The translations under genes were made by a program, and so were the position numbers. This document shows positions 1-32,469 of a stretch of DNA of 32,469 nucleotides, piece after piece. This DNA comes from Candidatus Saccharimonadota bacterium. GTDB taxonomy: Bacteria > Patescibacteriota > Saccharimonadia > Saccharimonadales > JACDFO01. The DNA lies in contig JACDFO010000004.1 in NCBI GenBank assembly GCA_013815785.1, forward strand, positions 1 through 32,469, read 5' to 3'. Position 1 is the first letter of the stretch; the number at the start of each line of letters is the position of its first letter. Under the pieces are notes generated by a model, which had not been told where the DNA came from, searched no databases, and saw only the letters and a program-made list of their open reading frames with translations.

Positions 1-363
1 GCCTTGGCTGCCGCGCACAGCGCACTGGACGCAGCCGGTGGTGAACTGCCAGAAAAGCCAGCTGCTTTCAACTCGACCGGCCTTATGGAAGTTAATCAAG
101 AAGACAATCAACCGGTCGATGAGCCAGCGCCAGAAGCCGTTCCAGAGCGACCAGTTGATGTCGCAATCGACCCAGCAACTGGCATGTTGAGTTACCCAAC
201 TAATCTCGTACCGCCATCAAATGATTTGCCAACTGATCCAGGCAACTCAAGCGTCATAGACCCGACAGCACCACCGACCGTGCCACCTCCGATGGCTTTT
301 CCGCCGCTCATGCCACCATTTGATGCGCCCATCGATGGTACGCTCCCTCCACCTTCGCAGTAA
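1..363 (+). CDS. C-terminal part of a proline-rich protein (5'-truncated by window edge)
   Basis: Open frame from the window edge to TAA at 361-363; Pro-rich tail (PTAPPTVPPPMAFPPLMPPF). Confidence 0.55.
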   Translation, partial: ALAAAHSALDAAGGELPEKPAAFNSTGLMEVNQEDNQPVDEPAPEAVPERPVDVAIDPATGMLSYPTNLVPPSNDLPTDPGNSSVIDPTAPPTVPPPMAFPPLMPPFDAPIDGTLPPPSQ

Positions 364-380
364 GGTATACTTAATGGCCA

Positions 381-1079
381 ATGGACGGAATTTTGTTAGT
401 CGATAAGCCCGCTGGGTGGACAAGTTTTGATGTGGTTGCCAAAGTTCGCGGCATTATTAAGCACGCGACTGGGCTTAAAAAGCCAAAAGTGGGGCATACC
501 GGCACGCTTGACCCCTTGGCCACAGGTCTGATGGTCGTAGTTGTCGGTACGTACTGCAAGCGAGCTAGCGAATTTTCTGGTTTAGATAAAACTTACGACG
601 TAATTATGAAGTTAGGCCAAACCAGTACTACGGGTGATGCTGAAGGCGAAATATCGACCGTTTCGAGCATCAAACCATCTAATGAGGCCATTCTAGCCGC
701 ATTAAAGCAATTTACAGGCGAAATTATGCAAACGCCTCCTGCATACTCTGCAGTCAAGATAAATGGGCAGCGAGCTTACAAATTAGCCCGAGCTGGCCAA
801 CCAGTGACCATAGAACCACGAAAGGTAATGATTCACAGTTTGCAGCTAACAAATTACAGCTATCCGAACGTAATGTACACTGCTCATGTTGGCAGCGGCA
901 CCTATATCCGTTCACTAACAGAAGACATAGGCGCTCGTTTAGGTACCGGGGCATATATGTCGGCTTTATGTCGTAGCCACGTTGGAGCGTTTGAGCTTAA
1001 AAACGCGATGGGCCCAGATGAATTTAACGGTGAAACCATCGCTAAAAACCTAATCCAGTTAACAGAGGCAAAAACATGA
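381..1079 (+). CDS. truB: tRNA pseudouridine(55) synthase TruB
   Basis: MDGILLVDKPAGWTSFDVV, KVGHTGTLDPLATGLMVV and GTYIRSLTEDIG are hallmark TruB motifs. Confidence 0.96.
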   Translation: MDGILLVDKPAGWTSFDVVAKVRGIIKHATGLKKPKVGHTGTLDPLATGLMVVVVGTYCKRASEFSGLDKTYDVIMKLGQTSTTGDAEGEISTVSSIKPSNEAILAALKQFTGEIMQTPPAYSAVKINGQRAYKLARAGQPVTIEPRKVMIHSLQLTNYSYPNVMYTAHVGSGTYIRSLTEDIGARLGTGAYMSALCRSHVGAFELKNAMGPDEFNGETIAKNLIQLTEAKT

Positions 1080-2734
1080 TTGCCAGTGTAACCATTAACG
1101 AAAAATCATTCGGCCACAAGGTTTTATATCAAGATTTGACCTTGCAGTTACAAGCTAAAGAAAAAGTCGGTGTTATAGGGCGTAATGGAACAGGTAAAAC
1201 GACCTTATTTAACCTAATGACTGGTCTTGATAAAGATTTTGACGGCGAACTGGATTTCAAAAAGAACCTGATTATTATTTCATCGCGCCAGGAACACACA
1301 GAGCATGAGGACACGCCAGTTTTGGCCTATATATTGGACGATTTACCGCAGTATGCCAGCCTAAAGCACATTATGGACACGTATCCAGTGACGATGGGTA
1401 GCAACGCCCACAAAATTCATAAATATAGCGAGGCTTTAGAGCAGTTTTCGACCTTAGGCTACTTTATGGTCGAAGAAGAAATTATACGTAGCCTAGAGGC
1501 ATACGGGCTTAATGAGGCACAAATTAACAGCATGATTGGCAACCTATCTGGTGGCCAGAAACGCTTTGTGGAGTTGGTTAAGGTGCAGCACGCCAAAGCA
1601 GATTTGGCGTTGATCGATGAGCCAACCAACCACATGGACTACATCGCTAAAGAGCGTTTTTTGGAATGGTTTGGCAGCGCGCAGGAAGCAGTAGTTGTAA
1701 TTACACACGATAGGGATGTGTTAAACCGGGTGGATCGAATTGTAGAAATTCGCGATGGTAGGGCAATTAGCTTTCCTGGCAACTACGATGCCTATTTGCG
1801 CATAAATACTTCCAAAATTACCTCTGAGGTTAATGAGTTTGAGGTTACACAGCGTAGAATTATTAACCTCAAAGACGATTTGGTGCGGTTTCGTCGGCTC
1901 AAAGAACGGGCCCGCGACCCAGGCACCATTCATCGTTTCAAATCGCTCGAAGAGCGAACAAAAAAAGAATTATCGCAACTGCAGCAGCTAGAAAAGCCGT
2001 CTTTTTGGATTGATAAAGAATCGGTGCAGGGCTTGAACACCAAAATGAGTGCCGCATATGAAGAGCACAAAACTCGTAATATTAAGATTCGGGCTCGAGC
2101 TACAGAAAGTACTTCAAATCGTTTGCTCATTGAGGCTACCAAACTATCGCTCGGTTACGGCGAAACAGCTTTATTTACAGATATGAATTTTCAATTGCGA
2201 GAAGGTGACCGCATGCGTTTACATGGCCGCAATGGTGCCGGAAAGACCACACTGGTCAAAGCCATATTGGCCCAATCACGCGGCGAGAAACCAGAAAGCC
2301 GGGTGCTCGGTGGACATATAGTTACCGAAAATGAAATCAAAATCGGCAACTACGAGCAAGAAATTGCGTCAAAACTTTTGAGTGTCACGCTCGGCACGGC
2401 TATCGAACAAATTTATTTAGCAAAAGATATCAAGATCAACGACCAGAAGATAAAACAATTACTAAGCGACTATTTGTTTAACCCGGCCACAGATGGCGCG
2501 ATGCCGCTAAAACTACTCAGTGGTGGCCAAAAAGCCCGCTTTCAACTTATCAGCATGCTAGCAGATGACCCAATGGTCCTGATTCTGGACGAACCAACAA
2601 ACCACCTGGACCTGCCTAGTATTGAGGAGATGGAACAGGCGCTCAAGCAATACCACGGTGCCATCCTATACATTAGCCACGACACATACTTCGTAAAAAA
2701 CATCGGTGGCACAGAAGTAAAAATTATCAATTAA
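1076..2734 (+). CDS. ABC-F family ATPase (two ABC domains, no TM)
   Basis: Walker A GRNGTGKTTL and GRNGAGKTTL, LSGGQK signatures twice, DEPTNHMD/DEPTNHLD; ATGA overlap with truB. Confidence 0.93.
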   Translation: MIASVTINEKSFGHKVLYQDLTLQLQAKEKVGVIGRNGTGKTTLFNLMTGLDKDFDGELDFKKNLIIISSRQEHTEHEDTPVLAYILDDLPQYASLKHIMDTYPVTMGSNAHKIHKYSEALEQFSTLGYFMVEEEIIRSLEAYGLNEAQINSMIGNLSGGQKRFVELVKVQHAKADLALIDEPTNHMDYIAKERFLEWFGSAQEAVVVITHDRDVLNRVDRIVEIRDGRAISFPGNYDAYLRINTSKITSEVNEFEVTQRRIINLKDDLVRFRRLKERARDPGTIHRFKSLEERTKKELSQLQQLEKPSFWIDKESVQGLNTKMSAAYEEHKTRNIKIRARATESTSNRLLIEATKLSLGYGETALFTDMNFQLREGDRMRLHGRNGAGKTTLVKAILAQSRGEKPESRVLGGHIVTENEIKIGNYEQEIASKLLSVTLGTAIEQIYLAKDIKINDQKIKQLLSDYLFNPATDGAMPLKLLSGGQKARFQLISMLADDPMVLILDEPTNHLDLPSIEEMEQALKQYHGAILYISHDTYFVKNIGGTEVKIIN

Positions 2735-2757
2735 CTTTAAGCTTGAGTGAATAACTC

Positions 2758-2786
2758 TTGCTTAACAGGGGCGGGTGTGGTATTAT
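2758..2786 (+). promoter_or_regulatory. candidate rpsO promoter (TTGCTT-17-TATTAT)
   Basis: Sigma70-like hexamers with 17-nt spacer upstream of rpsO; spacer starts AACAGGGG, as in the rpsF promoter. Confidence 0.5.
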
Positions 2787-2830
2787 CTCTGTAACGCCAC
2801 CAATCTCTTTAAGGAAGTTTTAGGAGTTAC

Positions 2831-3097
2831 ATGATTTCAACAGAGAAGAAGACGAAGATTATTACTGAGCTGCAAAAAGATAAGACCGATACTGGTTCAC
2901 CAGCCGTACAGGTCGGTATTTTGACCGAGCGTATCAAGGAACTGACAGCTCATCTGAAGACCAATAAGCATGACTTTATGTGTCGCCGTGGCCTGTTACA
3001 AGCTGTCGGTAAGCGTAAGCGTCTGCTTAAGTACATTGCCGAACAAGACGGCAAAGAATATCTCGACCTAATTAAGAAATTAGGCATACGCCGCTAA
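2831..3097 (+). CDS. rpsO: 30S ribosomal protein S15
   Basis: GSPAVQVGILTERIKELTAHLKTNKHDFMCRRGLLQAVGKRKRLLKYI. Confidence 0.97.
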   Translation: MISTEKKTKIITELQKDKTDTGSPAVQVGILTERIKELTAHLKTNKHDFMCRRGLLQAVGKRKRLLKYIAEQDGKEYLDLIKKLGIRR

Positions 3098-3262
3098 ATC
3101 TGCCCAGACTACTCCGCCCGAATTGGCGGACGAGCTTGTGCACATTAAATAAAACGGAGTTTTCTTTCGCAGAGACCAGATATACAGTGCCAGTCCGCAC
3201 AAGAGACATTTGTATATTTGTACCTTGCGAATGAAAGCCCAAAGAGAGAATAGAGAGTAAGA

Positions 3263-5398
3263 GTGAGTACAATAAATCCATTTGGTAAAGATATTATTAA
3301 AGTAGAAACAGAGCTATGTGGACGCACATTGAGCCTAGAAGTCGGCCGTGTCGGCTTCCGCACCAGTGCCAGCGTAACAGTCACATACGGCGACACCGTT
3401 GTGCTTGGTACGGCTATGGTTAGCAACCGTTCTATCCAAGGCATGGATTATTTTCCATTGTCTATCGATTACGAAGAAAAGATGTATGCCAGCGGTAAAA
3501 TCAGCGGTTCTAGATTTATTAAGCGCGAAGGCCGCCCCAGCGACGACGCAATTCTAATTGGTCGTCTCATCGACCGTCCAATCCGTCCACTATGGCCTAA
3601 GGGCTACCGCCAAGAAGTGCAAGGCGTTGCATCTGTACTCAGTATGGATCCCGATTTTCGTCCGGACATGGTAGCCATGATTGCCATGAGTGCCGCATTT
3701 ATGCTGACCGGCGCACCTTTTGAAGGTCCAGTTGCAGGTTTACGTGTAGGACTAGTCGACGGTAACCTCAAAGCTTTTGCCAGCTACCAAGAGCTAGACG
3801 AAGGCGCACTTGACCTTACCGTTGCTGGCACCAAAGATGGAATTATGATGGTAGAAGCGGGCGCCAGCGAAGTCAGCGAAGCCCAAATTGTTGAGGCTAT
3901 GGACTTTGCATTTAAAGCAATGCAACCAGCCATCAAACTACAAGAAGAACTGGCTAAAAAAGTTGGCGTAACCAAGCAAGAATATGCACTTGTGCTGCCA
4001 GACGATTCAATCCAGAGCAAAGTAAACGAATGGGTGGCAGATAAGATTGGCGATAAAATCCGTGCCCCATACCCAGAGCGCAACGAGCTAGTAAACAACC
4101 TCCGTGAGCAGTTCCATGACTTCTTTGCCGAACAGTTTGAAGATGAATATTCTGCCCTCAAACCAGAATACGACGAAGCCTTTACTATGGCGCTTCATAA
4201 AGACGTCAGAGCTGGAATCATCAAAGATCAGACTCGTCCTGATGGTCGTAAGTTGACCGAAATCCGACAACTGAGTTCTGAAGTTGGTTTACTACCGCGT
4301 GCCCACGGTTCCAGCCTGTTTACTCGCGGTATGACCCAAGCCATGAACATTATTACATTAGCACCGCTTAGCTACGCCCAGATGGTCGATACCATGGAGC
4401 GAGAAGGCGAACGTCGCTACTTGCATCACTACAATGCCCCAGGCTACACCGTGGGCGAAGTAAAACGTTTGAGTGGTCCAGGACGCCGAGAAATCGGCCA
4501 CGGCTATCTTGCAGAACGTGCTTTAGCAGCCGTGCTGCCATCCGAGGCTGACTTTCCGTACACTATCCGCTCAGTCACCGAAATCATGAGCCAGAACGGT
4601 TCTACCAGCATGGCTGCGACGTGTAGCAGCAGTTTGGCACTTATGGATGCCGGCGTGCCGCTTATACGACCAGTCAGTGGTATTGCGATGGGACTTATGA
4701 TGGACGGGGACAAACCATATATCATGAGTGATATTGCCGATGCCGAAGATTTTGCAGGCGACATGGACTTTAAGGTTACTGGTACCACGGAAGGTATAAC
4801 AGCGCTTCAGATGGATATGAAAGTCCATGGTTTGCCAGTCGCAATTCTTGCGAAAGCACTCGAGCAAGGCAAAGGAGGTCGGGCCCATATTTTGGACCAC
4901 ATGATCAGTGTCATGGCCGAACCTAGAAAAGAAATGAGTCCGTATGCTCCGCGCGTTGAGAGTATCAAGATCAATCCTGATAAAATTCGTGAAGTTATCG
5001 GTAAGGGCGGCGAGATGATTCAAAAGATTACTGCCGAAACCGGCACTGAAATTGACATTAAAGATGACGGAACGGTTATGATTGCCAGTCCGGATAAAGC
5101 CAAGATCGATGCAGCAATTAACTGGGTGAAGAGTATTACGGAAGACCCAGAAGTGGGCACTATTTACACCGACCGACCTGTTGTTAGCGTCATGGACTTC
5201 GGCGCATTCGTGCAGATTCTGCCAGGTAAAGATGGTTTGGTGCACGTCAGTGAATTATCTGAAGACCGTGTCGAACGCGTAAGCGACGTTGTCAAAGAAG
5301 GCGATAAAGTCACCGTTAAATTAGTAGCAATTGACGACCGCGGCCGCTTGCAGCTCAGCATGAAGCAAGCTGCCCGCGAACTAGCAGCTAAGAAGTAA
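3263..5398 (+). CDS. pnp: polyribonucleotide nucleotidyltransferase (GTG start)
   Basis: Two RNase PH domains, GSTSMAATCSSSLALMDAGVP, KH domain (IREVIGKGGEMIQKI), S1 domain; follows rpsO as in many bacteria. Confidence 0.97.
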   Translation: MSTINPFGKDIIKVETELCGRTLSLEVGRVGFRTSASVTVTYGDTVVLGTAMVSNRSIQGMDYFPLSIDYEEKMYASGKISGSRFIKREGRPSDDAILIGRLIDRPIRPLWPKGYRQEVQGVASVLSMDPDFRPDMVAMIAMSAAFMLTGAPFEGPVAGLRVGLVDGNLKAFASYQELDEGALDLTVAGTKDGIMMVEAGASEVSEAQIVEAMDFAFKAMQPAIKLQEELAKKVGVTKQEYALVLPDDSIQSKVNEWVADKIGDKIRAPYPERNELVNNLREQFHDFFAEQFEDEYSALKPEYDEAFTMALHKDVRAGIIKDQTRPDGRKLTEIRQLSSEVGLLPRAHGSSLFTRGMTQAMNIITLAPLSYAQMVDTMEREGERRYLHHYNAPGYTVGEVKRLSGPGRREIGHGYLAERALAAVLPSEADFPYTIRSVTEIMSQNGSTSMAATCSSSLALMDAGVPLIRPVSGIAMGLMMDGDKPYIMSDIADAEDFAGDMDFKVTGTTEGITALQMDMKVHGLPVAILAKALEQGKGGRAHILDHMISVMAEPRKEMSPYAPRVESIKINPDKIREVIGKGGEMIQKITAETGTEIDIKDDGTVMIASPDKAKIDAAINWVKSITEDPEVGTIYTDRPVVSVMDFGAFVQILPGKDGLVHVSELSEDRVERVSDVVKEGDKVTVKLVAIDDRGRLQLSMKQAARELAAKK

Positions 5399-5422
5399 AT
5401 AATAGTAAAAGAAGGTAAGTAA

Positions 5423-5623
5423 ATGGCCAAACCCAAAACTCCATGGCTCCACAGCCGACCAATGCTCTTAACAAAAGCAGTACTGGCTTTATTTCTGGTA
5501 TATGTATTTGGTTCGTTAGCAATTGATAGTGGACGGTGGCTGCATTACTTTCTGACGTTTATAGCATTTGTACTTGGCGTGAAATTCCTGACACACTTCA
5601 TTAAAACCTATGGCAAAAAGTAA
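5423..5623 (+). CDS. small membrane protein, unknown function
   Basis: 66 aa with two hydrophobic segments; AAGAAGG upstream; overlaps the next ORF by 14 nt. Confidence 0.6.
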   Translation: MAKPKTPWLHSRPMLLTKAVLALFLVYVFGSLAIDSGRWLHYFLTFIAFVLGVKFLTHFIKTYGKK

Positions 5624-6176
5624 ACAATTGCAGCTCGATGATTTGAGCGCCGAAATCTTAGCAGACAATATCTGTCCGGATTTGGCCTCGGGGGCCACTC
5701 AGCTTGTGTTTGGCACAGGTAGCCCTGATGCCGAGCTAGTGTTTATTGGCGAGGCGCCTGGGAAAAAAGAAGACGAAACAGGTGAACCATTCGTTGGTGC
5801 AGCCGGCAGGTTTCTGAATGAAATGCTGGCCATGATTAAACTCAAAAGGGAAGACATATATATAACCAACATTGTTAAATACCGGCCACCAGACAACCGC
5901 GATCCGTTGCCAGAAGAAAAGTCAGCCTTTTTGCCGTACCTTACAAAACAGTTAGCAATTATCAAACCTAAATTGATTATCACCCTAGGCAGGCACAGCA
6001 TGGATGTGCTGCTGCCCGGGCTGAAAATCAGCCAAGCACACGGTGAGCCAAAACGAAAGAACGGACAGGTATATTTACCATTGTTCCATCCGGCGGCTGC
6101 CTTGTACAACGGCGGGCTCAGGCAAACCCTCATCGACGATTTTGCCAAAGTCCCATTAATACTCGAACAAATTTAA
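5610..6176 (+). CDS. uracil-DNA glycosylase superfamily, family-4-like, Fe-S ligands apparently missing
   Basis: [40 protein letters not shown] motifs. Confidence 0.88.
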
Positions 6177-6204
6177 TTCTTTCATACATAAGAAAAGGAG
6201 AAAG

Positions 6205-8298
6205 ATGAATAACAATAATAAAGCCGCTAACCAGAATGGAAATCAAGCCAAGCGCCCAGTAAGGCAAAATTCTGGTAACAATAATAATGGCTCTGCGCCT
6301 CTTGGGCGAGGTGCCAGCCGCGGCGCGGCCATACGCGCCCAAAAACGTTCACACGATGACGCCCAAAGAGTCATTAGTTCGTACCTAGACCAACCAACCC
6401 CAAAGAATGAGGATCGCCCGAGGGCTAACTTTATCGACGACAGCCCACGCCTCAAAGTCATAGGACTTGGCGGCATGGATGGCGGTGGTTCTAAGAATAT
6501 GATGCTGGTTGAATACATGAATGATGCAGTTGTCATCGACGCCGGAAACGACCTTGGCGTTGACTTGCCGGGTATCAATTATGGCATTTGCGATGTCAGC
6601 TACCTTGAGTCTATAAAGCATAAAGTGCGAGCCTATATAGTAACGCATGGTCATTTGGATCACATCGGTGGTCTGCCGCATATCGTACCCAAAATTCCGG
6701 CTCCAATCTACGGTTCCACATTTAGTATCGGACGGGTTGAGGAAATATTCCAGAACTTTGGTCTGCCTATGCCAGATGGTTTCCAGTTGCAAACTGTAAC
6801 CATGAACGAAGACACCCACGAACGTCTTAAGATCGGTAATTTCTTTGTCGAACTTGTCCGCGTGACCCATTCCATCCCAGGAAGCACAGTCGTCGTTCTT
6901 GATACGCCGGTTGGCCGCATCATCAACACCGGCGATTTCCGCCTTGACCCAAACCCACTCGACCATGAACGCACAGACACCGAACGTTTAACTGCGTTGG
7001 GAGACGAAGGTGTCTTAGCACTTTTTTCTGAAAGTACTACCGTGGAACGCGCTGGGCGAACACCAAGCGAGAGCACGATTCAGCAAAGCTTCGTAGACAT
7101 TATGAATAACGCACCAGGCCGTATTTTCATCGCCTTATTCTCGACCAATATGAACCGTGTCCAGATGCTTGTAAATGCCGCCGTGCATCATAATAAAAAG
7201 ATTGCACTCGATGGCCGAAGCATGGTTTCTACGCTAGAAATGGCTGTTCGCCATGGTTTTATGAAGATTCCCAAAGGTACCTTTGTTCCAATCGCTAGCG
7301 TTCCTAACTTAAATGATCAGGACGTAGTCGTTGTCTGTACTGGTAGTCAGGGCGAACCTAGTTCCGCGCTGCAGCGGATGGCCAATGGCGAACACCGGCA
7401 TATCAAGCTCAAAGAGCAAGATACGGTCGTATTGTCTAGCTCACCGATCCCTGAATCTGGTAATGATTCGCTGATCGGTGCTATGGTCGATAACCTCAGC
7501 CGAAAGGGTGTACATGTTTTCGAACACCGTAACCATGACATAGATGGCGTCGGTCCCTTGCACGTATCCGGGCATGCTAGTCGAGACGAATACGCAGACA
7601 TGATCAACATGATACGACCGAAGTTCTTCGTACCTATTTACGGTGCATATCGTGTAAAACAGCGTCACCTTGAGCTGGCGGTAGAGCAAGGTATTCCGCG
7701 CAAAAACTGTGTCAATCCAGAGAATGGTGAAATCATAGAGTTCACACCTAACGACATGCAGGTCACGGGTAATGTTCCCGTCGGCACGGTGTTAGTAGAT
7801 CAAACAGGCGAGATTGTCAGTAGTGTCGTCATCAAAGACCGTCTGCTACTAGCCGAAGAAGGTTTAGTAGCAGTGGTACTGACCGTCGATAAAAAGACCG
7901 GTTCACTGGCGACCAGTCCAGATATTATTAGTCGCGGATTCATATATATGCGTGATAGCGAAGATTTGATGACCGCATTTCGTACTGAGCTCAAACGGGC
8001 CGTCCAGCAACGTTTCAAGCGGGTCGATTTAGACCGCTTCAAGGTAGAACTACGAGAACATGTGACGCATTTCTTATTCGAGCATACTGGCCGCAGTCCT
8101 ATCGTCATACCAGTCATCAACGTGATTGGCGGCAAGGGCGGTGCGGGCGGCGGCGCAAGTAACGCTTCAAAACAGCAGAACGGTCAGCCAGCAGTCGCTG
8201 CAGAAGTCCCAACTTCAGAGCAGATAGCCGCCCAGCAGCAAAAACGGTTTGAAGAGATGAGAGCCAAGCTACTAGGCCAAGACGCAAGAACGGACTAG
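6205..8298 (+). CDS. rnj: ribonuclease J with Asn/Arg-rich N-terminal extension
   Basis: HGHLDHIGG metallo-beta-lactamase motif, GDFRLDPNP, beta-CASP region and C-terminal domain. Confidence 0.93.
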   Translation: MNNNNKAANQNGNQAKRPVRQNSGNNNNGSAPLGRGASRGAAIRAQKRSHDDAQRVISSYLDQPTPKNEDRPRANFIDDSPRLKVIGLGGMDGGGSKNMMLVEYMNDAVVIDAGNDLGVDLPGINYGICDVSYLESIKHKVRAYIVTHGHLDHIGGLPHIVPKIPAPIYGSTFSIGRVEEIFQNFGLPMPDGFQLQTVTMNEDTHERLKIGNFFVELVRVTHSIPGSTVVVLDTPVGRIINTGDFRLDPNPLDHERTDTERLTALGDEGVLALFSESTTVERAGRTPSESTIQQSFVDIMNNAPGRIFIALFSTNMNRVQMLVNAAVHHNKKIALDGRSMVSTLEMAVRHGFMKIPKGTFVPIASVPNLNDQDVVVVCTGSQGEPSSALQRMANGEHRHIKLKEQDTVVLSSSPIPESGNDSLIGAMVDNLSRKGVHVFEHRNHDIDGVGPLHVSGHASRDEYADMINMIRPKFFVPIYGAYRVKQRHLELAVEQGIPRKNCVNPENGEIIEFTPNDMQVTGNVPVGTVLVDQTGEIVSSVVIKDRLLLAEEGLVAVVLTVDKKTGSLATSPDIISRGFIYMRDSEDLMTAFRTELKRAVQQRFKRVDLDRFKVELREHVTHFLFEHTGRSPIVIPVINVIGGKGGAGGGASNASKQQNGQPAVAAEVPTSEQIAAQQQKRFEEMRAKLLGQDARTD

Positions 8299-8304
8299 CC
8301 TGTC

Positions 8305-8436
8305 CAACATGCCGTCCGCTAGGGCGGACTCTTGGCACCCAGCACATTTTTCGACTGCGATACTCCTGAGCAGTATTACCCATACAGCTCAGTCCGTTTC
8401 TCGTCGAAAAAATGCACTGGGCACTCAAGCATGTTG
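8305..8436. repeat. intergenic long hairpin element, copy A
   Basis: CAACATG/CATGTTG outer arms, near-perfect CCCAGCACATTTTTCGAC / GTCGAAAAAATGCACTGGG, inner CTGAGC/GCTCAG and GTAT/ATAC; core resembles copies B and C. Confidence 0.75.
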
Positions 8437-8465
8437 CCCAACCCCAAATGAAGAGATGCCTTGTG

Positions 8466-8494
8466 TTGACAAAGTAGCAGTTATTTGCTATAAT
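8466..8494 (+). promoter_or_regulatory. sigma70-like promoter TTGACA-17-TATAAT
   Basis: Perfect consensus hexamers, 17-nt spacer, upstream of the 8555 CDS. Confidence 0.85.
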
Positions 8495-8554
8495 CTGTGT
8501 TAGTCCAAATAAAACAAAAATAATTAAAAACGGACAAAGAAAGATAATAAAATA

Positions 8555-8773
8555 ATGCATTTGCCATTTTTTGGTCATGAAAAACCAGCCGAAGCTCCAA
8601 AACTACCATCAGAAGTCATGGCTGCCGACGCAGCTAAATACCCAGTAGGTGGCGTAGCTATAACGGGGGCAGAGCGAGCAGGTGATGTAGTACAGACAGC
8701 CGAAGCTCCAGCCACACAAGCTCCTGGTGAAGTAACAGATACGGATCATCAGATTCCTGCTCAAACAGCCTAA
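8555..8773 (+). CDS. small hypothetical protein
   Basis: 72 aa ORF behind a consensus promoter, followed by a terminator-like hairpin; A-rich leader without clear SD. Confidence 0.65.
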   Translation: MHLPFFGHEKPAEAPKLPSEVMAADAAKYPVGGVAITGAERAGDVVQTAEAPATQAPGEVTDTDHQIPAQTA

Positions 8774-8790
8774 GCCATTACTTCCATCAT

Positions 8791-8816
8791 AAGAAACCTC
8801 ATTTAAGGGGCTTCTT
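8791..8816 (+). terminator. candidate terminator hairpin
   Basis: AAGAAACCTC-ATTTAA-GGGGCTTCTT; short T run at the end of the 3' arm. Confidence 0.45.
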
Positions 8817-8828
8817 TAATGGTAACGA

Positions 8829-8857
8829 TTGACAAATGTTGTAAAATTTGTTATAGT
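8829..8857 (+). promoter_or_regulatory. sigma70-like promoter TTGACA-17-TATAGT
   Basis: Consensus -35, 17-nt spacer; -10 ends 7 nt before the ATG at 8865. Confidence 0.8.
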
Positions 8858-8864
8858 AACTGCT

Positions 8865-9158
8865 ATGAACGAACCAGGTTCACCAGAACATTCAGTTTGG
8901 AACGAAGAAAGCGCGATTTTAGACCGTGAAGCCGGCTTTGGGTGGCATCCCGATGGTCGGAATGACCAGGTTTATGAGGCAATTAAAAAGCGCGAAGAAC
9001 TGCTGGATACAGTAGTCAATACCCAGCACGATATACACGAAGAAGAAAAAGAAAATCTGTGGAATGCTTATTACCAGCAAATAGAAAAGGTTATTAGGCT
9101 AAAGGAACAATTTGAGGTTGGTGACCCGCCAATGCAAATTCCTTCACCAGAAGAGTAA
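8865..9158 (+). CDS. hypothetical acidic protein (~97 aa)
   Basis: ATG at 8865 preferred over the ORF-track start at 8829, which lies inside the promoter. Confidence 0.65.
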   Translation: MNEPGSPEHSVWNEESAILDREAGFGWHPDGRNDQVYEAIKKREELLDTVVNTQHDIHEEEKENLWNAYYQQIEKVIRLKEQFEVGDPPMQIPSPEE

Positions 9159-9183
9159 AACATAGTATAATAAGTAAACGGTT

Positions 9184-11379
9184 ATGGCAAAAAAGAAAAA
9201 ACAAACTAGAAAACGCAAAGAACCAGAATATAAAGAGAGGTCCAGCTTTTGGCCGCTCTCAGGCGCTATTCTCTTATTTGTTGCGGCTTTCTTTTTGCTC
9301 CTAGGTGGGTTTGGTACTGGTGGTCCGCTGCCGCTCAATATGTTTAAAGGCATGTACGTAGCTCTCGGATGGGCGGCTTATCTCACGCCTGTGGCCTTTT
9401 TATTTTTTGGTATTTGGAAATTTAGTAGTGAAGACCGACAGATTCCATTCGGCAAGCTCGTCAGTATGCTTGCTTTTGTAGTTGCGTCTGCATCTTGGGC
9501 ACACGTCGGCTTCGTAACAGAAAATCTTAGTGGTGAATTTATCGGCGGTCATGGTGGGGCGGTGGGACGCGTAATAGGTGGTGTAGCCCTAGGCGCACTC
9601 GATAAAATGCCGGCAGCCATACTATTCTTTATATTTAGTGTGCTTACGTTTATGTTGACCTTCGGCATCTCGCCCCGCGTATTATTACGAGTTTTTGAAA
9701 TCTTCGAACGGCCCGAAGGCGACGACACAGACCTAGCAGAACTGAAGGCCAAAGCAGAATCAAATGGTTTTAAACTGAACGAAGGCGTACCCGTTGAACA
9801 CCAGAGTGACCGCGACCGTGCACGCTTATCTACACTTAAAAACACAGCCCAGAAGCTGAGTACTACTGAAGACCATGCCGCTTTGACTGCAGCCAGCGAC
9901 CCGGATTGGCAGTTTCCAGGTCTCGATTTGCTGAACCATAAAGTAGACAAAGCCAATGCAGGTGATGTAGAAGGTAGTGCCCAGATTATCAAAGAAACGT
10001 TTACCAACTTTGGTATCGATGTCGAGATGGAAGGTGCCACGGTAGGACCAACTGTTACGCAGTACACATTGAAGCCTCCATCCAACGTTAAGCTCACGAA
10101 GCTTACGGCACTGGAAAATAACTTGGCTCTTAGTCTTGCTGCTCAGTCATTACGTATGGAAGCACCAATTCCTGGTAAGCGGGCGGTTGGTATTGAGGTG
10201 CCGAATGTTAAGCGGGCAATTGTTCGCATCAGTTCGACGCTCGAATCAAAATCCTGGACAGATAAATCTGGGCCGCTTAGTTTTGTGGTCGGTAAAGACA
10301 TTAACGGTGAATCACTGGTTGGCGACCTGGCCGATATGCCACACCTACTGATCGCTGGTCAAACCAAATCCGGTAAGTCCATTATGATTAACACCTTGCT
10401 GACGAGCCTGCTATATCGCAATTCGCCTAGTGACATGAAGCTAATATTGGTTGACCCAAAAGTTGTCGAGTTGGCTCCATATAACGATATTCCTCATCTG
10501 TTAGCACCTGTGATTACTGAGCCCGAAAAGTGTATCAGCGCGCTGAAATGGGCTGTTGCAGAAATGGAACGACGCTATCGCACCATGGCCGATGCACAAT
10601 GTCGCGATATTGGTGAATATAACGCTAAGAAATCCGAAGAGGGCATGCCGTATATCGTGATTGTTATCGATGAGTTGGCGGACCTGATGATGATGGCCGC
10701 CCGCGATGTTGAAGCGTTGATAGTGCGTATCGCACAAAAGGCTAGGGCAGTCGGGCTGCACCTGGTACTGGCGACCCAGAGTCCGCGCGTGGATGTCATT
10801 ACGGGGCTGATTAAAGCTAACATACCAGCCCGGATTGCGTTTGCGGTGGCTGGACAGATTGAATCTAGAATTATTATTGATAGCATGGGCGCCGAAAAAC
10901 TGCTAGGTAAGGGTGACATGCTGTATAAAACGACTGACATGCCACGACCAAAACGTGTCCAAGGTGCCTTTATCTCAACCGAAGAAACCCAAAAAGTTAC
11001 TGATTTCTTGCGTATGCAGCGTCCGCCGCAATATGACGACGAGATTATCAGCCAGCCGGTTCAGTTGAATGGCAAAGGTGGCATCGTGGCTGATTACGGT
11101 GGCCAGGACGCAGATGATGACATGTATAAAGACGCTGTACGGGCTGTGATTGAGGGTAAAAAAGCCAGCACATCACTACTGCAGCGGCGCTTACGCATCG
11201 GTTACGGCCGTGCCGCCAGGTTGATTGAAACTATGGAAGAACAGGGAATCATCGGCACGGCAGACGGCAATCGCCCTCGTGAAGTGTTGGTAAGTTCATT
11301 AGACGAAGTCTTTGGTGGTGGCGCTGTCGAGGCAGACGACGAAATGTACAACGAAAACTTCCCAGACGAAAAAGAATAG
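9184..11379 (+). CDS. ftsK: FtsK/SpoIIIE DNA translocase
   Basis: N-terminal TM segments, LIAGQTKSGKSIMINTLLTSLLYRNSP, VIDELADLMMMA, C-terminal gamma-like winged helix. Confidence 0.95.
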   Translation: MAKKKKQTRKRKEPEYKERSSFWPLSGAILLFVAAFFLLLGGFGTGGPLPLNMFKGMYVALGWAAYLTPVAFLFFGIWKFSSEDRQIPFGKLVSMLAFVVASASWAHVGFVTENLSGEFIGGHGGAVGRVIGGVALGALDKMPAAILFFIFSVLTFMLTFGISPRVLLRVFEIFERPEGDDTDLAELKAKAESNGFKLNEGVPVEHQSDRDRARLSTLKNTAQKLSTTEDHAALTAASDPDWQFPGLDLLNHKVDKANAGDVEGSAQIIKETFTNFGIDVEMEGATVGPTVTQYTLKPPSNVKLTKLTALENNLALSLAAQSLRMEAPIPGKRAVGIEVPNVKRAIVRISSTLESKSWTDKSGPLSFVVGKDINGESLVGDLADMPHLLIAGQTKSGKSIMINTLLTSLLYRNSPSDMKLILVDPKVVELAPYNDIPHLLAPVITEPEKCISALKWAVAEMERRYRTMADAQCRDIGEYNAKKSEEGMPYIVIVIDELADLMMMAARDVEALIVRIAQKARAVGLHLVLATQSPRVDVITGLIKANIPARIAFAVAGQIESRIIIDSMGAEKLLGKGDMLYKTTDMPRPKRVQGAFISTEETQKVTDFLRMQRPPQYDDEIISQPVQLNGKGGIVADYGGQDADDDMYKDAVRAVIEGKKASTSLLQRRLRIGYGRAARLIETMEEQGIIGTADGNRPREVLVSSLDEVFGGGAVEADDEMYNENFPDEKE

Positions 11380-11507
11380 GAACTTACCAACTTTAACCCG
11401 AATCCCGAAATCCCCACAAAAACACTCACTCATTTGCAAACAGCAAATAACCTGTCAAAAATTTCCAGTGTTTTCTTAGAGGTTTTCGGAATTCAGGTAA
11501 TTTAGCC

Positions 11508-11536
11508 TTGCCTTACTGTTAAAAAAGTTCTATCTT
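11508..11536 (+). promoter_or_regulatory. candidate promoter TTGCCT-17-TATCTT
   Basis: Hexamer match and 17-nt spacer upstream of the 11578 CDS. Confidence 0.45.
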
Positions 11537-11577
11537 TAGCTTAAGAGGAAACCAAAAACACCGAAAGGAAAACGACC

Positions 11578-12360
11578 ATGTCAGAGTTTCTTATCCCGCA
11601 TAACGACGAGGGTAGGGCTCTGTCTCCCATTGAGGCAAAAACAGGAGTCGTCCTGCCTATTTGGGCACCGGGTGATGGCCTTACCAATCGTCATCACCCA
11701 CACTTCTATAAAAGAAATTTTTTAAACGGCCTGCGAAAACAAGAAACGCGGGCCGTTCGCTTTTCCAGGCTTCAAAGAGTGCAGCTGTCTGCGCATGAGA
11801 AGTATCACAGAGCGTTTGATGGAACCGCTTTCCCAGTTGATGAGAACCAGTCATTCGGAATAACTATCCTCAATTGTGCTGGCTATATTGCCGGTCACTC
11901 TGTGGAGATGTCAGGCTCGAAACCCAACATAATAGAGACGACTCCTAGAATGAGAAGAATACTACGCTCGCCAGGAATCTTAACTATGGAAAGACGCTAT
12001 AGTTATCGCCGCGATATAGGCCAGTTTCTGATGTATCATGCTGTGTCGCAACGGTTCGACCACGTAAAAAGGGGCCAAGTAGAAGAATTTATTGAGTTGG
12101 GTGCAGCAAAGTTTCAGACAGATGAGCTGGCACAAGAGCGCAGACTTCGATTAGGGATGCGGTTGACAAATATAGGACTTGGCATAGCAGTAGATGGTAT
12201 CGGCAAGAAATACTTGCAAGCACGCCAGTCGCTGGCATTGCCGGAAGAAGCACCTATTTGTGCCTGGCAAGTTGCAAAAGATTACGTGGCTGGCCACGAA
12301 CCGGATTATTACGATACTCTGCACGAAAACCTCGAATTGCAATTAGCGGACGCGGCATAG
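11578..12360 (+). CDS. uncharacterised protein with HHPH and HEKYH His clusters
   Basis: 260 aa ORF with own promoter and CCGAAAGGAAAACGACC leader; no family recognised. Confidence 0.7.
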   Translation: MSEFLIPHNDEGRALSPIEAKTGVVLPIWAPGDGLTNRHHPHFYKRNFLNGLRKQETRAVRFSRLQRVQLSAHEKYHRAFDGTAFPVDENQSFGITILNCAGYIAGHSVEMSGSKPNIIETTPRMRRILRSPGILTMERRYSYRRDIGQFLMYHAVSQRFDHVKRGQVEEFIELGAAKFQTDELAQERRLRLGMRLTNIGLGIAVDGIGKKYLQARQSLALPEEAPICAWQVAKDYVAGHEPDYYDTLHENLELQLADAA

Positions 12361-12363
12361 CTC

Positions 12364-12392
12364 TTGACTAACAGGGGTAAATAAGATAGAAT
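12364..12392 (+). promoter_or_regulatory. rpsF-operon promoter TTGACT-17-TAGAAT
   Basis: Good hexamers, 17-nt spacer; spacer contains AACAGGGG, shared with the rpsO promoter. Confidence 0.65.
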
Positions 12393-12408
12393 AGTCTAGT
12401 TATTAACT

Positions 12409-12557
12409 CAGCTCATAGCCATTGAGCTGCTTAACATCTATCTATTTGAGGTAAAACCAAAGCAGCAACTTGATTGCTGATGCGTTTTCTTGTTGACGAA
12501 GCGTAGTTTCTACTACGCTGAGGAGCAAAAAACGAATCAGCAGTAGTTGACCTTTGG
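12409..12557 (+). promoter_or_regulatory. structured 5' leader of rpsF-rpsR
   Basis: CAGCTC/GAGCTG hairpin; CCAAAG/CTTTGG enclosing GCTGATgCGTTTT/AAAACGaATCAGC and AGCGTAGT-TTCT-ACTACGCT. Confidence 0.65.
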
Positions 12558-12629
12558 AGTTTGGCTAATAGCATAGGTGATAAGTAGCTCACAGTGCGTA
12601 TGGGCTTTAACCAAGGGAGAAAGTCTCTT

Positions 12630-13022
12630 ATGAATCAATACGAAATTGCTGTATTGTACCACCCTGATCTCGAGGTCGATTTGACCAAGGCCGAGGAACG
12701 GGTGACTAAAATTATCACCGATAACGGTGGAAAAATTACAGCAGCTGACAACTGGGGCAAGCGCAAGTTAGCTTACACTATCAAAAAGCAAGAACATGCC
12801 GTGTATGTGTTTTATACCGTTGAAATGCCAGGAGAAGGTGTTTTGAAGACAGAAGCTACATTAAATATTACTGACGAAGTGATTCGTTATTTGATTGTTC
12901 GCCCCGATCTTAAAAAGATTGCTAAAGCAGAGGCAATCAAAGCCGACAAGCTTAAGAAGGCGGCCGAACGCGGTGACCGTGCTAACGACGACGATAAAGA
13001 TGAAGAGAAAGACGAGGAATAA
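12630..13022 (+). CDS. rpsF: 30S ribosomal protein S6
   Basis: MNQYEIAVLYHPDLEVDLTKAEERVTKIITDNGGKI...WGKRKLAYTIKKQEHAVYVFY; start at 12630 follows GGGAGAAAG. Confidence 0.93.
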   Translation: MNQYEIAVLYHPDLEVDLTKAEERVTKIITDNGGKITAADNWGKRKLAYTIKKQEHAVYVFYTVEMPGEGVLKTEATLNITDEVIRYLIVRPDLKKIAKAEAIKADKLKKAAERGDRANDDDKDEEKDEE

Positions 13023-13024
13023 AG

Positions 13025-13228
13025 ATGGCTAAGATTTTTAAGAATCGAACCGATGTAGCTTATTTTGACTACAAAGATTTTAAAACCTTGCAGCGTTATG
13101 TAAATGGCTTTGGACAAATTGAAACGCGCAAGAAAACCGGCCTCAAGGAACACGAACAGAGGCGATTGGCAGTTGCGATTAAGCGTGCGCGGCATATAGC
13201 ATTACTACCATTCGTAGCCTCAAACTAG
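13025..13228 (+). CDS. rpsR: 30S ribosomal protein S18
   Basis: DYKDFKTLQRYVNGFGQIETRKKTGLKEHEQRRLAVAIKRARHIALLPF. Confidence 0.94.
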   Translation: MAKIFKNRTDVAYFDYKDFKTLQRYVNGFGQIETRKKTGLKEHEQRRLAVAIKRARHIALLPFVASN

Positions 13229-13241
13229 CTGTTGCGCCTTC

Positions 13242-13348
13242 CATACACCGCACCAGGCGCAATTTTCTTCTCAATGCTCGTTCACCGTACTAATGTGTAC
13301 GGCTCACTCCGCGTCTTGAAGAGAAATTGCACCTGGCACACGTGTATG
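13242..13348. repeat. intergenic long hairpin element, copy B
   Basis: CATACAC/GTGTATG outer arms, CCAGGCGCAATTT.../...AAATTGCACCTGG, inner CCGTAC-TAATGT-GTACGG followed by CTC. Confidence 0.75.
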
Positions 13349-13362
13349 AAATGCGCCGGGGG

Positions 13363-13391
13363 TTGACGAAACAAAGTACAAAGATTACTGT
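13363..13391 (+). promoter_or_regulatory. candidate ssb promoter TTGACG-17-TACTGT
   Basis: Near-consensus -35, 17-nt spacer, upstream of ssb. Confidence 0.6.
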
Positions 13392-13439
13392 AGAAATACA
13401 ATAATTAATCGAACACATAGTTGTTCTAAGGAGATTAAA

Positions 13440-13919
13440 ATGGCTCGATCATTTAACCAAGTAACATTAATGGGCAACCTGACTCGGGACCCAGAACTTC
13501 GCCAAACACCAAATGGCCAGAATGTCTGTAGCTTTAGCCTCGCGCTAAATCGCAGCTACAAAGGTGGTGATGGCGAATGGAAAGAAGCGACTGACTTCGT
13601 GAACTGCATAGCCTGGGGGCCGCTAGGCGAGCGAGTAGCACAGTATCTGACAAAAGGCCGTCCAGCACTAGTAAGCGGACGTTTGCAATCAAGCAACTGG
13701 GAGCAAGATGGCCAGAAGCGCAGTAAATTAGAAGTTATTGCTCAGGACGTAACGTTCTTAGGCGGTGCTGGCGGAGGCGAGGGCGGCGCGAGTCGCACGT
13801 CTTCTGGCGGAGATGAATTTGATCAGACACCAAAGCCAAGTAAAACAGCTAAGAAAGACGACGTAGTCATCGAAGATATCGGCGACGAACCAATCAACCT
13901 TGATGACATCCCGTTTTAA
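13440..13919 (+). CDS. ssb: single-stranded DNA-binding protein
   Basis: SFNQVTLMGNLTRDPELRQTPNGQNVCSFSLALNRSY, acidic C-terminus DDIPF. Confidence 0.96.
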   Translation: MARSFNQVTLMGNLTRDPELRQTPNGQNVCSFSLALNRSYKGGDGEWKEATDFVNCIAWGPLGERVAQYLTKGRPALVSGRLQSSNWEQDGQKRSKLEVIAQDVTFLGGAGGGEGGASRTSSGGDEFDQTPKPSKTAKKDDVVIEDIGDEPINLDDIPF

Positions 13920-14043
13920 CAAATTATTGACTGCACATTCTGGGCGAAAAGCTGCGTCAAAAATCCTCACTGTATTACGCATACAGCTCCGATTTTGTGC
14001 TCGCTTTTCATCCCAGACTGCACTAGCCAAAATCTGTTAAAAC
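13913..14043. repeat. intergenic long hairpin element, copy C (outer arm overlaps the ssb stop)
   Basis: GTTTTAACA/TGTTAAAAC outer arms, CTGGGCGAAAAGC/GCTTTTCATCCCAG, AAAATC/GATTTT, inner CTGTAT-TACGC-ATACAG then CTC. Confidence 0.75.
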
Positions 14044-14066
14044 CATACAAGAATAAGGAGTTATAG

Positions 14067-14633
14067 ATGGCGTTAGGTGTTACTGATTTAAAGAAAGGGC
14101 AAGTGTTCCAGATGGATGGGACGCCTTACCGAGTGGTGGAATATGCTCAGAAGGTGATGGGTCGTGGCGGCTCTATCGTGAACGTTAAAATTAAGAGCTT
14201 GCTCGACGGTAAGGTACTAGATAAGACCTTCAAAGGTAGTGAGTCGATAGAATCTGCAGATGTGAGCAATAAAAACGTCCAATATTTGTATAATGACGGT
14301 GCTACATTCTTTTTTATGGATGAAGTTACGTATGAACAGTTCGAGCTTTCGGCCATAGACATGGAGGCGCAGGCTGGGCTTATGAAAGAAGGCGACCGAG
14401 TACAGGCCCAGCTGTTCGACGAGCGCGTTATTAACATCGAGCTTCCAAAAAATGTGCCGCTGAAGGTAACGTACACTGAAAATGTGGTTAAAGGCGATAC
14501 CACCAGTTCTGTTCTAAAAGACGCTACCCTTGAAACGGGTATCTCTGTAAAAGTTCCGTCATTTGTAAAAACCGGAGATGTGGTGTCTGTTGATACCACA
14601 ACGGGAGCCTACCGTGAGCGCGTCAAAGGATAG
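14067..14633 (+). CDS. efp: elongation factor P
   Basis: KKGQVFQMDGTPYRVVEYAQKVMGRGGSIVNVKIKSLLDG; OB domains; strong SD AAGGAG. Confidence 0.95.
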   Translation: MALGVTDLKKGQVFQMDGTPYRVVEYAQKVMGRGGSIVNVKIKSLLDGKVLDKTFKGSESIESADVSNKNVQYLYNDGATFFFMDEVTYEQFELSAIDMEAQAGLMKEGDRVQAQLFDERVINIELPKNVPLKVTYTENVVKGDTTSSVLKDATLETGISVKVPSFVKTGDVVSVDTTTGAYRERVKG

Positions 14634-14654
14634 GGCTACTATCCTGGGGAACAA

Positions 14655-15371
14655 ATGAAGATTAGGCTGGATAAGGAATTATTTAGACTTGGATTGGTGC
14701 CAACACGTAGCCAAGCCGAAAGTTACATTAAATTAGGCTATGTCACGGTTAATAAAAAAAGTGTCACAAAACCAGGTAGCCTAGTTTCTGAATCTGATGA
14801 CATAAAGCTTACTGCTAAAGAACAATACGTTAGTCGGGCAGGGTTAAAGCTCGCTTCGGTTACTAATACTCTAAAACTAAACTTTAAAGACAAAGTTATG
14901 CTCGATGTGGGGTCCAGTACGGGTGGATTTACGGATTACGCACTACAGCATGGGGCCAAACGGGTAATAGCAGTAGAACTAGGCACTGATCAACTACACC
15001 CAAAATTACGTCAAGACAAGCGAGTTGAGCTACACGAAAAGACTGATATTCGCAGGTATATACCAAGTGAACACATAGATATTACTGTAATGGACGTTTC
15101 TTTTATTAGCCTGCGTGAAATCTTACCACATATTAGTAAAATAACGGATAAGGAGACACAAATTGTAGCTATGGTTAAGCCACAGTTTGAGGCAGAAAAA
15201 AGTGCTTATAGCCATAAAGGTGTAATCAAAAATGATGCAATGCGAAGGACCATACTTAAGGACTTTGAAGCGTGGGCACAAAAATTATTCATTATCTTAG
15301 ACAAAGCAGATTCTGAAGTAGCTGGCAGTAAAGGCAATCGCGAACGGTTTTACTTGCTCAGTAATTTATAA
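14655..15371 (+). CDS. tlyA: TlyA-family rRNA 2'-O-methyltransferase (S4 + FtsJ-like)
   Basis: S4-like N-terminus (RLDKELFRLGLVPTRSQAESYIKLGYVTVN), DVGSSTGGFTDYALQHGAKRVIAVELGTDQLH, MVKPQFEA. Confidence 0.93.
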   Translation: MKIRLDKELFRLGLVPTRSQAESYIKLGYVTVNKKSVTKPGSLVSESDDIKLTAKEQYVSRAGLKLASVTNTLKLNFKDKVMLDVGSSTGGFTDYALQHGAKRVIAVELGTDQLHPKLRQDKRVELHEKTDIRRYIPSEHIDITVMDVSFISLREILPHISKITDKETQIVAMVKPQFEAEKSAYSHKGVIKNDAMRRTILKDFEAWAQKLFIILDKADSEVAGSKGNRERFYLLSNL

Positions 15372-16016
15372 GAAAGACTTAAGCTTCTCAATGTCTACCA
15401 AAATTACATATTGAGGATTGGTTTTTATCAGTCCTTTTTTTTCGAGTAATGACAGCTCGCGGCTTGTGGTTTCCCTTGATGAATTTATGGAACTGGCAAT
15501 GTCTTGTTGACGTAAGGGCAGGTCTATCATCATACCGTCAGCGTGTTCTTTACCAAACCGTGTCGACATGGTTAGCATAAATGAAATTAGTCGTTCGCGT
15601 ACCGACCGGTATTCGAGGTTGATAATTCGCTCAGAGTGCAGGCGGTACATCTCTATTGTCATGTCTAGTACTGCCGAAAGATTGTCGGGTTTTTCCATCA
15701 CATCTGCCAAAAAGTCCTTGCGACTGATACGCCATAATGAAGTCGGCACGATTGCTTGGTAGATAACAGACCGTTCCTGACCGGTAACGGCCCATATAAG
15801 TGGGAACACTTCGTCCTCATGGCGCACGATAAGCAGGTTATCTTCGCCGTATTTAGTAATATCGTAAGCCTTGACCAAACCTTTTTCGATTAAAAAAACA
15901 CCCGGAGGTGTATCTCCGGGTCTGATGATGAATTCTCCTTTTTGAAAAGCCAGATGTCTTCCTCGCTGGAAGGCCTCCTTGAGTGTCTGGTAGCGATCAT
16001 TCGGGCTACGTACCAT
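15366..16016 (-). CDS. Crp/Fnr-family transcriptional regulator
   Basis: cNMP-binding-like fold (FIIRPGDTPPGVFLIEKGLVKAY) plus HTH (LRQQDIASSINSSRETTSRELSLLEKKGLI). Confidence 0.9.
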   Translation of the reverse strand: MVRSPNDRYQTLKEAFQRGRHLAFQKGEFIIRPGDTPPGVFLIEKGLVKAYDITKYGEDNLLIVRHEDEVFPLIWAVTGQERSVIYQAIVPTSLWRISRKDFLADVMEKPDNLSAVLDMTIEMYRLHSERIINLEYRSVRERLISFMLTMSTRFGKEHADGMMIDLPLRQQDIASSINSSRETTSRELSLLEKKGLIKTNPQYVILVDIEKLKSFL

Positions 16017-16215
16017 AACGGTATTGTGTCATATATTCCACGGTTTGACCACACACATCACATCGGCCACCATTGCGTATAGCTTGCCAGAACTATTGAA
16101 GTCGGTCTGAGGCGTACGTGGTGTGCGTTTTATCACAAGAACTTGGTGAGAAAACTAACCGCGTCATACCGATTCTCCACGTACTATAAAGATACAACTA
16201 ACGAGGAGGTGCTAC

Positions 16216-16839
16216 ATGGTTGGATTAGAGAATATATTGAGACAATTCCGCCGCCTCGGGGTAAAACCAAGTTTTTGGGCAAAAGCAGAAATCAAAGAGC
16301 TGGGCAGTCTATTAGTACCAGGAGAACAGCTGACGAACGTTGTGTTTGGCTGGTACGAGAACGGCTTTGCCTTGCTGTGTTGTACTGATCAGCGCGTATT
16401 ACTTATAGATAAGAAACCCTTTTTTCTTAAATTAGAAGATTTACGTTACGACAAAATATCAGAAGTAAGATTCCTCAACCGGTTACTTGACTCCACCCTG
16501 GTACTTTCTTACGCGGGCATGAAGCTTGATTTTAAGAGTTGGGACCAAAAAGGTTTACGAAAACTTATGATCAACGTTCAGGAAACAATCATGCGTCATA
16601 ATCAACAAGAGCGACAAATCAGTAATCCTATAGGCAGTGAGTACAGAGAACCACCGTTTTTGCTACCAACAGAAGAACCACGGCCCTCAGGCATGTCATA
16701 CGAGCTTTTATCTTATCCGGAAGAGTTTGTGAAAGGTAACGAGCGAGAACCTACCATGCCAATGAATCCGTACGCTCCTACAAATAGATTTTTACGCCGA
16801 AGACTACCATATGTAGCTTTGGATCAAACAGCTGAGTAA
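16216..16839 (+). CDS. bacterial PH-domain (YokE-like) protein
   Basis: VPGEQLTNVVFGWYENGFALLCCTDQRVLLIDKKPFFLKLEDLRYDKISEVRF; strong SD GAGGAGGTG. Confidence 0.7.
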   Translation: MVGLENILRQFRRLGVKPSFWAKAEIKELGSLLVPGEQLTNVVFGWYENGFALLCCTDQRVLLIDKKPFFLKLEDLRYDKISEVRFLNRLLDSTLVLSYAGMKLDFKSWDQKGLRKLMINVQETIMRHNQQERQISNPIGSEYREPPFLLPTEEPRPSGMSYELLSYPEEFVKGNEREPTMPMNPYAPTNRFLRRRLPYVALDQTAE

Positions 16840-16884
16840 ATAAACCATTAGCACTTACATTCGGTCTACGATACACTCTGTTAG

Positions 16885-17574
16885 ATGATGTATTTCAATA
16901 ACCGTGCCCAAGCCGGTCGCGAGCTAGCCAAGAAGATGGATGATTACCACAACAAACAAGTGGTTGTCTTGGCTCTCAGCCCTGGGGCAGTGATTATTGG
17001 GGCCCAGATTGCCATGAAACTTCATGCCAATTTAATGCTATTACTAACAGAAAGCATTTATTTGCCAGGCGAAAACGATCCAATAGCGGCCATGACATCG
17101 GCAGGAACATTTACGTATAATAATATGTTTAGTCCAGGACAACTCGAAGAATACATTACCGAGTACCATCACTTTATCGAAGAACGACGGATAGAAAAGC
17201 TGCATAAGTTAAACAAGTTGGTGGGAAAAGATGGCGAAATCAATAAGAATTATTTGCGTCATCACACGGTTATTGTAGTTTCAGACGGGCTTTCCAGCGG
17301 CTTTTCTCTTGATATTGCTGCTATGTTCTTAAAGACTGTCGCTATCGATAAGCTTATCGTTGCGACGCCCTTAGCAAGCATTCCTGCAGTAGACCGGATG
17401 CACCTGTTCGCCGACGAAATTATTTGCTTGAGCGTGGTGGTCAACTATCTAGGCACCGACCACTATTACGACGACAATACCATTCCATCAACCGAGCATC
17501 TTTTTGAACTGATTCGTAACATAACTGTTAATTGGGAACGCGAAAAGCCTATAGCCAAAACACAGATTAAATAG
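16885..17574 (+). CDS. phosphoribosyltransferase-family protein
   Basis: FNNRAQAGRELAKKM N-terminus and VIVVSDGLSSGFSLDIAAMFLK PRPP-loop-like segment. Confidence 0.75.
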   Translation: MMYFNNRAQAGRELAKKMDDYHNKQVVVLALSPGAVIIGAQIAMKLHANLMLLLTESIYLPGENDPIAAMTSAGTFTYNNMFSPGQLEEYITEYHHFIEERRIEKLHKLNKLVGKDGEINKNYLRHHTVIVVSDGLSSGFSLDIAAMFLKTVAIDKLIVATPLASIPAVDRMHLFADEIICLSVVVNYLGTDHYYDDNTIPSTEHLFELIRNITVNWEREKPIAKTQIK

Positions 17575-17643
17575 TATCCTGAGTACATACAGATTCTAAA
17601 AATCAAAAAACTTTGAAAAACTAAAAACAAAACGGAAAAAATA

Positions 17644-18561
17644 ATGTCCTTCTATGAATTGAATGGCGGTGCACGTGGAGCTTTTGGCTCATACGACACT
17701 TATGCCCAAAAACAAACACCATACCTACACTGGCTCGCAGTATTTGTTTTGGTGCTTACAATTTCAGTAGGCGGTGTTACCGCTAAGACACTTGGGACTG
17801 TCGAGCAGGCCAGTATTGTGCTGCCGGCAGTAGTTTCTTCTGCGCCACAAACCACATCAGATGTACCATTGGTAGCTGCTGCAGTTGATCGAAGCCCGGA
17901 ACTTCGTACTGCGCTTGAAGCGTGGCAAGCCAATCAGAAAGGTTCTGAGTGGGCATTTTATGTTCATTCTCTGGACGATGACCAGCTTAAAGTCGGTGTT
18001 AATGATGACAAGCCTTTCGGACTGGCCAGTATTTATAAATTGTTTTTATTAAAGCCGTTAGCGCAAAAAATTCCAGCTGAAGCGTGGGCGAATACAAATA
18101 TTACCGAGCGTACATATCAGGCGTGCGTTACGGCGATGTTGAGTGTTTCGGATAATCCTTGTGCAGAAGCGATAGCAAGCAAGTTGGGATGGTCGGCAAT
18201 CCATCGTCAGAACCGGGCCGATGGTTACAAATCAACTGTGTTCAATCGTTCTGATACGTTGGTAGGCAGCGCAGCGGATACAGGTCTATTACTCGACCGC
18301 CTCTATAATAGCGATGGATATGATGCCAAAACCCAGGAAATTGCTTTAGAGGCGATGGGTAGGACAAAGCGCACCGAAGCTGTTCGGGGGGCGTGCCAGG
18401 GCTGTACCGTACAAAACAAAACTGGTGACTTTAATGGAGTTCGCCATGATGCTGCAGTCGTGCAAAAGGATGGCAAAAATTACGTCGTGGTCATCTTTTC
18501 CAAAGGAGCTCAATGGAAACAACTCAGCGAAGCAGCTAAAATTATTGTTCCGTACCTCTAG
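17644..18561 (+). CDS. membrane-anchored serine hydrolase, class A beta-lactamase-like fold
   Basis: N-terminal TM; SxxK (SIYK), SDN and KTG motifs in order. Confidence 0.82.
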   Translation: MSFYELNGGARGAFGSYDTYAQKQTPYLHWLAVFVLVLTISVGGVTAKTLGTVEQASIVLPAVVSSAPQTTSDVPLVAAAVDRSPELRTALEAWQANQKGSEWAFYVHSLDDDQLKVGVNDDKPFGLASIYKLFLLKPLAQKIPAEAWANTNITERTYQACVTAMLSVSDNPCAEAIASKLGWSAIHRQNRADGYKSTVFNRSDTLVGSAADTGLLLDRLYNSDGYDAKTQEIALEAMGRTKRTEAVRGACQGCTVQNKTGDFNGVRHDAAVVQKDGKNYVVVIFSKGAQWKQLSEAAKIIVPYL

Positions 18562-19650
18562 CTACTTACTAACGTTGAAGCGAAATTCTACGACATCACC
18601 CGGCTTCATTATGTATTCCTTGCCCTCGGCACGGACCTTTCCGGCAGATTTAGCAGCCGTTTCTGAACCTGCAAGTATCAAATCATTGTAGTCAGTTACT
18701 TGCGCAGCGATGAAGCCACGCTCAAAATCACCATGGATTACTCCAGCTGCCTGCGGGGCAGTTGAACCTTGGTTGATTGTCCAAGCCCGCACTTCTTTTT
18801 CGCCAGCAGTCAGATAGCTTTGTAGTCCTAAGGTTTTATAAGCAGCATGTATAAGCTGCAGAAGCCCTGATTCTTTTACACCATAGCTGTCCAGCATTTC
18901 TTTTTGGTCTTGTTCGTCCAGGCTTTGTAATTCATGCTCTAGCTTGGCGCAGACGAATACGCACTGGGCGGGTGCTATAAGTTCAGCTAGCTGATTTTGT
19001 TTGGCGATATCGGTGAGACCGGCTTCGTCGACATTAAATACATATATGACAGGTTTAGCTGTAATAAGCTGCAATTCTTTTAGAATTTCTTGGTTATTGC
19101 TAATTATATCCGGTGTTGCAAACAGGGGAGTAGCGGTATCAAGAACACTCTTGATTTGTTCAAGGCCTTCGGCCAGTGGCCGCAGCTTTGGATTTGCGCG
19201 GGCTTCTTTTTGGATTTGTGGCAAACGACGTTCTACGGTTTGCAAATCAGCCAATACCAACTCGGTATTGATAACCTCAATATCTTTCCCAGGATTGTAT
19301 TCGGTATCAACATGCGTAACGTTTGGGTCGTCAAAAGCGCGCACCACATGTGCAGTTGCATTCGTCGTACGAATATTAGCCAGAAACTGGCTGCCTAAGC
19401 CTTCGCCCTTGCTGGCTCCCGCTACCAAGCCGGCAATATCGATGAACGTCACAGTAGCCGGAATAATCTTCTGGCTTTTATATAGCTCGGCAAGCTTGCC
19501 GAGCCGTTCATCCGGAACAGGAACGATCCCGGTATTCGGCTCTATTGTCGCAAATGGATAGTTAGCCGCCAAAATATTATTATTGGTCAACGCATTGAAC
19601 AGAGTAGACTTACCTACGTTCGGCAGACCAACAATACCTATAGCTAACAT
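18562..19650 (-). CDS. ychF: Obg-like GTPase/ATPase YchF
   Basis: MLAIGIVGLPNVGKSTLFNALTNNNILAANYPFATIEPNTG; C-terminal TGS-like domain; internal Met chosen as start. Confidence 0.95.
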   Translation of the reverse strand: MLAIGIVGLPNVGKSTLFNALTNNNILAANYPFATIEPNTGIVPVPDERLGKLAELYKSQKIIPATVTFIDIAGLVAGASKGEGLGSQFLANIRTTNATAHVVRAFDDPNVTHVDTEYNPGKDIEVINTELVLADLQTVERRLPQIQKEARANPKLRPLAEGLEQIKSVLDTATPLFATPDIISNNQEILKELQLITAKPVIYVFNVDEAGLTDIAKQNQLAELIAPAQCVFVCAKLEHELQSLDEQDQKEMLDSYGVKESGLLQLIHAAYKTLGLQSYLTAGEKEVRAWTINQGSTAPQAAGVIHGDFERGFIAAQVTDYNDLILAGSETAAKSAGKVRAEGKEYIMKPGDVVEFRFNVSK

Positions 19651-19705
19651 GTTAACCAATTTTTCATTTTCATCTGTTAATGATAACACAGAAAGATGAC
19701 TTACC

Positions 19706-19734
19706 TTGACAAATACACAGGATATTGCTAAAAT
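19706..19734 (+). promoter_or_regulatory. promoter TTGACA-17-TAAAAT
   Basis: Near-perfect hexamers upstream of the 19773 CDS. Confidence 0.75.
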
Positions 19735-19745
19735 ATTATATGACT

Positions 19746-19765
19746 AAGGCCAAATAAGGCCAAAT
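19746..19765 (+). repeat. 2 x 10-bp tandem repeat AAGGCCAAAT in leader
   Basis: Direct reading: aaggccaaataaggccaaat. Confidence 0.9.
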
Positions 19766-19772
19766 AAAGAAT

Positions 19773-20459
19773 ATGGAAAATAATCCTACAGCCACTGGCC
19801 AATCACGCGAATTACAATCTAGTTTTAGTAGCGAATATATTGATCTGAGTGTCCCTGGAAATCCCGAGATAGTAGATGGGGAGTATTTTGCACTTCGTCT
19901 CTATAATCAACTACCAGACAACAAAGCGTTTGCTGAATTACTTGGCTATGAACTTGAGCGAGACGCTGAAGGATGGAACATTAGTGTACCTTCCGCTGAT
20001 AAACTAAATGAGTTACGCAGAGAAAAACTAGCTAATACTGAAGCCAATACTGCTGAGTTTATATTGCACGAAGGTGGCAAAATTAGTTCTCAAGAATACT
20101 TAACCTATATAGCAAACAATAAAATTCCCATCGCTAGGGAATATATGCACCATGATTATCTCCATGCATTAGGTTTTACTCGTATGACTAAGGAAGTATT
20201 TGGTCTCATGCAACAAGCCAGTACCGAAGCTCTGGCGAGCGAGAATGAATATGAAATCGCTAATGTGACCGCACTGATAGATGAGTTAACAGGCCAGGCG
20301 GCGTTAACGTCTTTCGGGTTTGAAAGTATTAAAATACCGTCTGAGTTCGTTCGTGCTAAATTTTTTGCCGGCATTAAAAAAGTCCAGATAGAAAAACGAC
20401 AAATTGCATCGGCTCAGCAATTAAAGTCTCTTTTGCCCGTAGAAGCTAAAGCGGCATAA
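19773..20459 (+). CDS. uncharacterised protein
   Basis: 228 aa ORF behind a strong promoter; REYMHHDYLHALGF motif; no family recognised. Confidence 0.7.
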   Translation: MENNPTATGQSRELQSSFSSEYIDLSVPGNPEIVDGEYFALRLYNQLPDNKAFAELLGYELERDAEGWNISVPSADKLNELRREKLANTEANTAEFILHEGGKISSQEYLTYIANNKIPIAREYMHHDYLHALGFTRMTKEVFGLMQQASTEALASENEYEIANVTALIDELTGQAALTSFGFESIKIPSEFVRAKFFAGIKKVQIEKRQIASAQQLKSLLPVEAKAA

Positions 20460-20634
20460 ATCTAAACCCACAATCTTTTCATATCTCGGGTGAATGCTTT
20501 TGCTCGCTATGTTCCTTAAGTATTTTGAAGGTGAGGGAATATGGTAGGGTTACAACTTCACTGTGCGTGTACTGAGTGAACTCATATGCTCGTTATTGTA
20601 ACACCTTAGAGGAAAAGGGAGCGGTACGTTACTA

Positions 20635-20663
20635 TTGACAAAAACATGTATTATGTGTATAAT
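20635..20663 (+). promoter_or_regulatory. promoter TTGACA-17-TATAAT (module copy 1)
   Basis: Perfect consensus; near-identical promoter in copy 2. Confidence 0.88.
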
Positions 20664-20700
20664 GTAAATTACTTTAATAAACATAAAAAGAGTAAAAATT

Positions 20701-21036
20701 ATGCAAAACAACGAACAAAATTCTAGCAACGAAGTTAACTCAGCGAAATCCGATAAGCGTACGCGTCTAATTCAAAAATTTATTGTTGGTGGCTTGGGTG
20801 CTGGTCTAGTAGCTGCGTCTTTTGCCGCAATCGACGGTTTGGGCGGCTCTGATGAAAAAACACCAGCTATTCCTTCTACCACAGAAGTACCGTCAGCACC
20901 GAGCTCAACTTCGACAGCTGAGGTAGCCCCATCAACTAGCACAAATATAGAAGTGCCTACCACAATGTCCAGTCCCACGCCTAGTATTAGTGAGAATCCT
21001 ATAGTTGTTACACGGGATGATGTGGTTACACCTTAA
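20701..21036 (+). CDS. small membrane-anchored Thr/Ser/Pro-rich protein (module copy 1)
   Basis: N-terminal basic region + TM-like segment (FIVGGLGAGLVAASFAA), Ser/Thr/Pro tail; paralog at 24092. Confidence 0.75.
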   Translation: MQNNEQNSSNEVNSAKSDKRTRLIQKFIVGGLGAGLVAASFAAIDGLGGSDEKTPAIPSTTEVPSAPSSTSTAEVAPSTSTNIEVPTTMSSPTPSISENPIVVTRDDVVTP

Positions 21037-21094
21037 TAGCATCAAGCTATTGTTTGTGGCTGTCGACTTAATGAAGTTGCATGGCAGGCAACAA

Positions 21095-22672
21095 TTAAGT
21101 TTTTAAGTTACTCTTTAGGTGTTTTTTGCGGTTTTGGGTAACAACGATCAAAGTAAAAGTGCCAACAATAAAAGCGCTTACTAAAAGCGGCCATTCACCG
21201 AGCTTTGTGTAAAAAGTTTTATTAGATTCGGGAGTAAACTCAAAATCAATAAAAGCTGTTTTGGTATCTTCCGGCGCGACAATGTATTTACCGTCACCAT
21301 CTATTACAAAAGCGGAAGCACCCATAGATGCCTGGATATACGTACGATGGTTTGCCACCGCATGAAAACGTGCCATCTGCAGCGACTGGCGAAAATAAGC
21401 CCTCGAGCCGCTAAAAATCACGAGCGACGCGCTGTTTGTTAATACTTGGCCGCCGTCGTTAACTAGCTGCCGATATATGTTTCGACCAAGTATGCCAGAG
21501 CAGGCGACGGGCGCTATAGTTAAACTTTTAGTACGAATAACTCTTGGTGCGTCGCCCCTATATAGCCTTCGGGTAGTATCAAATGATGTATTAATCGAAT
21601 TCTGACCGGACAATTTGAAAAAAACCTGCAATATACCAGGCAGGTATTCACCGGTTGGAATAAGCAATTGTTTGGTTTGTGCGTCTATCAGCTCATTCTT
21701 ATGATCACGTGCTTCGAGTATGCCGTATCGAACGTCTGTTTTTGTAAAATCTGCGGTAACGTCAATGTTAACACCGTCCTCACCCAGCCGCTTGTTAACA
21801 TATTTATCTACAAATTGCTCATTGCCGGGTAAATGTGCCGCGGAATATTCGGTAAGTACAATGACATCTTTTGGAGTATCTTGTTTGTTTATAATTCCTG
21901 TGTTTTCCGAGATGTCTGTTAGGAGACCTTCACGCTGCAATACACTGGCCGCTACCGGTGGTAGTGCGCTGCCGGGTGTCAGTACAAAATAGCTTAAATA
22001 ACTTGCTAATGTACTGGCCACTAACACGGCTAACAGTGGTTTATAGTGTTTTTTTAGCGCCCAGAGCAATGTGAGGGCAATGCATACAACCAGCATGCTT
22101 AAACCGTATATGCCTATCAATCGACTGAGATACCCAAGCGGTGTAGAAATTAATCCCAAACCTAGACTGCCAAAGTTCCAGTAATCACCTATACTCCCAC
22201 TTGTCGCATATAAAAATATCGAGAAAGCTAGGCTACGCGCCCATTCAACCACCACCCAAGCGCTGGCAAGCACCAACAATGCCCATAAATCAGGTTTCTT
22301 GAGGCGGGTCTGGAGTCTATGTATGACAAGTCCGAAAGGCAAGCTAGCCAGAGTAAGCACCATGCTCATAATCAGGGCACAGAGGCCCAAGAAAGTCTTT
22401 GCGTATTGAGGATCCAACCCTGCAAGCAGCGTAACATCGGTATCCAGAAACCATATAAGAACTACGAAGTAATAACTAAAGAAAAATAGAACACTGAGTT
22501 TAAGGCTTTGTCTAAGATTCAAAGTTTTTTCGGGCATGGTAAATAGCAGTAAAAAAGGGAGCAGTAAAACCGGCAAAAAAAGGGCTGGCAGACCGAAGGA
22601 ATAAACTCCTCCGACTGCCAGCCCACTAAGCGCAGCAATATAAAACTTGAAATTGCTTACATAGCGCTCCAT
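21095..22672 (-). CDS. apolipoprotein N-acyltransferase-like (Lnt-like) multipass protein with nitrilase domain (copy 1)
   Basis: N-terminal TM helices; VLTEYS, KQLLIPTGEYLPG, APVACSG, FRQSLQMARFHAVANHRTYIQAS correspond to Lnt nitrilase motifs. Confidence 0.82.
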   Translation of the reverse strand: MERYVSNFKFYIAALSGLAVGGVYSFGLPALFLPVLLLPFLLLFTMPEKTLNLRQSLKLSVLFFFSYYFVVLIWFLDTDVTLLAGLDPQYAKTFLGLCALIMSMVLTLASLPFGLVIHRLQTRLKKPDLWALLVLASAWVVVEWARSLAFSIFLYATSGSIGDYWNFGSLGLGLISTPLGYLSRLIGIYGLSMLVVCIALTLLWALKKHYKPLLAVLVASTLASYLSYFVLTPGSALPPVAASVLQREGLLTDISENTGIINKQDTPKDVIVLTEYSAAHLPGNEQFVDKYVNKRLGEDGVNIDVTADFTKTDVRYGILEARDHKNELIDAQTKQLLIPTGEYLPGILQVFFKLSGQNSINTSFDTTRRLYRGDAPRVIRTKSLTIAPVACSGILGRNIYRQLVNDGGQVLTNSASLVIFSGSRAYFRQSLQMARFHAVANHRTYIQASMGASAFVIDGDGKYIVAPEDTKTAFIDFEFTPESNKTFYTKLGEWPLLVSAFIVGTFTLIVVTQNRKKHLKSNLKT

Positions 22673-22687
22673 TGGTTTAGGACTCGA

Positions 22688-23788
22688 CTAGTATACACTC
22701 ACAAAGCGATGTGTTACGAATGTTCGGCCGTTAGAACCCCGCACCGCCCCTACTCCCAAATATTCCCAAGCGGAATCTAGAAGATTAGCATTGTGCCCAG
22801 GACTATTTATGAAAGCCTGCATGAGACCGGCTGAATCATAGCCAACACCGACGTTCTCGCCGAGTTTGTTCCATCTGCTTCCATAGCACTGAGTGCCCGC
22901 ACCACCTAAATTTGGATCGTGGCTAATTCTACCCGCAGCCACCATCTTACGAGTCCATTCATAGGCTTTGCCGATCATGCACGTATTGCCTACTGCTAGG
23001 ATACTTTTACCACTGGCCTTTCGATGGTTGTTTATTCGATTGTGTTGATCAGATCCATACGCTGTGTCGTCCTGGCCGACACTGCAACAAGCTGAAGCTT
23101 TTGGTGTCAATAGTTCGTCCGCCTGGGTTACTAGACTTTTCTTAGTTCCATTGATTTTGGGTTCACGAGGTTGTTTTATATTGCTACGGTTTTCGCTTTT
23201 GGTGGCTTTTGCACAAACTGCTTGAAGTTTTTCTTGAGCTTTTGCAAACTTGGCTGGTTTTTGCGCGCCAGCGTATACAGCAGTGCCTTTTGCACTTTCT
23301 GCTCCACCAACGACAAATCCTTCGAATTGAATCAATGCGTCCTTATTGCCTACAGTGATTTCATCCGCCAATGAAGTGACTTCGGTAGCCACGATATCCT
23401 GATGAAGCTTCTCGACTTCCTTTTTACTCAACATGCCGGTGGTCACTGTCGTAGTGTTGCTGGAACCTGGGTCACAGACAAGTGTACCGTCGGCTTGCAC
23501 ATAAGTTACTGCCGGATACATCTCATATGCAGTATTTCCATTTTCATCCTGGCTAATATTAGTCGGCTTTAGGTCAATGTAACCGACGACAATATCATCG
23601 GAATATGTAGGTAGGTCCGGCTTGGCGCCAATTTGAAACAGCGCAAAAACGCCGACTGCCGCAAAGGCTAGCACGAACAGTGCCAGCCGTGAATTGCGCA
23701 AGCCGGCAAACGGCAAGTTAGTATTTGTTGATTTTTTGGATTTTGAAACCGCTGTTCGTTTTTTTGAAGACCCGGCTGTTTTAGCCAT
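22688..23788 (-). CDS. membrane-anchored CAP/SCP-domain protein with Lys/Ser-rich N-tail (copy 1)
   Basis: HNRINNHRKASGKS...GENVGVGYDSAGLMQAFINSPGHNANLLDSAWEYLGVGAVRG CAP signature; one N-terminal TM. Confidence 0.87.
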   Translation of the reverse strand: MAKTAGSSKKRTAVSKSKKSTNTNLPFAGLRNSRLALFVLAFAAVGVFALFQIGAKPDLPTYSDDIVVGYIDLKPTNISQDENGNTAYEMYPAVTYVQADGTLVCDPGSSNTTTVTTGMLSKKEVEKLHQDIVATEVTSLADEITVGNKDALIQFEGFVVGGAESAKGTAVYAGAQKPAKFAKAQEKLQAVCAKATKSENRSNIKQPREPKINGTKKSLVTQADELLTPKASACCSVGQDDTAYGSDQHNRINNHRKASGKSILAVGNTCMIGKAYEWTRKMVAAGRISHDPNLGGAGTQCYGSRWNKLGENVGVGYDSAGLMQAFINSPGHNANLLDSAWEYLGVGAVRGSNGRTFVTHRFVSVY

Positions 23789-24010
23789 AAGATCGCTCCC
23801 TTTAGAATTACTAATGTTACGCTTATGCTAGTCTACCTTTTGTATTTTGTAAAGAGATACTTCTAAACCACTCGTCCAGTCCAATAGTGCTTTATGTAGC
23901 ACTCGTCAAAGTTCGGTGGTTGTTCTACGATAAAAGTTTTGCGAAAAGCGGTGTTGAATGGTATTGATGCGTCCGGTTAGTGCCGATACTAAGTGAGCGG
24001 TAGGTAACTA

Positions 24011-24039
24011 TTGACAAAAATACAGATTATGTGTATAAT
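24011..24039 (+). promoter_or_regulatory. promoter TTGACA-17-TATAAT (module copy 2)
   Basis: Perfect consensus; paralogous to 20635-20663. Confidence 0.88.
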
Positions 24040-24091
24040 GTTAATTACATTATTACATTATTAAAATTAAAAATAAATAAAGTAAAAATCA

Positions 24092-24427
24092 ATGCAAAAC
24101 AACGAACAAATTCCTACAAACGAGGTCAACCTAACCAAATCCGATAAGCGTACGCGTCTAGCTCAAAAAGTCGTTCTTGGTGGCCTGGCTGCCGGCCTGG
24201 CAGCAGCATCTTTTGCGGCAGTCAACGGCTTGGGCGGCTCTGATGAAAAAACACCAGCTGGTACTTCTACCACAGAAGTACCTACAACTGATACAAGCGC
24301 CTCTGTTAATATCAGCGAAAACCCTACTCTCATTACTCCAGAAAATTCGGGTACATCTCAGCCCGAAGCCAAAGTTAGCGAAAACCCGGTATTAATAACC
24401 CCCGAAGATACCAGCACAATTAATTAA
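24092..24427 (+). CDS. small membrane-anchored Thr/Ser/Pro-rich protein (module copy 2)
   Basis: Shares MQNNEQ..NEVN..KSDKRTRL.QK...GGL.AGL.AASFAA..GLGGSDEKTPA with 20701; SENPxLITPE repeat. Confidence 0.77.
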   Translation: MQNNEQIPTNEVNLTKSDKRTRLAQKVVLGGLAAGLAAASFAAVNGLGGSDEKTPAGTSTTEVPTTDTSASVNISENPTLITPENSGTSQPEAKVSENPVLITPEDTSTIN

Positions 24428-24571
24428 CCATAATCCTGCAGACCGGTTTTAGTAGGAATTATGCTAAGCCTAAGTTTATCTTCCAACTCAAGCTCTGAGT
24501 GGATAAGGCTGTTTTGTAATTGACTTGGGATGCTTCATAGATTAATTAATAATTTTTTGTAGTAGTAGAGG

Positions 24572-26167
24572 TCAGCTGTATCGACGATTTTTAGTACGCG
24601 TTTTAAAATTTCTTCCAACTGAAATTATGATTAAGAGTGAACTCAGTATAAGTGGCCATTCACCGTAATTTGTGTAGAACGTTTTTTTGTCCGTGGCGGC
24701 GAAATTAAAATCTATGAACTTGTCTTCTACATTTCCTGGTTTTACTATGTAATTTCCATTATCATCAATTACAAAAGCCGGTGCTCCTTTCGACGCCTGT
24801 ATATATGTGCGATTATTGGCGATAGCATGAAATCGTGCCATCTGGAGCGATTGTTTAAAGTAAGACTTAGAGCCGTTAAACACTACCAAAGAAGCGCTGT
24901 TGGTAAGCACTTGGCCGCCATCATTAACTAGCTGTCTGTAAATGTTTCTGCCTAATATACCCGAGCAGGCAACCGGGGCAATAACCAGGTCTTTCGTCTT
25001 AAATACTGCCGGGTCAGTACCTTTTAGAAGTTGTCTGGTCTCAGCATATTCGGTATTGAGTTCGTTCTTACCGATTAGTTTGAAAAAATTAGTCAAAATA
25101 TAGGGCATATATTCTCCCGTTGGTATAAGAAGTTTTTTGGTCTGTGTTGCGACTATTTCTTTTTGATCGTTTCTAAATATAAGCGTGCCGTATCTGTTAT
25201 TTTGATTCAGCCAATCCGCTTCTACCGTTATGCCTACACCATTCGGGGCTAAACGGTTATCGATATAATCCTGGGCGTACTGGGTATACCCAAGTTCAAA
25301 AAAATCTGAGTATTCTGGTAATACGATGATATCTTTTGCCTCTGTAGAAAAATTATCTATGATAAAGTTAGTACCTGATTTTGGTACGCTATCTCTTTGT
25401 TGCAGTACGCTCGCGCTACGCTGGTTACTTGGTTGTGAATTTAGGTTAATCTGCCAAATCACAGAAAAAAAGATTACAAGTCCTAAAACAGAAAGCGTGT
25501 GGAGAGTATACCGACTGTTGGCTTTGGTAAAATAATTATACAAAATTACAGATAATATAACTGTAATAAAAGTAAGTCCATACATGCCAACTACTGGTGC
25601 CATAATCTTAGCCGGTGTATCCATAAGTTCCAGTCCTAGGCTACCGAAATTCCAATAATCACCAACACTACCCTGGTTTCCATATAAAAATACTGAAAAT
25701 AATATGCTTCTTAACCATTCACACACGACCCAAGCTGCAGGCAATAATACAAGGCGTGCGGTAGGTTTACGGAAAGCACTTGCATAAGCAACGTAGGCTA
25801 TAGGCAACATTGCAAGACTGAGAACAATAGCCATAATGGCTAAGCACGTACCCAAAGCAATAGTGGTGATGCGCGGGCTGACGTCTATCAATCCCGGCAA
25901 GTTTGCATCTAGAAACCAGACGAATACTGTTGCATGAAACGGAATGAAGAACAGGGCACACGATGATATGTAGCGGCGAAGGGTACTTCTATTATCCGGC
26001 TTATAGAGGAGTGCGATAAAGGGAAGCAGTAATAGTGGTTGCAACCAAGCGGATAGGTTGAATGAAAAAACACTACCAACCGCTACTCCACTAACAACTA
26101 GTATTAGCTTAGAGTAGCGGTCTAGCAGCCTAGTTGCAGCATCATGCTGCTTGCTTGTTTGAGGCAA
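24572..26167 (-). CDS. Lnt-like acyltransferase (copy 2)
   Basis: Shares the 33-aa block IAPVACSGILGRNIYRQLVNDGGQVLTNSASLV with copy 1; TM N-terminus; KKLLIPTGEYMP. Confidence 0.82.
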   Translation of the reverse strand: MPQTSKQHDAATRLLDRYSKLILVVSGVAVGSVFSFNLSAWLQPLLLLPFIALLYKPDNRSTLRRYISSCALFFIPFHATVFVWFLDANLPGLIDVSPRITTIALGTCLAIMAIVLSLAMLPIAYVAYASAFRKPTARLVLLPAAWVVCEWLRSILFSVFLYGNQGSVGDYWNFGSLGLELMDTPAKIMAPVVGMYGLTFITVILSVILYNYFTKANSRYTLHTLSVLGLVIFFSVIWQINLNSQPSNQRSASVLQQRDSVPKSGTNFIIDNFSTEAKDIIVLPEYSDFFELGYTQYAQDYIDNRLAPNGVGITVEADWLNQNNRYGTLIFRNDQKEIVATQTKKLLIPTGEYMPYILTNFFKLIGKNELNTEYAETRQLLKGTDPAVFKTKDLVIAPVACSGILGRNIYRQLVNDGGQVLTNSASLVVFNGSKSYFKQSLQMARFHAIANNRTYIQASKGAPAFVIDDNGNYIVKPGNVEDKFIDFNFAATDKKTFYTNYGEWPLILSSLLIIISVGRNFKTRTKNRRYS

Positions 26168-26180
26168 CGCAGATTACCTA

Positions 26181-27314
26181 TTATGGCCAGTTGGCAAAAA
26201 CTTGTGTCGAGTAAATATAGTTGTTCTTCTGGTTTCGGTACGCTGCGGATCCCGTTCGTGTGTGTGTTCTATGGTCGAGGTTCGCACGATGTCCGGAACT
26301 ATTTACGTATGCATTAAAGATTGCTTGCGAATTGTTGTTAGGGTCTTGGCTGCAATTTTCTCCAACTGAGCGCCAGTTATTGCTTGTTGCACCTTCTTTG
26401 TTGCAAACATACAAGAACTCGTTTACCAAATTACTGTTGTGGTACAACTTGTTTTGCTCAGCCTGTCGTTTTGCCTGTAGGTTTGCTAGTTCATTCATAC
26501 AACCTCTTCTTTGGTACTGGTATATACCAAGCGAAGCGCGTCGCTGGTTGGTCAGGTTAAATATATTCGTAGCGTAGTTACTTTCTACACTAACAGGGTC
26601 TGGAGGTTGAGCGGCTACTTTAGGTACAAGCACCTCACTAAAACGCTGTAAGACTGATTGAGTGCTTGCAGCTGCCGTAGGTAATCTGAATTCTTTAGTT
26701 TTGCCACGTTGTTCACGGGTTGTTGCTTTTTCGCACCTACTGAGAATCTTAGCCTGCATTTTGGCTAGTTTATCAGGTTTGGCTGCACCAGCATGGACGG
26801 AAAAGGCGTTAGATTTGCCGTCGCCGTTAATAACGAAACCTTCGTGGGTGCTGATCAGGGCTTCCTGGCCGGCTACTCCTGTTTCGTTTGGCAGACCTTC
26901 TAGTTTCAGATCTCTGATTTCTTGATGCAGGTTCTTTACTTCACCTAAGCCAAGCTGTCCGGTTTGCACAAATCCTTCCTGGTTACCATCATCACAGAGC
27001 AGTGTACCGTCCCCTAATACTAAGTAAGACGCGGTGTAAGATTCGTACACTGCCGAGCCGCCTTCAGCTTGTGTAATCAAAGTTGGCTTAGAATCGTAAT
27101 ATGCAGCGACAACTTCATCGGGACCTGCAAGTAGAGCCGGCTTTGCGCTGGCTTGAAGAAGTAAGAACACGCCGACGACGGCAAAACTAACAGCAAACAG
27201 CAATGTACGCGGATTGCGTAAATCTGTTGCAGGAAACTGTACTTTTTTTGTTGATTTTATTGTTTTCTTCGAAGTTGTTGCTCGTTTTTTTGGAGTCTTG
27301 GCCGATGTAGCCAT
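26181..27314 (-). CDS. membrane-anchored CAP/SCP-domain protein with Lys-rich N-tail (copy 2)
   Basis: NIFNLTNQRRASLGIYQYQ...SVGENCSQDPNNNSQAIFNAYVNSSGHRANLDHRTHTRTGSAAY; same N-tail architecture as copy 1. Confidence 0.86.
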   Translation of the reverse strand: MATSAKTPKKRATTSKKTIKSTKKVQFPATDLRNPRTLLFAVSFAVVGVFLLLQASAKPALLAGPDEVVAAYYDSKPTLITQAEGGSAVYESYTASYLVLGDGTLLCDDGNQEGFVQTGQLGLGEVKNLHQEIRDLKLEGLPNETGVAGQEALISTHEGFVINGDGKSNAFSVHAGAAKPDKLAKMQAKILSRCEKATTREQRGKTKEFRLPTAAASTQSVLQRFSEVLVPKVAAQPPDPVSVESNYATNIFNLTNQRRASLGIYQYQRRGCMNELANLQAKRQAEQNKLYHNSNLVNEFLYVCNKEGATSNNWRSVGENCSQDPNNNSQAIFNAYVNSSGHRANLDHRTHTRTGSAAYRNQKNNYIYSTQVFANWP

Positions 27315-27400
27315 AAAAACATCCCCCTATTAATAAGTATTACCCTTATGCTAAACCCACTAATGTAATTTGTAAAGTTAATACGTGTTAGTGACGGACT

Positions 27401-27430
27401 AGACATCAAAGTCGTTGCCGTTTGGTGTCT
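27401..27430. terminator. intergenic hairpin
   Basis: AGACATCAAA-gtcgttgccg-TTTGGTGTCT, one G-T wobble; no clear U tract. Confidence 0.4.
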
Positions 27431-27537
27431 TAAATTGGGTACTTGGCATCTTCTAAAAGCAAAAGTGCTGCGGTGGTGCGGAATAATTAAAGATGTTGCC
27501 AGGGAAGAGCGCTCATTGCCTAAGCAAAACTTTTGGG

Positions 27538-27566
27538 TTGACAATTATACAATAATTTGCTATAAT
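27538..27566 (+). promoter_or_regulatory. promoter TTGACA-17-TATAAT facing the LPxTG cassette
   Basis: Perfect hexamers and 17-nt spacer. Confidence 0.87.
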
Positions 27567-27614
27567 ATACAACCTACAGTTACGTTGAAACATCAGTCTC
27601 CGTCTGTAGTACAT

Positions 27615-27629
27615 TGACATGTCAGATTG
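27615..27629. repeat. left inverted repeat TGACATGTCAGATTG
   Basis: Exact reverse complement at 28503-28517. Confidence 0.9.
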
Positions 27630-27659
27630 TTAGTTTGTATTTTAGTATGTCCATACGAT

Positions 27660-27713
27660 GGAATACGGATATAGCGCTTATATAGCATATATGAGCGGTT
27701 GTATCCGTATTCC
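27660..27713 (+). other. long hairpin in 5' leader
   Basis: GGAATACGGATA/TATCCGTATTCC perfect 12 bp, then CGCTTATATA-GCA-TATATGAGCG (one G-T). Confidence 0.85.
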
Positions 27714-27765
27714 AAATTGGATTCGGTGCAGGCCAGAAGCCGAAGAATCACATGAGGAGCTTTTC

Positions 27766-28389
27766 ATGAGTTACTTTTTCAAAGTGATCGTGGCTCTTGC
27801 CGCGGCACTAGTCAGCACCATTGCCTTCATGGCACCGGTTGCTGCTCAGGAAGTGTCTGACTATGACGCGACCCTCGAGGTCACGTGCAACGCCGACAAC
27901 ATCATCGTTGTCGTCACCGCCATCAACGGCACTGACGAGGACGTGTTTGTTGCCGTCAGTACAACCCCCAACAAGGGAGCAGGTGGCCTAGTGGTTGCGA
28001 ATTCTTCAGAGGCCTACAGCTTCGAGAACCAAGCAGCCAGTGGAGCGGCAGTGGTTGAGTTCAGCGAGTTCGAGGACCCGGATGCCGGTTCGTCGTTCAG
28101 CACGCTGAGGCTTCCGTGGGAATGTGAAGAGGAAGTTCCTCCCACGACAGCACCCCCGGTGGTTTCCACGCCGCATGCACCTCTGATGCCTCCGACTGAA
28201 GTTGTCACACCCGTCGCACCACTCTCCCGCACCACATCAGTCCGTGGAGCGATTATCACCAGCCAAGCCAGTGAGCTTCCGCGAACGGGAAGTTCAAACA
28301 CTGTGCTTGGCGTAGTCGCTATCGCACTCATCGGTGCCGGCATTTGCCTTACGGAAAGCGCCAAGCATCGCCAACTGCGACAGAACTAG
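27766..28389 (+). CDS. secreted LPxTG-type (LPRTG) cell-wall-anchored protein of atypical composition
   Basis: GAGGAGC SD; signal peptide MSYFFKVIVALAAALVSTIAFMAPVAAQ; PPTTAPP linker; LPRTGSSNTVLGVVAIALIGAGICL + basic tail. Confidence 0.85.
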   Translation: MSYFFKVIVALAAALVSTIAFMAPVAAQEVSDYDATLEVTCNADNIIVVVTAINGTDEDVFVAVSTTPNKGAGGLVVANSSEAYSFENQAASGAAVVEFSEFEDPDAGSSFSTLRLPWECEEEVPPTTAPPVVSTPHAPLMPPTEVVTPVAPLSRTTSVRGAIITSQASELPRTGSSNTVLGVVAIALIGAGICLTESAKHRQLRQN

Positions 28390-28400
28390 ATGGTCATGAA

Positions 28401-28500
28401 GCCAAAGGGAAGTGAGCATATGCTCTTAAAGTTTTCTGCCACAAGCAGAGACGCTTCCCCCGGCTTTGGCCACAAATACGATCGTATCCACCCGGATACG
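28401..28500 (+). other. multi-stem 3' structure downstream of LPRTG gene
   Basis: GCCAAAG/CTTTGGC, GGAAGTG/CGCTTCC, AGCATATGCT palindrome, TCTGC-CACAA-GCAGA, ATACGATCGTAT palindrome, CGTATCC-ACCC-GGATACG. Confidence 0.75.
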
Positions 28501-28502
28501 CC

Positions 28503-28517
28503 CAATCTGACATGTCA
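28503..28517. repeat. right inverted repeat CAATCTGACATGTCA
   Basis: Exact reverse complement of 27615-27629. Confidence 0.9.
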
Positions 28518-28744
28518 TACAACCATAAAGCTTTTGAGGTAATGTTCTCACTAATATTCCCAACTAAGGTTTTGTAGACACTATGAATTGCATTATGTAA
28601 GAAGTATGATATTGACATATTTTCTGACTATACAAATTTTATCAAATCTCAGCGAGTAGCATATTAATCACGAACATTTCCCGGCATAGTAGCACTGTGT
28701 TATATTTTAAGGATAAGCTTTAAAAGAATAAGAAGATTTCAAGC

Positions 28745-29329
28745 ATGATGCTGAAGTGGCCCAAACGTAAAAAAGAGACTAACGAAGTCTCGCACGCGGA
28801 CGTGAACACTAGCCTGGTCAATAAAATTTCTGGTGCGGGTGTCGTGCGACCAAGAAACGGACTACAACTGCGTAAAGCCTTAGTCTTCGTAATCTTACTT
28901 AGCTCACTAGTAGGAGTCTTTTTTTACTTAAGTAGTAAAAGTACAGACAATAAAGCTACTGTCTACCAACCTGACATCCAGCTGCTGAATGACGCTGAAT
29001 ATAGAAGCTCAATGCAGAATATAAAGCAGAAAGTAGAAGCTAAAGATATAGATGCAGCCAAAGGTCTCTATGACGAAGCTGTAAAAAAATATGACGTCGG
29101 GGGTCAACCTAACATCGATCTCTTATTTGCGAAGTATCAAATTGCTTCGATTTTGCAACCCATACCAGATAATAAATCACAAAGGGAGGCCATCGCTGAA
29201 ATATGGACTGTTGCTAGCGAAGTGCCTGAACCACGTTCTTATTTCGGGATTACGGCAGAACAAATAATTGACATCCAGATAGGGCTAAATAATACACCGG
29301 GCTTACCAGCCGGAGGGGTGGGGGAATGA
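28745..29329 (+). CDS. single-TM protein, unknown
   Basis: ALVFVILLSSLVGVFFYLSS TM; ATGA overlap with next CDS. Confidence 0.7.
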   Translation: MMLKWPKRKKETNEVSHADVNTSLVNKISGAGVVRPRNGLQLRKALVFVILLSSLVGVFFYLSSKSTDNKATVYQPDIQLLNDAEYRSSMQNIKQKVEAKDIDAAKGLYDEAVKKYDVGGQPNIDLLFAKYQIASILQPIPDNKSQREAIAEIWTVASEVPEPRSYFGITAEQIIDIQIGLNNTPGLPAGGVGE

Positions 29330-30609
29330 ATAGACTCCCTAAGTTAGTCAGAGTGTTCTTTATCGGCGCAGGTTTGGCAATGATATTGACCCTACTACAA
29401 AGTCCCCAAAAAGCCAGCGCCAATACGCTGCCGAGTACTTACGATGTTCCGATGATTCCTTGTGGGGACGGCACGTTTACTCGATATGTAAACTATATAA
29501 CTTCGCCCGATCTAGTCGATGAAGGCGGCGGAAATTTTAGTGTTGCAACGGCCATCAACCAGATCACATTCAATACCTATGCAGCCTCAAACTACGCGTG
29601 TCCTACAGTTAACCCTGCTACCCGTGGTCCTGCATATCTGCATCACGAAGACTTCATATTTAATGGATCGCAAACAATTTCTGGGGGAGCGGCTTCCGCA
29701 AATAGTACCTGGGGTTATCGAGGTAGTTCGGGGTGGCAATTTACTAGGTCGTTCACTGTTACTCTTAACCCCGGAGTCAACACGCTAAATCTCCGACTTG
29801 CGGGTGATACTTGCACAGCGGTTAACAGTAATCCATGCTCCAATTATCCAATCACAGGTATATCGAACAACGTAGTACGTATTACCTTCAATCAGGACAG
29901 AGCTTCTTGCACTATTACCGCACCTAACACCCTAAGCCCAGGCCAATCTTTTAGCGCATCTTTTACAGCAACGAACGCTGGTGGTGTTGTTTGGTCGGTG
30001 CATCCCACCAATACCAACCGCTGGCGGTTGGGTAAGTCAAACCCGCGTACGTTCCCAGCAAACAATGGTACGTGGGGAACGACAAGGGTTGAAATACCCG
30101 GCTATCCGGGTTTAGGGCTTGTGGTTTATCCTGGTCAAACATCGCCCAGTAGTTCATCAACCCCAACCACGTTTACTCAAAGCTTTACCGCGCCCACGAC
30201 CCCAGGTACCTATAATTTTGACTGGGAAGTGGTCAGGGAGAATGTTTACTGGGTTGGTAGTCCCTGTAGTAAATCTATTATCGTAGCTACCGCGACTCCA
30301 ACATTGTCATGCAACGGAACTCCAAACAGCGTGGCAATCAATACCAATGTAACTTTTAGTGTAGACAGTACTTCAACTGCGACAGGCCCGGTAGCATGGG
30401 GTGGTATGCTAGGGGCTAATTCCAGTCCGGGAACAGGCACATCGTTTATAACAACATATCCAACAACTGGAACAAAAACAGTCGACGTAACACGGCAAGG
30501 TGTTCCTGATAGTTGTAGCGTTAATGTCACAGCTACACCCCCAACATCTGGCGGGCTCCGGAGGCTTGGTCCATGGGACTCTATAACAAACTTGCCACCG
30601 GTACTGTAG
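29326..30609 (+). CDS. secreted multi-domain Ig-like surface protein
   Basis: Signal peptide; SPGQSFSASFTATNAGGVVWS...TAPTTPGTYNFDWEVV resembles NBR1-type Ig-like domain; C-terminal PKD-like segment. Confidence 0.72.
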   Translation: MNRLPKLVRVFFIGAGLAMILTLLQSPQKASANTLPSTYDVPMIPCGDGTFTRYVNYITSPDLVDEGGGNFSVATAINQITFNTYAASNYACPTVNPATRGPAYLHHEDFIFNGSQTISGGAASANSTWGYRGSSGWQFTRSFTVTLNPGVNTLNLRLAGDTCTAVNSNPCSNYPITGISNNVVRITFNQDRASCTITAPNTLSPGQSFSASFTATNAGGVVWSVHPTNTNRWRLGKSNPRTFPANNGTWGTTRVEIPGYPGLGLVVYPGQTSPSSSSTPTTFTQSFTAPTTPGTYNFDWEVVRENVYWVGSPCSKSIIVATATPTLSCNGTPNSVAINTNVTFSVDSTSTATGPVAWGGMLGANSSPGTGTSFITTYPTTGTKTVDVTRQGVPDSCSVNVTATPPTSGGLRRLGPWDSITNLPPVL

Positions 30610-30775
30610 CTACATGCGAGGGTATGGTTAAGCCCAGCGTGTATGTCATGTTCTGGTGAACAGAATACATTAAATATAATTCAGCCTTATATGCACGACC
30701 CAATGACTATAGATGTGGCATCCTAAGTTTGATATACTTTCCGAGTAAGCTAAAAGCGTAAGTGTTAAAGAGACA

Positions 30776-31807
30776 ATGTTTTTAAAGAAAAAATCAAATC
30801 CCGCGCCACCGGCAAAAACCACCGGCGATACTGCTCCGCAGGTGACGGCTAGCCTAATGTTTTCTCGGCCTTCCAAAAACCCCTTTAATTTTATAAAGCA
30901 GCACACCAAACTGGTGTTGTTTATACTGATCGGTGTACTGCTGCTAGCTGGTGGTACGCAGTACTTTATGAATCGAGACGTATACATGATAGTTGCAGGC
31001 CGGGTCATAACTAAAAGCCAATTTAACGAAGCCAAGAAAGCAAATGAAAATTATATAAATGCGGTTGGCGGCTTGGAACAAGGATCGACGGAAGATCCTA
31101 ACTTTGTTAGGAACCAGCTTATATTTATGGCGGCTTTAGAAAACGAGGCAGCAAAAGCAGGTATAACAGTTTCACAAGAAGAAGTCGATACTTCGCTAGC
31201 ACAACTGGCGGCTAGTTTGCCAAAGGAATACAAGCCAAACGAGGAAGGTAGTCCAAGCATTGACCCGGCAAGTAGAGTGCGCAGTTACCAGAAGGATATT
31301 TACGCATGGAGCCCAGCCTACAGTAACGATAAACAAAAAAGCATATTATTGCAGACCAGGTTAAAGACTAAACTTTTGAACCAAATCGACGTTCTCCAAG
31401 TAAGCTTGGTACTAAATCCTAGTTCCGGGCTTGATGCCCAATCAGGCAAAGGCTACCTCCAGGGAAGAATCAGTTCCTTACTGAAAGAGCAAAATGGTAC
31501 ATATGCAGATTTGGTAACCGTTCTTAGGGGTAATAATCAAAACTTAAACGTTGAATTTCTTCCCGATGTAGCTAATATAACCAAGTACCCGGACTTATCT
31601 GCCAAAGCCGGGGAAGTTATTGGCAACCTGACTTCTCCCGGCCAAATCAGCGCAGCAGTGCAGACCGAAGAAAACGTTTTGCAAATATATCGGCTGGAAG
31701 CCTCATCACAAGGTGATTACGACTCGTGGGAGAGCCTTGTAGGTGCTTATGCGAGTAAGGCACACATAATAACTTCGTGGTTTGATTGGAAAAGGTTTAC
31801 GATATGA
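30776..31807 (+). CDS. membrane-anchored SurA/PrsA-like N-terminal foldase-type protein
   Basis: TM near the N-terminus; GRVITKSQFNEAKKANENY...VRNQLIFMAALENEAAKAGITVSQEEVDTSLAQL; no PPIase domain evident. Confidence 0.6.
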   Translation: MFLKKKSNPAPPAKTTGDTAPQVTASLMFSRPSKNPFNFIKQHTKLVLFILIGVLLLAGGTQYFMNRDVYMIVAGRVITKSQFNEAKKANENYINAVGGLEQGSTEDPNFVRNQLIFMAALENEAAKAGITVSQEEVDTSLAQLAASLPKEYKPNEEGSPSIDPASRVRSYQKDIYAWSPAYSNDKQKSILLQTRLKTKLLNQIDVLQVSLVLNPSSGLDAQSGKGYLQGRISSLLKEQNGTYADLVTVLRGNNQNLNVEFLPDVANITKYPDLSAKAGEVIGNLTSPGQISAAVQTEENVLQIYRLEASSQGDYDSWESLVGAYASKAHIITSWFDWKRFTI

Positions 31808-32469
31808 ACGCACGTCTAGTTAATAGCAGCACCTCGCTGTTTCATCGCGTGAAGTCCAGTATGTATCTCATCCTAATTCTAGTGGCTGTAGGTATGGTAG
31901 CAAACGTTTTGGTATCGCCACCAAAGACAGTTGAAGCTGTTACTGGTGGGCCAGCATGCAGTACTTGGGCAGCTTCTTTTTATGGAATTGACGATACGGC
32001 AACTATAGCTGCCGGCCAAAACCCGTATGGTAATCCAGGTATTGGATACACCGGCCCGAGCAGAAAGCAAATACAATTATCTGCCTCGACATATGTGTCG
32101 ACTTCTCTATCAACCTGCGCACAACCAAGGCCCATGCCGGCAGTAATAACTACGAATAATTGTGCGGCAGGAAGCAGTTCTTGCCCGATAGCACCTCAAC
32201 AGTTTGGTGGCTCAACAGATGCTGATAAAATATCTATGTATCCACCTTCTACTGTGGTTAATGGCGGAATAACATTGACATATATTGGCACGTCGTATGA
32301 AGCGGGAACTGCGGGATACGCAAAACTTACAAATGGCAGGAATTTTCCTTCTAACGCTCAGGTAGGAAGCCTAAACACTGGATTCAGACTAATTTTTCAC
32401 TATGTAAACTGTTCAGACCCATCAGCTGCTTCCTACTGTCCAGCACCTCCACCTCCACCACCTCCACCT
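31804..32469 (+). CDS. secreted protein, Pro-rich segment at window edge (3'-truncated)
   Basis: ATGA overlap with preceding CDS; signal-like MYLILILVAVGMVANVLVSPPKTVEA; open to the window end with PAPPPPPPPP; absent from the ORF track because it has no stop here. Confidence 0.75.
   Translation, partial: MNARLVNSSTSLFHRVKSSMYLILILVAVGMVANVLVSPPKTVEAVTGGPACSTWAASFYGIDDTATIAAGQNPYGNPGIGYTGPSRKQIQLSASTYVSTSLSTCAQPRPMPAVITTNNCAAGSSSCPIAPQQFGGSTDADKISMYPPSTVVNGGITLTYIGTSYEAGTAGYAKLTNGRNFPSNAQVGSLNTGFRLIFHYVNCSDPSAASYCPAPPPPPPPP

What the first reader, a model, noticed from the sequence alone, without database searches (positions are those of the whole stretch)
20549..27314. Tandem duplication of a three-gene surface module: small anchored protein + Lnt-like acyltransferase + membrane CAP protein
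Two consecutive ~3.3-kb units share gene order and orientation: small gene (+), Lnt-like (-), CAP (-). All three proteins are paralogous pairs, and both promoter types are conserved. Small genes share GAGCGGTA.GT.ACTATTGACAAAAA...TATGTGTATAATGT. CAP genes share minus-strand TTTACAAA-17-TAGCATAAG.GTAA. Retention of the whole unit in a reduced genome suggests the three products act together. No CAP + Lnt-like + small-protein system is known to me.
Basis: partly seen in the sequence, partly recalled or inferred. Interest (0 to 1): 0.82.

Follow-up and report, generated by a model that had tools for sequence, protein, structure and literature searches.

The report
Orphan Lnt enzymes paired with exported proteins
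A tiny Patescibacteria genome that lacks the first two enzymes of lipoprotein making carries two copies of a relative of the third (Lnt), each in a gene pair with a surface CAP protein; the same enzyme family sits beside other, unrelated exported proteins in related genomes, most of which share one rigid N-terminal signal, which hints at an unknown way of modifying or anchoring proteins.

Summary
Two small/Lnt-like/CAP sets lie in the same order, with exact promoter copies. The reading as one three-gene module made by tandem duplication is only partly right. CAP and Lnt-like form a true pair: a CAP-Lnt-ychF cluster with the same CAP promoter recurs in two genomes of other families. Trees reject lnt1/lnt2 and cap1/cap2 as each other's closest relatives, because pair 1 groups with the G288 pair. 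The small gene is found only in this genome and its copies diverged later. The wider finding: the Lnt-like family (17 of 296 genomes of the class) has an intact Lnt fold and invariant Glu-Lys-Cys triad, but Lgt and LspA were found in none of 30 genomes tested, and this genome has essentially no lipobox proteins. Lnt-like genes lie next to exported proteins whose mature parts are unrelated between Lnt clades (CAP, CHAP, Ig-like, DUF5648) but whose N-termini share a transmembrane signal, G-x6-S-x-A. The signal also occurs in genomes without Lnt, so it does not need the enzyme. Best guess: signal peptidase I cuts after SxA and the Lnt-like enzyme acylates the new N-terminus, a cysteine-free lipid anchor. 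The chemistry is inferred, not shown.

The parts
20635..20663 (+). promoter of small1, TTGACA-17-TATAAT (12 of 12)
20701..21036 (+). small1: 111 aa, charged N-terminus, one TM, Pro/Ser/Thr-rich outer tail; lineage-specific
21095..22672 (-). lnt1: Lnt-like acyltransferase, 525 aa; triad E275, K334, C391 and E342
22688..23788 (-). cap1: N-terminal signal-anchor + about 140 aa domain + CAP domain, 366 aa; first gene of the cap1-lnt1 pair
23624..23689 (-). cap1 N-terminal signal, residues 34-55, G46-x6-I53-G54-A55 (variant of G-x6-S-x-A)
23825..23853 (-). promoter of cap1-lnt1, TTTACA-17-TAGCAT, conserved in cap2, G288 and G103
24011..24039 (+). promoter of small2, TTGACA-17-TATAAT (12 of 12)
24092..24427 (+). 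small2: 111 aa paralogue of small1
24572..26167 (-). lnt2: Lnt-like acyltransferase, 531 aa
26181..27314 (-). cap2: N-terminal signal-anchor + CAP, 377 aa; first gene of the cap2-lnt2 pair
27144..27209 (-). cap2 N-terminal signal, residues 36-57, G48-x6-A55-S56-A57 (variant of G-x6-S-x-A)
27348..27376 (-). promoter of cap2-lnt2, TTTACA-17-TAGCAT
18562..19689 (-). ychF GTPase, conserved neighbour of the CAP-Lnt pair in G288 and G103 (context, not part of the system)

Best explanation
Each CAP-Lnt pair is an enzyme-client pair. The CAP protein is exported through its N-terminal transmembrane signal; a signal peptidase I-type enzyme is expected to cut after the A of the (S/A/I)-x-A element (small residues at -3 and -1). 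The Lnt-like enzyme, by the same ping-pong chemistry as E. [quoted passage not shown] This would replace the Lgt-LspA-Lnt route, of which two of three enzymes are missing. In other lineages the same enzyme family would serve other exported proteins with G-x6-S-x-A signals. Shown: fold, triad, missing Lgt and LspA, linkage, shared signal. Inferred: cleavage, acyl acceptor, anchoring.
For: Lnt fold at high confidence (pLDDT 91; best PDB match E. coli Lnt, E 1.8e-20). E275, K334, C391 and E342 invariant in all 24 family members, matching Glu267, Lys335, Cys387 and Glu343 of E. coli Lnt (PMC5500888). Lgt and LspA found in 0 of 30 genomes while controls ring; one doubtful lipobox in the whole own genome. 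Motif proteins are 22 of 49 direct neighbours of Lnt-like genes against 3 of 122 genes six or more away, and Gly sits at -7 from the Ser far more often than at any other offset. Mature parts of motif-bearing clients are unrelated between Lnt clades. A signal profile built only from Lnt-minus genomes finds a median of 5 hits in Lnt-plus genomes against 0 in Lnt-minus (p 1e-11). CAP and Lnt are co-inherited with one promoter.
Against: The signal also occurs in genomes where no Lnt-like gene was found, so export and processing do not need the enzyme; hit counts are not independent of phylogeny. Several loci have no strict motif protein within three genes (L044, L047, L051, L054, L055, L058; the L055 neighbour missed the filter narrowly). 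Residues Tyr388 and Glu389, essential in E. coli Lnt, are Ser-Gly here, so the acceptor may differ. The two CAPs of this genome carry variants (IGA, ASA) of SxA, and the Lnt-minus profile finds no hit here. The acyl acceptor, cleavage and membrane retention are untested.
Confidence: 0.42

Rival explanations
1. The Lnt-like enzyme acylates a non-protein acceptor (lysolipid, glycolipid or an amino sugar of the envelope), and the neighbouring exported proteins are simply other surface genes in the same islands.
For: Two Lnt-like clades also lie beside O-antigen-ligase-like membrane proteins; Patescibacteria mostly lack lipid synthesis and CPR membranes are reported rich in lysolipids (PMC7242380), which Lnt chemistry makes or could use; Tyr388-Glu389 are replaced.
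Against: Direct neighbours are enriched for one specific signal rather than for surface genes in general: 31 of 67 N-terminal-TM genes within three genes against 3 of 28 six or more away. CAP and Lnt lie head to tail as a pair behind a conserved promoter in three families. Only 17 of 296 genomes have the enzyme, odd for a general lipid role.
Confidence: 0.27
2. The signal is not cut; the protein stays a single-pass anchor, and the Lnt-like enzyme acylates a side chain (Ser of SxA or a nearby Lys) or acts as a membrane partner of the anchor.
For: The signals are long, with a Lys-rich stretch of about 20-60 residues before the TM and the Gly at a fixed place, which resembles a signal anchor; small residues at these positions are also compatible with helix packing.
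Against: S-x-A is the ordinary signal peptidase I cleavage pattern, and the same signal occurs on likely secreted enzymes in genomes without Lnt; a peptidase S26 relative is encoded in the genome, though its best score is to a nickel-SOD maturation protease.
Confidence: 0.14
3. One reading: small protein, Lnt-like and CAP act together as one three-component surface system that was duplicated whole.
For: Order, orientation and promoters repeat; small1 carries G-x6-S-F-A in its TM.
Against: The small gene is absent beside the CAP-Lnt pair of G288 and G103 and has no convincing relative in the class; its duplication is younger and the other two genes are not sister pairs; small2 lacks the Gly at -7.
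Confidence: 0.09
4. A degenerate or hydrolytic nitrilase-fold enzyme with no acyl transfer role (amidase-like or relic).
For: Below the NCBIfam cut-off for Lnt (69.5 and 99.3 against 132.9 bits); loss of Tyr388-Glu389.
Against: Triad and Glu342 invariant over a family with 22-60% identity to lnt1, full-length open frames, conserved membrane domain.
Confidence: 0.08

Closest known systems
Apolipoprotein N-acyltransferase (Lnt), E. coli and P. aeruginosa structures 8b0p, 5n6h, 5n6m
   Same: Membrane domain plus nitrilase domain, Glu-Lys-Cys triad, Glu343 equivalent
   Different: No Lgt or LspA found, no lipobox clients, Tyr388-Glu389 replaced by Ser-Gly, below the NCBIfam equivalog cut-off, encoded beside exported proteins
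YkwD/SCP-like bacterial CAP proteins (PF00188, TIGR02909)
   Same: CAP domain of normal length in both CAPs
   Different: Extra domain of about 140 aa and an N-terminal signal-anchor; this full-length form found only in G000, G288, G103 and weakly G221 among 80 genomes
Dedicated enzyme and sorting-signal systems (sortase/LPXTG, exosortase/PEP-CTERM, rhombosortase; from general knowledge)
   Same: Unrelated exported proteins share one short signal and lie beside a membrane enzyme
   Different: Signal is N-terminal, enzyme is an acyltransferase, and the signal also occurs where the enzyme was not found

Membership tests
Apolipoprotein N-acyltransferase (Lnt) | LNT_N membrane domain plus nitrilase domain fold | tested here: met
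   Pfam LNT_N above cut-off in both; CN_hydrolase below cut-off; AF2 model matches Lnt over full length, TM 0.73
Apolipoprotein N-acyltransferase (Lnt) | Catalytic Glu267-Lys335-Cys387 and Glu343 | tested here: met
   E275, K334, C391, E342 invariant in 24 sequences
Apolipoprotein N-acyltransferase (Lnt) | Essential Tyr388-Glu389 after the nucleophile (PMC5500888) | tested here: not met
   Cys-Ser-Gly (20 members) or Cys-Ser-Ser (4) instead
Apolipoprotein N-acyltransferase (Lnt) | NCBIfam equivalog score TIGR00546 | tested here: not met
   69.5 and 99.3 bits, cut-off 132.9
Apolipoprotein N-acyltransferase (Lnt) | Works downstream of Lgt and LspA on lipobox proteins | tested here: not met
   Lgt and LspA 0 of 30 genomes, own genome included; one doubtful lipobox in 953 ORFs. 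The Lgt control missed B. subtilis, so sensitivity is not perfect
Apolipoprotein N-acyltransferase (Lnt) | N-acylation of diacylglyceryl-cysteine | not testable with these tools
   needs biochemistry
CAP superfamily (PF00188) | CAP domain above curated cut-off | tested here: met
   37.0 and 34.2 bits, cut-off 21.1
YkwD subfamily (TIGR02909) | score above cut-off | tested here: not met
   42.8 and 39.4 bits, cut-off 171
Signal peptidase I signal peptide | small residues at -3 and -1 after a hydrophobic stretch | tested here: met
   S-x-A in the 40 aligned signals, which were chosen for it; A-S-A in cap2 fits, I-G-A in cap1 has a larger residue at -3
Signal peptidase I signal peptide | cleaved in the cell | not testable with these tools
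   needs N-terminal sequencing

The most novel reading that the evidence does not exclude
A cysteine-independent protein lipidation route in Patescibacteria: signal peptidase I exposes an N-terminus at a rigid G-x6-S-x-A signal and an orphan Lnt-type enzyme N-acylates it, with each Lnt clade serving its own linked client family.
Probability: 0.33. Interest if true: 0.85.

Novelty: new variant of a known kind. Interest (0 to 1): 0.6.

Why it matters
Patescibacteria live on the surface of other cells, yet how they fix proteins to their own surface without lipoprotein enzymes is open. An Lnt family that survives without Lgt and LspA, beside exported proteins with one shared signal, gives named genes and a named signal with which to test this. 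If true, it would add a second route for lipidating bacterial proteins and show how the last step of a three-step pathway can be kept and re-used after the first two are lost.

Tried and rejected
(1) One recent tandem duplication of three genes: rejected by AU tests and codon divergence. (2) Small gene as a conserved component: not found elsewhere. (3) Signal strictly dependent on Lnt: rejected, since the same signal occurs in Lnt-minus genomes. The first signal profile (A4) was circular because it was built from Lnt neighbours; it was repeated with a profile from Lnt-minus genomes only (A7). (4) Classical lipoprotein pathway: no Lgt, LspA or lipobox clients. (5) CAP model: low confidence (pLDDT 57) with no significant fold match, so not used. 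(6) A wider family: in 290 genomes over the phylum strong matches occur only in this class. (7) A first promoter pattern had the wrong spacer and found nothing; corrected. (8) Literature: no paper found on Lnt in Saccharibacteria or Patescibacteria.
Full report
OBSERVATION. The window holds two successive sets of genes in the same order and orientation: small(+), Lnt-like(-), CAP(-). The proteins are paralogous: small 55-57%, Lnt 47%, CAP 34-36% identical. Pfam gives LNT_N for both Lnt-like proteins and CAP for both CAP proteins.

HISTORY. The Lnt tree is (G103,(lnt2,(lnt1,G288))) with high support. Holding lnt1 and lnt2 together is rejected (p 0.0018), and so is holding cap1 and cap2 together (p 0.0004) (the CAP tree has only five rows and long branches). 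Lnt1 is 60% identical to the G288 enzyme but 47% to lnt2; cap1 is 48% identical to the G288 CAP but 36% to cap2. So the CAP-Lnt pairs split before this genome and G288 parted (or one pair came by transfer), and CAP and Lnt were inherited together. The small genes are much closer in third codon positions (60% against 34% and 38%) and have no convincing relatives in 296 genomes of the class. They are a later, local addition or have been kept alike by conversion.

THE CONSERVED UNIT. In G288 (L029, titled Patescibacteria group bacterium) and G103 (L030), which belong to other families, one CAP-Lnt pair lies directly upstream of ychF. In this genome ychF lies two genes beyond lnt1. All four CAP genes share a promoter of the form TTTACA-17-TA(G/C)CATAAG(x)(x)TAA (read by eye for L029 and L030). 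The class name (Saccharimonadia) is an inference; the tool gives only codes.

THE ENZYME. The Lnt1 model is confident (pLDDT 91) and its best matches in the PDB are E. coli Lnt structures (E 1.8e-20, TM 0.73, 18% identity). In 24 relatives E275, K334, C391 and E342 (lnt1 numbering) never change and align with Glu267, Lys335, Cys387 and Glu343 of E. coli Lnt. Tyr388 and Glu389, called essential in PMC5500888, are replaced: Cys-Ser-Gly in most, Cys-Ser-Ser in four. Both proteins fall below the NCBIfam cut-off for Lnt. The family was found in 17 of 296 genomes of the class (weak or fragmentary further hits not counted), and among 290 genomes over the phylum strong matches occur only in this class.

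NO LIPOPROTEIN PATHWAY. Lgt (PF01790) and LspA (PF01252) gave no match in any of 30 genomes (16 with and 14 without the Lnt-like gene), while the controls rang in 9 and 10 of 14 known genomes (the Lgt control missed B. subtilis). The whole own genome, fetched in pieces, yields 953 ORFs with one doubtful lipobox. The usual Lnt substrate therefore seems not to exist here.

NEIGHBOURS ELSEWHERE. Reading the neighbours of the Lnt-like genes showed exported proteins with a Lys-rich N-terminus, one TM and a short end motif. Aligned on S-x-A, 40 such signals, picked by eye, have Gly at exactly seven residues before the Ser in every case. As the picks could be biased, I counted mechanically: the motif is in 22 of 49 direct neighbours, 9 of 74 at distance 2-3, 10 of 65 at distance 4-5 and 3 of 122 at six or more; within three genes against six or more, Fisher p 1.3e-7 over all genes and 9e-4 among N-terminal-TM genes. 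Gly at offset 7 was seen 44 times, at offset 8 seven times, at others at most three. Neighbouring genes in one array are not independent, so the p-values are optimistic.

CLIENTS DIFFER BY CLADE. Clustering the mature parts shows that each of five Lnt clades has its own motif-bearing neighbour family: CAP; Ig-like and a second repeated family; CHAP and peptidoglycan-binding; DUF5648; and one unnamed family (domains). What the clades share is the N-terminal signal, not the protein. A few non-motif neighbour families are shared between clades.

THE SIGNAL WITHOUT LNT. The same signal is present in genomes where no Lnt-like gene was found, usually on single exported proteins. It is therefore a general export signal of this class, and the strict claim that Lnt is needed for it is refuted. 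To test association without circularity I built a profile from Lnt-minus genomes only (A7): Lnt-plus genomes have a median of 5 hits against 0 (p 1e-11); 13 of 17 against 20 of 279 have three or more. Against Lnt-minus genomes outside the large family f2 that have at least one hit, p is 9e-5. Phylogeny was not corrected for. The own genome had no hit with this profile; its two CAPs carry the variants G-x6-I-G-A and G-x6-A-S-A.

MECHANISM. Shown: an intact Lnt-type enzyme, no upstream lipoprotein enzymes found, close linkage to exported proteins with a fixed N-terminal signal. From established knowledge: Lnt acylates an N-terminus that a signal peptidase has exposed, using phospholipid as donor (PMC10313180); S-x-A fits signal peptidase I. 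Inferred: that the Lnt-like enzyme acylates the N-termini left by cutting after S-x-A and so keeps the client on the membrane. A peptidase S26 relative exists in the genome but scores best as a nickel-SOD maturation protease; a full signal peptidase I was not established. The main rival is acylation of a lipid or glycan, since CPR membranes are reported rich in lysolipids (PMC7242380) and two Lnt clades lie beside O-antigen-ligase-like proteins.

VERDICT. Observation confirmed, module reading corrected: a CAP-Lnt pair, not a CAP-Lnt-small module. The pair is one case of an orphan Lnt family that points to an unknown protein modification in Patescibacteria. Anatomy is solid; function is a testable proposal.

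Noticed in passing
window:27658-28389 and G000 loci L135, L145, L155, L159: LPXTG-type surface proteins (four) and a sortase (L159:15496-16176, Pfam E 4.8e-26): this genome also has ordinary sortase anchoring. The window protein lies downstream of a third perfect TTGACA-17-TATAAT (27538-27566).
   Followed up: partly
window:20701-21036, 24092-24427, 26181-27314: The small-protein tails repeat SENP(I/T/V)(V/L)(I/V)T; cap2 holds KPTLIT near the start of its outer domain. It may be chance or an interaction motif.
   Followed up: no
L094 (G026:C17): A short remnant of the Lnt C-terminus (G026:C17:10254-10349, E 7e-5, one stop) lies near an 839-aa protein with the G-x6-S-x-A signal in a genome without an intact Lnt-like gene found: a possible recent loss.
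   Followed up: partly
L045, L049, L056: Lnt-like genes of two clades lie near related O-antigen-ligase-like membrane proteins and a shared family of single-TM proteins.
   Followed up: no
L087 (G158): At the ychF locus of a genome without Lnt-like gene found, a 687-aa protein with the signal stands two genes away, as if the client had stayed without the enzyme.
   Followed up: no
L147:13598-15001: The third signal candidate of the own genome, a 467-aa protein with GLYMTFGTSA and a second TM near the C-terminus; no Pfam family.
   Followed up: partly

Follow-up and report, generated by a model that had tools for sequence, protein, structure and literature searches.

A conserved saccharibacterial cassette with covarying complementary arms and variable surface-protein content

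A short inverted repeat around a surface-protein gene of an ultra-small, host-dependent bacterium is shown by comparison to belong to a conserved cassette, characterized at the sequence level by covarying arms, structured ends, a promoter outside and variable surface-protein content. Counting the one in the window (the whole 32,469-nucleotide stretch of DNA analysed here), 12 complete cassettes with the same order of parts were found in 10 genomes from five families, 11 of them in nine other genomes. We lean towards the view that the cassette is one transcription unit whose message ends would pair, clamping or excising the mRNA of an exchangeable surface protein.

The cassette in the window

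The repeat is 15 bp long and exact: TGACATGTCAGATTG is found at 27615-27629 on the forward strand and again at 28503-28517 on the reverse strand, where the sequence-only reading had placed it. Its opening 10 bases, TGACATGTCA, form a palindrome in themselves. No further copy of TGACATGTCAGATTG occurs in the window at up to three mismatches, and a check of the source genome for other arm pairs, which that reading had proposed, revealed none within two mismatches. Since approximately 0.25 perfect 15-bp inverted pairs within 3 kb are expected by chance in a window of such composition, the repeat alone is not significant and the case rests on comparison; it is judged real because it is conserved in relatives with compensatory changes. 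The 905-bp segment has a G+C content of 54%, versus 38% for the adjacent 400-bp flanks.

The same reading had described essentially one enclosed gene, of the LPxTG type, and a consensus promoter outside the left repeat, pointing in. Both were recovered (Table 1), with one real gene inside and a sigma-70 match at all 12 promoter positions. The ATG listed is the better start of the gene. Its product possesses a signal peptide, the LPRTG motif, a membrane helix and a basic tail, as is typical of sortase-anchored proteins. The Pfam model Gram_pos_anchor scored 20.3 bits, above the cut-off, in one search and 17 bits, below the cut-off, in another; TIGR01167 scored 15.7 bits, slightly under its cut-off of 15.9. 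The GC3 of the gene is 0.61, against 0.32-0.51 for 27 neighbouring genes. Close relatives of the protein were found neither in 60 genomes of the order, nor by peptide-pattern scan of approximately 85,000 species genomes, nor in viral contigs, phages or plasmids.

Table 1. Features of the cassette and its downstream neighbours in the window
Feature	Position	Strand	Basis or remark
Promoter outside cassette, TTGACA-N17-TATAAT, TG ahead of -10	27538..27566	+	sigma-70 consensus 12/12
Leader, promoter to left arm; transcribed if promoter used	27567..27613	+	inferred from promoter position
Left arm, TTGACATGTCAGATTG	27614..27629	+	covaries with right arm in 12 cassettes
5′ hairpin immediately inside left arm, 13-bp perfect outer stem	27659..27714	+	DNA fold
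Small second hairpin, GATTCGG..CCGAAGAATC around GGC..GCC-GAAG, adjoining ribosome-binding site	27720..27749	+	read from sequence
Ribosome-binding site GAGGAG	27754..27759	+	sequence
Secreted LPRTG-type surface protein, 207 aa	27766..28389	+	sequence and profile matches
LPRTG sorting motif	28276..28290	+	sequence
3′ hairpin GCCAAAGGGAAG..CTTCCCCCGGCTTTGGC	28401..28470	+	fold
Small hairpin CGTATCC-ACCC-GGATACG ahead of right arm	28483..28500	+	fold and sequence
Right arm, CAATCTGACATGTCAT	28503..28518	+	15 bp complementary to left arm
Downstream gene, TPR-like membrane protein	28745..29329	+	counterpart after cassette in G020, G203, G235, G255, G147
Large secreted protein ending PWDSITNLPPVL	29326..30609	+	similar C-terminus after cassette in G020, G203, G235, G255

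Folding of the two ends gave z = -6.5 for 27600-27740, as DNA, and z = -4.2 for 28400-28530. In the relatives, the position of the 5′ hairpin is occupied by long hairpins, mostly unrelated in sequence from one genus to another, which are often accompanied by a small GGC-loop-GCC hairpin. The GGC-loop-GCC-nAAG motif is similar in genomes G026, G141 and G255 and less closely so in G020, and hairpins of the form GGGGGAG..GAGACACTCCCCC in G141 and G020 are related to the 3′ hairpin of the window. Searched against Rfam 15 at the curated threshold, the window gave no match, the sub-threshold hits being animal microRNA hairpins only.

Relatives and covariation of the arms

When 393 genomes of the order were searched for the arm, allowing one mismatch, 24 places turned up outside the genome of the window, with a reversed-pattern control about one-third as frequent. 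Most of these are single chance hits. The inverse partner arm is present in G203, G235 (two units), G020, G141 and G255; no partner was found for the remaining single hits within flanks of up to 5 kb, except in G259, where the contig begins inside a cassette. The combined promoter-plus-arm pattern yielded nine hits in approximately 85,000 species genomes, five of which are known cassette loci (four labelled Candidatus Saccharibacteria and one "bacterium"), while the other four, in Colwellia (twice), Arcobacter and Bacteroidales, have no partner arm. In a sample of the class the pattern gave four hits, all real. For diverged members the large secreted protein of G203 served as bait. Nearly all of the 80 regions so retrieved precede genes of this kind, and screening them for arm complementarity revealed cassettes whose arms have diverged in G026, G085, G019 (two in tandem, G019a and G019b) and G147. 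The distribution is patchy.

Among viral contigs, the exact 15-mer was found in 24, with one hit apiece and zero pairs, and the single hit of the promoter-plus-arm pattern lies within a repetitive coding region and is attributed to chance. Other inverted pairs proved not to be cassettes. That of G060 (L140 3497-4563) is an ordinary insertion sequence, G+C-rich, bounded by 18-bp terminal repeats and encoding a transposase, upstream of a similar locus; that of G023 lies between two housekeeping genes; and that of G075 (L145 833-3784) is a 28-bp near-perfect palindrome, TTCTAATATTCTTAAGAATATTAGAATG, repeated at a distance of approximately 3 kb.

The common plan, from 5′ to 3′, comprises a promoter outside (in most), the left arm, one or more hairpins, a ribosome-binding site, one or two genes, one or two G+C-rich hairpins and the right arm. 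In nine of the 12 cassettes a strict TTGACA-N16-18-TAnnnT promoter precedes the left arm by no more than 190 nt, against a background of 1.05%, and the leader measures about 45-110 nt in the relatives. Conservation of the repeats with the locus had figured in the test that the sequence-only reading set itself; repeats, gene and inward promoter do form one conserved unit.

Across the 12 cassettes, changes on both sides occur at 11 of the 16 arm positions, a covariation reached in none of 500 shuffles. Paired arm cells amount to 88%, and to 22-42% once the partner is slid by one to three columns. Both arms of G020 and of G141 carry the same T-to-C/A-to-G change, and those of G255 a T-to-A/A-to-T change together with one G-U pair; these three were found by a single arm, and the partner bore the matching change, which was no selection criterion. 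The arms of G026, G085, G019 and G147, the last with one C-A mismatch, were found through complementarity and are, because of this selection, not independent evidence of pairing. G019a and G019b share a genome but differ in their arms, and within each of them left and right arm are complementary. It is complementarity that is kept in these alignments, more than a shared arm sequence.

The arm consensus (TTGACATGTCAGAYTG for the left arm) is nevertheless conserved beyond what pairing alone requires, and therefore a protein may read the arm, as RNA or DNA. This bears on an explanation in which a recently acquired gene has ordinary structured UTRs, its arms are targets of a regulatory protein at the DNA or RNA level, and their complementarity simply follows from the presence of a two-site operator. 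Being in part a palindrome and strongly conserved, either copy of the arm could be a binding site, but the sites of one protein should agree better than those of G019a and G019b do, and the compensated changes track the pairing partner rather than a consensus. We regard such an operator as quite improbable.

The sequence-only reading had preferred a phase-variable invertible segment, which would turn the surface protein off, on the strength of inverted repeats with an outside promoter facing in. Known invertible surface-protein switches, whose promoter or gene is inverted by site-specific recombinases, do have inverted repeats around or beside the surface gene. Unlike them, the cassettes show no off orientation: as assembled, all 12 have a gene that reads outward from the side on which the promoter lies (p 0.0005 if orientations were equally likely). 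Moreover, the left and right ends contain different hairpins in a constant order, and arms are unshared within a genome, as G019a and G019b illustrate. Nor is a recombinase linked. The window contains none, as had been noted, and the suggested genome search did reveal recombinases of both kinds, one large serine enzyme (535-aa frame) and one 323-aa tyrosine enzyme, neither of them linked to the cassette. Inversion has thereby become hardly credible. Ends that stay pairable despite differing letters suggest, rather than gene flipping, an mRNA that is closed, protected or trimmed by end-joining.

Probable pairing of the message ends

Hairpins that function as DNA should present G-T and A-C equally often on the gene strand, whereas those that function as sense RNA should favour G-U. 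A strand-neutral helix search of the internal hairpins gave 21 G-U versus 7 A-C on the sense strand (p = 0.0125), and a looser search gave 75 versus 49 (p = 0.024). Comparison of G085 and G147, two species of one genus, reveals that the outer stem of the 5′ hairpin is kept, with four compensated pairs and with three G-U pairs in both. G085 and G019b have intrinsic terminators just past the right arm; in most cassettes none was found close beyond it. With the promoter outside and, in these two relatives, the terminator outside as well, both arms are probably transcribed. Folding of whole transcripts predicts arm pairing with a probability of 0.85-1.0 in eight of 11 cassettes, namely those shorter than 1.4 kb, while the equilibrium fold predicted for the three of approximately 2 kb leaves the arms unpaired; for the short cassettes this says little, because pairing is predicted even with shuffled interiors. 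Pairing in sense RNA is thus supported by a strand asymmetry that favours RNA moderately.

The principal alternative at the DNA level is a mobile or exchangeable cassette, whose arms would be ends recognised in trans by a recombinase or transposase and whose cargo would be the foreign-looking surface gene. The sequence-only reading had offered a transferable cassette as its second choice, and part of this stands: the contents are G+C-rich and wholly different between genera. Also in its favour are the tandem units in G019 and G235, the large serine recombinase encoded elsewhere in the genome, and the G203 sortase, whose plasmid-borne relatives (approximately 30% identity) come mainly from Streptomyces and other actinobacteria. 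Other expectations of mobility fail. Target-site duplications are absent in 10 of the 11 cassettes tested, with an offset 4-bp match in the window alone, and what lies between the arms is confined to surface proteins, sortases or a 46-aa peptide, with no transposase, although a non-autonomous element moved in trans would be compatible with this. The neighbouring genes are constant in most genomes, two cassettes of one genome have different arms, the outside promoter belongs to the unit, the sense strand has its G-U excess, and the real insertion sequence of G060, with its transposase gene, looks quite different. On balance we consider DNA mobility unlikely.

Under the paired-message reading that we prefer, transcription would begin at the outside promoter, ahead of the left arm, and run through both arms. 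The RNA arms would then form a helix of 12-16 bp closing the message into a loop, beside the hairpins at both ends, a step to which both covariation and strand asymmetry lend support. Such a clamp would most likely serve where the message body is protected, or where it is cut out by a double-strand-specific ribonuclease in the manner of precursor-rRNA stems. The body presumably expresses a surface protein of the Saccharibacterium that is exchangeable, actinobacterial in type and often anchored by sortase.

RNase III cuts the stems on either side of precursor ribosomal RNAs. These stems resemble the cassette in having complementary arms around an RNA body, with the promoter outside and the terminator likewise (for the cassette, in two relatives); they differ in that the cassette body is a protein-coding message, for which enzyme and cut are hypothetical. 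As a source of the arms, rRNA-processing stems were discarded, there being no arm pair elsewhere in the genome at up to two mismatches. Long-range pairing between 5′ and 3′ UTRs within one bacterial mRNA is described for icaR of Staphylococcus aureus (PMC3868564). The likeness is that the untranslated ends of one mRNA pair, and in the cassette the complementarity of the two untranslated ends is maintained by compensatory change. Whereas the icaR pairing reportedly extends over the ribosome-binding site and results in cleavage by RNase III, that of the cassette would not include the site, the left arm ending well before it (Table 1). Also unlike icaR, the arms are outermost and enclose the hairpins, and the design is conserved between families although the genes are unrelated.

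Integron gene cassettes are single-gene modules with no inner promoter that are read from an outside promoter, and the present element shares these properties and a foreign composition. It differs in that most modules own their outside promoter, in having two complementary arms rather than one attC, and in that no integron integrase adjoins it: none is present in the window, and the one tyrosine recombinase of the genome is on another contig. On the integrase side, identity with an integron gene cassette seems unlikely. An invertible switch, an insertion sequence and a known Rfam family were each rejected on a defining feature that was tested.

A limited search of the searchable literature, Rfam, Pfam and NCBIfam revealed no earlier description. 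Judged from sequence and this literature, we rate the element as new in kind because the closest principle, the 5′-3′ UTR pairing of icaR, differs in what is paired; a stricter reader could call it a variant of 5′-3′ paired mRNAs. Should the pairing be real, it would represent a conserved bacterial packaging of a protein-coding message between complementary ends, reused for unrelated surface proteins in one host-dependent group. It would also offer a handle on how Saccharibacteria vary the surface shown to their hosts, an open question in the field.

Contents, composition and neighbourhood

Three cassette proteins possess a clear LPXTG motif: LPRTG in the window, LPATG in G019a and LPKTG in G019b. 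The rest have no clear LPXTG, and several also have no C-terminal helix; beyond their signal peptides the proteins are unrelated between genera. Other LPXTG genes of G203 and G019 lie outside cassettes. A sortase (Pfam Sortase) is found inside the cassettes of G203 and G235, the nearest model for that of G203 being class F, with a score below the cut-off. In the first unit of G235 (L061 2183-2323) the sole evident gene encodes a 46-aa one-helix membrane peptide; this unit is directly upstream of a second cassette, which holds a surface protein and a sortase, and the promoter, 5′ and 3′ regions of the two are similar.

Actinobacteria are G+C-rich. The GC3 of the cassette genes measured lies above the neighbour mean, by a margin ranging from slight (G255, 0.53 versus 0.51) to large (G147, 0.86 versus 0.41-0.55); for G203, where only the sortase was counted, the values are 0.70 and 0.58. 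The cassette proteins of G085 and G147 are related (44% identity over 73 aa) and their genes have GC3 values of 0.70 and 0.86, with neighbours that are not G+C-rich, which argues, at least for this one pair, against a recent origin in a G+C-rich donor as the whole explanation.

Actinobacteria are the hosts of cultivated Saccharibacteria (PMC12857230; PMC10633639). A bolder proposal, which we consider a long shot, is that an end-protected and perhaps circular message is translated in the actinobacterial host, where the epibiont would plant its own surface protein. It is raised because G+C-rich codon use is kept across species, unlike that of the neighbours, because some cassettes carry their own sortase beside the surface protein, and because cassettes usually adjoin genes for secreted proteins or type IV pili that may serve host attachment. 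The notion that Saccharibacteria have no sortases of their own, which would have left anchoring to the host, does not hold: each of the nine genomes tested encodes between one and six, and the surface protein can therefore equally be anchored on the Saccharibacterium itself.

Most cassettes are found just upstream of a TPR-like membrane-protein gene, whose counterparts show weak similarity (11-24% identity), position being the main argument for equating them. The large secreted proteins of G020, G203, G235 and G255 end in a motif like ITxLPPxL; that of the window has no clear similarity to the G203 protein beyond the C-terminal motif. In G020 and G235 a pilM-type gene and further pilus-like genes, named from sequence, come after the large secreted protein. 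In cultivated Saccharibacteria, type IV pili are important for binding to the host (PMC12206443), and the pilus-gene neighbourhood of the cassettes is suggestive of a link to host binding, though it proves nothing.

The cassette of G141 has a different gene neighbourhood. Directly upstream of its promoter is a gene (L078 3187-4011) for a secreted protein that is weakly sortase-like (E 0.05), and the corresponding position in G020 (L083 3457-4488) holds one for a secreted protein with a TAT-like signal; both have approximately the composition of their own genome. Elsewhere in the window, a three-gene block is present twice in tandem at 20701-27314 and encodes a 111-aa small secreted protein (+), an apolipoprotein N-acyltransferase-like protein (-) and a CAP-domain protein (-), the two acyltransferase-like proteins being 47% identical. 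The region 17644-18561 encodes, as read from its sequence, a putative secreted class A beta-lactamase or related serine hydrolase.
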